A stretch of 64,000 nt of DNA from Rhizohabitans arisaemae (GTDB lineage Bacteria > Actinomycetota > Actinomycetes > Streptosporangiales > Streptosporangiaceae). The notes under the pieces were generated by a model. That model was not told the origin of the DNA and made no database searches. It saw only the letters and a list, made by a program, of their open reading frames with translations. The translations under genes were made by a program, and so were the position numbers. This document shows, in pieces, positions 1-64,000 of this stretch. The DNA is taken from the NCBI RefSeq assembly GCF_025996515.1, contig NZ_BLRH01000024.1:62001-126000 (forward strand), written 5' to 3'. How positions within the stretch are numbered: the first letter of the stretch is position 1; each line of letters starts with the position of its first letter.

Positions 1-1
1 C

Positions 2-1285
2 CGGCTCCGGTTGGAGCGGGTCGTCCTGGTCGGCGTGTGGACCGGTGGGACGCTGCGCGACGCCGAGAACTCGCTGCAGGAACTCGCGCTGCTGGCCGAG
101 ACGGCCGGGTCCGAGGTCCTGGAAGGGCTGATCCAGCGGCGTCAGCGGCCGGACCCGGCGACCTACATCGGATCGGGCAAGGCCGAAGAGCTGCGTGAGA
201 TCGTCATCGCGACGGGCGCCGACACGGTGATCTGCGACGGTGAGCTCGCCCCCGGGCAGCTACGCCGGCTGGAGGAGCTCACCCAGGTCAAGGTCATCGA
301 CCGTACGGCGCTGATCCTCGACATCTTCGCCCAGCACGCGCGGAGCCGCGAGGGCAAGGCGCAGGTCGAGCTGGCCCAGCTCAACTACCTTCTCCCCAGG
401 CTTCGCGGCTGGGGTGGGAACCTCTCCCGCCAGGTGGGCGGTCGCGCCGCCGGGGGTGTGGGTATCGGTGGCCGCGGTCCCGGTGAGACCAAGATCGAGC
501 TGGATCGGCGCCGGATCCGGACGAGGATCGCCAAGCTGCGCAGGCAGCTGTCCGAGATGACGGTCTCGCGGGAGACCAAGCGGTCCCGGCGCGAGGACCG
601 GGAGGTCCCCGCCGTCGCCATCGCCGGGTACACCAACGCCGGCAAGTCCTCGCTGCTGAACAGGCTCACCGGGGCGGGGGTCCTGGTGGAGGACGCGCTC
701 TTCGCGACGCTGGACCCGACGGTCCGGCGCGCGCGCACGCCGGACGGCCGGGTCTTCACCCTCGCCGACACCGTCGGATTCGTCCGGCACCTTCCCCATC
801 AGCTCATCGAGGCGTTCCGCTCCACGCTGGAGGAGGTCGCGGACGCCGATCTGATCCTGCACGTGGTGGACGGATCGCACCCCGATCCGGAGTTGCAGCT
901 CGCCGCGGTACGCGAGGTGCTGGCCGAGATCGAGGCCTCCGACATCCCGGAGGTCGTCGTGGTCAACAAGGCCGACGCGGCGGATCCCGTGGTGCTCGCC
1001 CGGATCACCTCCCGCGAGCGCCACAGCGTGGTCGTCTCCGCGCGGACGGGTGCGGGCGTCGAGGAGCTGCTCGCGCTGATCGAGCGCGATCTGCCCAGGC
1101 CCGCACGGGAGATCCACGCCATGGTTCCCTACAGCCGGGGAGACCTCGTGGCACGCGTCCACCGGGAGGGTGAGATCATCTCGTCCGAGCACCACGGCGA
1201 CGGAACCGTGCTGCACGCCAGGGTCTCGGCGAGTCTGCTGGCGGAGCTGGAGGGCTTCCTGACCCCCGCGTCGGCCACGCGCTGA
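2..1285 (+). CDS. hflX: GTPase HflX, 5'-truncated by the window edge
   Basis: Ribosome-associated GTPase that splits or rescues stalled ribosomes. The frame stays open to the first bases of the window, reading RLRLERVVLVG. Full-length actinobacterial HflX continues upstream of that segment, so the TTG at 11 is probably internal and the true start lies outside. A glycine-rich linker follows the N-terminal HflX domain (GVGIGGRGPGETKIELDRR, about bases 455-510). The G domain starts with the P-loop GYTNAGKS near base 628, then DTVGFVRHLP as G3 and NKAD as G4 near 965. The C-terminal subdomain ends at TGA 1283-1285. A hairpin terminator follows, so the gene probably ends its transcription unit. 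Identity is very secure. Confidence 0.96.
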   Translation, partial: RLRLERVVLVGVWTGGTLRDAENSLQELALLAETAGSEVLEGLIQRRQRPDPATYIGSGKAEELREIVIATGADTVICDGELAPGQLRRLEELTQVKVIDRTALILDIFAQHARSREGKAQVELAQLNYLLPRLRGWGGNLSRQVGGRAAGGVGIGGRGPGETKIELDRRRIRTRIAKLRRQLSEMTVSRETKRSRREDREVPAVAIAGYTNAGKSSLLNRLTGAGVLVEDALFATLDPTVRRARTPDGRVFTLADTVGFVRHLPHQLIEAFRSTLEEVADADLILHVVDGSHPDPELQLAAVREVLAEIEASDIPEVVVVNKADAADPVVLARITSRERHSVVVSARTGAGVEELLALIERDLPRPAREIHAMVPYSRGDLVARVHREGEIISSEHHGDGTVLHARVSASLLAELEGFLTPASATR

Positions 1286-1322
1286 CCCGGGGGCGGGGGC
1301 CAGGCGGACCGGTGACTCGGAC

Positions 1323-1360
1323 AAAAGCCGGAGGCGGTATCAATGGCGGCTTTTGCGGTG
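1323..1360 (+). terminator. Rho-independent-type terminator after hflX
   Basis: AAAAGCCG at 1323-1330 pairs with CGGCTTTT at 1347-1354 around a 16-nt loop, and GCGGTGTTTTT follows. It lies 38 bases beyond the hflX stop codon. Confidence 0.7.
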
Positions 1361-1889
1361 TTTTTCGCGGACCTTGAGTGCCGTCGTGATCACCACTACG
1401 ATAAGGAAAGTCTTAGCGGTAAATAGCGTTAAATTTGTGATGCTTCCTTTGGCGACTTCGAGAATGGCCGTGCCAGGAGGGGGCTGCTGCGGCAATTAGG
1501 CCTTGACCTGCGGGTGAGTGAACGAGGACGCTGTAGGTGGGCGGGAAGGTCGAACCGGATGTCGTGGAGGGGACCCGGCGTTCTTCCCAATAACCCTGTA
1601 CAGCGAGCCGACCTGTGAAATAACGTAACTGAACTGAAATCGCCAGCCTCGTGAACGGCGATCATCGAGTGGTGCCCACCGCCGGCCGTCCGGTTGCGGT
1701 GCAACCCTGGCAGCGGTATGAGGATGAGAGCAGGAGACCCCCGATGGCGTCCGGACGTCGTGTTGGACACCACGCGAACGCGTGTGGGCTATCGGCTGCG
1801 CGTGACCTGGGTTACTCTCACGACACGACAGATGCCCCCTTTCGGGCGATCCGCCGCACTTCTCGGGCGCGTCGGCGGGCGGTGATGCG
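1361..1889. other. Gene-free stretch upstream of the HutI-like gene
   Basis: No convincing coding frame was found. The part at 1390-1440 is AT-rich for this genome and carries ATAAGGAAAGT at 1401-1411; its reverse complement, ACTTTCCTTAT, recurs in the chitinase promoter at 20292-20302. Around 1691-1705 a short GGTTGC/GCAACC hairpin precedes AGCAGGAGACC near 1728, which vaguely resembles a cobalamin-riboswitch box but is not enough for a call. Confidence 0.5.
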
Positions 1890-3098
1890 ATGACAGTACG
1901 GTTGTTGACCAACATCGGCCGGTTGTGGACCGGGTCCGATGTCTGCAGCAACGCCGCGATCCTCGTGCACAACGACCGGATCGCCTGGGTGGGCCGTGCC
2001 GCCGACCTCCCGCAGAACGTCCCCGGCGTCGTCGACGACATCGTCGACGTCGACCACGTGGAGAACCTCGGCGGCGCGCTGGTGACCCCGGGGTTGATCG
2101 ACGCGCACTCCCACCCCGTCTACGCGGGCAACCGCTGGGCGGAGATGGCGATGCGCTCCAGCGGCTCCAGCCACAGCGCGATCACCGCGGCCGGGGGCGG
2201 CATCGCCTCCACCGTGACGGTCACCCGGGGAACCGACCCGTGGACGCTGTGCAACGGGGTCCGGGAGCGGCTGCGCGAGTGGCTGCTGTCCGGCACGACG
2301 ACGGTGGAGGCCAAGACCGGCTACCACCTGACCCGGGACGGCGAGCTCGCCGACGTGCGCATGCTGCGCGAGCTTGAGAAGGAACCGATGATGCCGCGCA
2401 TCCACGCGACCTTCCTCGCCGCGCACGTGGTCCCGCCGGAGTTCTTCGGCCGGCAGCGTGAGTACATCGAGGCCGTCGGGACCTGGTGCATGGACGCCGC
2501 CGCGGCAGGTGCCGACAGCGTCGACGTCTACTGCGACGACGGGCACTTCAGCGTCGAGGAGGCCCGCTGGGTGCTCGCCTCCGGGCGCAACGTCGGGCTG
2601 CTGACCCGCATCCACGCGGGCGCGCACAGCCGGAACGGCGCGGTTCAGCTCGCGGCCGACATGGGCTGCGCCTCGGCGGACCTGCTCCACCACACCACCG
2701 AGGAGGATCTCGTCGCGATGGCGCGGTACGGCGTCCCCGCGGTGATCTGCCCCGGTACCGCGCTGCAGCAGGGCAGCTCCCCGCCGGTGCGCCGGATGCT
2801 GGACCAGGGCATCACCGTCGCGCTCGGCACCGACCACAACCCCGGGCACTGCGGCATCACCTCGATGGCCCTGGTCGTCGGGCTCGCCGTCGCCGCGTTC
2901 GGGATGAGCGTGACCGAGGCGCTCAGGGCCGCGACCCTCGGCGGCGCCTCCGTCCTCAGCGCCCCCGACCGGGGCGTTCTGGCGCCGGGACGGCTCGCGG
3001 ACATCGTCCAGTGGGACGCCGACCACGAGGGCGCCTTCGCATGGGCGTTCGGTCTCCGGCCCCGCCGGGTGTGGCGAGGCGGGCAGCCGGTTCAGTGA
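1890..3098 (+). CDS. HutI-like amidohydrolase (imidazolonepropionase paralogue)
   Basis: Metal-dependent amidohydrolase of the imidazolonepropionase type, 402 residues. Visible features are the metal-binding H73-x-H75 in DAHSHPVYAG, the glycine segment ITAAGGGIASTV at 98-109, H179, H242 in RIHAGAH, and D315 in GTDHNPG. These match HutI order and spacing. True HutI has IHADE where this protein has IHAGA, so the acidic residue that contacts the imidazolone ring is Ala245. No other hut genes (hutU, hutH) are nearby; the neighbours are hflX and comEA. The substrate may therefore be another cyclic amide. ATG at 1890 follows a GGCGGGCGG stretch. Fold assignment is secure, substrate is not. Confidence 0.8.
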   Translation: MTVRLLTNIGRLWTGSDVCSNAAILVHNDRIAWVGRAADLPQNVPGVVDDIVDVDHVENLGGALVTPGLIDAHSHPVYAGNRWAEMAMRSSGSSHSAITAAGGGIASTVTVTRGTDPWTLCNGVRERLREWLLSGTTTVEAKTGYHLTRDGELADVRMLRELEKEPMMPRIHATFLAAHVVPPEFFGRQREYIEAVGTWCMDAAAAGADSVDVYCDDGHFSVEEARWVLASGRNVGLLTRIHAGAHSRNGAVQLAADMGCASADLLHHTTEEDLVAMARYGVPAVICPGTALQQGSSPPVRRMLDQGITVALGTDHNPGHCGITSMALVVGLAVAAFGMSVTEALRAATLGGASVLSAPDRGVLAPGRLADIVQWDADHEGAFAWAFGLRPRRVWRGGQPVQ

Positions 3099-3218
3099 TC
3101 GGCCGCCCCCGTCCGGGGAGCCGTAGTTGTCCACAGGTTCGGCTCCCTCGGCGCCGGCGGTCCACAGAATCGGATTCGGTACGGCCACGGGCCTCGTCCC
3201 CCGCCTACCGTCGGGCAG

Positions 3219-4052
3219 GTGGAGACGACCCGAAGGGCAGGTCAGGGGCGTGGTGGCGAGGCTCCTGACCCGTATGCCCGCCTGAACGCACTCGCCCTCC
3301 CCGGTCCGGCGCGACCGGACCGCGAGCACGTGGCCGTCGAGCACGAGCTCTCAGACGGCGATCGCCTGCCGCCGTCGGGGCGGCTGATCGCGGAACCCGC
3401 CCCACCACGGGGGCCACGTGTTCCGCTCATCGAACGGTCGGCGCGGTTCGATCTCGGCGGCAGAGGTCTCCGGGTCCTGGTTCTGGCCGGAGTCGCCGCA
3501 TCGGTCGTCGCGGGGGTCTACGCCTGGCGTTCGGCTCCCACCCCTGAGCCCGTCCCGGTCGCCGTCCCGTCCGCCGACGCCGGATCGCGGTCCGGTCCCG
3601 TGCCCGGGGAGGGTCCGTCGCCGAGCGCCACGGCGAGCGTCTTCGTCCACGTCATCGGAGGGGTTCGCCGGCCCGGCGTGATCGCGTTGCCGGTGGGGGC
3701 GAGGGTGCGCGACGCCGTGGACGCCGCCGGAGGGGTACGTGCCGGATCCCGGGCGGGGACGCTCAACCTGGCCCGCAGGGTGGTCGACGGAGAGCAGATC
3801 GACGTGGGCGCCAAGCAGCCGGCGGTCACCGCGGGGGGTAACCCGGGCACCGGGCCGGAGGGCGTCCTCGACCTCAACCTCGCCACACCGGAGCAGCTGG
3901 AGACGCTCCCCGGCCTCGGGGCCGTGCTGGTCAAGCGGATCGTCGACTTCAGGATCGGCAACGGGGGATTCCGCAGTGTCGAGCAACTCCGTCAGATCTC
4001 CGGCATCGGCGAGCGCAAGTACGCGGAGATCAAGGACAAGGTGCGGGTCTGA
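3219..4052 (+). CDS. comEA: ComEA-family helix-hairpin-helix DNA-binding protein
   Basis: Membrane-anchored DNA receptor of the competence type, 277 residues. A charged cytoplasmic N-terminus of about 80 residues precedes one transmembrane segment (about 84-103). A Pro/Ser-rich linker follows, then an SLBB domain (about 141-200, VFVHVIGGVRRPGV) and a tandem helix-hairpin-helix domain (216-277) with LETLPGLG and QISGIGERKY. The GTG at 3219 has no clear Shine-Dalgarno sequence, so a later start is possible. The stop overlaps the comEC start by one base (TGATG), so the two are translationally coupled. Natural transformation is not established for most actinomycetes; the pair could act in other DNA transactions. 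Confidence 0.88.
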   Translation: METTRRAGQGRGGEAPDPYARLNALALPGPARPDREHVAVEHELSDGDRLPPSGRLIAEPAPPRGPRVPLIERSARFDLGGRGLRVLVLAGVAASVVAGVYAWRSAPTPEPVPVAVPSADAGSRSGPVPGEGPSPSATASVFVHVIGGVRRPGVIALPVGARVRDAVDAAGGVRAGSRAGTLNLARRVVDGEQIDVGAKQPAVTAGGNPGTGPEGVLDLNLATPEQLETLPGLGAVLVKRIVDFRIGNGGFRSVEQLRQISGIGERKYAEIKDKVRV

Positions 4053-6235
4053 TGTCGCCGCTTGCGCTCCCCGCCCTGGCCACCTGGGTCACGACGTTCG
4101 TCCTGCTGTTCACCGAGCTGCGGACGGCGCTGGTCGTGGCGGCCTTGGCCGCGGTGGCCGCGGGGGTCGTCGCCCTGTCGCCGCGGGGGCGGGTCGCCAC
4201 CGGGGTCCTGGTCTGCGTGGCGGCCGCCTCCGTCGCCGTCGGTCTCCGGCTCCACGTGGTACGGGACGGGCCGCTGACCGATCTCGCCGCGGGCGGGGCG
4301 ACGGCGGCCGTGGAGGTGGTGCTGACCGACGATCCCCGGCCGTCGAAGCAGGGGACCCGGACGGTGGTCAAGGCCACGGCCGTACGGCTGGACGCACGGC
4401 TCCGGCTTTCGGCCCCGGTCGTCCTGCTCGCCTCCGGACCCGGATGGCGGGGGCTGTTGCCCAGCCAGCGGGTCCGGGTGATCGCGCGGGTGCTGCCACC
4501 GGGAGAAGGGGACCTGGTCGCGGCCCTGCTGGCCGTACGGGGACCGCCTGAGGTGCTCAGCCCTCCCTCGCCGGTGCAGAGCGTCGCGTCCGCGCTGCGC
4601 GCCGGGCTTCGGGAGGCCGCCGGGGGGCTCGCCCCGGCGGAACGGGGTCTCCTCCCGGCGTTGGTCGTCGGAGACACCTCAACCATGGTGCCGGAGGTCG
4701 AGGAGGACTTCACCGCGGCGGGGCTCTCCCACCTGACCGCCGTCTCCGGCTCCAATCTGGCCGTCATCGCGGGTGCGGCGGTGGCGGTGACCAGGTTCGC
4801 CGGGCTGCCGCTTCCCGTCCGCGCCGTGCTCGCCGCCCTGGCCATGGTCGGCTTCGCGGTGGTGGCGCGGCCCTCACCGAGCGTGCTCCGGGCATTGCTG
4901 ATGGGGTTGATCGCTGCGGCGGCGCTCGGCACCGGCCGGAGGAAGGACGGTTTGGCGGCGCTTTCCGCGACCGTCCTCGCCCTGCTGCTGTTCAATCCCG
5001 AGCTGGCGCGGTCGTACGGCTTCGCGCTCTCGGTCTTCGCCACCGGCGGCATCCTGGTGCTGGCACCGCGATGGCGGGACCGGCTGGCGGTGCGCCTGCC
5101 CATCCTGGCGGCCGAGGCGCTCGCGGTCACCGCGGCCGCCCAGGTGGCCTGCACCCCGATCCTCATCCTGATGTCGGGGGAGCTGAGCCTGGCGGCGATC
5201 CCCGCGAACCTGCTCGCGGCTCCGGCCGTGGCCCCGGCCACCGTGCTGGGGTTCGCCGCGGCGATCGTCGCGCCCGTCTGGACTCAAGGGGCGTCCTGGC
5301 TCGCCGTCCCGGCGGGATACGCCCTCGGCTGGATCGTGACCGTCGCGCGGACGGCGGCCGGGGTTCCCGGTGCGGTGATCTCCTGGCCCGCGGGGGCGCA
5401 CGGGCTGATCCTGCTGGGGCTGCTGGGCGGCGCGGCGTTTCTGGCGACACGGCGGAGGACGGTCGCGGTGGTCGTCGTCTGCGCGTTGGTCGCCTACGTC
5501 GGGGTCCGGCTCCTGGCGGCGGCGTGGCCGCCTCGCGGCTGGGTGCTGGTGGCGTGCGACGTCGGCCAGGGCGACGCGCTGGCGGCCGCGGCGGGGCCGG
5601 GGAGTGCGGTCGTCGTCGACGCGGGGCCGGACCCGGCGACGGTGGACCGATGCCTGCGCAGGCTCGGCGTCCGCCGGGTGCCGATTCTCGTGCTGACCCA
5701 TCCACACGCCGATCATGTCGACGGGGTTCCGGGGGTGCGCCGCGGCCGGACCGTGGGGCTCACGGTGATCAGTCCCCTGGCACCCGGACCGGACCGGGGG
5801 TGGCCCGCACGGACCGCGGCACGCTGGCGTCTCCCCGGCGTGACGGTGGACGTGTCGGCGCCCGTCCCGGCCGTCGGCGTGAACAACGCGAGCGTCGTCG
5901 TCCGGCTGGAGTGGCCGCACGGGTCGGCGCTGCTGACCGGGGACGTCGAAGCGGAGGCGCAGCGGGAGCTGGTCCGCCGGGGCGTGCCCCGCGTCGACGT
6001 CCTCAAGGTTCCGCACCACGGGTCGGCGGATCAGGACGCCGCCTTTCTCGCCGCCACGGGGGCGCGGACCGCCCTGGTCAGTGTGGGGGAGGACAACGAT
6101 TACGGGCACCCGGCGGAGGCGACGACGTCGCGGCTGAGGGCGCTCGGGATGCGGGTGTTCCGGACGGATGAGGCGGGCGACCTGGCGGTGGTGGTGCGGT
6201 CGGGGGTGTGGACGGTTGTGTCCCGAGGGCGGTGA
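4052..6235 (+). CDS. comEC: ComEC/Rec2 DNA-translocation channel with metallo-hydrolase domain
   Basis: Polytopic membrane protein of 727 residues, in the normal range for full-length ComEC. N-terminal membrane segments and an OB-like region (about 1-190) are followed by the competence domain with many transmembrane helices (about 200-480). The C-terminal metallo-beta-lactamase domain starts near residue 503 (CDVGQGDA) and carries THPHADHVDG near 550 and VPHHGSADQD near 653. In the family the channel passes single-stranded DNA and the hydrolase domain is thought to degrade the other strand; the HxHxDH ligands are intact here. It overlaps comEA by one base. Confidence 0.92.
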   Translation: MSPLALPALATWVTTFVLLFTELRTALVVAALAAVAAGVVALSPRGRVATGVLVCVAAASVAVGLRLHVVRDGPLTDLAAGGATAAVEVVLTDDPRPSKQGTRTVVKATAVRLDARLRLSAPVVLLASGPGWRGLLPSQRVRVIARVLPPGEGDLVAALLAVRGPPEVLSPPSPVQSVASALRAGLREAAGGLAPAERGLLPALVVGDTSTMVPEVEEDFTAAGLSHLTAVSGSNLAVIAGAAVAVTRFAGLPLPVRAVLAALAMVGFAVVARPSPSVLRALLMGLIAAAALGTGRRKDGLAALSATVLALLLFNPELARSYGFALSVFATGGILVLAPRWRDRLAVRLPILAAEALAVTAAAQVACTPILILMSGELSLAAIPANLLAAPAVAPATVLGFAAAIVAPVWTQGASWLAVPAGYALGWIVTVARTAAGVPGAVISWPAGAHGLILLGLLGGAAFLATRRRTVAVVVVCALVAYVGVRLLAAAWPPRGWVLVACDVGQGDALAAAAGPGSAVVVDAGPDPATVDRCLRRLGVRRVPILVLTHPHADHVDGVPGVRRGRTVGLTVISPLAPGPDRGWPARTAARWRLPGVTVDVSAPVPAVGVNNASVVVRLEWPHGSALLTGDVEAEAQRELVRRGVPRVDVLKVPHHGSADQDAAFLAATGARTALVSVGEDNDYGHPAEATTSRLRALGMRVFRTDEAGDLAVVVRSGVWTVVSRGR

Positions 6236-6244
6236 AGACATGGC

Positions 6245-7195
6245 ATGCTGCATGACGTGGCAGCCGAGACGCACGCGAACGTGACACTCATCATGGGCGA
6301 GGAGGAGTTCCTCGCCGACCGGGCGGTGGCGGAGGTCAGGGCGGCCGTTCCCGGGGCCGAGGTGCACGATCTCGTCGGCGGCAAGGTCGAGCCCGGGGAC
6401 CTGGCCAGGTTGACGTCGCCGTCACTCTTCGGCGACCGCAGTCTCGTGGTCATCCGCGCCGCGCAGGACATCCCCAAGGAAGTCGTGCCCGAGGTGGTGG
6501 CGTACGCGGGGCGACCGCCGGAGGACGCCCTGGTCGTTCTGGTGCATCCGGGGGGAGTCAAGGGGAAGGCGCTGGTCGACGGGGTCAAGAAGGCGGGGGC
6601 CGCGGTCGTCGCGATCCCGAAGGTCACCAAGGCGGGGGAGCGGATCGCGTTCATCCGGTCGGAGATGCGCAGGGCCGGTCGCTCGATCGGCGAGGACGCC
6701 GCCCGCACCCTCCTGGACGCCGTGGGCAACGATCTGCGGGAGCTCGCCGCCGCCTGCAGCCAGCTCGCCCTCGACAGCGACGCCAAGACCGTCGACGAGG
6801 CCACCGTGCTCCGCTACCACCGGGGACGGGCCGAGGTCACCGGGTTCGCGATCTCGGATCTGGCCGTCGAGGGCAAGCTTGGGGAGGCGCTTGAGCAGCT
6901 GCGCTGGGCGATCGGGACCGGGGTCGCACCCGTTTTGATCATCAGCGCGCTGTCGAGGGGGCTGCGTTCCCTGGCCAAGGTGAGCGGGGGACAACGGGAG
7001 GCGCAGGCCGGCATGCCCCCGTGGATGGTGGACAAGCTCCGCAAGCAGCTGAGGGGTTGGGGGCCGGAGGGTCTGAGCGCCGCGATCCAGGCGGTCACCG
7101 AGGCCGACGCCCAGGTCAAGGGAGCCGGGGCGGACCCGGCCTACGCGCTGGAACGCGCGGTTCAGACCATCGTCGTCTCCCGCCACGGCCGCTGA
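6245..7195 (+). CDS. holA: DNA polymerase III subunit delta
   Basis: Clamp-loader delta subunit that opens the sliding clamp, 316 residues. The N-terminal domain has the actinobacterial pattern LIMGEEEFLADRAV and SLFGDRSLVVI. The middle contains ELAAACSQLALDSD, and the C-terminal domain carries GVAPVLIISALSRGLRSLAK. It starts nine bases after the comEC stop, the arrangement seen in many bacteria (comEC-holA). ATG at 6245 gives MLHDVAAETH; the GTG at 6257 is an alternative start. Confidence 0.93.
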   Translation: MLHDVAAETHANVTLIMGEEEFLADRAVAEVRAAVPGAEVHDLVGGKVEPGDLARLTSPSLFGDRSLVVIRAAQDIPKEVVPEVVAYAGRPPEDALVVLVHPGGVKGKALVDGVKKAGAAVVAIPKVTKAGERIAFIRSEMRRAGRSIGEDAARTLLDAVGNDLRELAAACSQLALDSDAKTVDEATVLRYHRGRAEVTGFAISDLAVEGKLGEALEQLRWAIGTGVAPVLIISALSRGLRSLAKVSGGQREAQAGMPPWMVDKLRKQLRGWGPEGLSAAIQAVTEADAQVKGAGADPAYALERAVQTIVVSRHGR

Positions 7196-7207
7196 GGCGG
7201 TCCCGGC

Positions 7208-7915
7208 TCAGCCTGTGGTGGTCGGCTCGGCGGCCTGGCGTTCGGTGACGGCGCCGTCGCGGATCTCCAGCACGCGGTCGGCGAGGGTGATCAGGCTGGG
7301 GTCGTGCGTGGCGACCAGCGCGGTGACGCCTTCGCTGTCGACCAGGGCCCGGATCAACTCCATGATCTGCCGGGCGGTCTGGGAGTCCAGCTGGCCGGTG
7401 GGTTCGTCGGCGATGAGCAGCCGCGGGGTGTTGGCGAGGGCGCGGGCGAGGGCCACCCGCTGCTGCTGGCCGCCGGAGAGCTCGTAGGGCCGCTGGTTGA
7501 GGTGCTTTTCGAGGCCGACGAGGGTGAGCAGGAGCCGCACCCGGTCCTCCCGTTCGGCGGTGGGGGTCTTTCGCAGGCGCATGGGGACGCCGACGTTCTC
7601 CGCGGCGGAGAGCACGGGGACCAGGCCGAAGGACTGGAAGACGAAGCCGATGACTTCCCGGCGGAGCCGGAGCAGCCCTTCCTCGGGGAGCGCGGTGACG
7701 TCCTGCCCGGCGACGACGACCCGCCCCGAGTCGGGGCTGTCCAGGCCGCCCACCATGTTGAGCAGGGTGGTCTTGCCCGAGCCGGATCTGCCTTGGATCG
7801 CGATGAGTTCCCCGGCCCGCGCGTGGAAGGTGACGTCGCGGAGCGCGGTCACCCGGGTCGGTCCGCTGACGTAGGTCTTGTGGAGGCCTTCGACCACGAC
7901 CAGGTTGTCACTCAT
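7208..7915 (-). CDS. ABC transporter ATPase, MacB/LolD type
   Basis: ATPase of an FtsX-permease ABC exporter, 235 residues. Walker A is GRSGSGKT at 42-49, the Q-loop is FQSFGLVPVLSA, the signature is LSGGQQQRVALARAL, Walker B is LLIADEPTG and the switch His lies in ATHDPS. The start ATG at 7915 is preceded by AGAGGAA and overlaps the stop of the upstream ATPase gene (ATGAGTGA), indicating coupling. It is the last gene of a four-gene minus-strand operon. Such systems extract lipoproteins or lipids, or export peptides and macrolides; the substrate cannot be inferred. Confidence 0.92.
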   Translation of the reverse strand: MSDNLVVVEGLHKTYVSGPTRVTALRDVTFHARAGELIAIQGRSGSGKTTLLNMVGGLDSPDSGRVVVAGQDVTALPEEGLLRLRREVIGFVFQSFGLVPVLSAAENVGVPMRLRKTPTAEREDRVRLLLTLVGLEKHLNQRPYELSGGQQQRVALARALANTPRLLIADEPTGQLDSQTARQIMELIRALVDSEGVTALVATHDPSLITLADRVLEIRDGAVTERQAAEPTTTG

Positions 7916-8825
7916 TGTCTTCCTCTCGCGGCCGGTCCGGCCACACGCCGATGTGGTCGCGTTCGAGTTCGAGCCGGACGCGTCGTTCCAGGTTGAGGGC
8001 GCTGGTGAAGTTGCGGGGGAGTTGGAGGCGCCCGACCCGGTCGAGTACCGCGTACTCCTCGGCGATGACGGTGCCGCTGTCTCCGACGCGCCGGAGTGTT
8101 TCGCTGCTGGTCCGTCCGTCGCGGATGCCGATGGTCCGGTCGACCTGCTCGGAGACCTGCGGGTCGTGGGTGACGATGACGACGGTGACGCCGAATTCGG
8201 AGCCGGCCCGGCGGAGGGCGCCGAACACCTCGGCCGAGGTTTCGGTGTCGAGTTCACCGGTGGGTTCGTCGGCGAGGATGACCTGGGGTTCGTTGGCGAG
8301 GGCCACGGCGATGGCGACGCGCTGCTGCTCGCCGCCGGACATCTGGGCGGGCCGCCGGTCGGCGCAGTGGGCCACTCCGAGCATGTCGAGGAGTTCGGCG
8401 GGGCGTTTGCGGTCGCGTTTTCCGGCGAAGCGCATGGGGAGCCGGATGTTCTCCAGCGAGCTGAGGTAGGGGATGAGGTTGCGCGCGGTCTGCTGCCAGA
8501 TGAATCCGACGGTTTCACGGCGGTATTTCAGCCGGTCGCGTCCACTCATGGTGAGCAGGTCGGTTCCGGCGACCCGGGCGAGTCCGGCGGTGGGGACGTC
8601 CAGCCCGGAGAGGATGTTGAGCAGCGTCGACTTGCCGGATCCGGACGCCCCGACGACGGCGACGAGTTCACCGCGGTCGATGAGCAGGTCGAGTCCTTGG
8701 AGGGCGACGACTTCCACCCCGTCGGTTTTGAAGATCCGGACGAGGTTGTCGCACAGGATGTGGGCGTGTTCGCCGAAGACCGGCTTCTGCCGTACGGCTT
8801 CCGCCGCCAGGTCCGTATACGTCAT
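7908..8825 (-). CDS. ABC transporter ATPase with C-terminal AbrB-like extension
   Basis: Second ATPase of the export operon, 305 residues, about 65 longer than a LolD/MacB domain. The core has Walker A GASGSGKS (59-66), signature MSGGEQQRV (162-170), Walker B VILADEPTGELD and THDPQ. After residue 255 comes EYAVLDRVGRLQLPRNFTSA, followed by LERRVRLELERDHIGVWPD. This resembles the AbrB/SpoVT swapped-hairpin fold (hydrophobic strand, GR-x-x-x-P turn, short helix, strand pair). Such domains bind DNA or dimerise. The ATG at 8825 overlaps the stop of the permease upstream (ATGA). The extension call is pattern-based and needs a structural check. Confidence 0.88.
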   Translation of the reverse strand: MTYTDLAAEAVRQKPVFGEHAHILCDNLVRIFKTDGVEVVALQGLDLLIDRGELVAVVGASGSGKSTLLNILSGLDVPTAGLARVAGTDLLTMSGRDRLKYRRETVGFIWQQTARNLIPYLSSLENIRLPMRFAGKRDRKRPAELLDMLGVAHCADRRPAQMSGGEQQRVAIAVALANEPQVILADEPTGELDTETSAEVFGALRRAGSEFGVTVVIVTHDPQVSEQVDRTIGIRDGRTSSETLRRVGDSGTVIAEEYAVLDRVGRLQLPRNFTSALNLERRVRLELERDHIGVWPDRPREEDNE

Positions 8826-11512
8826 TCCTGATCCCCTATCCGAAGGACGGTTCCGAGGGATCTGCGCCCGCTGACGGCGGTGACCGCCGAGACACCGGCG
8901 ATCGTCAGGGCCGTGATCCCGAGAGCGAGGAGCCCGGGGAGGACCGGACTGAAGGCGTAGTGATCCACGGGGATCCCGCCGGCGTACCCGCTGAGGTCGA
9001 TTCCGGCACCGATCACCTGGGGGAGCCCGGAGCCCAGCCCGAGCCCGGTGATCGCGGCGATGCCGATGATCGGTCCGATCTCCAGCAGGGTCAGCGTTCG
9101 GGCCTGCCGCCCGGACAGTCCCAGGGTCCGCAGGAGCGAGGCGGTTCGCGTCCGTTCCGCCGAGCCGAGCGCCAGCGACAGCAGGACCGCGATCAGGCAG
9201 TAGCCCGCCATCGCGACGACGGTCACCAGCAGCGCGTTGTGCATGACGCCGGACATCGGGCTCCCGGTCATCGAGGCGAGCACGCCTTCGTGGGTGAGCG
9301 CGGTGAGATGGGTGGTCTCCTCCGCCACGGCCGCCCGCAGCTGCGCCGGGTCGATGCCGCTTCCGCGGATCAGCAGCATGGTGGGCTTGGGGTCGCGGAG
9401 CGCCGAGTACGGTCCGACGATGAGCGGGTTGGGCGAGTCGGTGATCCTGGGGAACCCGTCGAGGGCGGCGGTCGCCGCGATGGGGAGCGTCACCCCCTGG
9501 TCCGCGCGGACCTCCAGCCCGTTGGGCGGGCGCAGCCGGGTGATCTGCGGGTGGGCGAGCACCGGGGTGGCGTCGGGGGTGGGCCATCCGGCGGGTACGG
9601 CGGTGGGCGCGGCGGGCAGCCCGAGCGGGCTTCCCTCGACGAGCTCGCGGTACGCCTTCAGGTCGACGGCGAGGAAGGTGACCGGTATGCCGTGGGGGGT
9701 GCCGTCGCGCAGTTGCGCGGTGGTGTCGAGGAACGCGGGGAGGACCTGTTCGACGCCGGCCACCCGGCGGACGCGTTCGACGGCCGCGGCGGAGAAGGGG
9801 TGGTCCGCGGCCATCCGGGCTCCGGCGCCGGTGAGCCGCCAGGCGGCCTCCTCCTGGGCCTGCGAGAGTCCCGCGGAGAGGGAGGAGCCGAAGACGGTGA
9901 TCGCCGTCGCGGGCAGCAGGATCAGGACGGGCAGCGCGGTGAGGGCGCGGGAGCGGGCGGCTCCGGCGGCGCCGAGGAACGGTACCGCCGCCGTGGATCT
10001 GGCGGCCAGCCGGCTGACCAGGCGGAGCGGGTACGGGTAGAGGCGGAGCACGATGAGGGAGACGGCGAGGGTGAGCAGCGACGGCGCGGCGATCGTCAGC
10101 GGGTCGCCGGTGTCGGTGGTCAGGCCACGCTGCCGGATCAGCACGACGCCGACGACGGCGAGGACGACGACGAGCCCGTCGAAGACGAGCCGCGGGGCCG
10201 ACGTCCCGCTTCCGGCGAGGTCGTGCCGCCGTGCGCCGTACGGCCGCAGGCGGCCCACGCCGAAGAGCGCGAAGAGGACCGCCCCCACCCCGATCAGCAC
10301 GGGCGCGGCCACGGCCACCGCGGTGGTGCGCCCGGGGACGGCGACGCCGATCAGGTATCCGGCGACGGCGGGGGGCAGGGTGACCACGGCGACGGAGAGC
10401 CCGCCGAGGGTGAGGAGCTGGGCCGGGGAGGCGCCGCGTCCCCGCATCAGCTGGAAGCCGGGTTCCAGCCGGTCGGTGAAGAGGTTCACCGCGAGGGCGG
10501 TCACGCCGAGCGCCACGCCGAGGAGGGCGGCGAGAACCAGCCACATGATCGTTTGAGTGGTGCCGAGCTCTCGGAGGAACCCTTCGAGCAGCGGGGTGAT
10601 GCCGCTGCTCACCGAGGCGGCGTCTCCGGTGGCGCTGTGTTTGGTCACCGCGGCCTCGAACGCCTTGACGGCGCCGATGAGGGACGGGGCGTGCTCGGCG
10701 GTGACCTTCGCCGGGATCACCGGGTAGCCCCACTGGTAGTGCAGGGTGCTGGAGCTCTTCGCCAGCAGGGCGAACCCTTCGGCTCCGGTCAGTCCTTCGC
10801 CCCACATCTCGAAGGCCTGGGAGTGCCTGATGTTCTTGATCTCGGGTTCGAGGAGGCGTTTGACCCGGGCCCAGTACGGCGAGGCGGGGTCGTTCGCCCG
10901 CCAGATGCCGCTGATCTTCAGCGAGTACGCCAGGTTGTGGGTGCCGACGAAGAAGACGGTGCCGACCTTCATCTCCATCATCTCGGCGGTGCGCGCGGAC
11001 ACGGCCAGGTCGATGGAGGGGACCAGGCCGAGCTTGGCGTGCTTGACCGGCGGGCTCGACGCCGCGGGCGGGCCGCCCGCCACGTAGGTGATGTGCCGCT
11101 CGGTCCCCGAGAGCCAGGTCACGTCGGTGAACTGGTCGGCGGCCCGGGTGCTGTTGGGGAGTCCTTCGATCACCGGTTCCCGCAGCGTGTTGACCCGTGC
11201 CTGGGCTTCCCCGACGAATGCGGAGAGTTCCGGGGCGAGCAGCCCGTGCCAGGTCCGGCCCGACCCCGTGATCTCCTCGGGGGAGGAGGGGCGCCTGGTC
11301 GGGTCGGCGGTGCCCAGCTGGGACACGAGGAGGTCGGTGGTCCCCGGCAGGGCCCGGCCCAGCTGCGCGCGGAGCGCGGTGTCGTAGGCCCCTTCGAAGC
11401 GCCGGGCCAGTCCGGAGACGAGCGAGACGGCGACGAGGATCAGGAGGGCGAGGACGAGCGCGGCGGCGGCTCGCGATCGGATGAGCCGGATGAGAACGGT
11501 CAGGGGGCTCAT
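8822..11512 (-). CDS. FtsX-like ABC permease, 896 residues
   Basis: Large membrane component of the export operon. One helix (about 15-35) is followed by an external domain of about 290 residues, then about nine more hydrophobic helices. These include IMWLVLAALLGVALG, a central block of paired helices, a second external domain (about 530-760) and a final FtsX-like set. The layout is a duplicated FtsX unit (two halves with external domains), as in actinobacterial giant permeases. It is translationally coupled to the ATPase downstream and lies 34 bases after the second permease gene. Homology to FtsX/MacB permeases is clear; cargo is unknown. Confidence 0.87.
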   Translation of the reverse strand: MSPLTVLIRLIRSRAAAALVLALLILVAVSLVSGLARRFEGAYDTALRAQLGRALPGTTDLLVSQLGTADPTRRPSSPEEITGSGRTWHGLLAPELSAFVGEAQARVNTLREPVIEGLPNSTRAADQFTDVTWLSGTERHITYVAGGPPAASSPPVKHAKLGLVPSIDLAVSARTAEMMEMKVGTVFFVGTHNLAYSLKISGIWRANDPASPYWARVKRLLEPEIKNIRHSQAFEMWGEGLTGAEGFALLAKSSSTLHYQWGYPVIPAKVTAEHAPSLIGAVKAFEAAVTKHSATGDAASVSSGITPLLEGFLRELGTTQTIMWLVLAALLGVALGVTALAVNLFTDRLEPGFQLMRGRGASPAQLLTLGGLSVAVVTLPPAVAGYLIGVAVPGRTTAVAVAAPVLIGVGAVLFALFGVGRLRPYGARRHDLAGSGTSAPRLVFDGLVVVLAVVGVVLIRQRGLTTDTGDPLTIAAPSLLTLAVSLIVLRLYPYPLRLVSRLAARSTAAVPFLGAAGAARSRALTALPVLILLPATAITVFGSSLSAGLSQAQEEAAWRLTGAGARMAADHPFSAAAVERVRRVAGVEQVLPAFLDTTAQLRDGTPHGIPVTFLAVDLKAYRELVEGSPLGLPAAPTAVPAGWPTPDATPVLAHPQITRLRPPNGLEVRADQGVTLPIAATAALDGFPRITDSPNPLIVGPYSALRDPKPTMLLIRGSGIDPAQLRAAVAEETTHLTALTHEGVLASMTGSPMSGVMHNALLVTVVAMAGYCLIAVLLSLALGSAERTRTASLLRTLGLSGRQARTLTLLEIGPIIGIAAITGLGLGSGLPQVIGAGIDLSGYAGGIPVDHYAFSPVLPGLLALGITALTIAGVSAVTAVSGRRSLGTVLRIGDQE

Positions 11513-11546
11513 CGGGCCGCTCCTCTCACGGGGCCTCGCACAGGGG

Positions 11547-14500
11547 TCATCGGTCTGTTCCGTTTCTGAGCGCGTTGCCGAGTCCGCGTCGTCTCAGCGA
11601 ACGGGCGAGACCGACCACGACGGAGGAGAGCAGGAGGAAGACGGCGGCGAGCAGGCCGAGCGCGGCGAGCCAGGGGATGACGAGTTCGACGGGCGGGCTG
11701 ACCGCATTGGTCTGCCCCGTTTCCACGATGCCGGGGACCACCAGCCGGGAGATCAGCAGGGCCAGCGCCGTCCCGGCGGCCAGGGCGAGCCCCACGCCGA
11801 ACGCCTGCTCGACCGCGAGCAACCCGAAGACCTGCCGGAATCTCACTCCGAGCGCGCGGAGCAGGGCGAACTCGGCTGCGCGTTCCCTGGCGGTCACCGC
11901 CGCGTTGATCAGGAAGCCGAGGGTGGCGAAGGCGAGGGCGGTGAGGAAGCCGATGACCAGGGCGCCTTGCAGCCCGGTGGCGAGAGGGTCGTCGCGCAGT
12001 TCCCGGTGGACGGCTTCGCGGTGCGCGATCGTGTGCCCCCATTCGGGGTGGGAGCCGAGCTCCCGTACCGCGCCGGAGTCGGCGGACAGCCACCATTCGA
12101 CCGGGTCGCGGGGGACGGCCCCCGAGATCACGTCCAGGGTGAGCAGGCTGGGCAGGTCGACCAGAACGCCGTCGCGGCCGGCCGCCAGGGTGGGCATGGC
12201 GGTGAGGATCCCGGCCACCTTGACGGTGACGACCCCGGTGTCGAGCCGGAGCGGGGTGTCGTCGCCGACGCCCAGCCCGGCCTTGTCCGCCAGTCCGGCG
12301 CTGATGAGTGCGGGCAGGGTGGCCGGCGGTCCGCCGTACCCGGCTCCGGTCGGCACGGGCAGGACGGTCAGCGCGGCGGACGGTACGGCCGAGGGCCGTT
12401 CGGGCTTCGGGATCCGGAGGGTGAGCAGGTCGCCGGTCCGCGCCACGGAGGTGCCCCGCAGCTGGACGACCCGGTCGCCGCTGTGGGCCCATTCGGTGCC
12501 GGAGGCCAGGCTTATCTCGCCGGCCGGCTCGGTGAGAATCCGCTCCACGGCCACGGTGAGGGCGCTGGACGCGGCGGGCAGCGGGACGGAGAGGGTGAAT
12601 CCCCGCAGGGTGAACGGATAGGCGAGTTTCCCGTCCCGGCCGGCCAGCGCGGTCAGGTCGACGGAGACCCGGTGGGTCTTCCCGTCGGGGACCAGGTCGC
12701 CGAGGGGGATCCGCCGGTGGAGACCCTGTCCGTCCCGCAGGATGGCCTGCATCGCCGCCCGCCGGTAGCCGTCGCCCTGGCCGGGGGAGTCGAGGGTGAG
12801 GCGGAGGTCGAAGTGGAGCCGTCCGGGCGTGCCGGGGATCTGCGGGGCGCGGTCCCCGGGACGCTCGGCGGCCAGCCGGGCCGCGAGCGCGGTCAGCGGC
12901 TCGGCGGCGAGGTCGGGTCGGAGCCGGAGCAGTCCGCCGATCCGCTCCGCGTCCGCGGCGATCAGCGTGACCTCGTCGCCGCCCGCGTCGGCGACGGAGC
13001 GGTGGACCGGGCTGATCCCGGTGACCCCGGGGACCGCCGCGTACCGGGCGCCCCGGCCGTACGGACCGAGGGTCCCGGTGAGCGAGGCGGCTTGGATCCG
13101 CACGTCGGCGCCGGTGCTCAGCTCCGCCTGGTCGGCTTGGGACCGCTGCCAGGTCGCCGTGGTGGCCAGGGAGACGATGCCGATGGCGACGGCCATGATG
13201 AGCAGGAGCGCCGGTCCGGAGTGGCGCAGCGGTCGGCGGCTCACCTGCCAGGCCCCGAGCGCGGCGGCGAGCCCGGTGCTCCGTGAGGTGAAGCGTTCGG
13301 CCAGCCGGGAGGTGAGCGGGACCAGGCGCAGCCCGAGCAGTCCGCCGCAGAGCAGGGCGAGCGCGGGGCCGCTGACGATCAGGGGGTCGACGCTCAGCTC
13401 CCCCGGCGCGGCGGAGACGGCGGCGGTGCCGTACCGCTGGAGCTGCCAGATCGCCAGACCCGCGACCACGAGCAGCGCCACGTCGGCCCCGGCCCGGCCG
13501 AGGGCCCCTCGGGTGCCTCCCCGGCCGCGCACGCTCTGCTCCTCGACGTAGGTCCGGCGGGCGCCGCTCAGGGCGGGGGCCGCCAGCAGGAGCGCCGCGC
13601 ACAGGGCGATCGCGGCGGAGAGCGCGAACGGGGGCGCCTCCGGCAGCCGTACCCCGGTGGTCCATTCCAGCAGCGGTACGGCCAACAGGGGGGCGAGCAG
13701 GGCGCTCGGCGCGGCCGTCAGGGCGGCTTCGGCGAAGGAGAGCCCGGCGAGGCGGAATGTCCCGGCCCCCCGCGAACGCATCAGGGCGACCTCCATCCGC
13801 CGATGGTCGGTGAGGAGGCGCGCGGTGAGCAGGAGGGCGTACCCGGCCAGGATGATCAGTTGGAGGACGGGGACGAGCATCGTCGATCGGGCGACCACCG
13901 CGGCCCGGTCGATCTGGGTGAGCAGTCCCGGGAGGTTGCTCACCGCGCGGCAGGACGAGCATCCCTCCTTGACCGCGGCGTCCAGCCCCGAGGTCGCCTG
14001 GGCGAGTGCGGCGAGGTCGCCCGGATCGAGGTTGCGGAGGTCGGGGCTGACCAGCCAGGTCGCGGTGACCCCGGTGGCGAATCGCCGCAGGAAGGTGTCG
14101 GCCGGGACCATGAGGGGGCCGTAGACGGTGAAGTCGCCTTGCCGGACCCCGGTACGGAGCAGCGGCTCGCCGGCGAGCCGCTCGTCGTCGGGGCGGTTGA
14201 GGGTGTAGAGGCCGGTCACCCGGACGTCGACGGGCCGGTCGCCGAGCCTGCTCCGGAGGGTGATCAGATCCCCGGAGTTCACCCCCATGGGACGTGCGGC
14301 GTTTTCGGAGAGTACGGCCTCCAGGGTGTCGCCGGCCTTCGGCCAGCGGCCCGCGACGAGCCCCGCGACGGATTCCAGCCCCTCGTACACGCCGAACACG
14401 GTGAGGTCGGGGCGGGGCAGGCGTTCCTGGCCGGGCAGGCTGTAGGAGTCGGAGAGGGCGCTCATCACGGTCGTCGTCGGCACGCCGGGGTGGGCGGCGG

Positions 14501-14753
14501 CGGCCCGCTGGCGCATCCGGGCGTCGGTCTCGGCGAAACCCTGCCCGCTGACGACGGCGGAGATCTTCGCGCTGAGGGTGCCGAGCGGCGCGTCCGCCAG
14601 GGCTTTTCGGACGCCGAGGTCGGTGACGGTCGCCGCGTAGCTCACCAGGGCGACGAGCACCGTGGTGGCGAGCAGGATCGAGGAGAACGCGGCGAAGAGC
14701 AGCAGCGGTTCGCTGCGAGCGCGTCGCAGGATAAGTGGCCGTCGCTCCCGCAT
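11547..14753 (-). CDS. FtsX-like ABC permease, 1068 residues
   Basis: First gene of the export operon and its largest product. The N-terminal helix (PLLLFAAFSSILLATTVLVAL) leads into a large external domain, followed by helix clusters with a further external domain and a C-terminal FtsX triplet (GFLTALAFATLGFLINAAVT, QVFGLLAVEQAFGVGLALAA, LAALGLLAAVFLLLSS). The start at 14753 (MRERRPLI) is favoured because GGGAGG lies just upstream; the ATG at 14765 would place that sequence inside the gene. The two permeases probably form a heterodimer, one per half-transporter, with the two ATPases. No regulator gene is adjacent, but two palindromes sit upstream. Confidence 0.85.
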   Translation of the reverse strand: MRERRPLILRRARSEPLLLFAAFSSILLATTVLVALVSYAATVTDLGVRKALADAPLGTLSAKISAVVSGQGFAETDARMRQRAAAAHPGVPTTTVMSALSDSYSLPGQERLPRPDLTVFGVYEGLESVAGLVAGRWPKAGDTLEAVLSENAARPMGVNSGDLITLRSRLGDRPVDVRVTGLYTLNRPDDERLAGEPLLRTGVRQGDFTVYGPLMVPADTFLRRFATGVTATWLVSPDLRNLDPGDLAALAQATSGLDAAVKEGCSSCRAVSNLPGLLTQIDRAAVVARSTMLVPVLQLIILAGYALLLTARLLTDHRRMEVALMRSRGAGTFRLAGLSFAEAALTAAPSALLAPLLAVPLLEWTTGVRLPEAPPFALSAAIALCAALLLAAPALSGARRTYVEEQSVRGRGGTRGALGRAGADVALLVVAGLAIWQLQRYGTAAVSAAPGELSVDPLIVSGPALALLCGGLLGLRLVPLTSRLAERFTSRSTGLAAALGAWQVSRRPLRHSGPALLLIMAVAIGIVSLATTATWQRSQADQAELSTGADVRIQAASLTGTLGPYGRGARYAAVPGVTGISPVHRSVADAGGDEVTLIAADAERIGGLLRLRPDLAAEPLTALAARLAAERPGDRAPQIPGTPGRLHFDLRLTLDSPGQGDGYRRAAMQAILRDGQGLHRRIPLGDLVPDGKTHRVSVDLTALAGRDGKLAYPFTLRGFTLSVPLPAASSALTVAVERILTEPAGEISLASGTEWAHSGDRVVQLRGTSVARTGDLLTLRIPKPERPSAVPSAALTVLPVPTGAGYGGPPATLPALISAGLADKAGLGVGDDTPLRLDTGVVTVKVAGILTAMPTLAAGRDGVLVDLPSLLTLDVISGAVPRDPVEWWLSADSGAVRELGSHPEWGHTIAHREAVHRELRDDPLATGLQGALVIGFLTALAFATLGFLINAAVTARERAAEFALLRALGVRFRQVFGLLAVEQAFGVGLALAAGTALALLISRLVVPGIVETGQTNAVSPPVELVIPWLAALGLLAAVFLLLSSVVVGLARSLRRRGLGNALRNGTDR

Positions 14754-14777
14754 AGCGCCTCCCATAGCCCCCGCTGG

Positions 14778-14818
14778 AACGCTTGACAGCGTTTAACAGC
14801 GAGGGATCTTGTACAAGA
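14778..14818 (-). promoter_or_regulatory. Two palindromes upstream of the ABC export operon
   Basis: AACGCT-TGAC-AGCGTT (14778-14793) is a perfect inverted repeat, and TCTTGTACAAGA (14807-14818) is a perfect 12-bp palindrome. They lie 25-65 bases upstream of the permease start, where a repressor site would be expected. Palindromy is seen directly; the operator role is inferred. Confidence 0.5.
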
Positions 14819-14870
14819 GGGATGGCGGAAGCGTGATCAGTCCGAAACAAGGGTGACGGACACGCGTAAA

Positions 14871-14896
14871 CGCCGCACCCCTCCAGGGGTACGGCG
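14871..14896 (-). terminator. Terminator hairpin after rpsT
   Basis: CGCCGCACCCCT (14871-14882) pairs with AGGGGTACGGCG (14885-14896) with one mismatched pair. On the minus strand it stands 34 bases after the rpsT stop and is followed by TTTACGCG. Confidence 0.65.
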
Positions 14897-14929
14897 TGGC
14901 TGCGGCGTCGGCGCCCTGAGGGCAGGGCC

Positions 14930-15199
14930 TTACTGCGACTGGAGCGCGAGGGCGCGCTTGGCGATCGCCGACTTGCGGTTGGCGGCCTGGTTCTTGTGGA
15001 TGACGCCCTTGCTGACAGCCTTGTCCAGGTTGCGGCAGGCGGCCTGCATGAGGGTGACGGCCTTGTCGACCTCACCGGCGTCGGCAGCCTCACGGAAGCT
15101 GCGGATCGACGTCTTCAGGGCAGACTTGACGGCCTTGTTGCGCAGGCGGGCCTTCTCGTTCTGAAGGTTACGCTTGATCTGGGACTTGATGTTCGCCAC
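14930..15199 (-). CDS. rpsT: 30S ribosomal protein S20
   Basis: Small-subunit protein that binds 16S rRNA, 89 residues as expected. It has the typical start [20 protein letters not shown] and the C-terminal [15 protein letters not shown], a helical Lys/Arg-rich protein. Start is GTG at 15199 with AGAGG upstream. It is divergent from lepA across about 280 bases, a common actinobacterial arrangement. Confidence 0.97.
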
Positions 15200-15480
15200 G
15201 AAGAAGCCTCTGGTTGTGTCGGTGGGATGCCGGCGTGGGCACGGTGCTGGACACGCCGAACGCGATTGAGCAGGCTACCGATTACGCGGGTCCCGACTCA
15301 AACCGGAGGTCACGAGAGCGGCCTGCCGGACCAGTTTAGCGCAGGGTCTGTGCCGGAACGTCGGAAGTCCATGACTACGGTACCCTTCGATGGTCAGGGT
15401 TGGCACCGGGACATGCCACCATGGAAGTCGGCTGGTATGCCGACCACTTAAGTCTGACGAATCTTCCGAAACGGATCGCG

Positions 15481-17325
15481 GTGACCACGCCTCAGCCCGA
15501 CCACACCGACCCTGCGATGATCCGCAACTTTTGCATCATCGCGCACATCGATCACGGCAAGTCGACGCTTGCCGACCGGATGCTGCAGTTGACCGGTGTC
15601 GTCGAGGAACGGCAGATGCGGGCTCAATACCTGGACCGCATGGACATCGAGCGCGAGCGCGGGATCACGATCAAGTCCCAGGCGGTCCGGCTGCCCTGGA
15701 CCGGGCTGGACGGGCGTCCGTACATCCTGAATCTGATCGACACCCCGGGACACGTCGACTTCTCCTACGAGGTTTCGCGGAGCCTGGCCGCGTGCGAGGG
15801 CGCCGTGCTCGTCGTGGACGCCGCACAGGGCATCGAGGCGCAGACCCTGGCCAACCTCTACATGGCGCTCGGCGCCGACCTGCACATCATCCCGGTGCTG
15901 AACAAGATCGACCTGCCCGCGGCGCAGCCCGACAAGTACGCGGTGGAGATCGCGAACATCATCGGCTGCGACCCCTCGGACGTCCTGCGGGTCTCCGGGA
16001 AGACCGGCCAGGGTGTGGACGAGCTCCTGCACGAGATCGTCGCCCAGGTGCCGGCTCCGGTGGGCGACCCCGACGCACCGGCCCGCGCCCTCATCTTCGA
16101 CAGCGTCTACGACACCTACCGGGGCGTCGTCACCTATGTGCGGGTGGTGGACGGTCGGCTCTCCAAGCGGGAGCGGACGCTGATGATGTCCACCGGCGCG
16201 GTGCACGAAACCTTGGAAGTGGGCGTGATCTCCCCCGATCCCAAGCCCACCAAGGGCCTGGGGGTCGGCGAGGTCGGCTATCTGATCACCGGCGTGAAGA
16301 ACGTCCGCCAGGCACGCGTCGGCGACACCGTGACCACCTCGGTGAAGCCCGCCGGCGTCCCGCTCGGGGGATACGAGCACCCCAAGCCGATGGTCTTCTC
16401 CGGTCTGTATCCGATCGACGGCGACGACTACCCCGAGCTCCGCGAGGCCCTGGACAAGCTCCAGCTCAACGACGCCGCGCTCGTCTATGAGCCGGAGACC
16501 TCGCTGGCGCTCGGGTTCGGGTTCCGCTGCGGGTTCCTCGGCCTGCTGCACATGGAGATCGTCCGTGAGCGGCTGGAGCGCGAGTTCGGGCTGAGCCTGA
16601 TCTCCACCGCGCCCAACGTCGTCTATCGGGTGATCACGGAGTCCGGCGAGGAGCTGGTCGTCACCAACCCCTCGGAGTTCCCCGAGGGCAAGGTCGGGCA
16701 GATCTTCGAGCCGACGGTGAAGGCGACCGTGCTCTCCCCGGCGGACTACATCGGCGCGATCATGGAGCTCTGCCAGGGCAGACGGGGCGCGCTCCAGGGG
16801 ATGGACTACCTCTCCGAGGACCGGGTGGAGATTCGCTACACCCTCCCGCTCGGCGAGATCATCTTTGACTTCTTCGACCAGCTCAAGTCCCGCACCCGCG
16901 GCTACGCCTCCCTCGACTACGAGCCCTCCGGCGAGCAGGAGTCGGACCTGGTGAAGGTGGACATCCTGCTGCAGGGCGAGCCGGTGGACGCCTTCAGCGC
17001 GATCGTGCACCGGGACAAGGCCTACTCCTACGGGGTCGAGATGGCCAAGAAGCTCAAGGAGCTCATCCCGCGGCAGCAGTTCGAGGTGCCGATCCAGGCC
17101 GCGATCGGCGCCCGGGTGATCGCCCGGGAGAACATCCGCGCCATCCGCAAGGACGTCCTCGCCAAGTGCTACGGCGGTGACATCACCCGGAAGCGCAAGC
17201 TGCTGGAGAAGCAGAAGGAAGGCAAGAAGCGGATGAAGATGGTCGGCCGGGTGGAGGTCCCGCAGGAGGCCTTCGTCGCGGCACTCTCCACCGACTCCTC
17301 ATCTGTGGACAAGGGTAGGAAGTAG
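15481..17325 (+). CDS. lepA: Elongation factor 4 (LepA)
   Basis: Ribosomal back-translocase GTPase, 614 residues. G1 is [10 protein letters not shown]2 lies in [11 protein letters not shown]3 is DTPGH and G4 is NKIDLP. The LepA-specific C-terminal domain ends in [17 protein letters not shown], which tells it from EF-G. The GTG at 15481 ([17 protein letters not shown]) is chosen because family members begin a few residues before [13 protein letters not shown]. The frame is open back to 15400, but that part has no family similarity. A relic of the neighbouring small gene starts two bases after the stop. Confidence 0.96.
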
Positions 17326-17326
17326 C

Positions 17327-17410
17327 TCAGAGCGGGAGCATCGCCGTCAGCTTGGCGATCCCGTCGGCGAGTCGCGCTCGGCTTCGCCCGAGCCCTCGAT
17401 CTCGCCGGTG
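17327..17410 (-). pseudogene. Decayed partial duplicate of the adjacent small gene
   Basis: Bases 17327-17371 match the 3' end of the neighbouring gene (17434-17478) at 42 of 45 positions, including its stop codon. Bases 17372-17410 then match an internal part of the same gene (about 17570-17610). About 91 bases of the gene are missing at the junction. It is a tandem copy that suffered an internal deletion. It has no start codon or other coding capacity. Confidence 0.75.
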
Positions 17411-17433
17411 TGCCACCCAGGGCAAGGCGCAGA

Positions 17434-17760
17434 TCAGAGCGGGAGTATCCCGGTCAGCTTGGCGATCCCGTCGGCGAGGACGCCGACCTCCGCGAGGCGG
17501 TTCAGGGCGGCGGTCAGCCGCCGCCTGCCGGGCCGCTCCGACCGGGCCTCCGCGGCGATGTCGTCGAGGTCGCGCTCGGCTTCGCCGGGGTCCTCGATCT
17601 CGTCGCGGTGCCTCCTGATCAGCTCGCGGAGCTCGGCGACGACCGCGTCGAGCTCGGCGGTGCCCGCTCCGGTGTTCTGTACGGCCGTGGCGCCCGGCCC
17701 GACGGCCATCGGGCCGCTCACGGTGCCTCCGGTGATCTGAATCCCGTAGTTGTCGGCCAT
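17434..17760 (-). CDS. Small protein with glycine-rich N-terminal motif, unknown function
   Basis: 108 residues. Start ATG at 17760 with a strong AAAGGAG nine bases upstream. The N-terminus (residues 5-26, GIQITGGTVSGPMAVGPGAT) alternates hydrophobic residues and glycines like a beta-solenoid or amyloid-type motif. The rest (about 33-104) is an acidic, probably helical segment (ELDAVVAELRELIRRHRDEI) ending in LADGIAKLTGILPL. Small actinobacterial proteins of this layout exist, but I do not know their function. A deleted duplicate of its 3' part lies immediately downstream. The motif loosely recalls the N-terminus of the STAND protein at 46.8-48.9 kb. Confidence 0.75.
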   Translation of the reverse strand: MADNYGIQITGGTVSGPMAVGPGATAVQNTGAGTAELDAVVAELRELIRRHRDEIEDPGEAERDLDDIAAEARSERPGRRRLTAALNRLAEVGVLADGIAKLTGILPL

Positions 17761-17884
17761 GTCCACTCCTTTGGGGAGACGATTGCTTCGGGGAGACGCC
17801 GCACGTTCCTCAGCCGCACGCCAGCCTCGCGCACCCCGGGATCGGGGGCAAGCGCTTCGCGACGGAGCGTGGCAGCATCGTGTC

Positions 17885-18508
17885 ATGAGGGTTGTCACGG
17901 TGAGCGCGGGTCGTGTCGTCGACGCGGATTGGGCGCAGTTGCACCGGACCGGGATCGACAAGCGTCCGGTGCCCGGGCGGGTCGCGGTGCGGGCCGAGGG
18001 ACTGGACGGGGACGAGCAGGCCGATCGGAAGAGCCACGGAGGGCCGGAGCAGGCGGTGTACGCCTACGCGCGGGAGGACCTGGACTGGTGGGCCGCCGAG
18101 CTGGGCCGGGAGCTGCGCGACGGGATGTTCGGGGAGAATCTGACCACCCTCGGCCTCGACGTGAACGGGGCCCTGATCGGGGAGCGCTGGCGGATCGGTT
18201 CGGCGCTCCTGGAGGTCACCGCGCCCCGCGTTCCCTGCGCGACGTTCCGCGGTTGGATGGGTGAGCCGGGCTGGGTCAAGCGGTTCACTCAGGCGGAGCG
18301 CCCGGGGGCCTATCTGCGGGTCGTTCAGGATGGGGAGCTGGGGGCGGGGGACGGGATCCGGGTGGAGTTCCGGCCCGAGACCCGGGTGACCGTGGCGGAG
18401 TCGTTCCGTGCCTACCACGGTGCCCGCGAGGTGATGCGGCGTCTGCTGAAGATTCCCGGCCGGAGCCACAAGTGGGACTCGGCGGCCAAGCGGGTCCTGG
18501 GCGACTGA
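17885..18508 (+). CDS. MOSC domain-containing protein (YiiM-like)
   Basis: 207 residues with the MOSC (molybdenum cofactor sulfurase C-terminal) fold. Visible motifs are KSHGGPEQAVYAYAREDL, DGMFGENLTTLGLDV and the conserved cysteine in TAPRVPCATF. MOSC proteins handle sulfur or molybdenum cofactor and in the YiiM branch reduce N-hydroxylated compounds. ATG at 17885 (MRVVTVSAGRV) is taken as start because family similarity begins there; the open frame extends upstream without it. It is divergent from the small gene at 17760, and twin hairpin terminators lie downstream. Confidence 0.85.
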   Translation: MRVVTVSAGRVVDADWAQLHRTGIDKRPVPGRVAVRAEGLDGDEQADRKSHGGPEQAVYAYAREDLDWWAAELGRELRDGMFGENLTTLGLDVNGALIGERWRIGSALLEVTAPRVPCATFRGWMGEPGWVKRFTQAERPGAYLRVVQDGELGAGDGIRVEFRPETRVTVAESFRAYHGAREVMRRLLKIPGRSHKWDSAAKRVLGD

Positions 18509-18802
18509 CCATCCCTTAGCCGGAAATTTCGTGATTCCGGTACGGCGTGCGCCGGGCGGCCGGGTGCGGCGTGTGCGTGCCGTCGCGCGTGACGGTTGCT
18601 CGCGGAGGTCGGGTGCCCGGGTTCGGCGAAGCCGGGTGAACCGCCTGCGGCCGTACCGGATGGGAAAAGGGAAGGTCTGGTACGGCGTGCGCCGGGCGAT
18701 CCGTGCGGCGCGGTGGCCGGGCCGGGCTGAGCCTGAGCCGCCCGATGGCCGTGCTGGATGCGGATTGTCGTACCGGTCCGGGAGAATCCGTCCGGGAAAA
18801 CA
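18509..18802. repeat. Gene-free stretch with a 20-bp direct repeat
   Basis: GGTACGGCGTGCGCCGGGCG occurs at 18539-18558 and again at 18679-18698, exactly 140 bases apart. Flanking bases also resemble each other, which suggests an old tandem duplication. No coding frame is credible here. Confidence 0.6.
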
Positions 18803-18883
18803 CCCATGTCCTGAGCCGGTGAACCGGCTCAGGACATGGGAAGGCCGCGCGGATAGGGGGCCGCCTGATATCCGCGCGGCCTT
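18803..18883. terminator. Twin perfect bidirectional terminator hairpins
   Basis: Hairpin 1 has 18-bp perfect arms (18803-18820 and 18823-18840) and a 2-nt spacer. Hairpin 2 follows at once with 15-bp perfect arms (18841-18855 and 18869-18883), a 13-nt loop and CTTT at its end. They separate the convergent MOSC and chitinase genes and can serve both strands. Confidence 0.85.
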
Positions 18884-18955
18884 TGAGGGGTCTCGTGACC
18901 CCTTACGCACGAGGACCGGACGCGACCCAGGACGCCGGTCCCCGCACGGGCTTCA

Positions 18956-20254
18956 TCAGTCCAGGACGCGGGCGAGCGCCTTGGTGAGGGAGGCGTTGGC
19001 GTCGTCCTGGTCGAGGGACCACATCATGGAGCCGCCCAGGCCGTTCCGCTTGATGTACCGCGCCTTCTGGTGCATCTGCGCGGGGTCGTCGTAGGAGTGG
19101 AAGTCGGTGCCGTTGTAGAGCCAGAGCGCGCCGGTGGCCGGGTTGCGGAACCTCGGGCCGGGCAGGTTGGCGACGGTGCGGTAGTCCAGGCTGGCGACGC
19201 CGGTGCCGGGCTGGAAGAGGCCGTTGCCGCCGGGGTGGTTCACATTGGTCCAGCTCTGGCTGTAGGACGGCACACCCAGGACGAGCTTGTGGCGGGGGGC
19301 GCCTTGCGCGATGTAGTTCTGGATGGTGGCGTCGTTGCTGAACCGGATCGGGTTCGGGTCGTTCGGGTCGGTGTAGAGGTTGCTGCCGTGGCCGGTGGTG
19401 CCGGACCAGGGGCCGTGCAGGTCATAGCCCTGGATGGTGCCGAAGTCCAGGTACTTGAAGATCTTGTTGACCTCGATCCCGGCGGTGATGGCGCGCGGGT
19501 TGGCCGGCAGGTAGGCGGTGAGCTCGTACTTCCTGCGGACCTGCTTGCCGTAGGCGTTCAGCTGCTTGCGGAACTCGGCCAGCAGCGCGGTGAAGTTCTC
19601 CCGGTCCTCGGGACGGATCACGTTGCCCACGTTGGCGGTCCAGTTCGGCCACTCCCAGTCGATGTCGAACCCGTCGAAGACGCCGAAACCGGAGCCGGGG
19701 CCGCCCTGCGGGTCGGGGCTGAACACCGGCAGGTTGCCCTTGAGCCAGATGTCGATGCAGGACTCCACAAAGGCGGTGCGCGAGGCCGGGGTCAGCGCGG
19801 CGTTGGAGAAGAACCGCGACCAGCTCCAGCCGCCGAGTGACATCAGCACCTTGAGGTTCGGGTGCTTGGCCTTGAGCTTCTTCAGCTGGTTGAAGTTACC
19901 CGCCAGTGGCTGGCCCCACTCGTCGGCGACGCCGTCCACCGTGAGGTTGGCCGGCAGGCGCTGCTGGTAGTCGGCCCACGGGTCGCCCTGACCGGCGGTC
20001 GGCGTGACGAAGCACTTCCCGTCCTCGCTGACGTTGCCGAACGCGTAGTTGACGTGGGTCAGCTTGGCTGCGGCACCGCTGGTGTCGATGTCCTTCACAT
20101 GGAAATTGCGTCCGTAGACGCCCCATTGGAGGAAGTAGGCGACTTTCTTGTAGTCGTCATCGTCGCCCAGGGACTTGGCCTGAGCGGGAAGGGCGATGGT
20201 CGTGAGACTTGCGGTAACCAGCATCGCGAGAGCGACGCGGAGGCTCCGTGCCAC
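18956..20254 (-). CDS. Secreted GH18 chitinase
   Basis: Hydrolyses chitin outside the cell, 432 residues. A signal peptide (about 1-26, ending ALPAQA) is followed directly by a GH18 barrel. The SLGGWSWSRFF strand is at 139-149. The catalytic DxxDxDxE motif is FDGFDIDWE, with E201 as acid/base. The C-terminal YIKRNGLGGSMMWSLDQDD strand completes the barrel. There is no carbohydrate-binding module, so this is a single-domain enzyme. GTG start at 20254 has AAAGGAA upstream. A palindromic element at 20286-20301 lies about 35 bases upstream and may be its operator. Confidence 0.94.
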   Translation of the reverse strand: MARSLRVALAMLVTASLTTIALPAQAKSLGDDDDYKKVAYFLQWGVYGRNFHVKDIDTSGAAAKLTHVNYAFGNVSEDGKCFVTPTAGQGDPWADYQQRLPANLTVDGVADEWGQPLAGNFNQLKKLKAKHPNLKVLMSLGGWSWSRFFSNAALTPASRTAFVESCIDIWLKGNLPVFSPDPQGGPGSGFGVFDGFDIDWEWPNWTANVGNVIRPEDRENFTALLAEFRKQLNAYGKQVRRKYELTAYLPANPRAITAGIEVNKIFKYLDFGTIQGYDLHGPWSGTTGHGSNLYTDPNDPNPIRFSNDATIQNYIAQGAPRHKLVLGVPSYSQSWTNVNHPGGNGLFQPGTGVASLDYRTVANLPGPRFRNPATGALWLYNGTDFHSYDDPAQMHQKARYIKRNGLGGSMMWSLDQDDANASLTKALARVLD

Positions 20255-20285
20255 GGCGGTTCCTTTACGAGTCGGGGGTTACTCT

Positions 20286-20301
20286 TAAGAAACTTTCCTT
20301 A
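20286..20301 (-). promoter_or_regulatory. Imperfect palindrome in the chitinase promoter
   Basis: TAAGAAACTTTCCTTA matches its own reverse complement at 12 of 16 positions. The 11-mer ACTTTCCTTAT (20292-20302) recurs in reverse complement at 1401-1411. Its place just upstream of a chitinase suggests a sugar-responsive repressor site; that role is inferred. Confidence 0.4.
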
Positions 20302-20375
20302 TAGTTAGGCCCGGATCGTATTCCCGGGGGGTTGGCGCGTCAATGGCTTGGCGCGGACAAGGCAGACTGGTATAC

Positions 20376-21584
20376 GTGCCTTCCGTACTTCCCGACGGCG
20401 AAGCCGTGCCTGCCACCGGAGAACTGCCCGCCACCGCCCTGGAGGGGCTGGGGGAGCGGCCGTTCGGGTTCTATGTGCACATCCCGTTCTGCGCCACCAG
20501 GTGCGGATACTGCGACTTCAACACCTACACGGCGACCGAACTGGGATCGGGGGCCTCGCAACGAGAGTACGCCGAGACGGCCCTGCGGGAGGTACGGCTG
20601 GCGCGGGCCGTGCTCGGTGAAGTGAATCTTCCCGTCAAAACTGTGTTTTTCGGCGGCGGCACCCCGACCCTGCTCCCCCCGGGAGACCTCGCCCGGCTGC
20701 TCCGCGCGATCGGCGACGAGTTCGGCCTGGCGCCGGACGCGGAGATCACGACCGAGGCCAACCCCGACTCCGTCGACGTCGCCGCGCTGGCCGAACTCCG
20801 CGAGGCGGGGTTCACCCGGGTGAGTTTCGGCATGCAGAGCGCGCGGGAGCACGTGCTGGCGGTGCTCGACCGCCGGCACACCCCCGGGCGGGCCGCCCAA
20901 GCCGTACAAGACGCTAAAAAGGCAGGTTTTGCCCACGTCAACCTTGATCTGATCTACGGGACGCCGGGCGAGTCCGACGACGACTGGCGGGCGTCGGCCG
21001 AGGCCGCGCTCGCCGCCGAACCCGATCACATCTCCGCCTACGCCCTCATCGTCGAGGACGGCACGCGGCTCGCCGCGCGGATCCGCCGCGGTGAGCTGCC
21101 CGCCCCCGACGACGAGGCGTGCGCCGATCGGTACCTGATCGCCGAGTCGCTCTTCACCCAGGCCGGGCTGGAGTGGTACGAGATCTCCAATTGGGCCGCC
21201 TCGCCGCAGGCCCGCTGCCGGCACAACCTGCTCTACTGGACCGGGGGCGACTGGTGGGGGGTCGGGCCCGGCGCGCACAGCCACGTCGGCGGCGTCCGCT
21301 GGTGGAACGTCCGGCACCCGGCCGCGTACGCGGGCCGTCTCACCTCCGGCGCCTCACCCGCGCACGCCCGCGAGCTGCTCTCCGCGTCCGACCGGCGGAT
21401 GGAACGGATCATGCTGGAGCTTCGCCTCGCCGACGGCTGCCCGCTCGGCCTGCTCCCCGGGCGGGCGGCGGCCGACGCCCTGGCGGACGGGCTGCTGGAG
21501 GAGGACGCGTACGGCGCGGGGCGCGCGATCCTCACCCTCCGCGGGCGGCTCCTCGCCGACGCGGTGGTCCGCGATCTCACATGA
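20376..21584 (+). CDS. hemW: Radical SAM heme chaperone HemW
   Basis: Radical SAM protein related to HemN that delivers heme, 402 residues. The cluster-binding motif is CATRCGYCDF (C39, C43, C46), preceded by FGFYVHIPF. FFGGGTPTLLP, SFGMQSAREHVLAVLDRRH and DLIYGTPGE are further family motifs. The C-terminal HemN domain contains YEISNWA and HNLLYWTGGDWWGVGPGAHS. GTG at 20376 (VPSVLPDGEAVPATGELP) is preferred to the ATG at 20343 because actinobacterial homologues begin with this segment. In this gene order hemW commonly precedes hrcA-dnaJ. Confidence 0.94.
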   Translation: MPSVLPDGEAVPATGELPATALEGLGERPFGFYVHIPFCATRCGYCDFNTYTATELGSGASQREYAETALREVRLARAVLGEVNLPVKTVFFGGGTPTLLPPGDLARLLRAIGDEFGLAPDAEITTEANPDSVDVAALAELREAGFTRVSFGMQSAREHVLAVLDRRHTPGRAAQAVQDAKKAGFAHVNLDLIYGTPGESDDDWRASAEAALAAEPDHISAYALIVEDGTRLAARIRRGELPAPDDEACADRYLIAESLFTQAGLEWYEISNWAASPQARCRHNLLYWTGGDWWGVGPGAHSHVGGVRWWNVRHPAAYAGRLTSGASPAHARELLSASDRRMERIMLELRLADGCPLGLLPGRAAADALADGLLEEDAYGAGRAILTLRGRLLADAVVRDLT

Positions 21585-21640
21585 GACGGGGCTTTACGGG
21601 ATATCAAGGGGAGTGAGCTGAACAGCGGAGGGATCCAAGC

Positions 21641-22672
21641 ATGAGATGTGCCGTGTGCGGAACCGATCGCACCGTCGAGGAAACCCAGTGCGGACGCTGC
21701 GGAACGCTCTACCGGCCCGCACCCCCCGATCGGGAGACCGGGTACGGGCCGCCGCCGGATCTCGGCAGGCCGCCGGAGCCCGAACCCCCGTCCTGGCGGG
21801 ACACCCGGGGCCGGCGTCCTTACCCCGAACCGGTGTTCGCCCCTTTCGGCGGACCGGAACCCCACGGCCACGAACCGCCACGGGACCGTCCCGAGTTCCT
21901 CGACTCCGACGACTGGCCGGAGGACGAGCCGTTTGAGCCGGAGTACCCCACCCGTGCGGAGCCGCCGGGACCCGAGCGGGGACGCCGCTCCCGCCGCCTC
22001 CTCGTCGTCCTCGCGATCGTCGCGCTGGCCGGGGTCGCGACCACGGCTTTCGTGTTCGCGCTCGCCGGCGGTTCGGAGCCCGCGCCGGACCCCGCGCCGG
22101 AGGACTCGGTCGCCGCGGACGTCTCGGGGCGGCCGGGGACCGACCCGGTCGTCCCCGACGTCGTGCTCCCCCCGCCGCCCGGCGCCGATCCGGGTTCCGG
22201 CTCGGAGCCGCCGTCCGCCGAGGGGTCGCCGGGCAAGGAGCAGGCCCTCGCCGTCGACGAGCTGCTCGACGGGAGCGAACCGAGCCGGGGGGCGCTCGGC
22301 CCGGCGATCGGGCGGGTACGGCGGTGCGAGGAGGCCGGGACGGCGACGATCGAGCGGGTCACGGAGGAACGGGGCGAGCAGCTCGCGCTCGCCGAGACGC
22401 TCACGGTCGACGCGCTGGCCGGAGGGGAGGAGCTCAAGGAGCGGCTGATCCGGGTGTTCCGCAGCTCCAAGAACGCGGACGAAGGGTATCTGGCCTGGGC
22501 CCGGCGTTTCGTCGCGGGCGGGTGCGCCGGCGAGGTCGGGGCGGATCCGGACTACCGGCGCGGCGAGGACGCCTCGCGGGAGGCCGTGGCGGCCAAGCGG
22601 GACTTCGTCGAGCTCTGGAACCCGATCGCCGAACGCGAGGGGCTGAAGCCCAGAAGCGCCGCCGAGATCTGA
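21641..22672 (+). CDS. Zinc-ribbon membrane protein, unknown function
   Basis: 343 residues. The N-terminus has a zinc ribbon (CAVCGTDRTVEETQCGRCG, two CxxC pairs). A Pro/acid-rich disordered stretch (about 25-115) follows, then one transmembrane helix (about 119-140, RLLVVLAIVALAGVATTAFVF), a Pro/Gly/Ser-rich linker and a helical external domain of about 130 residues (KEQALAVDELLDGSEPSRG onward). That domain holds two cysteines (RRCEEAG, AGGCAGE) that could form a disulfide. The layout suits a sensor or wall-associated protein, but I do not recognise a family. It is 56 bases after hemW and may be cotranscribed. Confidence 0.75.
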   Translation: MRCAVCGTDRTVEETQCGRCGTLYRPAPPDRETGYGPPPDLGRPPEPEPPSWRDTRGRRPYPEPVFAPFGGPEPHGHEPPRDRPEFLDSDDWPEDEPFEPEYPTRAEPPGPERGRRSRRLLVVLAIVALAGVATTAFVFALAGGSEPAPDPAPEDSVAADVSGRPGTDPVVPDVVLPPPPGADPGSGSEPPSAEGSPGKEQALAVDELLDGSEPSRGALGPAIGRVRRCEEAGTATIERVTEERGEQLALAETLTVDALAGGEELKERLIRVFRSSKNADEGYLAWARRFVAGGCAGEVGADPDYRRGEDASREAVAAKRDFVELWNPIAEREGLKPRSAAEI

Positions 22673-22767
22673 GGTCGGCCGACCCGGGTTTCGGTCGGGC
22701 CGCAACCGGCTGCTCCGTCGTCTCGGACCCGGCTGGGCGGCGGGGTCCGAAAACGCGGTTTGGGATC

Positions 22768-23553
22768 CTACTTGATCATGCGGATGTTGAACGGATACCG
22801 GTAGTTCTCCCCCCGGTTCGCGGCCAGGGCGGCCATGATCGAGAGAACGAGGGCCCCGATCGAGACCACGAAGATCAACAGGAACCCGATCAGTATGAGC
22901 ATCAGGATGCTCGACACGATGGCGGCGATCGCCACGGTGATCTGGAAGTTGAGCGCCTCGGCCGCCTGGTCGCGCACGTAGGGCGACTCGTCCTTCTTCA
23001 CGATGTACATGACGAGCGGGCCGACGAACGAGGTGAACAGGCCGAGGAGGTGGGAAACCATGGCCATCGTCGTGTCGTCGGAGCCCGGCCGCGGCCCGTA
23101 GGCGCCGGGGACGTGCCCGTAGGAGCTCGCGGGGGCGCCGTACCGGCCGGCGGGGGGATACCCCTTCGCGAAGCCCGGCTCGGCGTAGGGCGGCGGCTGC
23201 TGGTAGGGGCCGGACTGGTAGGGCTGCTCGTAGGCGGGTGCCTGCGGCGGATAGCCCTGATCGTATTGCTGCTGCGGATAGCCCGGGTCGTACGGCGGCG
23301 GGGCCTGCCCGTACCCGGGATCGTGCTGTCCGTACGGGCTCTGCCCGTACCCGGGGTCCTGCTGTCCGTACGGGCTCTGCCCGTATCCGGGGTCCTGCTG
23401 CTGTCCGTACGGACCGTGCCCGTACCCGGGGTCGGCCTGGTGCCCGTACGGGGACCCGGTCCCGTAGGCGTCGCCCGATCCGGTGTCGTGCCGGGTCTGG
23501 TCGTACCGTCCGGAGGAGTCGTGGTCGTCGCGGGGGCGGTGCGGCTCACTCAT
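22768..23553 (-). CDS. DUF4870-type membrane protein with YGQ-rich N-terminus
   Basis: 261 residues. About 155 N-terminal residues are low-complexity, rich in Tyr, Gly, Pro and Gln, with DPGYGxxPYGQ units repeated at 41-85. The C-terminal part has the DUF4870 pattern MAMVSHLLGLFTSFVGPLVMYIVKKDE, then VRDQAAEALNFQITV and two further helices ending before GENYRYPFNIRMIK. DUF4870 proteins are small membrane proteins of unknown role; the Tyr/Gln-rich tail is common in actinobacteria and may drive condensation. It converges with the zinc-ribbon gene. Confidence 0.85.
   Translation of the reverse strand: MSEPHRPRDDHDSSGRYDQTRHDTGSGDAYGTGSPYGHQADPGYGHGPYGQQQDPGYGQSPYGQQDPGYGQSPYGQHDPGYGQAPPPYDPGYPQQQYDQGYPPQAPAYEQPYQSGPYQQPPPYAEPGFAKGYPPAGRYGAPASSYGHVPGAYGPRPGSDDTTMAMVSHLLGLFTSFVGPLVMYIVKKDESPYVRDQAAEALNFQITVAIAAIVSSILMLILIGFLLIFVVSIGALVLSIMAALAANRGENYRYPFNIRMIK
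23299..23433 (-). repeat. Tandem repeats coding DPGYGQxPYGQ
   Basis: Four imperfect units of about 33-36 bases lie within the DUF4870 gene and encode residues about 41-85. Repeat number is likely to vary by slippage. Confidence 0.7.
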
Positions 23554-23562
23554 GCATTGAGA

Positions 23563-24387
23563 CTACTCGCCGGACGCGGTCACGAAATCAATGAGTTCCT
23601 CGACCGGGGCCAGGAGTTCGGGTGACAGATCTTTGTAGGTCGTGACCTGCCGGAGAATGTGGCGCCACGCGGTGGCCGGGTCCACGGCCCAGCCGAGCGC
23701 GGCGAGCACGCCCTCCTTCCACGGCCGCCCCCGGGGGACCTGCGGCCAGTGCTCGAAACCGAGCACCGAGGGTTTCACCGCCGCCCAGACGTCGACGAAG
23801 GGGTGCCCGACGATCAGGACGTGCGGGGAGCCCACCTGGGCGGCGATCCGGCTCTCCTTCGAGCCGGGGACCAGGTGGTCCACGAGGACCCCGAGGCGGC
23901 GGCCGGGGGCCGGGTCGAAGGCGGCGACGATCGAGGGCAGCTCGTCCACGCCGGAGAGGTATTCCACGACCACCCCTTCGACCCGGAGGTCGTGGCCCCA
24001 GATCTTCTCGACCAGCTCGGCGTCGTGCACCCCCTCCACGTAGATCCGGCTCGTCTGGGCGACCCTCGCCCGCAGCCCGTCCACCGCGATGGAGCCCGAC
24101 GCGCTGCGGCGCGGCGCGGGCGGCGCGTCCGTGACCGGCCTGACCAGGGTGACCGGCTCCCCGTCCAGCAGGAAGGCGGCCTGTTCCAGCGGGAAGAGCC
24201 TGCGCCGCCCGTGGCGGTCCTCCAGGGTCACCGCCTCCTTGTCGCAGGCGACGACGGCGCCGCAGAAGCCCGAGGAGGCGTCCTCCACGACGAGTTCCGG
24301 TTCGGCCGGTATCTCCGGGACCCGCCGGCGGCGTCGCGGGTCCGGGGCGAGCACGTCGCGGTCGTACCTGCCTGGGGGTGAGACCAT
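23563..24387 (-). CDS. DUF3097 family protein
   Basis: 274 residues. The N-terminal part reads [23 protein letters not shown], which starts the conserved region in this actinobacterial family. Further conserved segments are [34 protein letters not shown] and [17 protein letters not shown], with acidic residues in a TOPRIM-like arrangement ([22 protein letters not shown]). That resemblance to nuclease or primase TOPRIM folds is my reading, not an established function. Start at 24387 ([15 protein letters not shown]) fits family length; the open frame continues upstream without similarity. It is divergent from hrcA. Confidence 0.82.
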
Positions 24388-24511
24388 GGCATCGCACCTT
24401 AGTGCGAACAAATCACCCGGAACTTCATCGACACGCGGGGTGGATCCGGGTATCCGGACCGGACAGCCGACCGTCACTCCCACCTTTATCCGGGCGCTCA
24501 CCCGCGTACAC

Positions 24512-24538
24512 TTGGCACTCAGAGACGTCGAGTGCCAA
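24512..24538 (+). promoter_or_regulatory. CIRCE operator upstream of hrcA
   Basis: TTGGCACTC-N9-GAGTGCCAA is a perfect inverted repeat with nine-base arms and spacer. It differs from the CIRCE consensus (TTAGCACTC-N9-GAGTGCTAA) only by a compensating G/C pair. TACACT at 24507-24512 is a plausible -10 box that touches the site. HrcA is therefore expected to repress its own operon. Confidence 0.93.
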
Positions 24539-24563
24539 GGTGGCCGTTGTGGGAGGTGAGCGC

Positions 24564-25574
24564 GTGCTCGATGACCGCAAACTCGCGGTGCTCCGTGCCA
24601 TTGTCGAGGACTACGTGTCCACCAACGAACCGGTGGGCTCCCGAGCGCTGGCGGACAAGCACAACCTGGGCGTGTCTCCGGCCACGATCCGCAACGACAT
24701 GGCCGCGCTCGAGGAGCAGGGGTACATCACCCAGCCGCACACGAGCGCCGGCCGGGTGCCGACGGACAAGGGCTACCGGCTGTTCGTGGACCGCCTGTCC
24801 CAGATCAAGCCGCTGTCCGTCGCCGAGCGGCGGGCCATCGAGACCTTCCTCGGCGGTGCCGTCGACCTCGACGACGTGGTCATGCGCACCGTACGGCTGC
24901 TGGCGCAGTTGACGCGCCAGGTCGCCGTGGTGCAATATCCGTCGCTGACCCGTTCCGCGGTACGCCACGTCGAGCTCGTCCGGGTCACCGACCGGCGCGT
25001 GATGCTGGTGCTGATCACCAACACCGGACGGGTCGAGCAGCGCACGGTGGAACTGCCCGACTCGGTGGCCGAGGACACGGTCGCGCACCTGCGCGCCGTG
25101 CTCAACGCCTGCCTGGACGGTTGCCGGCTCACCGACGTGCCCGCCACGGTCGGCGATCTGCCGGATCGGCTTCCGGCGGAGGAGCGGCCCGTCGCCGCGA
25201 CGATTCTGTCGGTGTTGCTGGAGACCTTGGTGGAAAAGCACGAGGAGAAGATCGTCTTCGCCGGGGCGGCCAACCTCGCGGCCGTGGACTTCTCGGTGGG
25301 ACTTCGCGACGTGCTCGAGGCGTTGGAGGAGCAGGTTGTGCTCATGCGGCTGCTGGGTGAGACCTCCGAATCGTCGGCACTTCACGTGCGGATCGGTTCG
25401 GAGAACCCGTACGGTCTCAGAGGCACCTCGGTCGTCGCCGCGGGCTACGGCTCAGGCGACAAGGAACTGGCCCGGCTCGGTGTGCTCGGGCCGACTCGGA
25501 TGGACTATCCCGTGACGATGAGAGCGGTGCGCGCAGTGGCACGTTACGTCGGACAGATTCTGGCGGGGTCCTAG
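24564..25574 (+). CDS. hrcA: Heat-inducible transcription repressor HrcA
   Basis: 336-residue repressor that binds CIRCE and is tuned by GroEL. The winged helix-turn-helix (about 1-75) contains [21 protein letters not shown] and [16 protein letters not shown]. The GAF-like core has [20 protein letters not shown] and ends in [21 protein letters not shown] at 24564 has GGGAGG upstream and gives the standard N-terminus [17 protein letters not shown]. The CIRCE site is 25 bases upstream. The stop overlaps the dnaJ start by one base. Confidence 0.96.
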
Positions 25575-26701
25575 TGGCCCGGGATTACTACGCGACCCTT
25601 GGGGTGCGCAGGGACGCCGGTCCCGACGAGATCAAGAAGGCTTACCGCCGGCTCGCGCGTGAGCTGCACCCGGACATCAACCCGGACCCGGAGACGCAGG
25701 AGCGGTTCAAGGAGATCACCCAGGCCTACGAGGTCCTCTCCGACCCGCAGAAGCGGCAGATGTACGACCTGGGGGCGGATCCCTTCGCCTCGGCCGGCGG
25801 CGCCGGCGGGTTCGGCGCGGGCTTCCCGTTCAGCGACATCATGGACGCCTTCTTCGGCCAGGCCGGGACGGCACGCGGTCCCCGGTCCCGCGCCCGCCGC
25901 GGCCGCAACGCCACCATCCGGGTCGAACTCGACCTGGTGGAGACCGCGTTCGGCACCACCCGGGAACTCGTGGTGGACACCGCGGTCCTGTGCGAGGTCT
26001 GCACCGGCTCCGGCGCCGCCTCCGGGACGCACCCCGACACCTGTGACATGTGCCACGGCCGTGGCGAGGTCTCCCAGGTCACCCGCTCCTTCCTCGGCCA
26101 GGTGATGACCTCGCGCCCCTGCCCCCAGTGCAGCGGCTTCGGGTCGATCATCCGCCATCCCTGCCAGGAGTGCTCGGGCGAGGGCCGGGTGCGCACCCGC
26201 CGGACCATCAAGGTGCGGATCCCGGCCGGCGTCGAGGACGGCACCCACATCCAGCTCGCGGGCGAGGGCGAGGTAGGCCCCGGCGGCGGCCCGGCCGGAG
26301 ACCTCTTCCTGGAGATCGTCGAGAGGGCGCACCAGATCTTCGAGCGGCGCGGCGACGATCTGCACTGCACCGTCCAGCTCCCGATGACCGCGGCCGCGCT
26401 CGGCACCCTGCTCACCGTGGAGACCCTCGACGGCTCCGAGGAGGTCGACGTCCGGCCGGGCACCCAGTCCGGGCAGGTCATCCCCCTGTACGGGCGGGGC
26501 GTCCAGCGGCTCAACGAGTCGGGCCGGGGCGACCTGCTCATCCACGTCATCGTCGAGACCCCCACCCGCCTCGACGCCGAGCAGGAGCAGCTGATGAAGG
26601 AGCTCTCCCGGCTCCGCGGCGAGGAGCGGCCACGCGGCAAGTTCGCCCCGGGACAGCAGGGGTTCTTCTCCCGCCTGCGAGACGCCTTCAACGGCCGCTG
26701 A
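25574..26701 (+). CDS. dnaJ: Chaperone protein DnaJ
   Basis: 375-residue Hsp40. The J domain (1-65) has HPD in [11 protein letters not shown] short Gly/Phe region (about 74-96) follows. The zinc centre has four CxxCxGxG modules: [24 protein letters not shown] and CQECSGEG. The C-terminal substrate-binding domains begin at [20 protein letters not shown]. The GTG start overlaps the hrcA stop, so the pair is coupled and CIRCE-controlled. In actinobacteria this hrcA-linked copy is usually the second DnaJ; the other sits with dnaK-grpE elsewhere. Confidence 0.95.
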
Positions 26702-26707
26702 TCGACG

Positions 26708-27439
26708 GTGAGCGCACCCGTCTTCCTGGTCGAGCACCTCGACCCGGACGCCGAGCAGATCACGCTGGACGGCCCGGAGGGGCGCCACGCGGCGACGGTA
26801 CGGCGGCTGCGGGCCGGTGAGCGGGTCGACCTGACCGACGGAGCCGGTCAGGTCGCCGAGTGCGTCGTCGCCGACGTGCTTAAGGACGCCCTTCGGCTCC
26901 GCCCGCTCCGGCGGTATGCCGTGCCCGCGCCGCAGCCGCGGCTCGTCGTGGTCCAGGCGCTGCCCAAGGGGGATCGGGGCGAGCTCGCCGTCGAGCTGAT
27001 GACCGAGGTCGGGGTGGACGTCGTCGTGCCGTGGTCCGCGGCGCGCTGCGTCACCCGGTGGCGCGAGGACCGGGCCGGCAAGGCGCTGGCCCGGTGGCGG
27101 AGCACCGCCCGTGAGGCGGCCAAACAGGCCAGGCGTTTCCATCTCCCCGAGGTGACCGAACCGGCGAACACCGCCGAGGTCGCCGCGCTCCTGGCCGGGG
27201 CGGCGCTCGGCATGGTGCTGCACGAGCGGGCGGCCGAGCCGCTTTCGGCGATCGCCCTGCCGGCCAAGGGCGACCTGGTCGTGGTGGTCGGTCCGGAGGG
27301 CGGGGTCGCCGATGAGGAGATCGCCGCGTTCCGGGAGGCCGCGGCGGTGCCCGTACTGCTCGGCCCGACGGTGCTGCGCACCTCGACGGCCGGGGTGGCC
27401 GCGGCGTCCGTGATCTTTTCCCGTACCGGCCGCTGGTAG
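26708..27439 (+). CDS. rsmE: 16S rRNA (uracil1498-N3)-methyltransferase RsmE
   Basis: SPOUT methyltransferase of 243 residues that modifies U1498 of 16S rRNA. The N-terminal PUA-like part contains EGRHAATVRRLRAGERVDLTDG. The trefoil-knot catalytic domain has QALPKGDRGELAVELMTEVGV, VVVVGPEGGVADEEI and LGPTVLRTSTAGVAA, the three signature stretches. It lies six bases after dnaJ, as usual in actinobacteria. GTG start at 26708. Confidence 0.95.
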   Translation: MSAPVFLVEHLDPDAEQITLDGPEGRHAATVRRLRAGERVDLTDGAGQVAECVVADVLKDALRLRPLRRYAVPAPQPRLVVVQALPKGDRGELAVELMTEVGVDVVVPWSAARCVTRWREDRAGKALARWRSTAREAAKQARRFHLPEVTEPANTAEVAALLAGAALGMVLHERAAEPLSAIALPAKGDLVVVVGPEGGVADEEIAAFREAAAVPVLLGPTVLRTSTAGVAAASVIFSRTGRW

Positions 27440-27468
27440 TCCGGAAACCGGGTTTCGGACTACCAGCG
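27431..27468. terminator. Bidirectional terminator between rsmE and the anti-sigma-like gene
   Basis: CGCTGGTAGTCC at the 3' end of rsmE pairs with GGACTACCAGCG at 27457-27468, with an inner GAAACC/GGGTTTC stretch that also pairs. The stem includes the rsmE stop codon. Confidence 0.75.
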
Positions 27469-27476
27469 GGCGCGCC

Positions 27477-28139
27477 TTAAGTCGCCGGGGCGCTGGGCGG
27501 GATCTCGGTCAGGGTCTGGACGGGCTTGGGACTCTTCTCCGGGGTCGGGCAGCTCGCGTCGCCGCACCCCGGCGCGGAGGCGCTCGGCGTCGGGCCCGCC
27601 GACGGCGACGGGCTCGCGCTCGGATCGGGGGTCTCGGTCTCCGGCTCGGGAGAGGCGCCGCAGGTCTCGGTGGGGACCGGCTCGGGGTGATCGGAGGCCG
27701 GGTCGACCTGGGTGGGGCTCGCCGTCGGCGGGCAGGGGCTCGGCGTCGGCGTCGGCTTGGCCGTCGGCGGCGGTGAGGAGGGCGGCGCCGTGCCGGGCGG
27801 CGGGACGGCCTTGGTCGGCCCCGGAAGCGGGAGGACCCGCGTCGGCTCGGGGCGGGTCGTCCCGGACTTGTCCGGGGGACGCGTGCGATTCTGGGCGAGC
27901 GAGATCTCGTCCTGCTGGGTCACCCGCTCGCGGAGCTCGGGTACCGCCATCACCACCGCTCCCGCGACGACAAGCGCCGCGGCGAGGGAGAACATCGGTC
28001 GCCACCACCGAAAGGGGCGGCCCCGTTCGATGCGCGTGCGGATGATCTCCAGGCCCTCGGCGGAGGGAACGATCGGATCCACCTCGGCACGCAGGGCACG
28101 GCGAAGCCGCTCGCCGTACTCGTCGTGCGGTTCGGTCAT
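27477..28139 (-). CDS. Anti-sigma-factor-like membrane protein with Pro-rich exterior
   Basis: 220 residues. A cytoplasmic N-terminus of about 45 residues (MTEPHDEYGERLRRALRAEV) is followed by one transmembrane helix (about 49-66, FSLAAALVVAGAVVMAV). The rest is an external tail of about 150 residues dominated by Pro, Ser, Thr and Glu, with a few cysteines (SPCPPT, ETCGAS, PGCGDASCPTP). Its start overlaps the stop of the sigma gene (ATGA), the usual arrangement for an anti-sigma partner. It lacks the HxxxCxxC zinc motif of ZAS anti-sigma factors, so the role rests on context. Confidence 0.7.
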   Translation of the reverse strand: MTEPHDEYGERLRRALRAEVDPIVPSAEGLEIIRTRIERGRPFRWWRPMFSLAAALVVAGAVVMAVPELRERVTQQDEISLAQNRTRPPDKSGTTRPEPTRVLPLPGPTKAVPPPGTAPPSSPPPTAKPTPTPSPCPPTASPTQVDPASDHPEPVPTETCGASPEPETETPDPSASPSPSAGPTPSASAPGCGDASCPTPEKSPKPVQTLTEIPPSAPAT

Positions 28140-28741
28140 GACAATTGCTCCAGTACTGTCCGTAGCGCGCTCATCCCCCGGGCGGTGTGACTTTTCACCG
28201 CACCTCGGCTGATTCCCATCGCGCTTGCGATCTCCGCTTCTGACAGATCCCCGTAGTAACGCAGCACTAGAGCCTCTCGCTGGCGGGTTGGCAGGCCTCG
28301 CAAGGCTTCGATGACGGCCGTCCGCTCGAACTCGCCGATCGCCCCGTTCTCCGCGCTCGGGGCGTCGGGCAGCCCCTTCGGGGCGTATTTCTCCACAACG
28401 GCCCGGTGGCGCAGCACCGAGCGTGAACGGTTGACCACGGACTGGCGCAGGTAGGCCAGAGCCTTGTCGGTGTCCCGCAGCCGCCGCCATGCCCCGTGAA
28501 TGGCGACGAACGCGTCCTGGACGACCTCTTCCGCGGTGGCGACGTCACGCACCAGCAGCACGGCGAGACGCACCAGCGACCGATAGTGGGCACCGTAAAG
28601 CGCGGTCACGGCGGAATCCGCGTCCCACCCGACGGGCACCGCCCCGAGGGACCGGTCGGCCACGAGGGTCTCGATGGTCACATCCGTTGGACGCGTCGCC
28701 TTGTCGGCAGGTTTACTCTCTGGTGGTTCTTTAGGGGGCAT
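28136..28741 (-). CDS. ECF-type (SigE-like) RNA polymerase sigma factor
   Basis: 201 residues with sigma-70 region 2 (LYGAHYRSLVRLAVLLVRDV, then EEVVQDAFVAIHGAWRRL) and region 4 (LPTRQREALVLRYYGDLSEA, then EIASAMGISRGAVKSHTARG). It directs RNA polymerase to an unknown stress regulon. The start at 28741 (MPPKEPPESK) gives about 35 residues before region 2. It forms an overlapping pair with the membrane protein downstream, which probably holds it inactive at the membrane. Confidence 0.9.
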   Translation of the reverse strand: MPPKEPPESKPADKATRPTDVTIETLVADRSLGAVPVGWDADSAVTALYGAHYRSLVRLAVLLVRDVATAEEVVQDAFVAIHGAWRRLRDTDKALAYLRQSVVNRSRSVLRHRAVVEKYAPKGLPDAPSAENGAIGEFERTAVIEALRGLPTRQREALVLRYYGDLSEAEIASAMGISRGAVKSHTARGMSALRTVLEQLS

Positions 28742-28958
28742 AACCCGGTGGCCTCGCCCGACGATTGCCGATGTTCGTCGCAGGAGTGTCGCACACAAAC
28801 CCTAGCTGTCTGGATCATTCGGTGCGGCATCCGGGGCATCACCGATTGGCAACGGGGGCCGGGGTTCGGCGGCACGGCTGCCCCTATGATCGAGGGTGAC
28901 AACGGATACGCAGGTCAGGCTCATGGCGGGCGGCCGGGCGGACGACGAGGAGGCGGCG

Positions 28959-29300
28959 GTGGCGGATTGCCTGTTCTGCGGGATCGTGGCGAAGGAGATA
29001 CCCGCCACAGTGGTCGGTGAGACGGATCTCACCCTGGCCTTCCGCGACATCAACCCGCAGGCCCCGACGCATGTCCTGGTGACGACCAAGGCCCATCACG
29101 AGGACGTGGGCTCGCTGGCCTCCGCCGACGCCGAGGCGCTCGCCGCGCTGCTCCGGGAGTGCCGGCGGGTGGCCGAGGCCGACGGGATCGGCGACGCGTA
29201 CCGGGTGGTCTTCAACACCGGCGCGGGAGCCGGGCAGAGTGTGTTCCACGTCCACGCGCACGTCCTCGGCGGCCGCGGGCTGGGCTGGCCTCCGGGTTGA
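28959..29300 (+). CDS. HIT-family nucleotide hydrolase
   Basis: Histidine-triad protein of 113 residues (HinT size), expected to hydrolyse purine nucleoside phosphoramidates. It starts VADCLFCGIVAKEIPATVV and carries the active site QSVFHVHAHVLGGRGLGW with His-x-His-x-His. GTG at 28959 is preferred because GAGGAGG lies five bases upstream; ATG at 28923 and GTG at 28896 are in frame. It stands directly before phoH. Confidence 0.92.
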   Translation: MADCLFCGIVAKEIPATVVGETDLTLAFRDINPQAPTHVLVTTKAHHEDVGSLASADAEALAALLRECRRVAEADGIGDAYRVVFNTGAGAGQSVFHVHAHVLGGRGLGWPPG

Positions 29301-29393
29301 TAAGACGGTGCGTCACCAAGGTGACGCCACTACCATGGCAGACTGTAACCGAAGCGCTCAATGCGGGAGGCGAGCAGGCCAAGCGGCCGAGCT

Positions 29394-30416
<1,023 letters not shown>

Positions 30417-30421
30417 TTCAG

Positions 30422-30901
30422 ATGAGTATTGAGGTGGCCAACGAGTCCGGCGAGGAGGTCGACGAGTCCACGCTGGTGGCGCTCGCCGGCCACGTCCTCG
30501 ACCGGCTGGGCATCCACCCGCTGGCCGAGCTCTCCATCCTGGTGGTGGACGAGGAGGTGATGGGCAAGCTCAACCAGCAGTGGATGGGCGAGTCCGGACC
30601 CACCGACGTGCTCGCCTTCCCGATGGACGAGCTGCGCCCGGCCCCGATCGGCGGGCGGCAGGAGGGCGACGCCCCGGCGGAGCCCGGACTCCTGGGCGAC
30701 GTCGTGCTCTGCCCCACGGTGGCCGCGCGGCAGGCCACGGAGGCCGGTCACAGCACCGGGGACGAGCTGGAGATGCTCTGCACCCACGGCATCCTCCACC
30801 TCCTCGGCTACGACCACGCCGAGCCCGATGAGCACAAGGAGATGTTCGATCTCCAGGCCGGCCTGCTGACCGAGTGGCAAGAGGTGCGGCGGTCCAGGTG
30901 A
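30422..30901 (+). CDS. ybeY: Endoribonuclease YbeY
   Basis: rRNA-processing metal-dependent RNase, 159 residues. The zinc motif is THGILHLLGYDHAEPDEH (H-x3-H-x5-H). GPTDVLAFPMDE and GDVVLCPTVA are further family segments. Start ATG at 30422 is five bases after phoH; the stop overlaps the next gene (GTGA). It probably acts with Era and PhoH in 16S rRNA 3'-end maturation. Confidence 0.95.
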   Translation: MSIEVANESGEEVDESTLVALAGHVLDRLGIHPLAELSILVVDEEVMGKLNQQWMGESGPTDVLAFPMDELRPAPIGGRQEGDAPAEPGLLGDVVLCPTVAARQATEAGHSTGDELEMLCTHGILHLLGYDHAEPDEHKEMFDLQAGLLTEWQEVRRSR

Positions 30902-32202
30902 GCAGCTGGTTGATCGCCGCTGCACTGATCATTTTGATCGGTGGGTTGTTTGCCAGCGCCGAGGCCGCGCTCTCGCGGATCTCCCGGGTCCGAGCCGAGG
31001 AGTTCGTCCGCGAGGGCCGGCGCGGAGCCGTCAGGCTGCAGACCATCGTCGCCGACCCGCCGCGCTACCTCAACCTCATCCTGCTGCTCCGGGTGAGCTG
31101 TGAGCTCTCGGCCACGGTCATCGCGACCCTGCTGTTCATCGACTGGCTGGGGGACAGCGGCCGGGCCTACGCGGTCGCCGCCGTGGTCATGATCCTCGTC
31201 AGCTATGTGATCGTCGGAGTCTCGCCGCGTACGCTGGGCCTCCAGCACGCCGGGCCGATCGCGCTGGCGAGCGCCCCGATCGTCTACGGGCTCACCCGGA
31301 TCTTCGGCCCGCTCCCCACGCTGCTGATCCTGCTCGGCAACGCGCTCACCCCGGGCAAGGGCTTCCGCGAGGGCCCGTTCACCTCCGAGGCCGAGCTCCG
31401 CGACCTGGTCGACCTGGCGGAGCAGCGGCAGGTCATCGAGCCGGACGAACGGCAGATGATCCACTCGGTCTTCGAGTTCGGCGACACGCTCGTGCGCGAG
31501 GTGATGGTCCCCCGGACCGACGTGGTCTTCATCGAGCGGACCAAGACCCTGCGCCAGGGGCTCTCCCTCGCGCTGCGCAGCGGGTTCTCCCGGATCCCGG
31601 TGGTCGGGGAGAACGAGGACGACGTCATCGGGATCGCCTACCTGAAGGACATCGTGCGCTGCGTGCACGAAGGGGACGACGGCGCGGACACCTCGACGGT
31701 GGAGACGCTGATGCGCCCGGCCAACTACGTGCCGGAGAGCAAGCCCATCGACGAGCTCCTCCGGGAGATGCAGGCGCGGCAGATCCACCTCGCCATCGTG
31801 ATCGACGAGTACGGCGGGACCGCGGGCCTGGTCACGATCGAGGACATCCTCGAAGAGATCGTCGGTGAGATCGCCGACGAGCACGACCAGGAGACGCCCA
31901 AGGTCGAGCACCTGGATCCGGACACGGTACGGGTGACGGCCCGGCTCACCGTCGAGGAGCTCGGCGACATCTTCGGCCTGGACCTGGAGGTGGACGACGT
32001 GGAGACCGTGGGCGGGCTGCTGGCGCACGCGCTCGGCCGGGTTCCGATCGCGGGCTCCACCGCCGTCATGGCGGGGCTGCGGCTGACCGCGGAGAGCCTG
32101 GCGGGCCGCCGGAACCGGATCAGCACCGTGGTGGTCCGCCGCGAGGACGAGCGGACGTCGCCGGGCGATGCGGAGCAGGCGGGTGAGGGGTCCGACGGCT
32201 GA
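30898..32202 (+). CDS. CNNM/CorC-type hemolysin-family membrane protein with CBS domains
   Basis: 434 residues. The N-terminal DUF21 membrane domain (about 1-150) has [25 protein letters not shown] split among several helices. Then come a CBS pair (about 200-330; [55 protein letters not shown]) and a C-terminal CorC/HlyC domain (about 350-420). Homologues export Mg2+/Co2+. GTG at 30898 overlaps the ybeY stop, so it is coupled to that operon. Confidence 0.92.
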
Positions 32203-32312
32203 CCCGCCCCGGTGATCAACAAAAGCGCCGAAACGGAATATTCAGTGATCAACGTGTGGTTCGGTTGATCGCGGGAAAGTAGACCGTGTTTGCGCATGAC
32301 ATCGGGGGAGTC

Positions 32313-32978
32313 ATGACACGCGGAAATCTGCATGCCGTCATCGCGCTCGGCGCGGTGCTCCTACTCGGCACGGCGACAGCCTGCGGCACGGGCGGCACGA
32401 CGCAGGCCACCCCACAGGCCGATCCCTTGACCGTAAGGCTACAGGCGGCACTCCGGGAAACCGGGGATTTGCCGCAAGGTTTCTCGTTACGGCCGCAAGC
32501 GGGGTGGAAGGCTCCCCTCACCGTGCCCAAGGGTGCGTGCCGGACGCTTCTGGCGGCGATGAGCGGCGACGCGCCGACGGCCGGCCGGACGGCGTACGGG
32601 GAGGTCGGGTTCCGCGGCGATCGGCTCGGCGAGTTCGCCGGGATCGGCCTGGCCGCCTTCGAGTCCGACCAGGCCCGGTCGCATCTGCGCAAGCTCGGGG
32701 ACGCCTTCCGCAAGTGCACCGAGCTGACCGGCGACGACGGGACGAGCGGCACCCGGCTCACCGGGACCGAGCTCGTCTTCGACGACCTGGGGGACGATTC
32801 ACGGGCCCGCCGGTTCGCCGGCAAGCTCAACGGGTTCCCCTACGACATGCGCCTGGTACTCGCCCGGGTCGGGCCGACGCTGGTCTCCCTGGTGCACACG
32901 GTCTTCGGCACGGCCTCCCCGGCGCGGACCGAGGAGCTGGCGCGGTTCGCGGTCGAGCGCGCCAAGGCCGCCGAGTAG
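32313..32978 (+). CDS. Putative lipoprotein, unknown function
   Basis: 221 residues. It has a hydrophobic signal segment ([18 protein letters not shown]) with a weak lipobox ending at Cys24, then a Thr/Gly-rich linker. The soluble domain (about 45-221) resembles small actinobacterial solute-binding-like lipoproteins ([48 protein letters not shown]) and has two further Cys, possibly a disulfide. ATG at 32313 has GGGGGAG upstream. GATCAAC/GTTGATC arms upstream (about 32245-32271) may be an operator. I do not recognise a substrate. Confidence 0.8.
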
Positions 32979-33016
32979 CGGCGTGGCGTCGCGGGGCGGC
33001 CGGATACCCTTTCCCC

Positions 33017-33358
33017 GTGACCGACGTGACCGAGAAGCAGATCGACCCAGAAGACGCGAAGATCATCACACTCGCCCGCTCCGCCAGGGCGCGCTCCGGT
33101 TCGGGGCAGGGCGCCGCGGTGCGCGACGAGACCGGACGGACCTATGTCGCCACCGACGTCGGGCTGCCCTCGCTGACGCTCTCGGCCCTGCAGGTCGCCG
33201 TGGCCATGGCCGTCTCCAGCGGTGCCCGGGGACTGGAGGCCGCCGCGGTGGTGACCGACGGCGCGGGACCGAGCGAGCGGGAGGCCGCGGCCGTACACGA
33301 TCTGACGCCCAATGCCCCGATCTTGGTGGCGGATCCGGACGGCACACTGCGAGACTGA
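33017..33358 (+). CDS. Cytidine deaminase-like protein lacking catalytic residues
   Basis: 113 residues starting VTDVTEKQIDPEDAKIITLARSARARSGSGQGAAVRDETG. The AAVRDETGRTYVATDVGLPSLTLSALQ segment corresponds to the start of cytidine deaminase domains. The HAE and PCxxC zinc motifs that make an active deaminase are absent, and the protein has no cysteine. The position before era is where streptomycetes carry a similar annotated deaminase. It is more likely a binding or structural paralogue. GTG at 33017 is the likely start. Confidence 0.75.
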   Translation: MTDVTEKQIDPEDAKIITLARSARARSGSGQGAAVRDETGRTYVATDVGLPSLTLSALQVAVAMAVSSGARGLEAAAVVTDGAGPSEREAAAVHDLTPNAPILVADPDGTLRD

Positions 33359-33362
33359 GCCG

Positions 33363-33863
33363 ATGCCGACACCTGAGTTTCTCGTACGCATCCGGGAGCG
33401 GGCCGGGACCGAGCTCATGATGCTCCCCTCGGTCGGCGGCTGCGTCTTCGACGAGCACGGCCGCCTCCTTCTCGCCCTGCACACCGACATCTGGGCGATG
33501 CCCGGGGGCATTCTGGAGCCGGACGAGCGGCCCGCGGAGGCGGTCGTCCGGGAACTCCGGGAGGAGACGGGGCTCGAGGTCGCGGTGCGGGGTCTCATCG
33601 GCGTGTCCGGGGGGCCGAACTTCCGGCACACCTACGCCAACGGGGACCGGGTCGCCTACATGACCGCGTTCTACGGGTGCGAGATCGTCGGGGGGTCGCT
33701 CCGGCCGGACGGCGAGGAGATCGCCGACGCCGTCTTCTTCGCCCCGGACGAGCTTCCCGGACTCCGGCTGGCGCCGTGGATGCCGGAGGTGGCGCCGCTG
33801 GCGTACGCCTGGTGGGAGACGGCCGCGTACCGCAGCGGTGCGACCGTCGGCGAGAATGTCTAG
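33363..33863 (+). CDS. Nudix hydrolase
   Basis: 166 residues with a perfect Nudix box, G-x5-E-x7-REUxEExGU (GGILEPDERPAEAVV, then RELREETGL, about residues 44-67). It hydrolyses a nucleoside diphosphate-linked substrate that cannot be named from sequence. ATG at 33363 follows the CDA-like gene by four bases, and the era start follows its stop directly, so it sits inside the cluster. Regions around the box resemble ADP-ribose/8-oxo-dGTP-type Nudix proteins only loosely. Confidence 0.9.
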   Translation: MPTPEFLVRIRERAGTELMMLPSVGGCVFDEHGRLLLALHTDIWAMPGGILEPDERPAEAVVRELREETGLEVAVRGLIGVSGGPNFRHTYANGDRVAYMTAFYGCEIVGGSLRPDGEEIADAVFFAPDELPGLRLAPWMPEVAPLAYAWWETAAYRSGATVGENV

Positions 33864-34769
33864 GTGAGTTCTCCCGGATACCGTGCTGGTTTCGCCTGCT
33901 TCGCAGGCCGTCCGAACGTCGGCAAGTCCACCTTGATGAACGCTCTGGTCGGCACGAAGATCGCGATCACCTCCTCCAAGCCGCAGACCACGCGGCGGGT
34001 GATCCGGGGGATCGTGCACCGGGCCGACGCCCAGCTGGTCATCGTCGACACCCCCGGCCTGCACCGCCCGCGCACGCTCCTCGGGGAACGCCTGGACAGT
34101 CTGGTGCTCTCCACCCTCTCCGAGGTGGACGTGATCGGCTTCTGCGTTCCCGCGAACGAGCCCGTCGGGAAGGGCGACCGCTTCATCGCGGAGAAGCTGG
34201 CCGCCGTCTCCAAGACCCCGGTCGTCGCCGTGGTCACCAAGTGCGATCTCGCCTCGCGGGAGCAGATCGCGCGGCAGTTGCTCGCCGTGTCCGAGCTCGG
34301 GGCGTGGGCGGAGATCGTCCCGGTCTCCGCGGCGTCGGGGGAGCAACTCGACGTGCTGGCCGAGGTGCTGATCGGCAGAATGCCGGAGTCGCCGCCCCTG
34401 TACCCGGGGGGCGAGCTCACCGACGAGCCTGAGCAGATCATGGTGGCCGAACTGATCCGCGAGGCCGTGCTGGAAGGCGTCCGCGACGAGCTGCCGCACT
34501 CCATCGCCGTGGTGGTGGAGGAGATGGCGCCCCGGCAGGGCCGCGACGACCTGCTCGACGTCTACGCGTTCATGTTCGTGGAGCGACCCAGCCAGAAGGC
34601 GATCGTCATCGGGCATCAGGGTTCCCGGCTCAAGGACGTCGGGACCCGGGCCCGGAAGCAGATCGAGGCTCTGCTCGGCACCCGGGTCTTCCTCGATCTG
34701 CGGATCAAGGTGGCCAAGGACTGGCAGCGTGACCCCAAGCAGCTGCGGCGTCTGGGCTTCTACGACTGA
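33864..34769 (+). CDS. era: GTPase Era
   Basis: 301-residue 16S rRNA-binding GTPase for 30S assembly. G1 is GRPNVGKS, the Era switch is SSKPQTTRR, G3 is VDTPGLHRPRTLLGE and G4 is VTKCDL. The KH domain has AIVIGHQGSRLKDVGTRARKQ (split in the middle) and LDLRIKVAKDWQRD. The GTG start at 33864 follows the Nudix stop with no gap. The set phoH-ybeY-CNNM-era is the typical rRNA-maturation neighbourhood. Confidence 0.96.
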   Translation: MSSPGYRAGFACFAGRPNVGKSTLMNALVGTKIAITSSKPQTTRRVIRGIVHRADAQLVIVDTPGLHRPRTLLGERLDSLVLSTLSEVDVIGFCVPANEPVGKGDRFIAEKLAAVSKTPVVAVVTKCDLASREQIARQLLAVSELGAWAEIVPVSAASGEQLDVLAEVLIGRMPESPPLYPGGELTDEPEQIMVAELIREAVLEGVRDELPHSIAVVVEEMAPRQGRDDLLDVYAFMFVERPSQKAIVIGHQGSRLKDVGTRARKQIEALLGTRVFLDLRIKVAKDWQRDPKQLRRLGFYD

Positions 34770-34785
34770 TCCGTGCCGCAGGGGA

Positions 34786-35775
34786 TCAGCGCAGGCGTAG
34801 CTGGACGTGGTTCCAGCGGTCGAGCACGGTGAAGCCGAGCCGCTCGTTGATGGCGATCATGTGCTTGTTGCTCACCTCGTTCCAGGTGATGATCTTCTCT
34901 ACGTACGGTTCGGACGAGTGGAACCACTGGGCCTGGGCGAGCTTGAGCAGCAGCCCGAGCCGGTGGCCGCGGTGTTTGCGGAGGACGACGGTGTCGCCCT
35001 GCCGGGCCCACGGTTCGGGTGAGGTCGCGTCGAGGAAGATCCGGGAGTACCCGGCCGGCTCACCGGTGTCCTTGTGGCGGGCGATCGTCGTGTACGTGAT
35101 GAGGCCGAATCGCTCGTTGACGTCCTCCAGTTCACGGACGCGTACGGTGTCCAGGTGTTCGTGTCTGAGGTCGAGGTCCCCCAGGGGCGCGTCGTTCATC
35201 CCGTTGAGCAGGGTCGTCATATCCGCCAGCAGGGTGTCGTGGACGGGGCCGACGAAACGCTGGAACTCATAGTCGTCGGCGTGCTTGACGGCGTCCTGCC
35301 GCATTCGGTGGAAATCCTGCCAGGGGACCGCGGTGAGGTCGAGGACTCTCCGCTCGTCGGCGGAGGCCATCGTGAACCCCATGGCCTTGATGAAATCGGC
35401 ACCCGGCCCGCTTGCCGGACATTCGGCGGTGATCACCCGACGGTTGTGATGCAGGGCCCGGCCGATCGCGTGGTTCAGCAGGGCCCGCCCTGTTCCGGCG
35501 CGTCGATGCTCGGGATGCACCACCAGAAGGCGTAGTAATGCGGCGTGTGGGTTGTCCGGTTCGGGAAGCAGAAGACTGTAGCCACCGGTGGTTCCGGCCG
35601 TCCATGTCTCGTTGGAGCCGGGGATCCAGCCGCCCTGGAGCCTGAGGACGAATTGTATGAGGGAAGGACGGGGACCGGGGTCGTCGATTGCCGCGCTCGC
35701 TTCGTGGGCTGCGTGCAAACCGCGGATTCGGCCACCGGGTGCGGAGAAATCAAGGCGTTCGATGTCCACAATCAC
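34786..35775 (-). CDS. Tandem-GNAT acetyltransferase
   Basis: About 329 residues with two GNAT-like halves. The N-terminal half has LLVVHPEHRRAGTGRALLNHA, containing the RxxGxG acetyl-CoA loop. The C-terminal half has TVVLRKHRGHRLGLLLKLAQ, a second RGHRLG loop, and a C-terminal WNEVSNKHMIAINERLGF. Tandem GNATs in actinobacteria (MshD-like) often modify small thiols or sugars; this one is too divergent to assign. GTG at 35775 is preferred because GGAAGG lies nine bases upstream; GTG at 35787 and 35769 are alternatives. It converges with era. Confidence 0.82.
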   Translation of the reverse strand: MIVDIERLDFSAPGGRIRGLHAAHEASAAIDDPGPRPSLIQFVLRLQGGWIPGSNETWTAGTTGGYSLLLPEPDNPHAALLRLLVVHPEHRRAGTGRALLNHAIGRALHHNRRVITAECPASGPGADFIKAMGFTMASADERRVLDLTAVPWQDFHRMRQDAVKHADDYEFQRFVGPVHDTLLADMTTLLNGMNDAPLGDLDLRHEHLDTVRVRELEDVNERFGLITYTTIARHKDTGEPAGYSRIFLDATSPEPWARQGDTVVLRKHRGHRLGLLLKLAQAQWFHSSEPYVEKIITWNEVSNKHMIAINERLGFTVLDRWNHVQLRLR

Positions 35776-35935
35776 ACCTAACCGCACCTTCCGCGGAGAG
35801 TCGACTCTCGGCTTCGACTGGGTTGATGTTCAGCTGTCAATTCGCAATCCGTACGGCATAAACCCTGTAAACGGTTGACCTAAGCTGCGTGGTAGTCATT
35901 GTGGGATTCAGAGGGTTCTGGGAGGGCTGAGCGAA

Positions 35936-36691
35936 ATGTCAGAACACGCGGAGACCCTGATCGGCGAGGCGGGACGACTCTGGCAGGAAGGCCGCTACGA
36001 AGAGGCCGAAATCCTCTTCGCGAGGGCTGCGGCGCTGGGGAATCCCCGTGCTCTGATGCGGGCGGGATTGCGGGAGTTCTTCCGGGACCCCGACGAGGCC
36101 GCGCGCCTGCTGCGGGCGGCGGCCGACACCGGTTCGGCCGAGGCGATGACGCTGTACGCGTACCAGGTGCTGGAGGAGGATCAGCCGAACGAGGCGGTCG
36201 GCTGGTATTTGAAAGCGGCGGAGACGGGGCACGCCGAGGCGATGCACCGGCTCGCCGTCCTGCTTGAGGCGGACGACCCCGAGGCCGCGGTGCGCTGGTA
36301 CCGGGAGGCGGTGCTGCGGCGGTGGACCCCCTCGATGATCAATCTCGCGCTGCTCACCAAGGATCGGGACCGCGGGGAGGCCGAGCGTCTGCTCCGGACG
36401 GCGGCGGAGAAGGGGATGACCGACGCCGTCTACGACCTCGGGCTCCTCTGCCAGGAGGACCGCCGCTTCGAGGAGGCCGAACAGTGGTACCGGCGGGCGA
36501 TCGACGGGGTCGACGTGGACGACCACGAGGACGGGGACTACGACATCTACACGCTGGTCATGTTCAACCTGGGACTGCTCCACGAGGCGACCGACCGGCC
36601 CGAGGAGGCGCTGCGCTGGTACCGCAGGGCCGCGCTCCGCGGTGACGCCCGGGCCGGAGCCGCCTCCCAACGTCTCAGCGGCACCCTCTGA
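35936..36691 (+). CDS. Sel1/TPR-repeat protein
   Basis: 251 residues built of six or so helical repeats (about 36 residues each), as in Sel1-like proteins. Examples are AAALGNPRALMRAGLREFF, AAADTGSAEAMTLYAY and AAETGHAEAMHRLAVLLE. It is likely a scaffold for protein-protein contacts, with no signal peptide or membrane segment. The ATG at 35936 has GGGAGG ten or so bases upstream. A terminator is not obvious; a palindromic promoter lies just beyond the stop codon. Confidence 0.85.
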   Translation: MSEHAETLIGEAGRLWQEGRYEEAEILFARAAALGNPRALMRAGLREFFRDPDEAARLLRAAADTGSAEAMTLYAYQVLEEDQPNEAVGWYLKAAETGHAEAMHRLAVLLEADDPEAAVRWYREAVLRRWTPSMINLALLTKDRDRGEAERLLRTAAEKGMTDAVYDLGLLCQEDRRFEEAEQWYRRAIDGVDVDDHEDGDYDIYTLVMFNLGLLHEATDRPEEALRWYRRAALRGDARAGAASQRLSGTL

Positions 36692-36730
36692 CCCGCGTCA
36701 GCCGTACCGAATCCGCAGGTCAGAGCTAGA

Positions 36731-36799
36731 GTGACAATCGTAAGTACGCTTATTATAAGCGTACTTACGATTGGTGTGCTTACCATAAGTATGGTTACG
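36731..36799 (+). promoter_or_regulatory. 39-bp perfect palindrome inside a strong promoter
   Basis: The palindrome spans 36735-36773 with 19-bp perfect arms and one central base. It overlaps a sigma-70-type promoter: GTGACA at 36731-36736, a 17-bp spacer, then TATAAG at 36754-36759. Its right arm contains TAAGCGTACTTACG; a related TAAGTATGGTTACG follows at 36786-36799 (shared TAAG-N5-TTACG). The region is much AT-richer than its surroundings. Only an 11-codon frame (36791-36826) follows before the leuA leader. Repressor binding is inferred. Confidence 0.6.
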
Positions 36800-36959
36800 T
36801 CCAAGGGCCACGCCGATCAAGCCTGAACGGGTGCTCGACCGAGAGTGAGCGGAGCTCGCCGGGTTGAGGTTCCTCCCGTTCGACGGCGTTCCGTACGGGC
36901 GGCGCCGCTCTCAGGGATCGAGATGGCGTCTCAAGCTCTCCTTCGCGTCTGCTAACGTG

Positions 36960-38802
<1,843 letters not shown>

Positions 38803-38816
38803 ACACGGTCGTCAAC

Positions 38817-38859
38817 GAACGCGGCGGCTCACCCGGGCTTGGGGTGAGCCGCCGCGTTC
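38817..38859. terminator. Bidirectional terminator between leuA and the formamidase
   Basis: GAACGCGGCGGCTCACCC at 38817-38834 pairs perfectly with 38842-38859 around a 7-nt loop, and TGTGCGG follows. It sits between convergent genes. Confidence 0.88.
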
Positions 38860-38874
38860 TGTGCGGGGTGCCGG

Positions 38875-39894
38875 TCAGCGGGCGAAAAGGTAGTAGTCGG
38901 CGAGGGCCCGGAGCTTGGCGTGCATGCCCTCGTAGGAGGTGTGGCGGCCGATGAACGCCTTGTGGACCTTGGCGACCATGGTGTAGTTCGTGTCGCAGAC
39001 GTTGCCGACCGGAGCCGTCCCGGCCTGGCTGATCAGCTGGTAGGTGTCCAGCTCGTCCATGCCGACCAGCGAGGAGACCCAGGTGACCAGGTCATGCTGG
39101 CTCACCCGGTAGGCGTCTTCGAGGGGCCGGGCCGAGCCGGTGGACATGAGGTGGTCGTCGTCCTCCATCCGGGGCCAGGGCGTCTGCACCCCCTTGATGA
39201 GGTCGACGGCGACGACCGTGTTCATCGCGGTCTCGACCGCGGTCCCGCAGACCTCCCCGTGGCCCTGCCGGCAGTGTCCGTCCCCGATGGCGAAAAGCGC
39301 CCCCTCGACGTTGACCCCGAGGTAGACGGTGACCCCGGCGCGCAACTCGGGGGTGTCCATGTTGCCGCCGTGCGCGTCGGGGGTGATCGTCATCCGAGCC
39401 TCCCCGGCGGACGGGGCGACGCCGACCGTGCCGTGCATCGGGTCGAGCGGCATCTCCACCGAGAAGTCGCCCCGCCGGGCGTGGTAGCGGACCACCCGGC
39501 GCTCCCTGTCGACGTCGTAGAGCCAGACGACCTCGTCCAGCGGAGGCTGCAGCGTCGCGGTGGTGTGGGTGCTGGTGAGCGCGCCGAAGTGCGGGAACGT
39601 GGTGGACACCGCCCAGTCCCGGGCGGGCTCGATGGAGATGAAGTGCAGCGCGAGGGTGTCGCCGGGCATGGCGCCCTCGACGTGGAACGGCCCGGTCACC
39701 GGGTTGAGGTAGGGGAATTCGCAGACCTGTGAGGGGAGGTCGTGCACCGAGCGGACCTTGCCGCCGAAGCAGTCCTCGGTGTAGAGCTCGACGATCGATC
39801 CCGGTTGGATCTTGCCGACCGCGGGTCGTCCTCCAAAGGTGTAGGAGAGCTCTGCCGGTTCCGGGCGATAGGAGATGACGTGCAGGTCTGTCAT
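38875..39894 (-). CDS. Acetamidase/formamidase family protein
   Basis: 339 residues of the FmdA/AmdA family, which hydrolyses short amides to acid and ammonia in the cytoplasm. Visible motifs are TEDCFGGKV, NPVTGPFHVEGAMPGDTL, GDGHCRQGHGEVCGTAVETA and MDELDTYQLISQAG. An AmiC-like amide receptor and a MarR gene follow at 40.1-41.7 kb, which supports an amide-catabolism locus. The ATG at 39894 has GAGGGGGA upstream. The precise substrate (formamide, acetamide or larger) cannot be chosen from sequence. Confidence 0.9.
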   Translation of the reverse strand: MTDLHVISYRPEPAELSYTFGGRPAVGKIQPGSIVELYTEDCFGGKVRSVHDLPSQVCEFPYLNPVTGPFHVEGAMPGDTLALHFISIEPARDWAVSTTFPHFGALTSTHTTATLQPPLDEVVWLYDVDRERRVVRYHARRGDFSVEMPLDPMHGTVGVAPSAGEARMTITPDAHGGNMDTPELRAGVTVYLGVNVEGALFAIGDGHCRQGHGEVCGTAVETAMNTVVAVDLIKGVQTPWPRMEDDDHLMSTGSARPLEDAYRVSQHDLVTWVSSLVGMDELDTYQLISQAGTAPVGNVCDTNYTMVAKVHKAFIGRHTSYEGMHAKLRALADYYLFAR

Positions 39895-40146
39895 GATTCC
39901 CCCTCGAACTGCCTACGTGACCGTGATACCCCTGCGACGGTGTTGCGGTGGGAGGGCCGACCGGATCCGCCCACTGGCCGTCGCCCGATCGATCTCGGCG
40001 GGTGGGAGCGCTCCGGGGTGACCGGGCCGGGCGCACCGGGGTTCGGTCGCGCGCGAGGACACCACGGACGGCTCCTTCCGTACAAGTGGGGGTAGCCGTA
40101 CGATAGAGCTATTCCTTGAATTTGGAAAGATTTCCCATGACAGTAA

Positions 40147-41238
40147 TCAGACCGAGGTCACCACATCGAAATCCAGCCCGTCGGCGCGGCCGATGTAGAC
40201 ACTTTTGCGCACGTGCCTGTCCACCAGGGTGAGCCGCCCCCGGGCGCTGGTGACGACGGTGCCGTCGGCCACCGTGTCCAGTTCGGGGACGATCAGCGAT
40301 CCGGCTCGCCTGCCCATCGCCGCGAGCATCAGCATCCCCTCGTAGACGCCCTGGGCGTGGCCGTTGAGGAGCGGGGCGGTCGGGCCGAACCGGTGGACGT
40401 ATCGCTCGGCGAGGCTGAGACTGTCGTCGGTGGCGACGCTGCCGAAGTAGCCCATCGAGGCGTAGAGCTCGCCGGTGTCGTCCCCGCCGACCCCGAGCAG
40501 CCCGTGCTCCTCAAGCGCGCCGCAGAGCCGGGCGCACCGCAGCCCGCTGTGGGCGAACGCCCGGTTGAACATGACCAGATCGGTGCCGATCAGGGTCAGG
40601 AAGACCGCGTCCGCGCGGGACGCCTTGATCGCGTCGAGCAGCGGTTCCGGGTCGTTCATCTCACGTATGTAGCGTTCCCCGACGATCCGGGCGTCTTGGG
40701 CGGCGAGGTATCGCTTTGCCTGCGCGTTCAGCAGTCGCGGCCAGACGTAGTCGTTGCCGAGGAGAAACCAGCGACGGGCCGCACGGCTCTCCACCAGCCA
40801 GCCGATCGCCGGGCCGACCTGGGTCTCCGGGGTCTCACCCAGGTAGTAGACCCCGGGTTCGCGCCCGCCGCCCTCGTAGGGGGGTGTGTACAGGAAGGGG
40901 AGCCGCCCGCCGAGCGCCCGCGCCACCGACACCCGGACGTCGCTGGCGTGCGACCCGACGATCGCGTCCACCGCCCCGGTCCGGGCGAGCTCGGCGACGT
41001 CGGCGGCGACCGCCTCGGGGCTCCGTCCGCCGTCCACCACCACGAGCTCAAGCTCCCGGTTCAGCAGTCCGCCGGAGGCGTTGACTTCGGAGGCCGCGAG
41101 CACCGCGCAGTTGAGCGCGCAGGGCCCCACCATGCCGAGCACCCCGGACATGGGTATGACCAGCGCGACCCTGACGGCGGAGGATCGCCACAGCTGCGCT
41201 TCCAGGGAATCGGTGATCAATGTGACGTCATCTGTCAC
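40147..41238 (-). CDS. AmiC-like cytosolic amide-binding receptor
   Basis: 363 residues of the periplasmic-binding-protein type I fold. Segments line up with the Pseudomonas amide sensor AmiC, for example YTPPYEGGG (AmiC PTPYEG) and LGNDYVWPRLLN (GSDYIYPR). There is no signal peptide (start VTDDVTLITDSLEAQLW), so it should be cytosolic and a regulator rather than a transporter component. Its reading frame is open upstream, but GTG at 41238 has GGGAGG twelve bases before it. It is divergent from a MarR gene 47 bases away and lies 252 bases beyond the formamidase start. Confidence 0.82.
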   Translation of the reverse strand: MTDDVTLITDSLEAQLWRSSAVRVALVIPMSGVLGMVGPCALNCAVLAASEVNASGGLLNRELELVVVDGGRSPEAVAADVAELARTGAVDAIVGSHASDVRVSVARALGGRLPFLYTPPYEGGGREPGVYYLGETPETQVGPAIGWLVESRAARRWFLLGNDYVWPRLLNAQAKRYLAAQDARIVGERYIREMNDPEPLLDAIKASRADAVFLTLIGTDLVMFNRAFAHSGLRCARLCGALEEHGLLGVGGDDTGELYASMGYFGSVATDDSLSLAERYVHRFGPTAPLLNGHAQGVYEGMLMLAAMGRRAGSLIVPELDTVADGTVVTSARGRLTLVDRHVRKSVYIGRADGLDFDVVTSV

Positions 41239-41285
41239 CCGACCGAGTATCCTCCCAATCGGGTGATATGCGAAGGGAAATGGCA

Positions 41286-41711
41286 ATGGAAACAATGGGT
41301 TTGACATCTTCTCTCGCATATTTACTGAGCCGGGCCGAGCGTACGGTCAACCGCGGACTCGCCGCGGTGCTCGCCGGCGAGCAGCTCTCGGTCGAGCAGT
41401 GGCGCGTCCTGCAGACACTCGCCGACGGCAGCGGATACTCCATGGGCGACCTGGCCGAGACGGTGCTCATCCCGCATCCGACGCTCACCAAGATCGTGGA
41501 CCGGCTCGTCGAATCGGGGCTCGTCTACCGCGGGCACGACCCCGCCGACCGGCGCAGGGTCGTGGTCTACCTCGCCGACCGGGGCGCGCAGCTGCTGGGC
41601 CGACTGGACGCGGGACTGGCCGAATACCACCGTCACCTGGAGCGGGTGTACGGGTCGGAGCCGACCCGCAGGCTCATGCAGGAGCTCTCGGACCTCGCCG
41701 ACAAGCTCTAG
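41286..41711 (+). CDS. MarR-family transcriptional regulator
   Basis: 141 residues. The winged helix is visible as LSVEQWRVLQTLADGSGYSM, then GDLAETVLIPHPTLTKIVDR and DPADRRRVVVYLADRG. ATG at 41286 (METMGLTSSLAYL) has AAGGG eight bases upstream and is preferred to the earlier in-frame ATGs at 41268 and 41280. It is divergent from the AmiC-like gene and may repress the shared promoter and the amidase genes. It could also be a general multidrug or phenolic sensor; the context favours amides. Confidence 0.88.
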   Translation: METMGLTSSLAYLLSRAERTVNRGLAAVLAGEQLSVEQWRVLQTLADGSGYSMGDLAETVLIPHPTLTKIVDRLVESGLVYRGHDPADRRRVVVYLADRGAQLLGRLDAGLAEYHRHLERVYGSEPTRRLMQELSDLADKL

Positions 41712-41774
41712 ATCGCCGGACTTTCCCGCGAACCCATAGCGCGGCGCCGTACACACTGCAATGATTTAGCCGAC

Positions 41775-42344
41775 ATGTCGGCCAGCCTGCCTCTCCGGTT
41801 CGCCAGGGCGACCGCCTTCGCCGCGGTGTGCCTGATACTCGCCGTGGCCGCACACCTTTTCGCGGGTGGCGAGATCGGCAGCTGGGCGATCTTCGGCGGC
41901 CCGGTCGTCGCGTTCCTCGCCGCCCTGCCGCTCTGCGGCCGCGAGCGGGGCATGGCGGTGATCCTGCCGCTGCTCTCCGCCGTCCAGGTGGCGCTCCACC
42001 TGATGTTCGCCGCGGGCCGGACCCCCGCCGAGATCCCGGCCGGCGTCCACCCCCACATCGGCTCCGGCCTCATCCCCGACCTCGGCATGCTGGTCATGCA
42101 CGGCTGGGCGGTGACGCTGACCGCGCTCTGGCTCACCCGGGGCGAAGCCGCCCTGTGGGCGCTGATCCGGCGCTTCGAGCGCGGCCTGTTCCGCCTCTTC
42201 GGGTACTGGCTCGCGCTCGTCGTCGACACCCCCGGGCGTCCCGGGCCCGCCGGCCTGCCCGCCCCCCGGGTCCTTCGGTCGGCGCTGCTCCGCCACTCCC
42301 TGAGCGGACGCGCTCCACCGGTACCGCAGGTCGCCTCCGGCTGA
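41775..42344 (+). CDS. Small four-helix membrane protein, unknown
   Basis: 189 residues. Four hydrophobic helices are visible (about 12-30, 37-55, 60-80 and 104-122), followed by a basic, probably cytoplasmic tail with Pro-rich end. Conserved-looking His residues lie in AAHLFAG, ALHLMF, GVHPHIGS and MHGWAV, which could bind metal. It is the first gene upstream of a Zn/Mn-type ABC importer and may form part of it. ATGATTT at 41760-41766 just before the start resembles the core of a Zur box, but flanks do not fit. No family was recognised. Confidence 0.7.
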   Translation: MSASLPLRFARATAFAAVCLILAVAAHLFAGGEIGSWAIFGGPVVAFLAALPLCGRERGMAVILPLLSAVQVALHLMFAAGRTPAEIPAGVHPHIGSGLIPDLGMLVMHGWAVTLTALWLTRGEAALWALIRRFERGLFRLFGYWLALVVDTPGRPGPAGLPAPRVLRSALLRHSLSGRAPPVPQVASG

Positions 42345-42489
42345 TCCACAACGGCTGCCCGGGGCGATTCGCGCTGTCCCGGGTGGTGCCTGACTCCGCC
42401 CGGTTCCCGCCGACCCCGGAACCCCCGTGGAGTATGCCGATGTCCGTTCCCCCCATGTCCGTGCCCGAACCGGTGCCACCACCCCCGCG

Positions 42490-43125
42490 GTGATCGCCGC
42501 CGCACTGCGCCTGTCGGCCGTACGCTGCCGCCACGGGCGTCTGATCGCGGTGGACGGTGTGGACCTGACACTCGCCCCCGGCGAGCATCTGGCGATCACC
42601 GGCACCAACGGTTCGGGAAAGAGCACGTTGCTCCGCGCCGTCCTCGGCCTGCACCGGGAGACCACCGGCGTGATCGAGGTCGCGGGCCGCCAGGCGCGCG
42701 GTACGGCCGACTGGCGGCGACGCCGCGCCGAGGTCGCCTGGATCCCGCAGCGGCAGGGCGCGGGACGCTTCCCGCTGCTCGTCAAGGAGTTGCTCGACAG
42801 CGGAGGCCACCTCGACGAGGCGATCGCCGCGGCCGAGCGGCTCGGCGTCGCCGGACTCCTGGACCGGACGCTCGGCACCCTCTCCGGCGGGCAGCTGCAA
42901 CGGGCCTACCTGGCCCGGGCACTCGGCCAGGTCGCGGCCGGGGCGGAGCTGGTGCTCGCGGACGAGCCCACCGCCGCGCTCGACTTCGCCGGTCAGGAGC
43001 AGGTGGCCGAGGTACTCGCCGGGCTTGCGGCCGCCGTGGTCGTGGTCACCCACGACCGGGTGGTCGCCGCCGCCTGCGGGCGGGTGGCCGAGATGGCCGC
43101 CGGGCGGCTGCGGGAGGTCCGGTGA
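42490..43125 (+). CDS. Metal ABC importer ATPase (ZnuC-like)
   Basis: About 211 residues. Walker A is GTNGSGKST, the signature is LSGGQLQRAYLARALG, Walker B is ELVLADEPTAALD and the switch His is in VTHDR. The organisation resembles ZnuC/MntB-type ATPases. GTG at 42490 places VIAAALRLSAVRCRHGR next to the family N-terminus; the frame is open back to GTG 42427 without similarity, and no good ribosome site exists for either. Its end overlaps the permease start (GTGA). Confidence 0.85.
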   Translation: MIAAALRLSAVRCRHGRLIAVDGVDLTLAPGEHLAITGTNGSGKSTLLRAVLGLHRETTGVIEVAGRQARGTADWRRRRAEVAWIPQRQGAGRFPLLVKELLDSGGHLDEAIAAAERLGVAGLLDRTLGTLSGGQLQRAYLARALGQVAAGAELVLADEPTAALDFAGQEQVAEVLAGLAAAVVVVTHDRVVAAACGRVAEMAAGRLREVR

Positions 43126-43937
43126 ACTCGCTCGGAGTCCTGCTCGACCTGCCCTCGGTCAGGCTGGCGCTGCTCGCGCTGGTCCTCGGCTCGGTGGCGC
43201 TGCCGATCGTCGGGGTCTTCATCGTCGGGCTGGACATCATGCCGGTCCGGTTCGCGATGATGCACGTCGCCCTGCTGGGTATCGCGATCGGCCTGCTCAC
43301 CGGCCTCGACCCGCTGCTGTGCGCACTGGTGCTCTGCGCGGTGACCGGGGGCTCGCTCACCCCGCTCGCCCGCAGCGGCACGGGGCTGTCGGGGGCGATG
43401 GGCCTGCTGATGACGCTCGCGATCGCCGCGGCCCTGCTGGTGCTGTCGATCTCCGGGGTGAACGCCAACGGCGCGTTCGAGCTGCTCTGGGGGTCGATCC
43501 TGGCCACCCGGCCCGGTGACGTCGTCGCGCTCGGGCTCCTCGCCGTACTCGTTCCCCTCCTGTACGGGCTGCGCCGCCGGGACCTCGGGCTGCTTCTGCA
43601 CGACCGCGAACTCGCCCTCTGCTCCGGGGTGGCGGTGGAGCGTCTCACGCTGATCCTCCTCGTGGTGATCGCGGTGGCGATCGCCTCGGCCATCCGGCTC
43701 ACGGGGGCGCTGCTCGTGGACGCGCTCACCCTGCTGCCCGCCCTGGCGGCCCGCCGCGTCGGCCGCTCCCTCCCGTCGATGATCCGCTGGTCGGTGCTGT
43801 TCGGCCTGGCCTTCAACGTCGGCGGCTTCCTCCTCGCCCTCCTGTTCGACCTGCCGCCGGGACCGACCCTGGTGCTCGTCGGCGGGGCCTGCACGCTTCT
43901 CCTCCACTCGATCCCGGAAAGGGGTCTCACCCGATGA
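43122..43937 (+). CDS. Metal ABC importer permease (ZnuB/ABC-3)
   Basis: 271 residues with about eight helices in the ABC-3 family pattern (SVRLALLALVLGSVALPIVG; MMHVALLGIAIGLLTGLDPLL; AIASAIRLTGALLVDALTLLPALAARR split by loops). Members transport Zn2+, Mn2+ or Fe2+. It is translationally coupled to the ATPase and overlaps the binding-protein gene by four bases (ATGA). Confidence 0.87.
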   Translation: MNSLGVLLDLPSVRLALLALVLGSVALPIVGVFIVGLDIMPVRFAMMHVALLGIAIGLLTGLDPLLCALVLCAVTGGSLTPLARSGTGLSGAMGLLMTLAIAAALLVLSISGVNANGAFELLWGSILATRPGDVVALGLLAVLVPLLYGLRRRDLGLLLHDRELALCSGVAVERLTLILLVVIAVAIASAIRLTGALLVDALTLLPALAARRVGRSLPSMIRWSVLFGLAFNVGGFLLALLFDLPPGPTLVLVGGACTLLLHSIPERGLTR

Positions 43938-44695
43938 AGAAACTCACCGCTCTGTTCGCTTCCGCCGTCCTGCTCCTGTCGTCCTGCGGGAACGACCCGG
44001 TCACCGAAGCGAAGTCCGGGGGCGGCCTGAAGGTGGTGGCCGCCTCGGCCTGGGAGGCCGCGTTCGCCAAAGCGGCCGGGGCCACGGACATCACCGTGAT
44101 CGTGCCGCCCGGGGTGCACCACGCTCCCGATTACGACCCCAAGCCCTCCGATCTCGCCAAAATCGCCCAGGCCGATGTGGTGCTGTACGCGGCGTTCGAG
44201 GGTTTCGCCGGGAAGCTCAAGGAGGCCGCGGGGTCCAAGGCCAAGCTGATCGAGGTCGCTTTGGACAACAACCCCGACAAGGTGAAGGCCGAGGTCTTCC
44301 GGCTTGGCGATCAGTTCGGCACGCTTGCGGCGGCCAGGCGCTGGGTGGACGCCTTCGACGGCGAGTACGCCGGGCTCAAGCAGTCGGTCTCCGGCGCAAC
44401 CCAGGGTAAGCCGCCCGTGGTGGTGGCCCAGGCGTTCGTGGCGTGGGCGGCCGACCTGGTCGGGACGGCGCCCGCCGGCGTGTACGGGCCGCAGCCGCCG
44501 ACCCCGGCGCAGATCGCCGAGCTGGTGGCCAAGCGTCCCCAGCTGATCCTCGACAACTCGGCCATGCCCGGTGGGGACGCCCTCGCCGACGTCCGGGCCA
44601 AGCGGGTCGTGATCAACAACTTCCCGGATCGGAGCCTCGACCTGATCGCCCTCTACCGGGCGAACGCGAACGCCCTCATCGCCGCGCTCGGTTAG
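43934..44695 (+). CDS. Metal-binding lipoprotein of the ZnuA/TroA family
   Basis: 253 residues. The signal peptide ends LLLSSC at Cys18, a lipobox. The N-terminal lobe has GVHHAPDYDPKPSDLAKIAQA, whose His aligns with the first metal ligand of TroA proteins. The later family His is not evident; VVAQAFVAWAAD occupies that position. No His-rich loop is present. Two ligands therefore look altered, and the metal may differ from Zn2+. It overlaps the permease gene and ends the operon; a terminator hairpin follows. Confidence 0.8.
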   Translation: MKKLTALFASAVLLLSSCGNDPVTEAKSGGGLKVVAASAWEAAFAKAAGATDITVIVPPGVHHAPDYDPKPSDLAKIAQADVVLYAAFEGFAGKLKEAAGSKAKLIEVALDNNPDKVKAEVFRLGDQFGTLAAARRWVDAFDGEYAGLKQSVSGATQGKPPVVVAQAFVAWAADLVGTAPAGVYGPQPPTPAQIAELVAKRPQLILDNSAMPGGDALADVRAKRVVINNFPDRSLDLIALYRANANALIAALG

Positions 44696-44708
44696 GCGGA
44701 CTCGTCTC

Positions 44709-44733
44709 GGGTGGCCCGGCCACCGGGCCACCC
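44709..44733. terminator. Terminator after the metal-import operon
   Basis: GGGTGGCCCGG (44709-44719) and CCGGGCCACCC (44723-44733) form a perfect 11-bp stem with a 3-nt spacer. Convergent genes use it from both sides. Confidence 0.7.
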
Positions 44734-44803
44734 CACATGGGGGAGACAGGCGATGACGCCATCTTCTTTTCGCTCGATTTCAGTGAGGTCGGCTCCGCCG
44801 TGC

Positions 44804-46003
44804 CTATCCGGATGCGGTACGGCGGGCCGCGGCAAGGCCGATGGCTGCGGCAACCGTGAACTCAGCGGCCACCAGGAGCCAGCCGGAACTGTAGCCGGCC
44901 TGGTCGACCAGGAGCCCGAAAAGCGGTGGGCCGACGGCGAAGCCCGCGAAGAAACCGCCCGAGGCGATCGCGGTGTCCCGGCCGGTCCGGCCGGGCTCGG
45001 AGCGCTGGATCACGGCGAGCATGGTCACCGCGTTGGCGGGCACGGCGAACGAGCCGACGACCGCGGCGCCCACCCACACCAGGGGCGACACCCACGGGGC
45101 GGTCGCCAGCAGGAGGGCGCCGGCGGCGGCGACCAGGGTGAGGGGGGCGAGCAGGTTCTCGGCGTGCCCGCGCCGGCCCGCCAGGTTCGCCCAGCCGACC
45201 CGGCCGATCACCCCGGCCGTCCCGACCAGCGCGACCAGCCAGGCGGCCACCACCGGGACCAGGCCGAGCCGCTCGGTGCCGAAGAGCGCGAGATAGGTGT
45301 TGACGGCGGCCGTCCCGGCGCCGAGCAGGAGCGAGAAGGCGGCCAGCCATCGAATGTGCCCGGCCGTCCTCGCCTGCCCGGACGGCTGGGTCGGCTTCGC
45401 CTGGGGAGCGTGGTCGGACGGCAGCGCCCGTACCGCCCACACTGCGGTGAGCAGGGCGAGCCCGGCCGCCGCCCAGAGCGCGTTGCGCCAGTCGGTCCAG
45501 GCGGCGAGCGCGGCCAGCGGCACCCCGGCGACGAACGCGCCGAGCGGCACCCCCGACTGCTTCCAGCCGGTCACGCCGCCCCGCCTGGCGGGCTCCACCG
45601 CAGCAATGATGATCTTGTTGGTGGCGGGGTTGGCCAGGGCCATGGGCAGACCGCCGACGGCGACCGCGGCCAGCAGCGCCAAGCTGCCGGCGGAAAGCCC
45701 GATCAAGGTCAGCGCCAACGCGGCCACAACCAGCAGCGCGACCAGGCAGCGGCGGGCCCCGAGCCGGTCAACCCAGCCGCCCGCGGCCAGGGAGAGCAGC
45801 GCGGCGGCGCCGAAACCCGCGGTGGTGGTGAAGCCGAGCAGGGTCCGGGAGACACCCGCCTCGGCGACCAGGAACGGACCGAGCGCGCCGATCACGAACA
45901 CCTGGAGCATGGAGACCGTCATGGCCAGCGTGAGCAGGGCGGTGATCGAACGGCCACCCCCCGGGGCCCGCGTCTCGCCGTACCCGGCTCGTGTCTGGCT
46001 CAT
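44804..46003 (-). CDS. MFS transporter (CynX/NimT-like)
   Basis: 399 residues with twelve hydrophobic segments of the major facilitator superfamily. The GGWVDRLGARRC loop between helices 2 and 3 is the family signature. PARRGGVTGWKQSGVPLGAF is characteristic of CynX/NimT-type members. It may expel a toxic compound, but the substrate is unknown. ATG at 46003 has AAGGGAG upstream. It is divergent from the ECF sigma gene. Confidence 0.87.
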   Translation of the reverse strand: MSQTRAGYGETRAPGGGRSITALLTLAMTVSMLQVFVIGALGPFLVAEAGVSRTLLGFTTTAGFGAAALLSLAAGGWVDRLGARRCLVALLVVAALALTLIGLSAGSLALLAAVAVGGLPMALANPATNKIIIAAVEPARRGGVTGWKQSGVPLGAFVAGVPLAALAAWTDWRNALWAAAGLALLTAVWAVRALPSDHAPQAKPTQPSGQARTAGHIRWLAAFSLLLGAGTAAVNTYLALFGTERLGLVPVVAAWLVALVGTAGVIGRVGWANLAGRRGHAENLLAPLTLVAAAGALLLATAPWVSPLVWVGAAVVGSFAVPANAVTMLAVIQRSEPGRTGRDTAIASGGFFAGFAVGPPLFGLLVDQAGYSSGWLLVAAEFTVAAAIGLAAARRTASG

Positions 46004-46122
46004 CCTTGCTCCCTTGCGTTCGCGAATCGCGGCCGACGCCCCCTGAACAGACAGTCGCCGCCGGACCGGTACGGGTTCCCGCGGAGATGTCCGGGGCCGG
46101 CCGGGGTCAGGGGGGAGACCCG

Positions 46123-46671
46123 ATGAACGATCAATATCTGACCACACTCGCGCTGGCCGCGCGGAGCGGGGACCCGGCGGACGTCGAGGCGTTCACCGGC
46201 GCTGTCTACGCGGACGTGCGGCGCTACCTCGCCTACCTGGTCGACGCGCAGTCGGCGGAGGACCTCACCCAGGAGACGTTCATCAGAGTTCTGCGAAGTC
46301 TGCCGAGGTTCATGGGCCGATCATCGGCCCGTACCTGGCTCCTGGCCATCGCCCGGCGGGTGGTCGTCGACCGGTTCCGCGCCACCGCGGCCCGCCCCGT
46401 CATCGCCGACCTGACCGACTGGCAGGCCACCGCCGACCGGCACCTCGTCCGCGACCTCCCCGCCGCCGACGAGGGAATCGCCCTGGTGGACCTCCTCACC
46501 CGGGTTCCCGCCGAACGCCGGGAGGCCTTCCTCCTGACCCAGGTGGCCGGCCTCTCCTACGCCGAAGCCGCCGCCCTCATCGGCTGCCCCATCGGCACCG
46601 TCCGCTCCCGAGTAGCCCGCGCCAGAACCCAACTCATCGAATCCCTCCACCAAGCCGAATCATGCGCCTGA
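46123..46671 (+). CDS. ECF-family RNA polymerase sigma factor
   Basis: 182 residues with region 2 (YLVDAQSAEDLTQETFIRVL) and region 4 (LTRVPAERREAFLLTQVAGL, then SYAEAAALIGCPIGTVRSRV). ATG at 46123 has GGGGGAG upstream; the frame is open further up without similarity. No anti-sigma gene is adjacent; the downstream gene (STAND) is on the other strand. Its end ESCA carries a terminal Cys-Ala that is only of descriptive interest. Confidence 0.87.
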   Translation: MNDQYLTTLALAARSGDPADVEAFTGAVYADVRRYLAYLVDAQSAEDLTQETFIRVLRSLPRFMGRSSARTWLLAIARRVVVDRFRATAARPVIADLTDWQATADRHLVRDLPAADEGIALVDLLTRVPAERREAFLLTQVAGLSYAEAAALIGCPIGTVRSRVARARTQLIESLHQAESCA

Positions 46672-46833
46672 AACTCAACCCCCACAGCCGTAGACCACGA
46701 TTTCCAAACCCTCCACCACTTGGAGCCCAGCTACCTCCACCGTTGATCGGTCCGTCGGCTTGGCCGACCGAGTCCCCGTCAGAGCCCGGTACGGGCTCCG
46801 CGACCTCGATCCACACCGGACGTGGAGAGCGAG

Positions 46834-48891
46834 CTACTCGTCCGCTTGCCGTTTCCAGCGCGAGAGGCCGGTCTGGGCATCCAGCGTCTGGGGATGGCCA
46901 GCTCCCAAGATTCGGACCATGATCGGCAGAAGGTCTGCGAACTGGTCGCGGGCGGAGGTGTGGTCTCCTGCTGCTCCTGTCCAGTAGGCGAGGTCGGCTC
47001 GGGTGGTCAGTGTGTCGGGGTGTTCGGCGCCGCAGATGCGTTGGCGGATGGGGAGGAGGTCTGCGAGTTGGTCGCGGGCGGAGGTGTGGTCTCCTGCCAT
47101 CCCTGTCCAGCGGGCGAGGTCGGCTTGGGCGGTTAGTGTGTCGGGGTGTTCTGGGCCGGAGATGCGTTGGCGGATGGGGAGGAGGTCTGCGTAGAGGTTG
47201 CGGGCGGTGGTGGGGTCTCCTGCTGCTCCTGTCCAGTAGGCGAGGTAGGCGCGGGTGACCAGGGTGCGGGGGTGTTCAGGGCCTAGTACGCGTTGGTGGA
47301 TGGGGAGAAGTTCGACGAGGTGGTTGCGGGCGGTGGTGGGGTCTCCTGCTGCTCCTGTCCAGTAGGCGAGGTAGGCACGGATAACCAGGGTGTCGGGATG
47401 GTCAGGGCCCAGGGTTTTGCTGTAGGCGAGGTAGCGGTGATGCTGCAGGGTTTTGGCGGTGGCGTAGTCGCCGCTTGCGTGCAGGTATTCGATGACTCGT
47501 GCCATTGCTGCTGAATCGGGAGGGAACACGGTGCGGGCGTGTGGAAGTAGTCGGGCGTAGATTGCCCAGTTGCCGATCAGCTTCGGGTCATTGGGGAGGA
47601 TGTTAGTCAGCAGCGCGATGGCTTGATCGCGGATGGCGGGTTGCCGGTCTTCGGGGAGTTCGGACCAGGTGACGGCTTGGACCAGGCGGTGCGCGCTGAT
47701 CTTTTCTTCGGTCAGCGTGATCATGCTGTGGGAGGCCAGCGTTCCTAAGGCTTGCGCAATCTCCAGCTCATCGGTTTCGGGCAGCCCGTACAGGACGTCG
47801 GTCGGCAGATCGTCGGGGGCGTAACATGCCATGAGCGACAGTACATGCGGTGCCAGCGGGTTGAGTTCGGCGACGCGGGCCATGGTGACTGCCCACACCC
47901 TGGCGACGATCTGCTGGGAATCCTGGCCCGGTACGACCGTGGCGTATGCCTTCGCCGGGGATTGATGGAGCAGTCGGCGGTAGCGGGACACCGTCATACC
48001 GGTACGGGCGATGAACGTCCCGGCCTGGGTCAGTGCCAGCGGGAGGGCCCCTAGGTCGTCGGCGAGTTCGGTCATCTCCTCTCGGCATGTGGCCGTATCT
48101 GCGGCGGCTGGGGTGGTGGGACGTCTGATCAGGTCGGCAAGAAGGTCGGTAGCCGCCTGTGGAGCCAAGACGTCCAGGTTGATCGAGGCACGGCCCAGGT
48201 CGTGCCAGCCGATGTCGCGGCGCGTGGTGATGAGTACGTGCCCGCCGCTCAGCCGTCCCAGGTCGGGGGCGATGTCCTTGGCCTGCTCGACGTTGTCGAA
48301 GACCAGCAGCCACCCCGGATGGGCGACGAGCCAGGAGCGGGCCCAGGCCGCGGCCTCCTCCACGGTGGCTTGGCTGGCGGCTACCGAGTCCTTTCCTGTA
48401 CATATCGCTTGGGCCAGGTTGGCTAAGGACGTATCAATCTGGACTGGGCTATCGGCCTTGAGCCACCAGACCAGCCGGTAGCGGTTCCGGTGCCGGACGG
48501 CGTACTGCAGGGCCAGCTCGCTCTTGCCGATCCCGCCGAGGCCGTGCACCGCCGTCTGCGTGATCACGCCGGCGTCGGCTTCCGCGGTGAGCATCTGCTC
48601 TATCCGGTGCAGCACTTCCTCGCGGCCGACGAAGACCGTCGCGGGCGGACGTGGCAGGTTGGCCAAGCCAGGCGGGGCAGTGGTCTGGGTCGCGTCCGGC
48701 AATGGCGCCCGAGCCGGGAGTTGGGCGCCGATGGACACATCACGTGCCGATCCGAACTGTACGGCGTGGCCGCCGACGTTCGAGTCCGACAGCCTGTTCT
48801 CGGGGGGCGTCGCATGGGGATCCGGCTTGGCCGGTGGCGGGTCACCCGCGGCGGCTGTGGACATCGCCGGTACCGATTCGGGTGATGTCAC
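46834..48891 (-). CDS. STAND NTPase with NB-ARC and C-terminal TPR repeats
   Basis: 685 residues. After a Pro/Ala-rich start comes a short motif at 38-56 (NVGGHAVQFGSARDVSIG) that resembles amyloid-type or RHIM-like N-terminal signals of actinobacterial NLR-like proteins. The NB-ARC-type NTPase follows: P-loop VHGLGGIGKSE (115-125), LLVFDNVE as Walker B, then a winged-helix-like region. The C-terminal third has four 42-residue TPR units (about 494-661). Such proteins are defence or signalling switches that oligomerise on ligand binding. No effector gene is adjacent. GTG at 48891 and ATG at 48864 are both possible starts. Confidence 0.85.
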   Translation of the reverse strand: MTSPESVPAMSTAAAGDPPPAKPDPHATPPENRLSDSNVGGHAVQFGSARDVSIGAQLPARAPLPDATQTTAPPGLANLPRPPATVFVGREEVLHRIEQMLTAEADAGVITQTAVHGLGGIGKSELALQYAVRHRNRYRLVWWLKADSPVQIDTSLANLAQAICTGKDSVAASQATVEEAAAWARSWLVAHPGWLLVFDNVEQAKDIAPDLGRLSGGHVLITTRRDIGWHDLGRASINLDVLAPQAATDLLADLIRRPTTPAAADTATCREEMTELADDLGALPLALTQAGTFIARTGMTVSRYRRLLHQSPAKAYATVVPGQDSQQIVARVWAVTMARVAELNPLAPHVLSLMACYAPDDLPTDVLYGLPETDELEIAQALGTLASHSMITLTEEKISAHRLVQAVTWSELPEDRQPAIRDQAIALLTNILPNDPKLIGNWAIYARLLPHARTVFPPDSAAMARVIEYLHASGDYATAKTLQHHRYLAYSKTLGPDHPDTLVIRAYLAYWTGAAGDPTTARNHLVELLPIHQRVLGPEHPRTLVTRAYLAYWTGAAGDPTTARNLYADLLPIRQRISGPEHPDTLTAQADLARWTGMAGDHTSARDQLADLLPIRQRICGAEHPDTLTTRADLAYWTGAAGDHTSARDQFADLLPIMVRILGAGHPQTLDAQTGLSRWKRQADE
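46909..47412 (-). repeat. Four 126-bp tandem repeats encoding TPR units
   Basis: Units run 47412-47287, 47286-47161, 47160-47035 and 47034-46909. Each encodes a 42-residue unit beginning LGPEHPDTL-like and containing YLAYWTGAAGDPTTAR-like text. Units 1 and 2 are nearly identical at the DNA level. Exchange or slippage between units could change the ligand-binding surface. Confidence 0.85.
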
Positions 48892-49357
48892 CGGTGGCGC
48901 GACCGCCGTGGATCAGCCGGTATGCCGGCACGCCGAAGTCCATTCCGTCCCTTCCTCCGTACTCCCCGAAGGTGAGGTGATCCTAGCTCTCCGATCTAGC
49001 CTTAGATGTCGGAGAAAAATGACATGTTCCTATCGTGTCGCACGATTTCAAGATCGGGTTGATGAGCGTTCGTTGTATGTCTAATCGTGCCGCGGTCTAG
49101 GTCTTATCGACATAGATTGTCGAAATGTTCTATGAGGGCGATTTGTGATGGTTGGTCGGTTCAGAGATTAGATCAAGGTTGTCTAAGTTCCCCTATTTCG
49201 GACAGTGGCTCCCTGCTCGGAGAGGGTCTCGTAGCAGGCCGGATCGGCCAGCAGCTCTTTCCGTCCCGGGCTGGACCCATCGGTGGATATTCCCAGGCGG
49301 ACAGATTCTGAGGGAATTCTGATGGTTTACTGAGGTTCGCCGGTCAGGCTTCGCGGT
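48892..49357. other. AT-richer gene-free stretch with inverted repeats
   Basis: The section about 48975-49360 is clearly AT-richer than the surroundings. It carries ATCGTG-TCG-CACGAT (49032-49046) and TCGACA-TAGAT-TGTCGA (49107-49123), which overlaps CATAGA/TCTATG (49111-49134). No open frame looks coding. It is the divergent region between the STAND and CocE genes and may hold their promoters. Confidence 0.5.
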
Positions 49358-51247
49358 GTGAATGATCATTATTTGTTTGGAAGAGCGCACTGGCGCCCGG
49401 CTGCCGCTTCCCGGCGTGACGGCCGGATTTCCCGATTCGGGCGTACCGCTCTGGCGGCGCTCGTACTCGCCACCACCGTGCCGGTGGCCTTGCTCCCCGG
49501 ATCTGCTTCCGCCACTCCCGCCCCGGTCATCCGGGATGGGCGGACCCAGCCGGTCTTCTCCTACACCGAGGCGGTACGTGAGACCGTTTTCGTCGACGCG
49601 CCGATGGACAGCGATCGGGACGGGCGACGGGATCGCGTCGCGGTGGCCGTACTGCGCCCCGCTGAAACCCAGCAGGGGATGAAGGTGGCGACCGTCATGA
49701 AGGCGACGCCGTACACCGGGTGGGCGCCACCGGGATCGCCGCCGCCGACGGTGCCCGATCCGGGGGTTTTCTCCGAGTGGTACGACGAGTTCTTCGTCCC
49801 CCGCGGCTACGCGGTGGTCGAGGTGGAGATGCAGGGAACGGGGTTGTCCGAGGGCTGCCCGATGAGCGGCGGACACCAGGACACGATCAGCACAACCGCG
49901 GCGATCGACTGGCTCAACGGACGGGCCCACGCCACGTACGCCGACGGGCGACCGGCTGTGGCCACCTGGAGCGACGGCGCCGTCGGCATGGTCGGGCTCT
50001 CCTACGACGGCACCCTGGCCAACGCGGCCGCCGTACAGGGCGTCCAGGGGTTGAAGACGATCGTGCCGCTGGGGGCCATCTCCAGCTGGTACGACTACGC
50101 GCGGGACCAGGGAATCGGCTACGCCCGTGAACTGGGGAACCGGTATCCGGAGTATCAGGCGCGCCGGTTGGCCAACGAGAGTGCCAAGGCGAAATGTGGC
50201 GATGTGCTGACCGCGTTGGGAGACGGCGCAGGCGACGACACCGCCGATTACACCTCATTCTGGTTTGAGCGGGACTATCGTCGGCACGCCGAGCGCGTCC
50301 GGGCGTCAGTCCTGCTGGTTCAAGGGGTCACCGACGGAAAGGTGCGCAATCGCCACTTCGCCGCTTGGTGGCAGGCCCTCGCCGACAACAACGTTTCGCG
50401 CAAGCTGTGGCTGCACAACGGCGACCACGAGGATCCGCTCAACACCGGTGGTGAGGCGTGGCGGGACACCCTGCACCGGTGGATGGACCACTGGCTGTAC
50501 CGCGTCGACAACGGGATCATGACCGAGCCCCGGGTGACCATCCAGCGACCTGACAAATCCTGGCAGACCTCCGCCGACTGGCCGAACCCGGGCAGCCGTC
50601 CCATCCGACTCTGGTTTGGGCCCGCGACCGCGACGGCAGCAGGCAGTCTCACGCCGACTCGGGCTGACGGCGGCAGCCAGAACTTCACCGATGACCCCAC
50701 GCAGAAGGAAGCCGGCATGATCGCCGATCCGGGGGTCGCCAAACCGCATCGGCTCGCCTACCTCACCCCTCCGCTGACCAGCGCCACACATGTGTCGGGA
50801 GCACCCGGACTGAAGGTGGAGATGTCGGCCACCACGACGAGCACCCCGCTCACCGCCCTCTTGGTGGACTACGGCCCCAGCGTCTCCGGAGCCGGTCGGA
50901 ACGCCGGTACGGCAGCCCCGGTGCCACCCGGATCCTCGGCCGATTTGATCGCGGTCACCACGCCGGGCAAGCCTCTGCCCAAGGTGCTCCCGATCGTCAG
51001 CCGCGGCTCCATCGACGTGAAAAACCGGGAATCCCTGGTGCACGCGAGTCCCCTCACGCCGGGCAGGACCTACACGATCCGCTGGCGGCTGCACGACATC
51101 GACTACATCTTCCCCGCAGGCCACCGCATCGGCATCGTGATCGTCGCGAACGACATGGAGTACATCACCACCGACCCGTCCGCCGGATCCGTCACCCTCA
51201 ACCTCCACAACAGCAAGCTGACCTTGCCCATCGTGACCACCGGGTAG
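49358..51247 (+). CDS. Secreted CocE/S15-type alpha/beta-hydrolase
   Basis: 629 residues related to Xaa-Pro dipeptidyl-peptidases and the CocE/NonD acylhydrolases. An unusually long N-terminal extension precedes a signal segment (about 29-52, TALAALVLATTVPVALLPGS) with likely cleavage after SASA. The nucleophile is Ser215 in GLSYDG. The acid Asp lies in LVQGVTDGKV and the His in LHNGDHEDP. The C-terminal jelly-roll (X-Pro_C) contains LTPGRTYTIRWRLHDIDYIF and HRIGIVIVANDMEYI. Cleavage of X-Pro peptides or esters is likely. GTG at 49358 lacks a clear ribosome site. A strong terminator follows. Confidence 0.88.
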   Translation: MNDHYLFGRAHWRPAAASRRDGRISRFGRTALAALVLATTVPVALLPGSASATPAPVIRDGRTQPVFSYTEAVRETVFVDAPMDSDRDGRRDRVAVAVLRPAETQQGMKVATVMKATPYTGWAPPGSPPPTVPDPGVFSEWYDEFFVPRGYAVVEVEMQGTGLSEGCPMSGGHQDTISTTAAIDWLNGRAHATYADGRPAVATWSDGAVGMVGLSYDGTLANAAAVQGVQGLKTIVPLGAISSWYDYARDQGIGYARELGNRYPEYQARRLANESAKAKCGDVLTALGDGAGDDTADYTSFWFERDYRRHAERVRASVLLVQGVTDGKVRNRHFAAWWQALADNNVSRKLWLHNGDHEDPLNTGGEAWRDTLHRWMDHWLYRVDNGIMTEPRVTIQRPDKSWQTSADWPNPGSRPIRLWFGPATATAAGSLTPTRADGGSQNFTDDPTQKEAGMIADPGVAKPHRLAYLTPPLTSATHVSGAPGLKVEMSATTTSTPLTALLVDYGPSVSGAGRNAGTAAPVPPGSSADLIAVTTPGKPLPKVLPIVSRGSIDVKNRESLVHASPLTPGRTYTIRWRLHDIDYIFPAGHRIGIVIVANDMEYITTDPSAGSVTLNLHNSKLTLPIVTTG

Positions 51248-51259
51248 CCCGGCCCAGAT

Positions 51260-51307
51260 GATCGTTGCGCTGTACGCACCCCCCAAAGGCCGTACAGCGC
51301 AACGATC
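51260..51307. terminator. Perfect 17-bp stem terminator after the S15 gene
   Basis: GATCGTTGCGCTGTACG (51260-51276) pairs with CGTACAGCGCAACGATC (51291-51307) around a 14-nt loop. No U-tract follows. Confidence 0.8.
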
Positions 51308-51730
51308 AATGGGAAGCGGAATGCCAGGTGGCGGTCAGTCGGGTGCACGGCCCGTACCCCGGCATCGGGTGTGCCGAACGGGCTGAGGATCCCCGGGATT
51401 TTGGCCGCCATGGCGTTGGCGCCGACGCCTGACCCCGAGTCGGAGACACCTCCGTTCCGATCTGGTCTCAGGGGACGGGGTTCGCACCGCGCGTGGCTAC
51501 GGTATTTCGCCGCCTGCACCGACAAGGGTTGCGTTCGGCGTGGCCGGGCAACTAAAACACTCGGGCTCCCGCCCTATCGTCTGGCGATATGACCACCGGC
51601 CTTCACCGCCAAAGCAGCCAAAAGTGGCATAGGCCCCGACGGTGTCGCCGTCAACTCTCAGGGAGCACGGGAAGCGCGATTGGCCGTGTCGGAGGTTGTC
51701 GTAGTCGGCCAAGTGGCGGGGTTCGATGGG
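51308..51730. other. Intergenic stretch of unknown content
   Basis: No gene is certain here. A minus-strand frame at 51497-51712 (71 codons, starting MADYDNLRHGQSRF) is open but shows no recognisable family and no good ribosome site. The rest has no structure I can support. Confidence 0.4.
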
Positions 51731-52315
51731 TCAGCGGCGGAGTGAGTTCTCGATGGCCTGCTCGATGAGCAGGGCTTTCTGTTTCGGGTCGCTTCCCTTG
51801 GCCACCGTTTTGATTCGGTGGGCGTCCTCGATGGTCGGGAGGAATCCCACCAGGAGGAAGGGCAGCAGCAGGCGTCGGGTGAGGAGTTCGTTCTCCGAGG
51901 TGAAGTGCGGCCGGCGCACGACCGAGACGTTGACGCGGATCGCGTGTTCGTTGCCTGCGGGGACGCCGGGCCGGTCGGTCTCGATCGCCGCGTAGCGGAA
52001 GCCGTGGGCCAGGTCGCAGGCGGCGCAACCGGCGGGGCCTCGGCTGAGCCGGTCACCGCAGTCGGGGCAGGCCAGCCGGTCCAGGGCCGCGTCCACCACG
52101 CGCCAGTCGTGCCGGTCGGGTTCGTCCACCACCAGCTCGGCGATGCCCGCCTCCGATTCTGCACCGATGCTCATGCGGTGCAGGAAGGACCGCCACTCCT
52201 CCTCCACGATGCCGTCCACCAGATCCCGGCATACGGCACAGGCGGGTGCCCCGCCGTAGGCGTACCCGCCGCACGTCGTACACCGGCGCAGGGGCGCGCC
52301 CACCGCAGGTCTCAT
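51731..52315 (-). CDS. Zinc-ribbon protein, unknown function
   Basis: 194 residues. Four pairs of cysteines fall in two ribbons: CTTCGGYAYGGAPACAVC near the start and CPDCGDRLSRGPAGCAAC in the middle. The remainder is acidic, mixed helix and strand, with a hydrophobic segment LLLPFLLVGFLPT near 150-165. It lies downstream of the acyl-AMP ligase on the same strand, after a gap of about 180 bases. It could be a small regulator or scaffold for the CoA-ligase/CoA-transferase pair, but this is inferred from position. ATG at 52315 has GGGAAAG upstream. Confidence 0.72.
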   Translation of the reverse strand: MRPAVGAPLRRCTTCGGYAYGGAPACAVCRDLVDGIVEEEWRSFLHRMSIGAESEAGIAELVVDEPDRHDWRVVDAALDRLACPDCGDRLSRGPAGCAACDLAHGFRYAAIETDRPGVPAGNEHAIRVNVSVVRRPHFTSENELLTRRLLLPFLLVGFLPTIEDAHRIKTVAKGSDPKQKALLIEQAIENSLRR

Positions 52316-52493
52316 CACAACACTTTCCCGTTCCGCTTTGCCGGTTGACCTGGTGAGTCTCTCGCATTTCCGGCCCATACAGGAAACGGCACAGGAACGG
52401 GTTCACGGCCTTCCCGGCGCGAGTGGCAGACGGGTGGGGCCGGAGTTCGCGCTTCGCGTCGGTCGTGTTCTGCGATACGGGTGAGATCGCCGT

Positions 52494-54119
52494 TCAACGC
52501 TTCTCGCGCAGCAGGTGGGTGCGGAGGGTTTCGCGATCGGGCTTGCCCGCGGGGGTGAGGGGGAGTTCGGCGAGGAGAAGCAGGTGTTCGGGGTGTTTGC
52601 CGCGATCGACGCCGTGCCGGGTGAGGTGGGCGGTGAGGTCGGCGAGGTCGGGGGTGCGGCCCGGGCGGGGGACGACACAGGCGGCGAGACGTTCGCCCAT
52701 GAGGGGGTCCGGCACTCCGACGCAGACCACGTCCCTGACCTTCGGATGGACGGCGAGCACGGTTTCGACTTCGGCTGGGCTGATGTTGGCGCCGCCGCGG
52801 ATCACGACCTGCTTGAGGCGGCCGACCAGGCGCAGGCGGCCGTCGTCGCCGAGGAGGCCCAGGTCGCCGGTGCGGACCCAGCCGTCCGCGGTGCGGTACC
52901 GGGTGTTCAGCTCCGGGGCGCCGACGTAGCACATGGGGGTCATCGGGCCGCGGGCCACGATTTCGCCGACGCCGTCGGCGACGACCTCGTCCGGGACGGG
53001 GTCGATGCGGATCTCCGCGACACGCGGGTCGGGGAAACCCACGATCACTCCAGGGCCGGAGGAATCGGGCGCGGTCTCCACCAGGCCGGTGTGGCAGTTC
53101 ACCCCGTCCGCGGAGCCGTACAGGTTGACGACGGGGCAGCCGAACGCCTCCCTCGCCTCCCGCGCGGTCGCCTCGTCCAGTTGGGAGCCGCCGAGTACCA
53201 GGGCGGTCATCGGCGGCAGGGCCTCGGAAAGCCGGTCGAGCATTATCCGGATCATGGTCGGTACGGCGAGCACGTGGGTGGGGCGGTGGTCGCGGATCGC
53301 GGTGAGCGCCGCGGTGGGGGAGAAATGGTCGAGCAGGATGAGGCAGCCGCCGTGCCGGGCGAGGGTGACGGCGGTACCGTTGCTGCCGAACGCGCTGGCC
53401 AGCGGGACGAGGAAGAGGCAGCGCGGCGGGGCGCCGTCGTCGAGCAGGGTGGCCACGAAGTTGCCGCGTCCGCCCGCCAGCGCGTTGTGCGAGTACGCGA
53501 CCATTTTGGGCTCGGCTTCCGAGCCGGAGGAGACCAGGATCCTGGCGGCGCCGTCGGGGTCGGGCCGGTCCGGGACGAAGGTACGGCCGTCGGCGCCGAC
53601 GATCTCGGCCCACGGCGTCGCCTCCGGGGGTGTTTCACCGGGGCCGACGGCGACCACGGCGCGGAGCCAGGGAAGTTCGGGCGCGGCCTCGACCAGTTCC
53701 CGCGCGTGCGCCGTACCCCGGTGCTCGACGGCGGCGATCACCGCGCGGGCACCCGAGCGGCGAAGCAGGGAGAGGGCTTCGGTGCGGCCACGGCCCGCCG
53801 GGAACGGCAGTGCGACCGCTCCGAGCGCCGCCAGCGCCAGGTCCACCAGGACCGCGGCCCGGCCGTTCGGCAGCTGAACGGCGACCACGTCCCCCTCGCA
53901 CACCCCGATTCCGCGGAGTCCGACGGCGGTGGAACGTACCAGTCGGTCAAGTTCGGCGTAGGTGAGCACGCCGAGACCGTCGATCACCGCAACCCGGTCG
54001 GGGGTGGTGCATCGATGGGCACGGAACAGGGCATACAGATCCAGATCAGGACAGGTGCCGTCGGCGGCCCACTCGCGCCGTAGCGCGGTGGGAACGAGGT
54101 CGTCCAGTCGAGAGATCAT
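52494..54119 (-). CDS. Acyl-AMP ligase (acyl-CoA synthetase-type adenylate-forming enzyme)
   Basis: 541 residues of the ANL superfamily. The A3 loop reads SSGSEAEPK (197-205), in which the usual TTG-x-PK is altered to EAEPK. Further motifs are YGSADGVN, RTGDLGLLG, GRLKQVVIRGGANISPAEVE and the catalytic lysine in LTPAGKPDRETL. The start MISRLDDLVPTALRREW resembles carboxylic acid-CoA ligases that act on alicyclic or aromatic acids. GGAGG lies five bases upstream of ATG 54119. A CoA-transferase gene stands upstream on the same strand, so the pair may activate and exchange CoA thioesters. Confidence 0.88.
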   Translation of the reverse strand: MISRLDDLVPTALRREWAADGTCPDLDLYALFRAHRCTTPDRVAVIDGLGVLTYAELDRLVRSTAVGLRGIGVCEGDVVAVQLPNGRAAVLVDLALAALGAVALPFPAGRGRTEALSLLRRSGARAVIAAVEHRGTAHARELVEAAPELPWLRAVVAVGPGETPPEATPWAEIVGADGRTFVPDRPDPDGAARILVSSGSEAEPKMVAYSHNALAGGRGNFVATLLDDGAPPRCLFLVPLASAFGSNGTAVTLARHGGCLILLDHFSPTAALTAIRDHRPTHVLAVPTMIRIMLDRLSEALPPMTALVLGGSQLDEATAREAREAFGCPVVNLYGSADGVNCHTGLVETAPDSSGPGVIVGFPDPRVAEIRIDPVPDEVVADGVGEIVARGPMTPMCYVGAPELNTRYRTADGWVRTGDLGLLGDDGRLRLVGRLKQVVIRGGANISPAEVETVLAVHPKVRDVVCVGVPDPLMGERLAACVVPRPGRTPDLADLTAHLTRHGVDRGKHPEHLLLLAELPLTPAGKPDRETLRTHLLREKR

Positions 54120-54427
54120 CTGAACCTCCAGGGAACAGGCGTCAGGAGCGCCTTGATCGGAGTCGGTCGGCTTGTGGCCGGTGCGATGCGGATCGCCGCT
54201 GAGGGTGGGATGAACCTCCTACGGCGTGGGGTGATCCGGTCCTTCGGAGAGGTCGACCTCCCGTCCCGATGCGGTCGGATCGGGTACGGCCGGTCGAGCC
54301 GGCAGACGCGGGTGATCGGCTTCCGCAAGTCGCCCGGCCGGGTCGGCGGGCGGACTCGGTCCACTCGATGTACGGCGGTCGCCGGTCAGGCGGGCTTCCT
54401 CGGGGTGAAGACGCCCTGCAGCGGTTC

Positions 54428-54607
54428 GGATACGGCCTGCCGGGTGGCGGGTCAGGCGAGTCCCCACGGGGTGTGCGGTGTGAGGATGCGGTGCTGGTCT
54501 CGGGCAGGGTTTCCCGCCTTGTGGGGACTGTCGGGTGGCTTCTCGGGTGTGGCGCCGAATGGGTGGGATCGTCGTGGTCGGGATACGGCCTGCCGGGTGG
54601 CGGGTCA
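54428..54607 (-). repeat. Tandem duplication with 27-bp identical cores
   Basis: The same 27 bases (beginning GGATACGGCCTGCCGGG) occur at 54428-54454 and 54581-54607, 153 bases apart. The second copy includes the CoA-transferase stop codon. The similarity continues further into the gene. Confidence 0.85.
54452..54577 (-). pseudogene. Relic copy of the CoA-transferase 3' end
   Basis: Read on the minus strand this DNA gives KPPDSPHKAGNPARDQH, then RILTPHTPWGLA and a stop. The real C-terminus reads KLPGDPRMSGSLIRDQH, then GALTVPTPWEFT. Lys, the Asp-Pro region, RDQH, LT and TPW are retained. It is a tandem duplicate of about 40 codons with no start. Confidence 0.7.
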
Positions 54608-56380
54608 CGTGAACTCCCACGGGGTGGGGACCGTGAGGGCGCCGTGCTGGTCTCGGATGAGGCTTCCCGACATGCGGGGGTCGCCGGGCAGCTTCCCGAG
54701 CGCGGTGACCACCGCCGTGGCGTGCAGGCCGGACCCCCTCAGCTTTCCCACGGCCTGATCCGTGGTCAGGGACCGCAGGTCCTCCGGTGTTCCGGCGCCG
54801 CCCGCGGTGAACGCTTCCGCGCTGTCGTCCGCGAGGGCGACCCAGCCGTCGGCCGTACGGAACGGTCGTCGGAATCCCGCGGGCATCCTGGGGTCCTGCC
54901 CGTCCGCGATACGGCGCAGGGCGCGTTCGCTCAGCAGCTCGGCGGCTCCCTGCAGGGAGGAGTCCACCCGGACGCACCCCGCTTCGCCGGTCTCCCGCAG
55001 GAGCAGCGCGGCGAGGATCGCTTCGGCGCCGAGCAGGCCGCCGACCACGTCGAGCACGGTCATCAGCGACGGAGCGGGTGTCTCGTCCGCGGGCCGGAGG
55101 GCCTCGCCCAGACCGGTCCGGGCCTGCACCATGAAATCGGTGCCGACGGGCGTGTCGTCCAGCCGCCCGGCCCAGCCACCGGTGTACGCGTAGATCAGGC
55201 GGGGGTTGACCGCGGTCAGGTCGCCGTGGTCCAGGCCGAGCCGTTCCGCGGTCCCGGGCGCCCAGTTGTGCAGGAAAACGGCTGATTCGCGGGCCAGTGA
55301 GCGGAGATCGTCGCGGCCCGAGGCCGACTTGATGTCGATCTCGACCGCGCCTTTGCCCCGGTTGAGGGCGAGCCATCGGGCCGACAGGCCGCCGCAGGCC
55401 GGGGGCATTCCCCGGAGCGGATCCCCGCCGGGTGGCTCGATCCTGATCACGTCGGCGCCGAGCAGGCCGAGTACGTGCGCCGCGAGCGGGGCCTGAATCC
55501 GGCGGCCGGCCTCCAGGACGGTGAACCCGGCGAGCGGCCGCTCCTCGCCGAGTCCCCTGATCCGGACCCGGCCCCGCGGGCCTTCGTCGATCGCCGGGTA
55601 CGGGCTGAGCCGCCATGGCCTGTCCTCGCGCGGCTCGACCGCCCGCTCGTCGAGCGTGCGCAACCGGCAGACCGAGGCGCGGGATTCCGCCGCGGCACGC
55701 CGTACCGCACTCCAGTCCACCGCACGGGTGGTCGCGTGGAGCTCCGGAGGCAGGGGGGAGCTCGCGGTCGCGTACCGGAACTGGAAGGCTCGCCACGCCG
55801 ACCCGGCGAGCCGTTCGGAAGTCCCGATGTTTCGCCAGAAAGAGATCCAGACTTCAGGGTCGAGTGCCTCGACCTCGAAGAGGACGCCGTCGGCGGTGGT
55901 GAAAGGCGGCCCGCCGGGCGCGAACGAGACCGCCTCCTCCTCGTCGGCGCAGGCCGCGGCGAGATACTGGGCGACGGAGAACACGGCGGATCGGTCGACG
56001 GCGGTCCGTACCGTGCGTGCGGCCGGACCGCCCCTGGCCCGGCCGATCAGCGCCGCGAGCAGGCCCTGAACGGTGAGTACCGAGCAGATCGCGCTCGCGA
56101 AGTCGACGGCCAGGCCGCGCGGCTCCCCGTCCCGCCTGCCGTGCAGGTGGGCGATCCCGGTGGCGGCCTGCGCGGTCGCCTCGTCGACGACCTCCTCGTC
56201 GGGGTGGATACCGGCCCAGGCGACCTCGGCGACCAGCGGTTCCTCATCCCGGGAGGGGAGCGGGACGCCGAGCAGGCCGAGGTGGTGAACGACCGGCCGG
56301 GTCACCGTGATCGGCCCTTTGACCCGCAGGGAGGTCTCCTTGAGCGGACATACCGGACGGGCGCCGACAAGATCCGACAT
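54605..56380 (-). CDS. Double-length CoA-transferase family III (CaiB/BaiF-type)
   Basis: 591 residues; ordinary members are about 400. Residues about 270-560 form a complete-looking CaiB fold (LAGFTVLEAGRRIQAPLAAH, then VLGLLGADVIRIEPPGGDPL, and the Asp in CVRVDSSLQGAAELL). Residues about 20-250 look like another CaiB large-domain half (WAGIHPDEEVVDEATAQAA, then a similar Asp in TAVDRSAVFSVAQYL). The order is rearranged relative to two simple copies. It should transfer CoA between carboxylic acids, probably with the ligase downstream. ATG at 56380 has GAGAGGGG upstream. Confidence 0.85.
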   Translation of the reverse strand: MSDLVGARPVCPLKETSLRVKGPITVTRPVVHHLGLLGVPLPSRDEEPLVAEVAWAGIHPDEEVVDEATAQAATGIAHLHGRRDGEPRGLAVDFASAICSVLTVQGLLAALIGRARGGPAARTVRTAVDRSAVFSVAQYLAAACADEEEAVSFAPGGPPFTTADGVLFEVEALDPEVWISFWRNIGTSERLAGSAWRAFQFRYATASSPLPPELHATTRAVDWSAVRRAAAESRASVCRLRTLDERAVEPREDRPWRLSPYPAIDEGPRGRVRIRGLGEERPLAGFTVLEAGRRIQAPLAAHVLGLLGADVIRIEPPGGDPLRGMPPACGGLSARWLALNRGKGAVEIDIKSASGRDDLRSLARESAVFLHNWAPGTAERLGLDHGDLTAVNPRLIYAYTGGWAGRLDDTPVGTDFMVQARTGLGEALRPADETPAPSLMTVLDVVGGLLGAEAILAALLLRETGEAGCVRVDSSLQGAAELLSERALRRIADGQDPRMPAGFRRPFRTADGWVALADDSAEAFTAGGAGTPEDLRSLTTDQAVGKLRGSGLHATAVVTALGKLPGDPRMSGSLIRDQHGALTVPTPWEFT

Positions 56381-56598
56381 CGTTCCCCTCTCCCCGTGAA
56401 CCGGGTGACTCTCCAAGGCCGTCTACACAGCAGTCGGCTGGAGCGTTCATCCGGTTCCCGGGGCTCGCGGAGTTTGATCGCCTGCTCGATCCGGCTTCGG
56501 CTGACGGCCCCGGGCTCGCGGCATACCGTCGATCCGGGGTTCACCCGGTCGCTCATCCGGCCGGACTCGGATCCAGACCGGCTGGGCGGTGAGGTGGC

Positions 56599-56859
56599 GT
56601 GCCGATACCGGATCGGATCAGGTGCCCGGAGTGCGAAGGCGCACAGGTGATAAAGATCAGCGGAACTCGGGTCGGATGCGGATTCTGTGGCGGTTCCGGC
56701 TGGACGAGCGGCGACACCTGGCCGGCCTCGCCGACGACCCAAGGCCCCGGGGAGCCCGATGACGAGAACCCCGGGGTGGGTCCGCGGAGCCGATTTCAGC
56801 CGGCCGGTACCTGGTCGAGTCTGATCTGGAGGCCGTCGAGGATCCGGTCGAGCCCGTAG
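56599..56859 (+). CDS. Small zinc-ribbon protein, doubtful
   Basis: 86 codons. The first 36 contain CPECEGAQVIKISGTRVGC, then GFCGGSGW, a DnaJ-like CxxC pair. The rest is Pro/Ser/Gly-rich and overlaps the antisense TetR-like frame. GTG at 56599 follows GGTGAGGTGGC. It may be a real small protein or a chance frame; the ribbon makes the first more likely. Confidence 0.45.
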   Translation: MPIPDRIRCPECEGAQVIKISGTRVGCGFCGGSGWTSGDTWPASPTTQGPGEPDDENPGVGPRSRFQPAGTWSSLIWRPSRIRSSP

Positions 56860-57121
56860 GTGAAGCTCGTCTCGCTGTTGTGATCCGGGTCCTGGTCCCG
56901 GTAGGCGGCGTACAGCTCGCGGAGCCGGGGGTACGCCTGGGCCGCCTGCTCGGCGGCCGGCAGCAACGCCGCCAGCCACTCCCGGGCGCTCCGGCCGTCA
57001 CGGGCGATCCTGGCGCGCACCGCGGCCTCGCCGCCGGTGATCCCCTCGCCTCCGCGGTCGTCGCCTTCGCCCTCATCCGGGACCGTAAGCCCGTGACCGC
57101 CGCCGCCCGGGAAGAGGAGCT
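56796..57121 (-). pseudogene. TetR C-terminal remnant without DNA-binding domain
   Basis: The frame encodes ARDGRSAREWLAALLPAAEQ and ends FTYGLDRILDGLQIRLDQVPAG. This matches the ligand-binding end of a TetR-type regulator (FxYGLDRILDGLxxRL). No helix-turn-helix is present in any frame upstream of it, and the nearest GTG starts give unrelated residues. It is therefore a 5'-deleted regulator. It could only act as a dominant-negative dimer partner if expressed. Confidence 0.55.
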
Positions 57122-57357
57122 CACCGCCGGGGCCGTGGGCCGTTGACCGTCTGGAATCCGCGAACCCCGATCTCACCGGACGACTCCGTGGGGCCGGGGT
57201 TCCGGCGTACTCCGCCGGCTCTCGACGCTTGGCCGATCTCAGCTTGATTGCACTGCAAGCGGATCTCCGGAAACAGGTTGATCACCTCAGTATTGTTCGA
57301 CATTGTTCGATAAATCGTGACAAGCGACTACGGGTCCGACCACGGGAAGAAGCAACC

Positions 57358-58194
57358 ATGCCGACCACACTGCGGGCCATGGTCGTCGCGACCGCGACGG
57401 CGTGCACCTTGTTCGTCTCCACCGGCTGCGGGATCACCGGCGGAGACATCGCGAACGCGCTGCTGCCGGTCGAGGAACCGACCATCGACCCGGCGGCGCC
57501 GTTCGCCGGGTCGCCGTCGGAGAAGTTCGGTAACGGCGCGGACGCCATCGTGATCCCGAAGGCGAAGGCCGTGGGGCGATACACCGCCAAGGACGTCGCC
57601 TACGCCTATACGTTGACCAAGAAGATCCTCACCGCCGCCTACCTTGACCGGGTCACGCTGCTTGACGGCAAGCCCGACACCTTCAAGAAGCTCCTCGATC
57701 CGAACCAGCGCAAGAACTTCCTGCGCGACCTGGATTCGAAGGACCCGGAGAAGAACACCCGAGGCTGGGTCGCCAGTTTCAGCCCCGGCACGGCGGAGCT
57801 CGTCGGCGACGTCATCAAGGTCCAGGGGAAGTTGTCGGCGGCCCCGGGCAAGGACGAGAACGGTGAGCCGGAGCTCCACGTCAAGTTCGACTACCGGTTC
57901 GTCTACGCGGTCCGCAAGCCGGGCACCGACAAGATCACCCGAGTCATGTACTACGACCGGGCGAAGGTCAGCTTCTGGCGCAACGCCCCGCGGGAGCCGC
58001 TCAAGCACTGGATTGAGGGTTCCGATGAGAGCTGGAGCGCCGGAGTGGAGTGCACGGACGACGGGTTCCTCCACCCCAGCTACCCGGGCGAGGCATCCAA
58101 GGGCACGAAGCCCTCAGGGCCCGCCGAGGACCCCTACGCCGAGTCGACCGGCTCCGCCGACGACGACGGCTGCGGGACCGTCGACGACATCTGA
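57358..58194 (+). CDS. Putative lipoprotein, unknown function
   Basis: 278 residues. The signal segment (RAMVVATATACTLFVSTGC) ends in a lipobox Cys at 24. The rest is a mixed, charged domain with YTAKDVAYAYTLTKKILTAA, DFAP-poor loops, KVQGKLSAAP and FDYRFVYAVRKP, perhaps an NTF2/SnoaL-like beta fold. The tail is acidic with a final CGTVDD. ATG at 57358 is weakly supported by GGAAGAAG. A repeat ATTGTTCGA (57292-57300 and 57302-57310) lies upstream. It is probably cotranscribed with the next gene, 40 bases on. No family recognised. Confidence 0.78.
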   Translation: MPTTLRAMVVATATACTLFVSTGCGITGGDIANALLPVEEPTIDPAAPFAGSPSEKFGNGADAIVIPKAKAVGRYTAKDVAYAYTLTKKILTAAYLDRVTLLDGKPDTFKKLLDPNQRKNFLRDLDSKDPEKNTRGWVASFSPGTAELVGDVIKVQGKLSAAPGKDENGEPELHVKFDYRFVYAVRKPGTDKITRVMYYDRAKVSFWRNAPREPLKHWIEGSDESWSAGVECTDDGFLHPSYPGEASKGTKPSGPAEDPYAESTGSADDDGCGTVDDI

Positions 58195-58234
58195 TGCCCG
58201 GCACGCCCGCCATTTCCGATCTTGGGAGCTACCT

Positions 58235-59059
58235 GTGTCGTCCGTCCCCGATTCCGTCGTCGAGCCCGAGGCGTGGAACCGCGAGCTTGCGAACGCCTTC
58301 GAGGTGCTGCTGGGCAGATCGCTCGGCGCGTACTCCACGACGGCGGAGTACGCGTTCTTCACCTGGAACGATGAGATGTCGTTTCTGATGCGCGATGACT
58401 TCTTCACCGGCGCGATCGACGTGAACGCGGTCGCGCGCGGCGAACCGATCGACGACGACCACCACGATGGGGTCTCGCCGTTCGACTGGGATCAATGGCC
58501 GGTCGATCACGGACGGTCGGTGTGGCTGTTCGACGAGGGTGCACTTGGCGGGGACGGGGGTCCGGGCCGGCCGATCCATCCGGCGCTGAGGGCCGTCTCG
58601 GTCGCGTACGGCTCCCGGCGGGTGGTGTCGGGGGCGGACCTCGCCCGGGTGCTCGCCGCGCACGGCGGCCGACTGGGCGAGGTCGACGGCCCTGAGGCGA
58701 TCGGAATGGTGCGGTGGCTTCAGCGGATCCGTACCGATGGAACGCTGTTCGACGCGATGCGCGCCGCGACGTGGACCATGGGCGGCCCCGGCGACCTCGC
58801 CGCGTTCGACGACGAGGTCGAGGTGGAACCGGAGCTGGAGGAGGCTCTGCGCCGGATTTCCGACCCCCGGCTGCGCGACCACCTCCGGATGCTGTGCCTG
58901 ACGGAGGAATGGGCTCGCTGCGACGGCGGGTACTACCTCGGCCCGCGTGAGTGCCCGAGCGACTTGCGGTGGATCGCCGAGCAGTCTGGTCACGACGTGG
59001 TGGCCGGATGGGAGTTCGGCGAGGGGCAGGCGTCCTCGGCGATCTTCGAGATCACGTAG
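58235..59059 (+). CDS. Conserved-looking protein, unknown function
   Basis: 274 residues. It is a soluble, acidic protein with no signal peptide or membrane segment and few recognisable motifs. Aromatic-rich stretches include YAFFTWNDEMSFLMRDDFF and VSPFDWDQWPVDHGRSVWLF; the C-terminus is EEWARCDGGYYLGPRECPSD with two Cys. GTG at 58235 has GGGAG seven bases upstream. It follows the lipoprotein gene and may share its promoter, though a cytosolic partner of a lipoprotein is unusual. I do not recognise a family. Confidence 0.75.
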   Translation: MSSVPDSVVEPEAWNRELANAFEVLLGRSLGAYSTTAEYAFFTWNDEMSFLMRDDFFTGAIDVNAVARGEPIDDDHHDGVSPFDWDQWPVDHGRSVWLFDEGALGGDGGPGRPIHPALRAVSVAYGSRRVVSGADLARVLAAHGGRLGEVDGPEAIGMVRWLQRIRTDGTLFDAMRAATWTMGGPGDLAAFDDEVEVEPELEEALRRISDPRLRDHLRMLCLTEEWARCDGGYYLGPRECPSDLRWIAEQSGHDVVAGWEFGEGQASSAIFEIT

Positions 59060-59092
59060 GGGCCACCGGCCCCGGGTGACCGGCGGGCGGGG

Positions 59093-59467
59093 TCAGGCGA
59101 TCCAGGGCGGGAGGATCCTGCCGGTGCCGTCGGGCCCCGCGGCGTGGGTTCCGGCGGGGGCGGTGACGATCGCGGTGAATCCGTCCGGGCCCGAGGTCAC
59201 CTCGCGGACCACGCCGGCCGGCAGGATCACCGTGTCTCCGGGGTGGACGGTGAGCGCCTGCCCGGGCAGGTCGACCGTCGCGCCGCCCTTCAGGAAGGTC
59301 CACACCTGCTCGGCGTCGACGACGTGGCTCGGTCCGCATGCGTCGGGGCCCATGTCGACCCGCCAGAGCGCGGTCTGGGCGCCGCCTTGGGTGGGTGAGG
59401 CCAGCGTGGTCATCACGGCGGCGGGTGTCTCGGTTCGGCGTGTTTCGGCATGGCGGATGACAGGCAT
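59093..59467 (-). CDS. Single-domain cupin
   Basis: 124 residues with a cupin barrel (GPDACGPSHVVDAEQVWTFL, then ATVDLPGQALTVHPGDTVIL). The metal-binding His/Glu set of motif 1 is reduced to SHVVDAEQVW, so metal binding is not certain. It may bind or isomerise a small ligand. ATG at 59467 is divergent from a MarR gene, and a palindromic site lies between them, so the cupin is probably the regulated gene. Confidence 0.8.
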   Translation of the reverse strand: MPVIRHAETRRTETPAAVMTTLASPTQGGAQTALWRVDMGPDACGPSHVVDAEQVWTFLKGGATVDLPGQALTVHPGDTVILPAGVVREVTSGPDGFTAIVTAPAGTHAAGPDGTGRILPPWIA

Positions 59468-59487
59468 CGTCGCGATCTCCTAAGATG

Positions 59488-59502
59488 GACAACCAGGTTG
59501 TC
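59488..59502. promoter_or_regulatory. MarR-type operator between cupin and MarR genes
   Basis: GACAACC-A-GGTTGTC is a perfect 15-bp palindrome. A half-site GAGGTTGTCGA follows at 59516-59526. The pattern matches MarR-family operators with AT-rich flanks, and it fits autoregulation of the divergon. Confidence 0.72.
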
Positions 59503-59528
59503 TAAAATAGTGAACGAGGTTGTCGATT

Positions 59529-59990
59529 GTGTCAACTGGCTTCGAGCTCCCGCTGAGACTGCTGCTCGGGTTCCGGGTCCTCATCGACGAGCTCCACGAG
59601 GAACTGGCCCGGCAGGGGCACCCGGGGCTCCGCCCCATGCACGGGTTCGTCTTCCAGGCGATCGGCCCGGACGGCACCACCGCGGTGGAGCTCGGCCGCA
59701 GGCTCGGCGTCTCCAAACAGGCCGCGGGCAAGACGATCGGCGCCTTGGAGCGGCTCGGCTACGTCGAGCGGGGGGAGGATCCGGACGACGCACGGCGTAA
59801 GGTCGTCCGCCTCACCGAGCGGGGGATCGACTGCCTGGTCCGTTCGGCGCACATCTTCGACGGGCTCAGAGACCGATGGGCGGCCGTTCTCGGCGAGGAA
59901 CGATTGGCGGCGATGGAGGCGGACCTGCGGAAGGTCACCCCGGAGGAGCTGTTCCGGCCGGACTTCCCCCAGTGGTTCGGCGGCCACTGA
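59529..59990 (+). CDS. MarR-family transcriptional regulator
   Basis: 153 residues. The winged helix is visible as MHGFVFQAIGPDGTTAVELG, then RRLGVSKQAAGKTIGALERL and DPDDARRKVVRLTERG. It is typical in size and pattern. GTG at 59529 is preferred; the frame is also open from TTG 59520. It is divergent from the cupin gene across a perfect operator-like palindrome. The ligand is unknown; such MarR/cupin pairs often answer to phenolic or oxidative signals. Confidence 0.87.
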   Translation: MSTGFELPLRLLLGFRVLIDELHEELARQGHPGLRPMHGFVFQAIGPDGTTAVELGRRLGVSKQAAGKTIGALERLGYVERGEDPDDARRKVVRLTERGIDCLVRSAHIFDGLRDRWAAVLGEERLAAMEADLRKVTPEELFRPDFPQWFGGH

Positions 59991-60319
59991 CCCTTTTCGG
60001 CGCCGGCTTTCCGGAGAAGGTTCCCCTGGTTTCAGGGGGTGTTCCCGATTAGGGTGATCCGTGTTTCCTCTCTTGGGATTCAATGTGTGAACCGGCGGGT
60101 TTCCGAGGCAGGGTTTCGGCTCTGCCGGCCTTGTGCCCGCCCGCCGGTTTGACCTTCTTCTGCTTCCCGCTCCGGATCGTCGTCACCCGCCGTTCACCTG
60201 CGCGCCGCATGTCACCGCTAGCGTTCGAGGGGTACGGGGGACAGCACGCGGCCGGACCACACGCTTGGGGGAGCCTGGTCCGGCCGCGTAAAGTCTTCTC
60301 GCCGGTGCCGGGCCGGTTT
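59991..60319. terminator. Gene-free stretch with two terminator hairpins
   Basis: CCCCTG (60023-60028) and CAGGGG (60033-60038) form a small stem after the MarR gene. CGCGGCCGGACCA (60247-60259) pairs perfectly with 60276-60288 and would end the minus-strand RidA unit. The middle shows nothing recognisable. Confidence 0.55.
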
Positions 60320-60706
60320 TCAGTCGGGGAGTACGGCGACGCCCTGGACTTCGAGGAGCATGCCCGGCTGGGGCAGGGAGTGCACGGTGATGACGGCGCT
60401 GCAGGGGCGGTTGTCCGTGGGGAAGTGATTCCGCCTGATGTCGTGGAGCAGGGGAACGTGGCGGCCGTCGGTGACGAAGACGGTCATGGTGACCATGTTC
60501 TCGATCGAACCGCCCGCAGCGCGGAGCGTCTCGTCGATCCGCTCGAAGATCCAGGTGGCCTGGGTGGTGAAGTCGGGGATGCTCTTGCCCTGTTCCACGG
60601 GGTAGGTCTGTCCGGCCAGGTAGACGGTGCTGCCACCGGTGACCTTGACGGCTTTGGAGTAGTGGCGGCCCTTCTCGACGGGCCCGGCGTAGTCGGTACG
60701 TCGCAT
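60320..60706 (-). CDS. RidA (YjgF/YER057c)-family protein
   Basis: 128 residues with the trimeric Rid fold (KAVKVTGGSTVYLAGQTYPV, WIFERIDETLRAAGGS, LLEVQGVAVLP). The Arg that archetypal RidA uses to bind the imine substrate (PARSxxxV) is not in place; here the segment is RPCSAVITVHSLP. It thus belongs to a divergent Rid subgroup and may not be an enamine deaminase. ATG at 60706 and an in-frame GTG at 60712 (overlapping the upstream stop) are both possible starts. It is cotranscribed with a SnoaL-like gene. Confidence 0.85.
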   Translation of the reverse strand: MRRTDYAGPVEKGRHYSKAVKVTGGSTVYLAGQTYPVEQGKSIPDFTTQATWIFERIDETLRAAGGSIENMVTMTVFVTDGRHVPLLHDIRRNHFPTDNRPCSAVITVHSLPQPGMLLEVQGVAVLPD

Positions 60707-60708
60707 GG

Positions 60709-61173
60709 TCACTCGCCGGCCTTCTGTCGTTCCTGCCACATCACGCCGCCGACTTCCTCGGTGCCGCCGAGCTGGCGCATCAACTTGAGATCGTCGCGGA
60801 CGGCCCAGTGTTCGAGGATCTTGCCGTCCCGGATGCGCAGCATGTGTGCCACCGGGAAGGAGACCTGTTTGCCGGTTGGCGGGATACCGAACATCTCCGC
60901 CTGATGGGTGGCGACGAATCGTCCGAAGAACGCGACCAGCTCGCCTTCGGCGACGATGTGCTCGATCTCGATGGTGTGGTCCGGCCAGATCCGCCGGAAC
61001 AGCCTGCCCAAGTTGCGCACGTTGTCCAGACCTTGCGGGGCCCCGGGTGGGGACGCGTGGTTGTAGTAGTCCTCGGAGTAGTAGAGCGAGGGATCCTGCC
61101 CGTCGGTAAGCCCTTTGCCCGCCGCCCAGAAGTCCCGCGCGATCGCCTTGTTGGCTTCCTGAGTGCTGTCCAT
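60709..61173 (-). CDS. SnoaL-like (NTF2 fold) protein
   Basis: 154 residues of the SnoaL/ester cyclase type (DNVRNLGRLFRRIWPDHTIE, IEHIVAEGELVAFFGRFVAT, FPVAHMLRIRDGKILEHWAV). Family members are polyketide cyclases or related small-molecule enzymes. GTG-overlapped with the RidA-like gene. ATG at 61173 has a promoter of the form TTGACA-N18-TAGGCT on the minus strand (about 61181-61210). The divergent gene encodes an MFS exporter. Confidence 0.85.
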   Translation of the reverse strand: MDSTQEANKAIARDFWAAGKGLTDGQDPSLYYSEDYYNHASPPGAPQGLDNVRNLGRLFRRIWPDHTIEIEHIVAEGELVAFFGRFVATHQAEMFGIPPTGKQVSFPVAHMLRIRDGKILEHWAVRDDLKLMRQLGGTEEVGGVMWQERQKAGE

Positions 61174-61177
61174 GGAG

Positions 61178-61227
61178 TTGAGCCTAGGATTTACGTTACA
61201 CTACTGTCAACATTACAGGTGTGTAAT
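61178..61227. promoter_or_regulatory. Divergent promoter with ATTACA/TGTAAT palindrome
   Basis: ATTACA (61212-61217) and TGTAAT (61222-61227) form a perfect inverted repeat with GGTG between. On the minus strand TTGACA at 61205-61210 and TAGGCT at about 61181-61186 give a good promoter for the SnoaL gene. A plus-strand TTGAGC/TACTGT pair is weaker. The palindrome probably binds a TetR-like repressor from elsewhere. Confidence 0.5.
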
Positions 61228-61241
61228 TTAATGGGGCTTCG

Positions 61242-62498
61242 GTGACCGCAATGTTTCGCTCGCTGGAGCATCGGCGCTTCCGGGTTTTCGCAGGTGGATT
61301 CGCGACCGCCACAACGGCCACCTGGATGCACCGCGTCGCGCAGGACTGGCTGATCCTCCAGCTCACCGGGAGCGGCGTCGCACTCGGCGTGATCACGGCA
61401 CTCCAGTTCACCCCGATGCTCCTGCTCAGCCCCTGGGGCGGCGTGATCGCCGACCGGTATCCCCGCAGAGCCCTGCTCATCGGTACCCAGACCGCCATGG
61501 GCGTCCTCGCGACGGCGCTCGGCCTGGTCGTGATCGCCGGTGTGGCCGAGCCCTGGCACGTCTATCTGATCGCCCTGCTGTTCGGCGGGGCGACCGCCGT
61601 CGACCAGCCCGCCCGGCAGGCCTACGTCGGCGACATCGTCCCCCCGGAACTGCTCCAGAACGCGGTCGGTCTCACCGGGGCGCTGTTCAACCTCGGCCGG
61701 GTGATCGGCCCGGCGGTGTCCGGCCTCGGCATCGCCGCGGCGGGGAGCACCGCACCGGTCCTGCTGGCCACGGCGCTGCTCTACGCGATGGTCGCGATCC
61801 TGTGGCGGGTCGCGGGCGACGACGGACTGGAGAAGCGGGTGAAGCCCACTTCCAAGGCCCGTCTCCCAGATGGATTCCTTTACATCCGCAGAAATCCAGA
61901 TCTGTTGCTGGTGGTGATTCTGGTTGGTTTCGTCGCCACCTTCGGGCTCAACTTCCAGCTCACCACGGCGCTGATGGCGACAGGTACCTTCCGCCTCGGA
62001 GCCGACGCCTACGGCCTGCTGTCCAGTGTCCTCGCCTGCGGGGCTCTCACCGGGGCGCTGCTCGCCGCGCGGCGCGGCGCCCCGGGACCCCGGCGGGTCG
62101 TGTTCGCCGGGGTCGTCTTCGGCCTGCTGGAACTCGCCGCCGGACTCATGCCGGACTACCCCACCTTCATGATTTCGTTGTTTCCCGTCGGTGTGGCCAT
62201 GCTGACGTTCGCGACCACCGCGAGCACGACGGTGCAACTCACCTCCGACCCGGCGATGCGCGGCCGGGTGATGGGGATCTACCTGCTCGTCGTCTTCGGT
62301 GCCAATCCCCTCGGCGGCCCGGTGATCGGCTGGATGGCCGAAGCCTTCGGTGCCCGCTGGACGCTCATCGGGGGCGGCGCGGTCTCGGCGCTCGCCGCGC
62401 TCGTGGCCGGCCTGGTACTCCGTTGCCGCTCCCGGGCGGCCGGGGCCGTCACCGAGCCGCTGCCCCAGGGCACGGACACGGCCTCCGGTGATCGCTGA
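61242..62498 (+). CDS. MFS transporter (EntS-like)
   Basis: 418 residues with twelve helices. The helix 2-3 loop is GGVIADRYPRRALL, the family signature. The central loop contains LEKRVKPTSKARLPDGFLYI, and PGRRVVFAG-type residues start the second half. It resembles the EntS/MFS_3 group that exports siderophores or drugs. GTG at 61242 is 14 bases after the palindromic site. It is divergent from the SnoaL/RidA unit. Confidence 0.86.
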   Translation: MTAMFRSLEHRRFRVFAGGFATATTATWMHRVAQDWLILQLTGSGVALGVITALQFTPMLLLSPWGGVIADRYPRRALLIGTQTAMGVLATALGLVVIAGVAEPWHVYLIALLFGGATAVDQPARQAYVGDIVPPELLQNAVGLTGALFNLGRVIGPAVSGLGIAAAGSTAPVLLATALLYAMVAILWRVAGDDGLEKRVKPTSKARLPDGFLYIRRNPDLLLVVILVGFVATFGLNFQLTTALMATGTFRLGADAYGLLSSVLACGALTGALLAARRGAPGPRRVVFAGVVFGLLELAAGLMPDYPTFMISLFPVGVAMLTFATTASTTVQLTSDPAMRGRVMGIYLLVVFGANPLGGPVIGWMAEAFGARWTLIGGGAVSALAALVAGLVLRCRSRAAGAVTEPLPQGTDTASGDR

Positions 62499-62520
62499 CC
62501 GCTTCCGCATCAGGCGCCGA

Positions 62521-64000
62521 TCAGGCGGAGGTACGGCTTGCGCCGAGCCGTCTGGCGAGCCGGCGCCAGCCGTACCCGATCGCGAACATCAGGACGGTGT
62601 AGACGACCGCCATGGCGGCGCCGAGGTTCGGCGCGTAGAGCTGCGGGGCGCTCTCGTCGATCCGGGTGAACAGCAGGACCGGAAGCGGCCTGGTCTCCGG
62701 GGTGGACAGGAAGACCGCGATGGTGAACTCCTGCGCCCCGAGCAGGAAGAGCTGCAGCCAGGCCGCGCCGAGGATCGGCATCAGCAGGGGGAGCATGATC
62801 CGCCGGAAGACGGTGAGCCGGCCGGCACCGCTGACCGCGGCGGCTTCCTCCAGGGCCGGGCTGATCTGGAGCACGCCGCTGTAGGCGATGCGGTGTGCGA
62901 CGGCCATCCGGTACGCGTACGCCAGAACCAGCACCCAGATCGTCCCGTAGATCGGGATGACACGATTGATCACCAGATAGAAGAGGAAGGCGGCGAACCC
63001 GGCCATGGTCGCCGGGATCGCGATCGACGAGCTGGCCACGATGTTGAGGATCGCCGGGCCGCGCCGCCCCGACCCGCGGGCCGCCGTCCAGCCCGAGACC
63101 GCCGCCAGGATCGTGGCCAGGGTCGCGCTGAGCGCGGCGATGAGAAGGGTACGGCCGAGGGCGGCCCAGAACTCATCCGACCCGAGCGCCTGCACCAGCG
63201 GGCCGAAGGTGGCGTGCTCAAGGAGGTTGCCCCAGGTGATCGGCAGAACGTACGGAGTGATCGCCGACCAGACCAGGGAGATCATCGGCAGGAACGTCGA
63301 CACACCGAGGTAGCAGACGAGAAAGGCGATCGCCGGGATCCGCCAGGTACCGAGCGGCAGCGGCGCCGCGCGGAACCCCTTCCCGGTGATGGTGGCCAGC
63401 CGGTCGGCCCGGCGGGTGAGCCGCATGTAGAGCAGGAACAGCGCGGCGACCACCACCAGGAAGACCACCCCGAAGGCCGCGCCGGCGCCGTACCGGGGAA
63501 GTTCACCGGTACGGGACTCGGTGAAACGCCAGAGCCGCATGGCGAAGATGTCGTCGCCCTCCCGCTGGCCGAACAGCAGCGGAATCTCGAACTGCCCCAG
63601 AGTGATGATCATGCCGAGCATCAGCACGCCCAGGGTGGCCGGCCAGACGAGCGGCAGGGTGATCCGGCGGATGGTCTGAATCGTGGAGGCGCCGGCCATC
63701 CGTCCGGCCTCTTCCAGGCTGCCGTCCATCGCCGACAGAATCGGGACGAGCAGGATGAACAGGAAGGTCACCCCTTGAAGCCCCTGGAGAACCGTGAAGG
63801 CGGCGAAGTCAAACGGGTCGATCGGCCCGGAGTCCCCGCCGACGAACGGCAGGGCGCGCAGCATCTGGTTGAGCAGGCCGGTCTTGGGGGCGAGCATCAA
63901 CGTCCACGACTGCGCGTGGACGATCGGAGGAATGATCAGGGGAATGAGCATCAGCGCGTAGACGAGGCCGCGGCCCGGGAGATCGGTCCGGACGACGAGC
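62521..64000 (-). CDS. ABC importer double permease (iron/thiamine type), 5'-truncated
   Basis: The frame is open to the right edge and reads LVVRTDLPGRGLVYALMLIP upstream of Met 63951, matching the N-terminal region of fused permeases. Two permease halves are visible; the EAA motifs are EEAGRMAGASTIQTIRRITL and EEAAAVSGAGRLTVFRRIML. Such permeases import iron(III), thiamine or 2-aminoethylphosphonate. The binding protein and ATPase genes presumably lie beyond the window. The C-terminus RLGASRTSA ends at 62521. The start is missing. Confidence 0.87.
   Translation of the reverse strand, partial: LVVRTDLPGRGLVYALMLIPLIIPPIVHAQSWTLMLAPKTGLLNQMLRALPFVGGDSGPIDPFDFAAFTVLQGLQGVTFLFILLVPILSAMDGSLEEAGRMAGASTIQTIRRITLPLVWPATLGVLMLGMIITLGQFEIPLLFGQREGDDIFAMRLWRFTESRTGELPRYGAGAAFGVVFLVVVAALFLLYMRLTRRADRLATITGKGFRAAPLPLGTWRIPAIAFLVCYLGVSTFLPMISLVWSAITPYVLPITWGNLLEHATFGPLVQALGSDEFWAALGRTLLIAALSATLATILAAVSGWTAARGSGRRGPAILNIVASSSIAIPATMAGFAAFLFYLVINRVIPIYGTIWVLVLAYAYRMAVAHRIAYSGVLQISPALEEAAAVSGAGRLTVFRRIMLPLLMPILGAAWLQLFLLGAQEFTIAVFLSTPETRPLPVLLFTRIDESAPQLYAPNLGAAMAVVYTVLMFAIGYGWRRLARRLGASRTSA

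What the first reader, a model, noticed from the sequence alone, without database searches (positions are those of the whole stretch)
36731..36799. 39-bp perfect palindrome embedded in a promoter with no gene to drive
The palindrome overlaps the -35/-10 region (GTGACA-N17-TATAAG), and a second TAAG-N5-TTACG site follows. A tight repressor should bind, but only an 11-codon frame follows before the leuA leader. Either it is the leuA promoter under an unknown regulator, or a regulated gene has been lost.
Basis: partly seen in the sequence, partly recalled or inferred. Interest (0 to 1): 0.57.

Follow-up and report, generated by a model that had tools for sequence, protein, structure and literature searches.

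The report
Orphan operator of a lost ATPase gene
The 39-base palindrome is the leftover control switch of a decayed gene for a DNA-binding ATPase-nuclease, a candidate antiviral protein; most intact relatives of that gene elsewhere in the genome carry their own version of the switch.

Summary
The palindrome is real: 36735-36773, 19/19 pairs; no other perfect palindrome in the window has arms above 11 nt. It is unlikely to be leuA's promoter: leuA has its own conserved extended -10-like element at 36950-36958, and no listed match in other genomes reaches the palindrome (list cut). The same architecture lies directly upstream of genes for an ATPase_2 / winged-helix / PD-(D/E)XK-like protein (PADLOC PDC-S27-like): 40 of 75 upstream regions have >=14 of 19 pairs, against 5 of 594 control windows. 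A model built without the window's copy finds five sites in the 8.33-Mb genome: four before intact ATPase genes (training members) and this one. Behind it, 36810-36940 holds the broken 5' end of such a gene: first of 127,860 positions. Operator sequence follows the protein's winged helix more than its ATPase domain, pointing to autoregulation. So: an orphan operator after gene decay. Other orphans exist (5 of 34 sites lack the gene), but only this one shows a relic. Binding and defence are untested.

The parts
36735..36773 (.). 39-bp perfect palindrome, the operator core
   Evidence: model R1, built without it, scores it 43.1 and 42.7 bits on the two strands
36740..36753 (.). operator unit 1, GTAAGTACGCTTAT
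   Evidence: 15-bp period with the next units
36755..36768 (.). operator unit 2, ATAAGCGTACTTAC
36770..36783 (.). operator unit 3, degenerate, ATTGGTGTGCTTAC
   Evidence: assigned by spacing and partial match
   Evidence: compare the three-unit operator of L211
36731..36759 (+). possible promoter GTGACA-N17-TATAAG overlapping the operator
   Evidence: letters; no consensus hit; inference only
36810..36940 (+). remnant of the 5' end of an ATPase_2/winged-helix/PD-(D/E)XK-like gene: no ATG/GTG/TTG in its frame at 36801-36818 where a start is expected, two codons missing, stop codon at 36846-36848 at the place of a tryptophan that is invariant in the 12 sequences of A1, rest of the gene gone
   Evidence: position-specific score first of 127,860 positions; alignments; translation; A1. 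Firm for about 36819-36872, weaker beyond
36885..36917 (+). probable relic of the P-loop region (GVPYGRRRSQG; intact genes GVVSGRRRQGK)
   Evidence: weak on its own
36950..36958 (+). leuA's own extended -10-like element, TGCTAACGT
   Evidence: conserved in the 24-sequence consensus
36966..37010 (+). leuA leader peptide frame (VLCGKLLSRRGEGP), in the region of the published LEU element
   Evidence: read; conserved; PMC1262725 passages
35936..36691 (+). neighbouring Sel1/TPR-repeat gene, not part of the system

Best explanation
The palindrome is the autoregulatory operator of a single-gene module: a protein with an N-terminal ATPase_2 P-loop domain, a central winged helix and a C-terminal PD-(D/E)XK-like domain. 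In working copies the protein's winged helix is inferred to bind, probably as dimers, to 14-bp near-palindromes repeated every 15 bp immediately upstream of its own start codon and to hold the gene down until the protein is activated. At this locus the gene was once present between the Sel1 gene and leuA and has decayed: about 130 nt of its 5' end remain, with an in-frame stop, two codons missing and no start codon, and the rest is gone up to leuA's own promoter. The operator outlived the gene. Shown: the shared architecture, the position upstream of intact relatives, the gene relic, the co-variation of operator and winged helix. Inferred: binding, repression, induction, and a defence role.
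For: (1) A 39-bp palindrome of the same layout lies close before the ATPase genes: >=14/19 pairs within 90 bp in 40 of 75 upstream regions versus 5 of 594 control windows; >=13 in 49 of 75 versus 29 of 594 (list). (2) Covariance model R1 from 30 other operators finds exactly five sites at E<=1 in the whole 8.33-Mb genome: four before intact ATPase genes (all four are training members) and the window's (not in training). (3) Relic: a position-specific matrix from the first 57 nt of 73 intact genes puts 36819 first of 127,860 positions, 29.6 bits, next best -1.9; the intact genes have a minimum of 20.6 and a median of 55.6. The four best DNA alignments begin at the same codon and each shows a 6-nt gap within the same few bases. 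(4) Among 49 operator-protein pairs, operator identity follows the winged helix (Mantel r 0.59; partial r given the ATPase domain 0.41, p 0.0005), while the ATPase domain adds little given the winged helix (0.03, p 0.30). (5) Orthologous loci in one genus show empty site, operator only, and operator plus gene. (6) On 30 operators 18 of 19 pairs show changes on both sides.
Against: No binding or transcription data. Not every homologue has a recognisable 39-bp palindrome (26 of 75 below 13 pairs; own-genome copies L216 and L217 are weak); some have three-unit arrays that the 39-bp score underrates, others may lack an operator. A few of the high scores (L268, L277, L300) are GC-rich palindromes 62-103 bp away that do not look like the operator. 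The relic beyond its first 54 nt is weak: a profile search of the translated window did not single it out (4th of 2,130 fragments, E 1.3), and in unanchored DNA alignment 3 of 1,318 window segments reached its best score (0 of 300 shuffles). In the matrix the gap was allowed only where I had already seen it. Nine other orphan operators examined show no recognisable relic behind them, so decay in place is shown for this locus only. Partial Mantel tests do not fully remove shared ancestry, and the 49 were chosen for having a palindrome.
Confidence: 0.88

Rival explanations
1. It is the leuA promoter/operator under a leucine-related or unknown regulator.
For: It lies upstream of leuA on the same strand, about 190 bp before the leader frame, and contains a possible promoter.
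Against: 228 of 297 genomes, own included, match the 430-bp query; the listed rows outside the own genome begin at window 36920 or later and none covers the palindrome (the list is cut). A conserved extended -10-like element sits directly before the leader. The same operator type lies before ATPase genes at unrelated places.
Confidence: 0.06
2. It is a transcription terminator of the Sel1 gene.
For: Folded as RNA the strand forms a very stable hairpin (-32.2 kcal/mol, z -6.2) about 43 bp behind the Sel1 stop.
Against: No T-run and no terminator-like hit; sister palindromes lie just before start codons; pairs are nearly all Watson-Crick (27 of 515 paired cells are G-U, counted) with a one-base centre, as expected of a DNA dyad.
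Confidence: 0.03
3. The palindrome is an independently mobile or att-like element that inserts without the gene (MITE-like).
For: Operator-only sites recur (5 of 34; L194, L196, L199, L204, L205); nine such orphans show no gene relic; orthologous loci show empty, operator-only and full states, and in G177, whose locus is empty, an ATPase copy lies about 0.8 kb away.
Against: Here a gene relic follows the operator; gene copies mostly have their own diverged palindromes; no target-site duplication was seen by eye in the one locus compared. Flanks of orphans were not compared systematically.
Confidence: 0.05

Closest known systems
PDC-S27 phage-defence candidates (PADLOC; passages of PMC12988326 seen)
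   Same: Three intact relatives scanned, all three matched PDC-S27 models (best E 1.8e-22 for L211; no curated cut-off is given there). The passages describe PDC-S27 as ATPase domains fused to PD-(D/E)XK members and say validation is pending for most such candidates.
   Different: The passages seen say nothing of a cognate operator; here the gene is a relic and only its operator is whole.
RptR repressor of a restriction-modification defence island (passages of PMC12255303 seen)
   Same: Works alike: a DNA-binding protein represses its own promoter through short palindromes repeated in tandem over the -10 box.
   Different: RptR is a separate repressor with 6-bp palindromes in 9-bp repeats; here the DNA-binding domain is part of the ATPase-nuclease and the units are 14 bp at a 15-bp period.
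Archaeal-type ATPase_2 proteins (PF01637; solved relative 2qen)
   Same: ATPase_2 above Pfam's cut-off for L211; 11 of 12 A1 members match at E<=0.1; PDB 2qen, 'Walker-type ATPase', E 4e-7.
   Different: L197 is below Pfam's cut-off and L213 unmatched at 1e-3; DUF234 at the C-terminus of L211 stays below its cut-off (16.9 against 22.5 bits).
IniR, mycobacterial signal-transduction ATPase (passages of PMC5760070 seen)
   Same: An ATPase domain likened to SSO1545 joined to a DNA-binding domain; a section heading says it binds the iniBAC promoter.
   Different: MalT-like and SdiA-like domains instead of a winged helix and a nuclease-like domain; not compared by sequence here.
LEU element upstream of actinobacterial leuA (passages of PMC1262725 seen)
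   Same: The region right behind the relic corresponds to it: leader frame with leucine codons before leuA.
   Different: An RNA element; the palindrome is not part of it.

Membership tests
39-bp tandem-unit operators of ATPase_2/winged-helix/PD-(D/E)XK-like genes (defined here) | 39-bp dyad of two 14-bp units with 15-bp period | tested here: met
   19/19 pairs, 43.1 bits with model R1
39-bp tandem-unit operators of ATPase_2/winged-helix/PD-(D/E)XK-like genes (defined here) | located directly upstream of such a gene | tested here: met
   met by a broken remnant at 36810-36940; no intact ATPase gene in the window (tblastn)
39-bp tandem-unit operators of ATPase_2/winged-helix/PD-(D/E)XK-like genes (defined here) | bound by the gene's own winged helix | not testable with these tools
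   co-variation supports it for the family; no binding assay
PDC-S27 phage-defence candidate | match to the PADLOC model | tested here: met
   three intact relatives scanned, all three matched (E 2.1e-15, 1.8e-22, 4.3e-13); the relic itself was not scanned
PDC-S27 phage-defence candidate | protection against phage | not testable with these tools
   none; [quoted passage not shown]
Intrinsic terminator | GC-rich stem followed by a T-run | tested here: not met
   the palindrome is 36% GC and is followed by GTGTGCTT
leuA regulatory region | conserved upstream of leuA in relatives | tested here: not met
   (listed rows; the list is cut)

The most novel reading that the evidence does not exclude
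Orphan operators are kept because they still work: after the ATPase-nuclease gene is lost, the now unrepressed promoter is co-opted for the neighbour (here leuA), or the orphan stays under control of a paralogous copy in trans, linking metabolism to a defence circuit. Orthologous orphans in three species of genus g28 still carry the dyad although their sequences differ (19 of 19 pairs in G027; 13 of 19 in G105 and in G145, counted by eye).
Probability: 0.17. Interest if true: 0.68.

Novelty: new variant of a known kind. Interest (0 to 1): 0.5.

Why it matters
It gives a widespread, untested defence candidate (PDC-S27-like ATPase-nucleases) a concrete regulatory handle: many copies sit behind their own long operator whose sequence evolves with the protein's winged helix. 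That makes autoregulation and its trigger directly testable, allows such genes and their losses to be mapped from operators, and shows that a striking 'regulated promoter with no gene' can be a fossil rather than a new regulator of leucine synthesis.

Tried and rejected
Rejected: leuA operator as original role; Sel1 terminator; RNA family (no Rfam match at gathering score in the window). The exact 15-nt arm in genome contigs gave 112 stretches (80 listed, many phyla); the closest to the 31-bp core among them had 7 mismatches, so I took them as chance. Hits L206, L207, L208 and L210 have no second unit at 15 bp by the patterns used and no ATPase gene, and were left out of the operator set. Phages: three distant homologues at 25-29% identity in faecal phage records, and none of 50 pattern matches in viral contigs confirmed; not pursued. 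A translated-profile search was too weak to show the relic; the anchored DNA matrix was needed. Sel1 relatives in 100 genomes are weak (best 42% identity) and did not help to date the insertion. Structure prediction was not run: its stated rule admits window proteins and loci from certain other tools, not the loci I held, and I did not send them. Literature on the operators: searches returned no paper; one returned 85 (15 listed; those counted for DUF234 concern DUF2345 or similar), 55 two, 59 66 (15 listed), 76 two. Nothing in these listings or in the passages I opened describes these operators; this covers only the held open-access library, by those terms.

Full report
WHAT IS THERE. The window holds a perfect 39-bp palindrome at 36735-36773 with 19-nt arms and a one-base centre. 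At 70% GC about 4e-6 are expected in 64 kb; the next longest perfect arm is 11 nt. Read more closely, it is an array of 14-bp near-palindromes starting at 36740, 36755, 36770 and 36785, exactly 15 bp apart: GTAAGTACGCTTAT, ATAAGCGTACTTAC, ATTGGTGTGCTTAC, ATAAGTATGGTTAC. The array is 38% GC in a 70% GC window.

RELATED SITES. In this 8.33-Mb genome the three exact matches to ATAAG-N5-TTACG all lie here (34 further matches have one mismatch, and the reversed control pattern matched 43 times). In 297 genomes of the same family a looser pattern matched in 76; the reversed control also matched in many, so single hits mean little, but at some places both strands match. I took 18 places by eye. Nine of the 18 hold a gene of one protein family: an N-terminal P-loop ATPase (PF01637 ATPase_2: L211 above Pfam's cut-off, L197 below it, L213 not matched at 1e-3), a MarR-like winged helix in the middle (weak, E 6e-5 for L211) and a C-terminus with a D...ExK pattern and a sub-threshold DUF234 match. 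Of the other nine, five (L194, L196, L199, L204, L205) have a paired site without the gene, and four (L206, L207, L208, L210) have no second unit by the patterns used.

THE OPERATOR FAMILY. This genome has six close full-length copies of the ATPase gene and one or two more distant hits (7 matches, 8). Four copies have a 39-bp palindrome of different sequence but the same layout, with 16-19 of 19 pairs, just before the start codon (L212, L213, L214, L215); L216 scores 12 and L217 has none by this measure. Over 75 distinct upstream regions from the family, 49 have at least 13 of 19 pairs and 40 at least 14 within 90 bp, against 29 and 5 of 594 control windows taken farther upstream. Outside the family, 9 of 20 loci from the same class have at least 13. 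Of two named records examined, one (Streptomycetaceae bacterium NBC_01309 plasmid) has a 14-pair palindrome directly before its 'ATP-binding protein', the other (Nonomuraea gerenzanensis) has none. On 30 aligned operators, 18 of 19 pairs show changes on both sides and pairing falls from 90% to 33-43% when the register is slid by one to three columns (the 30 were chosen for being palindromic, so the percentage itself is biased). A covariance model of these 30, without the window's sequence, finds exactly five sites in the whole genome at E<=1: four before intact ATPase genes (all four in the training set) and the window's palindrome. In the window alone its best E-value is 5.8e-8.

THE GENE RELIC. 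Behind the operator, 36810-36940 reads T-P-I-K-P-E-R-V-L-D-R-E-stop-A-E-L-A-G-L...G-V-P-Y-G-R-R-R-S-Q-G, to be compared with K-P-x-x-I-F-D-R-D-x-E-W-x-x-L...G-V-V-S-G-R-R-R-Q-G-K of intact proteins. A position-specific matrix from the first 57 nt of 73 intact genes, allowing small gaps at one fixed place at every position, ranks 36819 first of 127,860 window positions: 29.6 bits, next -1.9; intact genes have a minimum of 20.6 and a median of 55.6. The highest score that I saw away from an ATPase gene in the other loci scanned is 5.3 (L381, before its operator). The four best DNA alignments (L255, L261, L213, L254) start at the same codon and show a 6-nt gap within the same few bases; own-genome copies L216 and L214 align poorly at DNA level. 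Against this: unanchored DNA alignment is less striking (0 of 300 shuffles, but 3 of 1,318 window segments reach the best score), and a translated profile search is inconclusive. Taken with its exact position behind the operator I regard the relic as established for its first 54 nt and probable up to about 36940. The lesions: no start codon at the expected place, two codons missing, a stop at an invariant tryptophan, and loss of everything after about codon 45.

REGULATION. In 49 of 70 distinct full-length proteins, those with a palindrome of at least 13 pairs (21 dropped), operator identity correlates with winged-helix identity (Mantel r 0.59), less with the ATPase (0.46) and the C-terminal domain (0.44). 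Given the ATPase domain, the winged helix keeps r 0.41 (p 0.0005) and the C-terminal domain 0.15 (p 0.013); given the winged helix, the ATPase domain keeps 0.03 (p 0.30). This is what autoregulation through the winged helix predicts. Partial Mantel tests are imperfect with related sequences.

GAIN AND LOSS. In one genus (g65) orthologous loci show three states: G177 has neither operator nor gene at that place (it has an ATPase copy about 0.8 kb away), G167 has a near-perfect operator and no gene, G064 has operator and gene. In 120 family genomes the model finds 34 distinct sites (54 rows, counted by eye) at E<=1e-4 in 20 genomes (strict filters, so it misses some known operators such as that of G078:C61). 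By comparing positions by eye, 28 lie beside an ATPase gene, one beside a gene lacking its N-terminal 100 or so residues (G096), and five have none: the window's, G058:C2, G027:C60, G078:C3 and G015:C7; for the last four no homologue lies within the 6.1 kb fetched. None of these four, and none of L194, L196, L199, L204 and L205, shows a recognisable 5' relic, so a relic is seen at one of ten orphans, this one. The G058 orphan is letter for letter the operator of this genome's L212 copy and so is no independent find of the model. The G027 orphan lies at the same locus as those of G105 and G145 (neighbouring genes): the three sequences differ; G027 is a perfect dyad, the other two have 13 of 19 pairs (by eye).

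leuA. The neighbouring leuA needs no help from the palindrome: a conserved extended -10-like TGCTAACGT lies at 36950-36958, just before the leader frame (consensus of 24 sequences), and the leader lies in the region of the published LEU element (passages of PMC1262725). In six of 29 relatives with fetched leuA upstream DNA, relatives of the acetyltransferase-like gene at 34786-35787 lie within about 1.5 kb of the leuA leader; in L152 the two are direct neighbours, so Sel1 and the ATPase gene were probably placed between them later (inference).

CONCLUSION. The feature is the orphan operator of a decayed, probably autoregulated ATPase-nuclease gene related to the unvalidated defence candidate PDC-S27 (passages of PMC12988326). 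I found no description of the operator family in the literature searched (capped listings, open-access library only); RptR (passages of PMC12255303) is the nearest working analogue. That defence is its function, that the protein binds the operator, and that orphans are retained for use are all untested.

Noticed in passing
L380 3004-3042; L194 4466-4500: Orphan operators in G058 and G206 lie just upstream of large genes whose products look secreted (by eye), a possible sign of promoter reuse.
   Followed up: no
L383 3017-3055 and 3298-4380: Orphan operator in G015 followed by a frame with a D...ExK-like pattern (by eye), possibly a different nuclease behind the same kind of operator.
   Followed up: no
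L384 1293-2470: In G096 an ATPase copy lacks its N-terminal 100 or so residues directly behind an intact-looking operator: possibly decay at an earlier stage.
   Followed up: partly
window 36946-37055: Conserved leuA leader (LEU element region): no Rfam family matches it at the gathering score although it is conserved across the genomes aligned.
   Followed up: partly
L200, L202, L209, L211: Some operators have three 14-bp units at a 15-bp period instead of two (by eye); the number of units varies between copies.
   Followed up: partly
MT838516.1, MT838402.1, MT837173.1: Distant homologues (25-29% identity) of the ATPase in unannotated faecal phage records.
   Followed up: no
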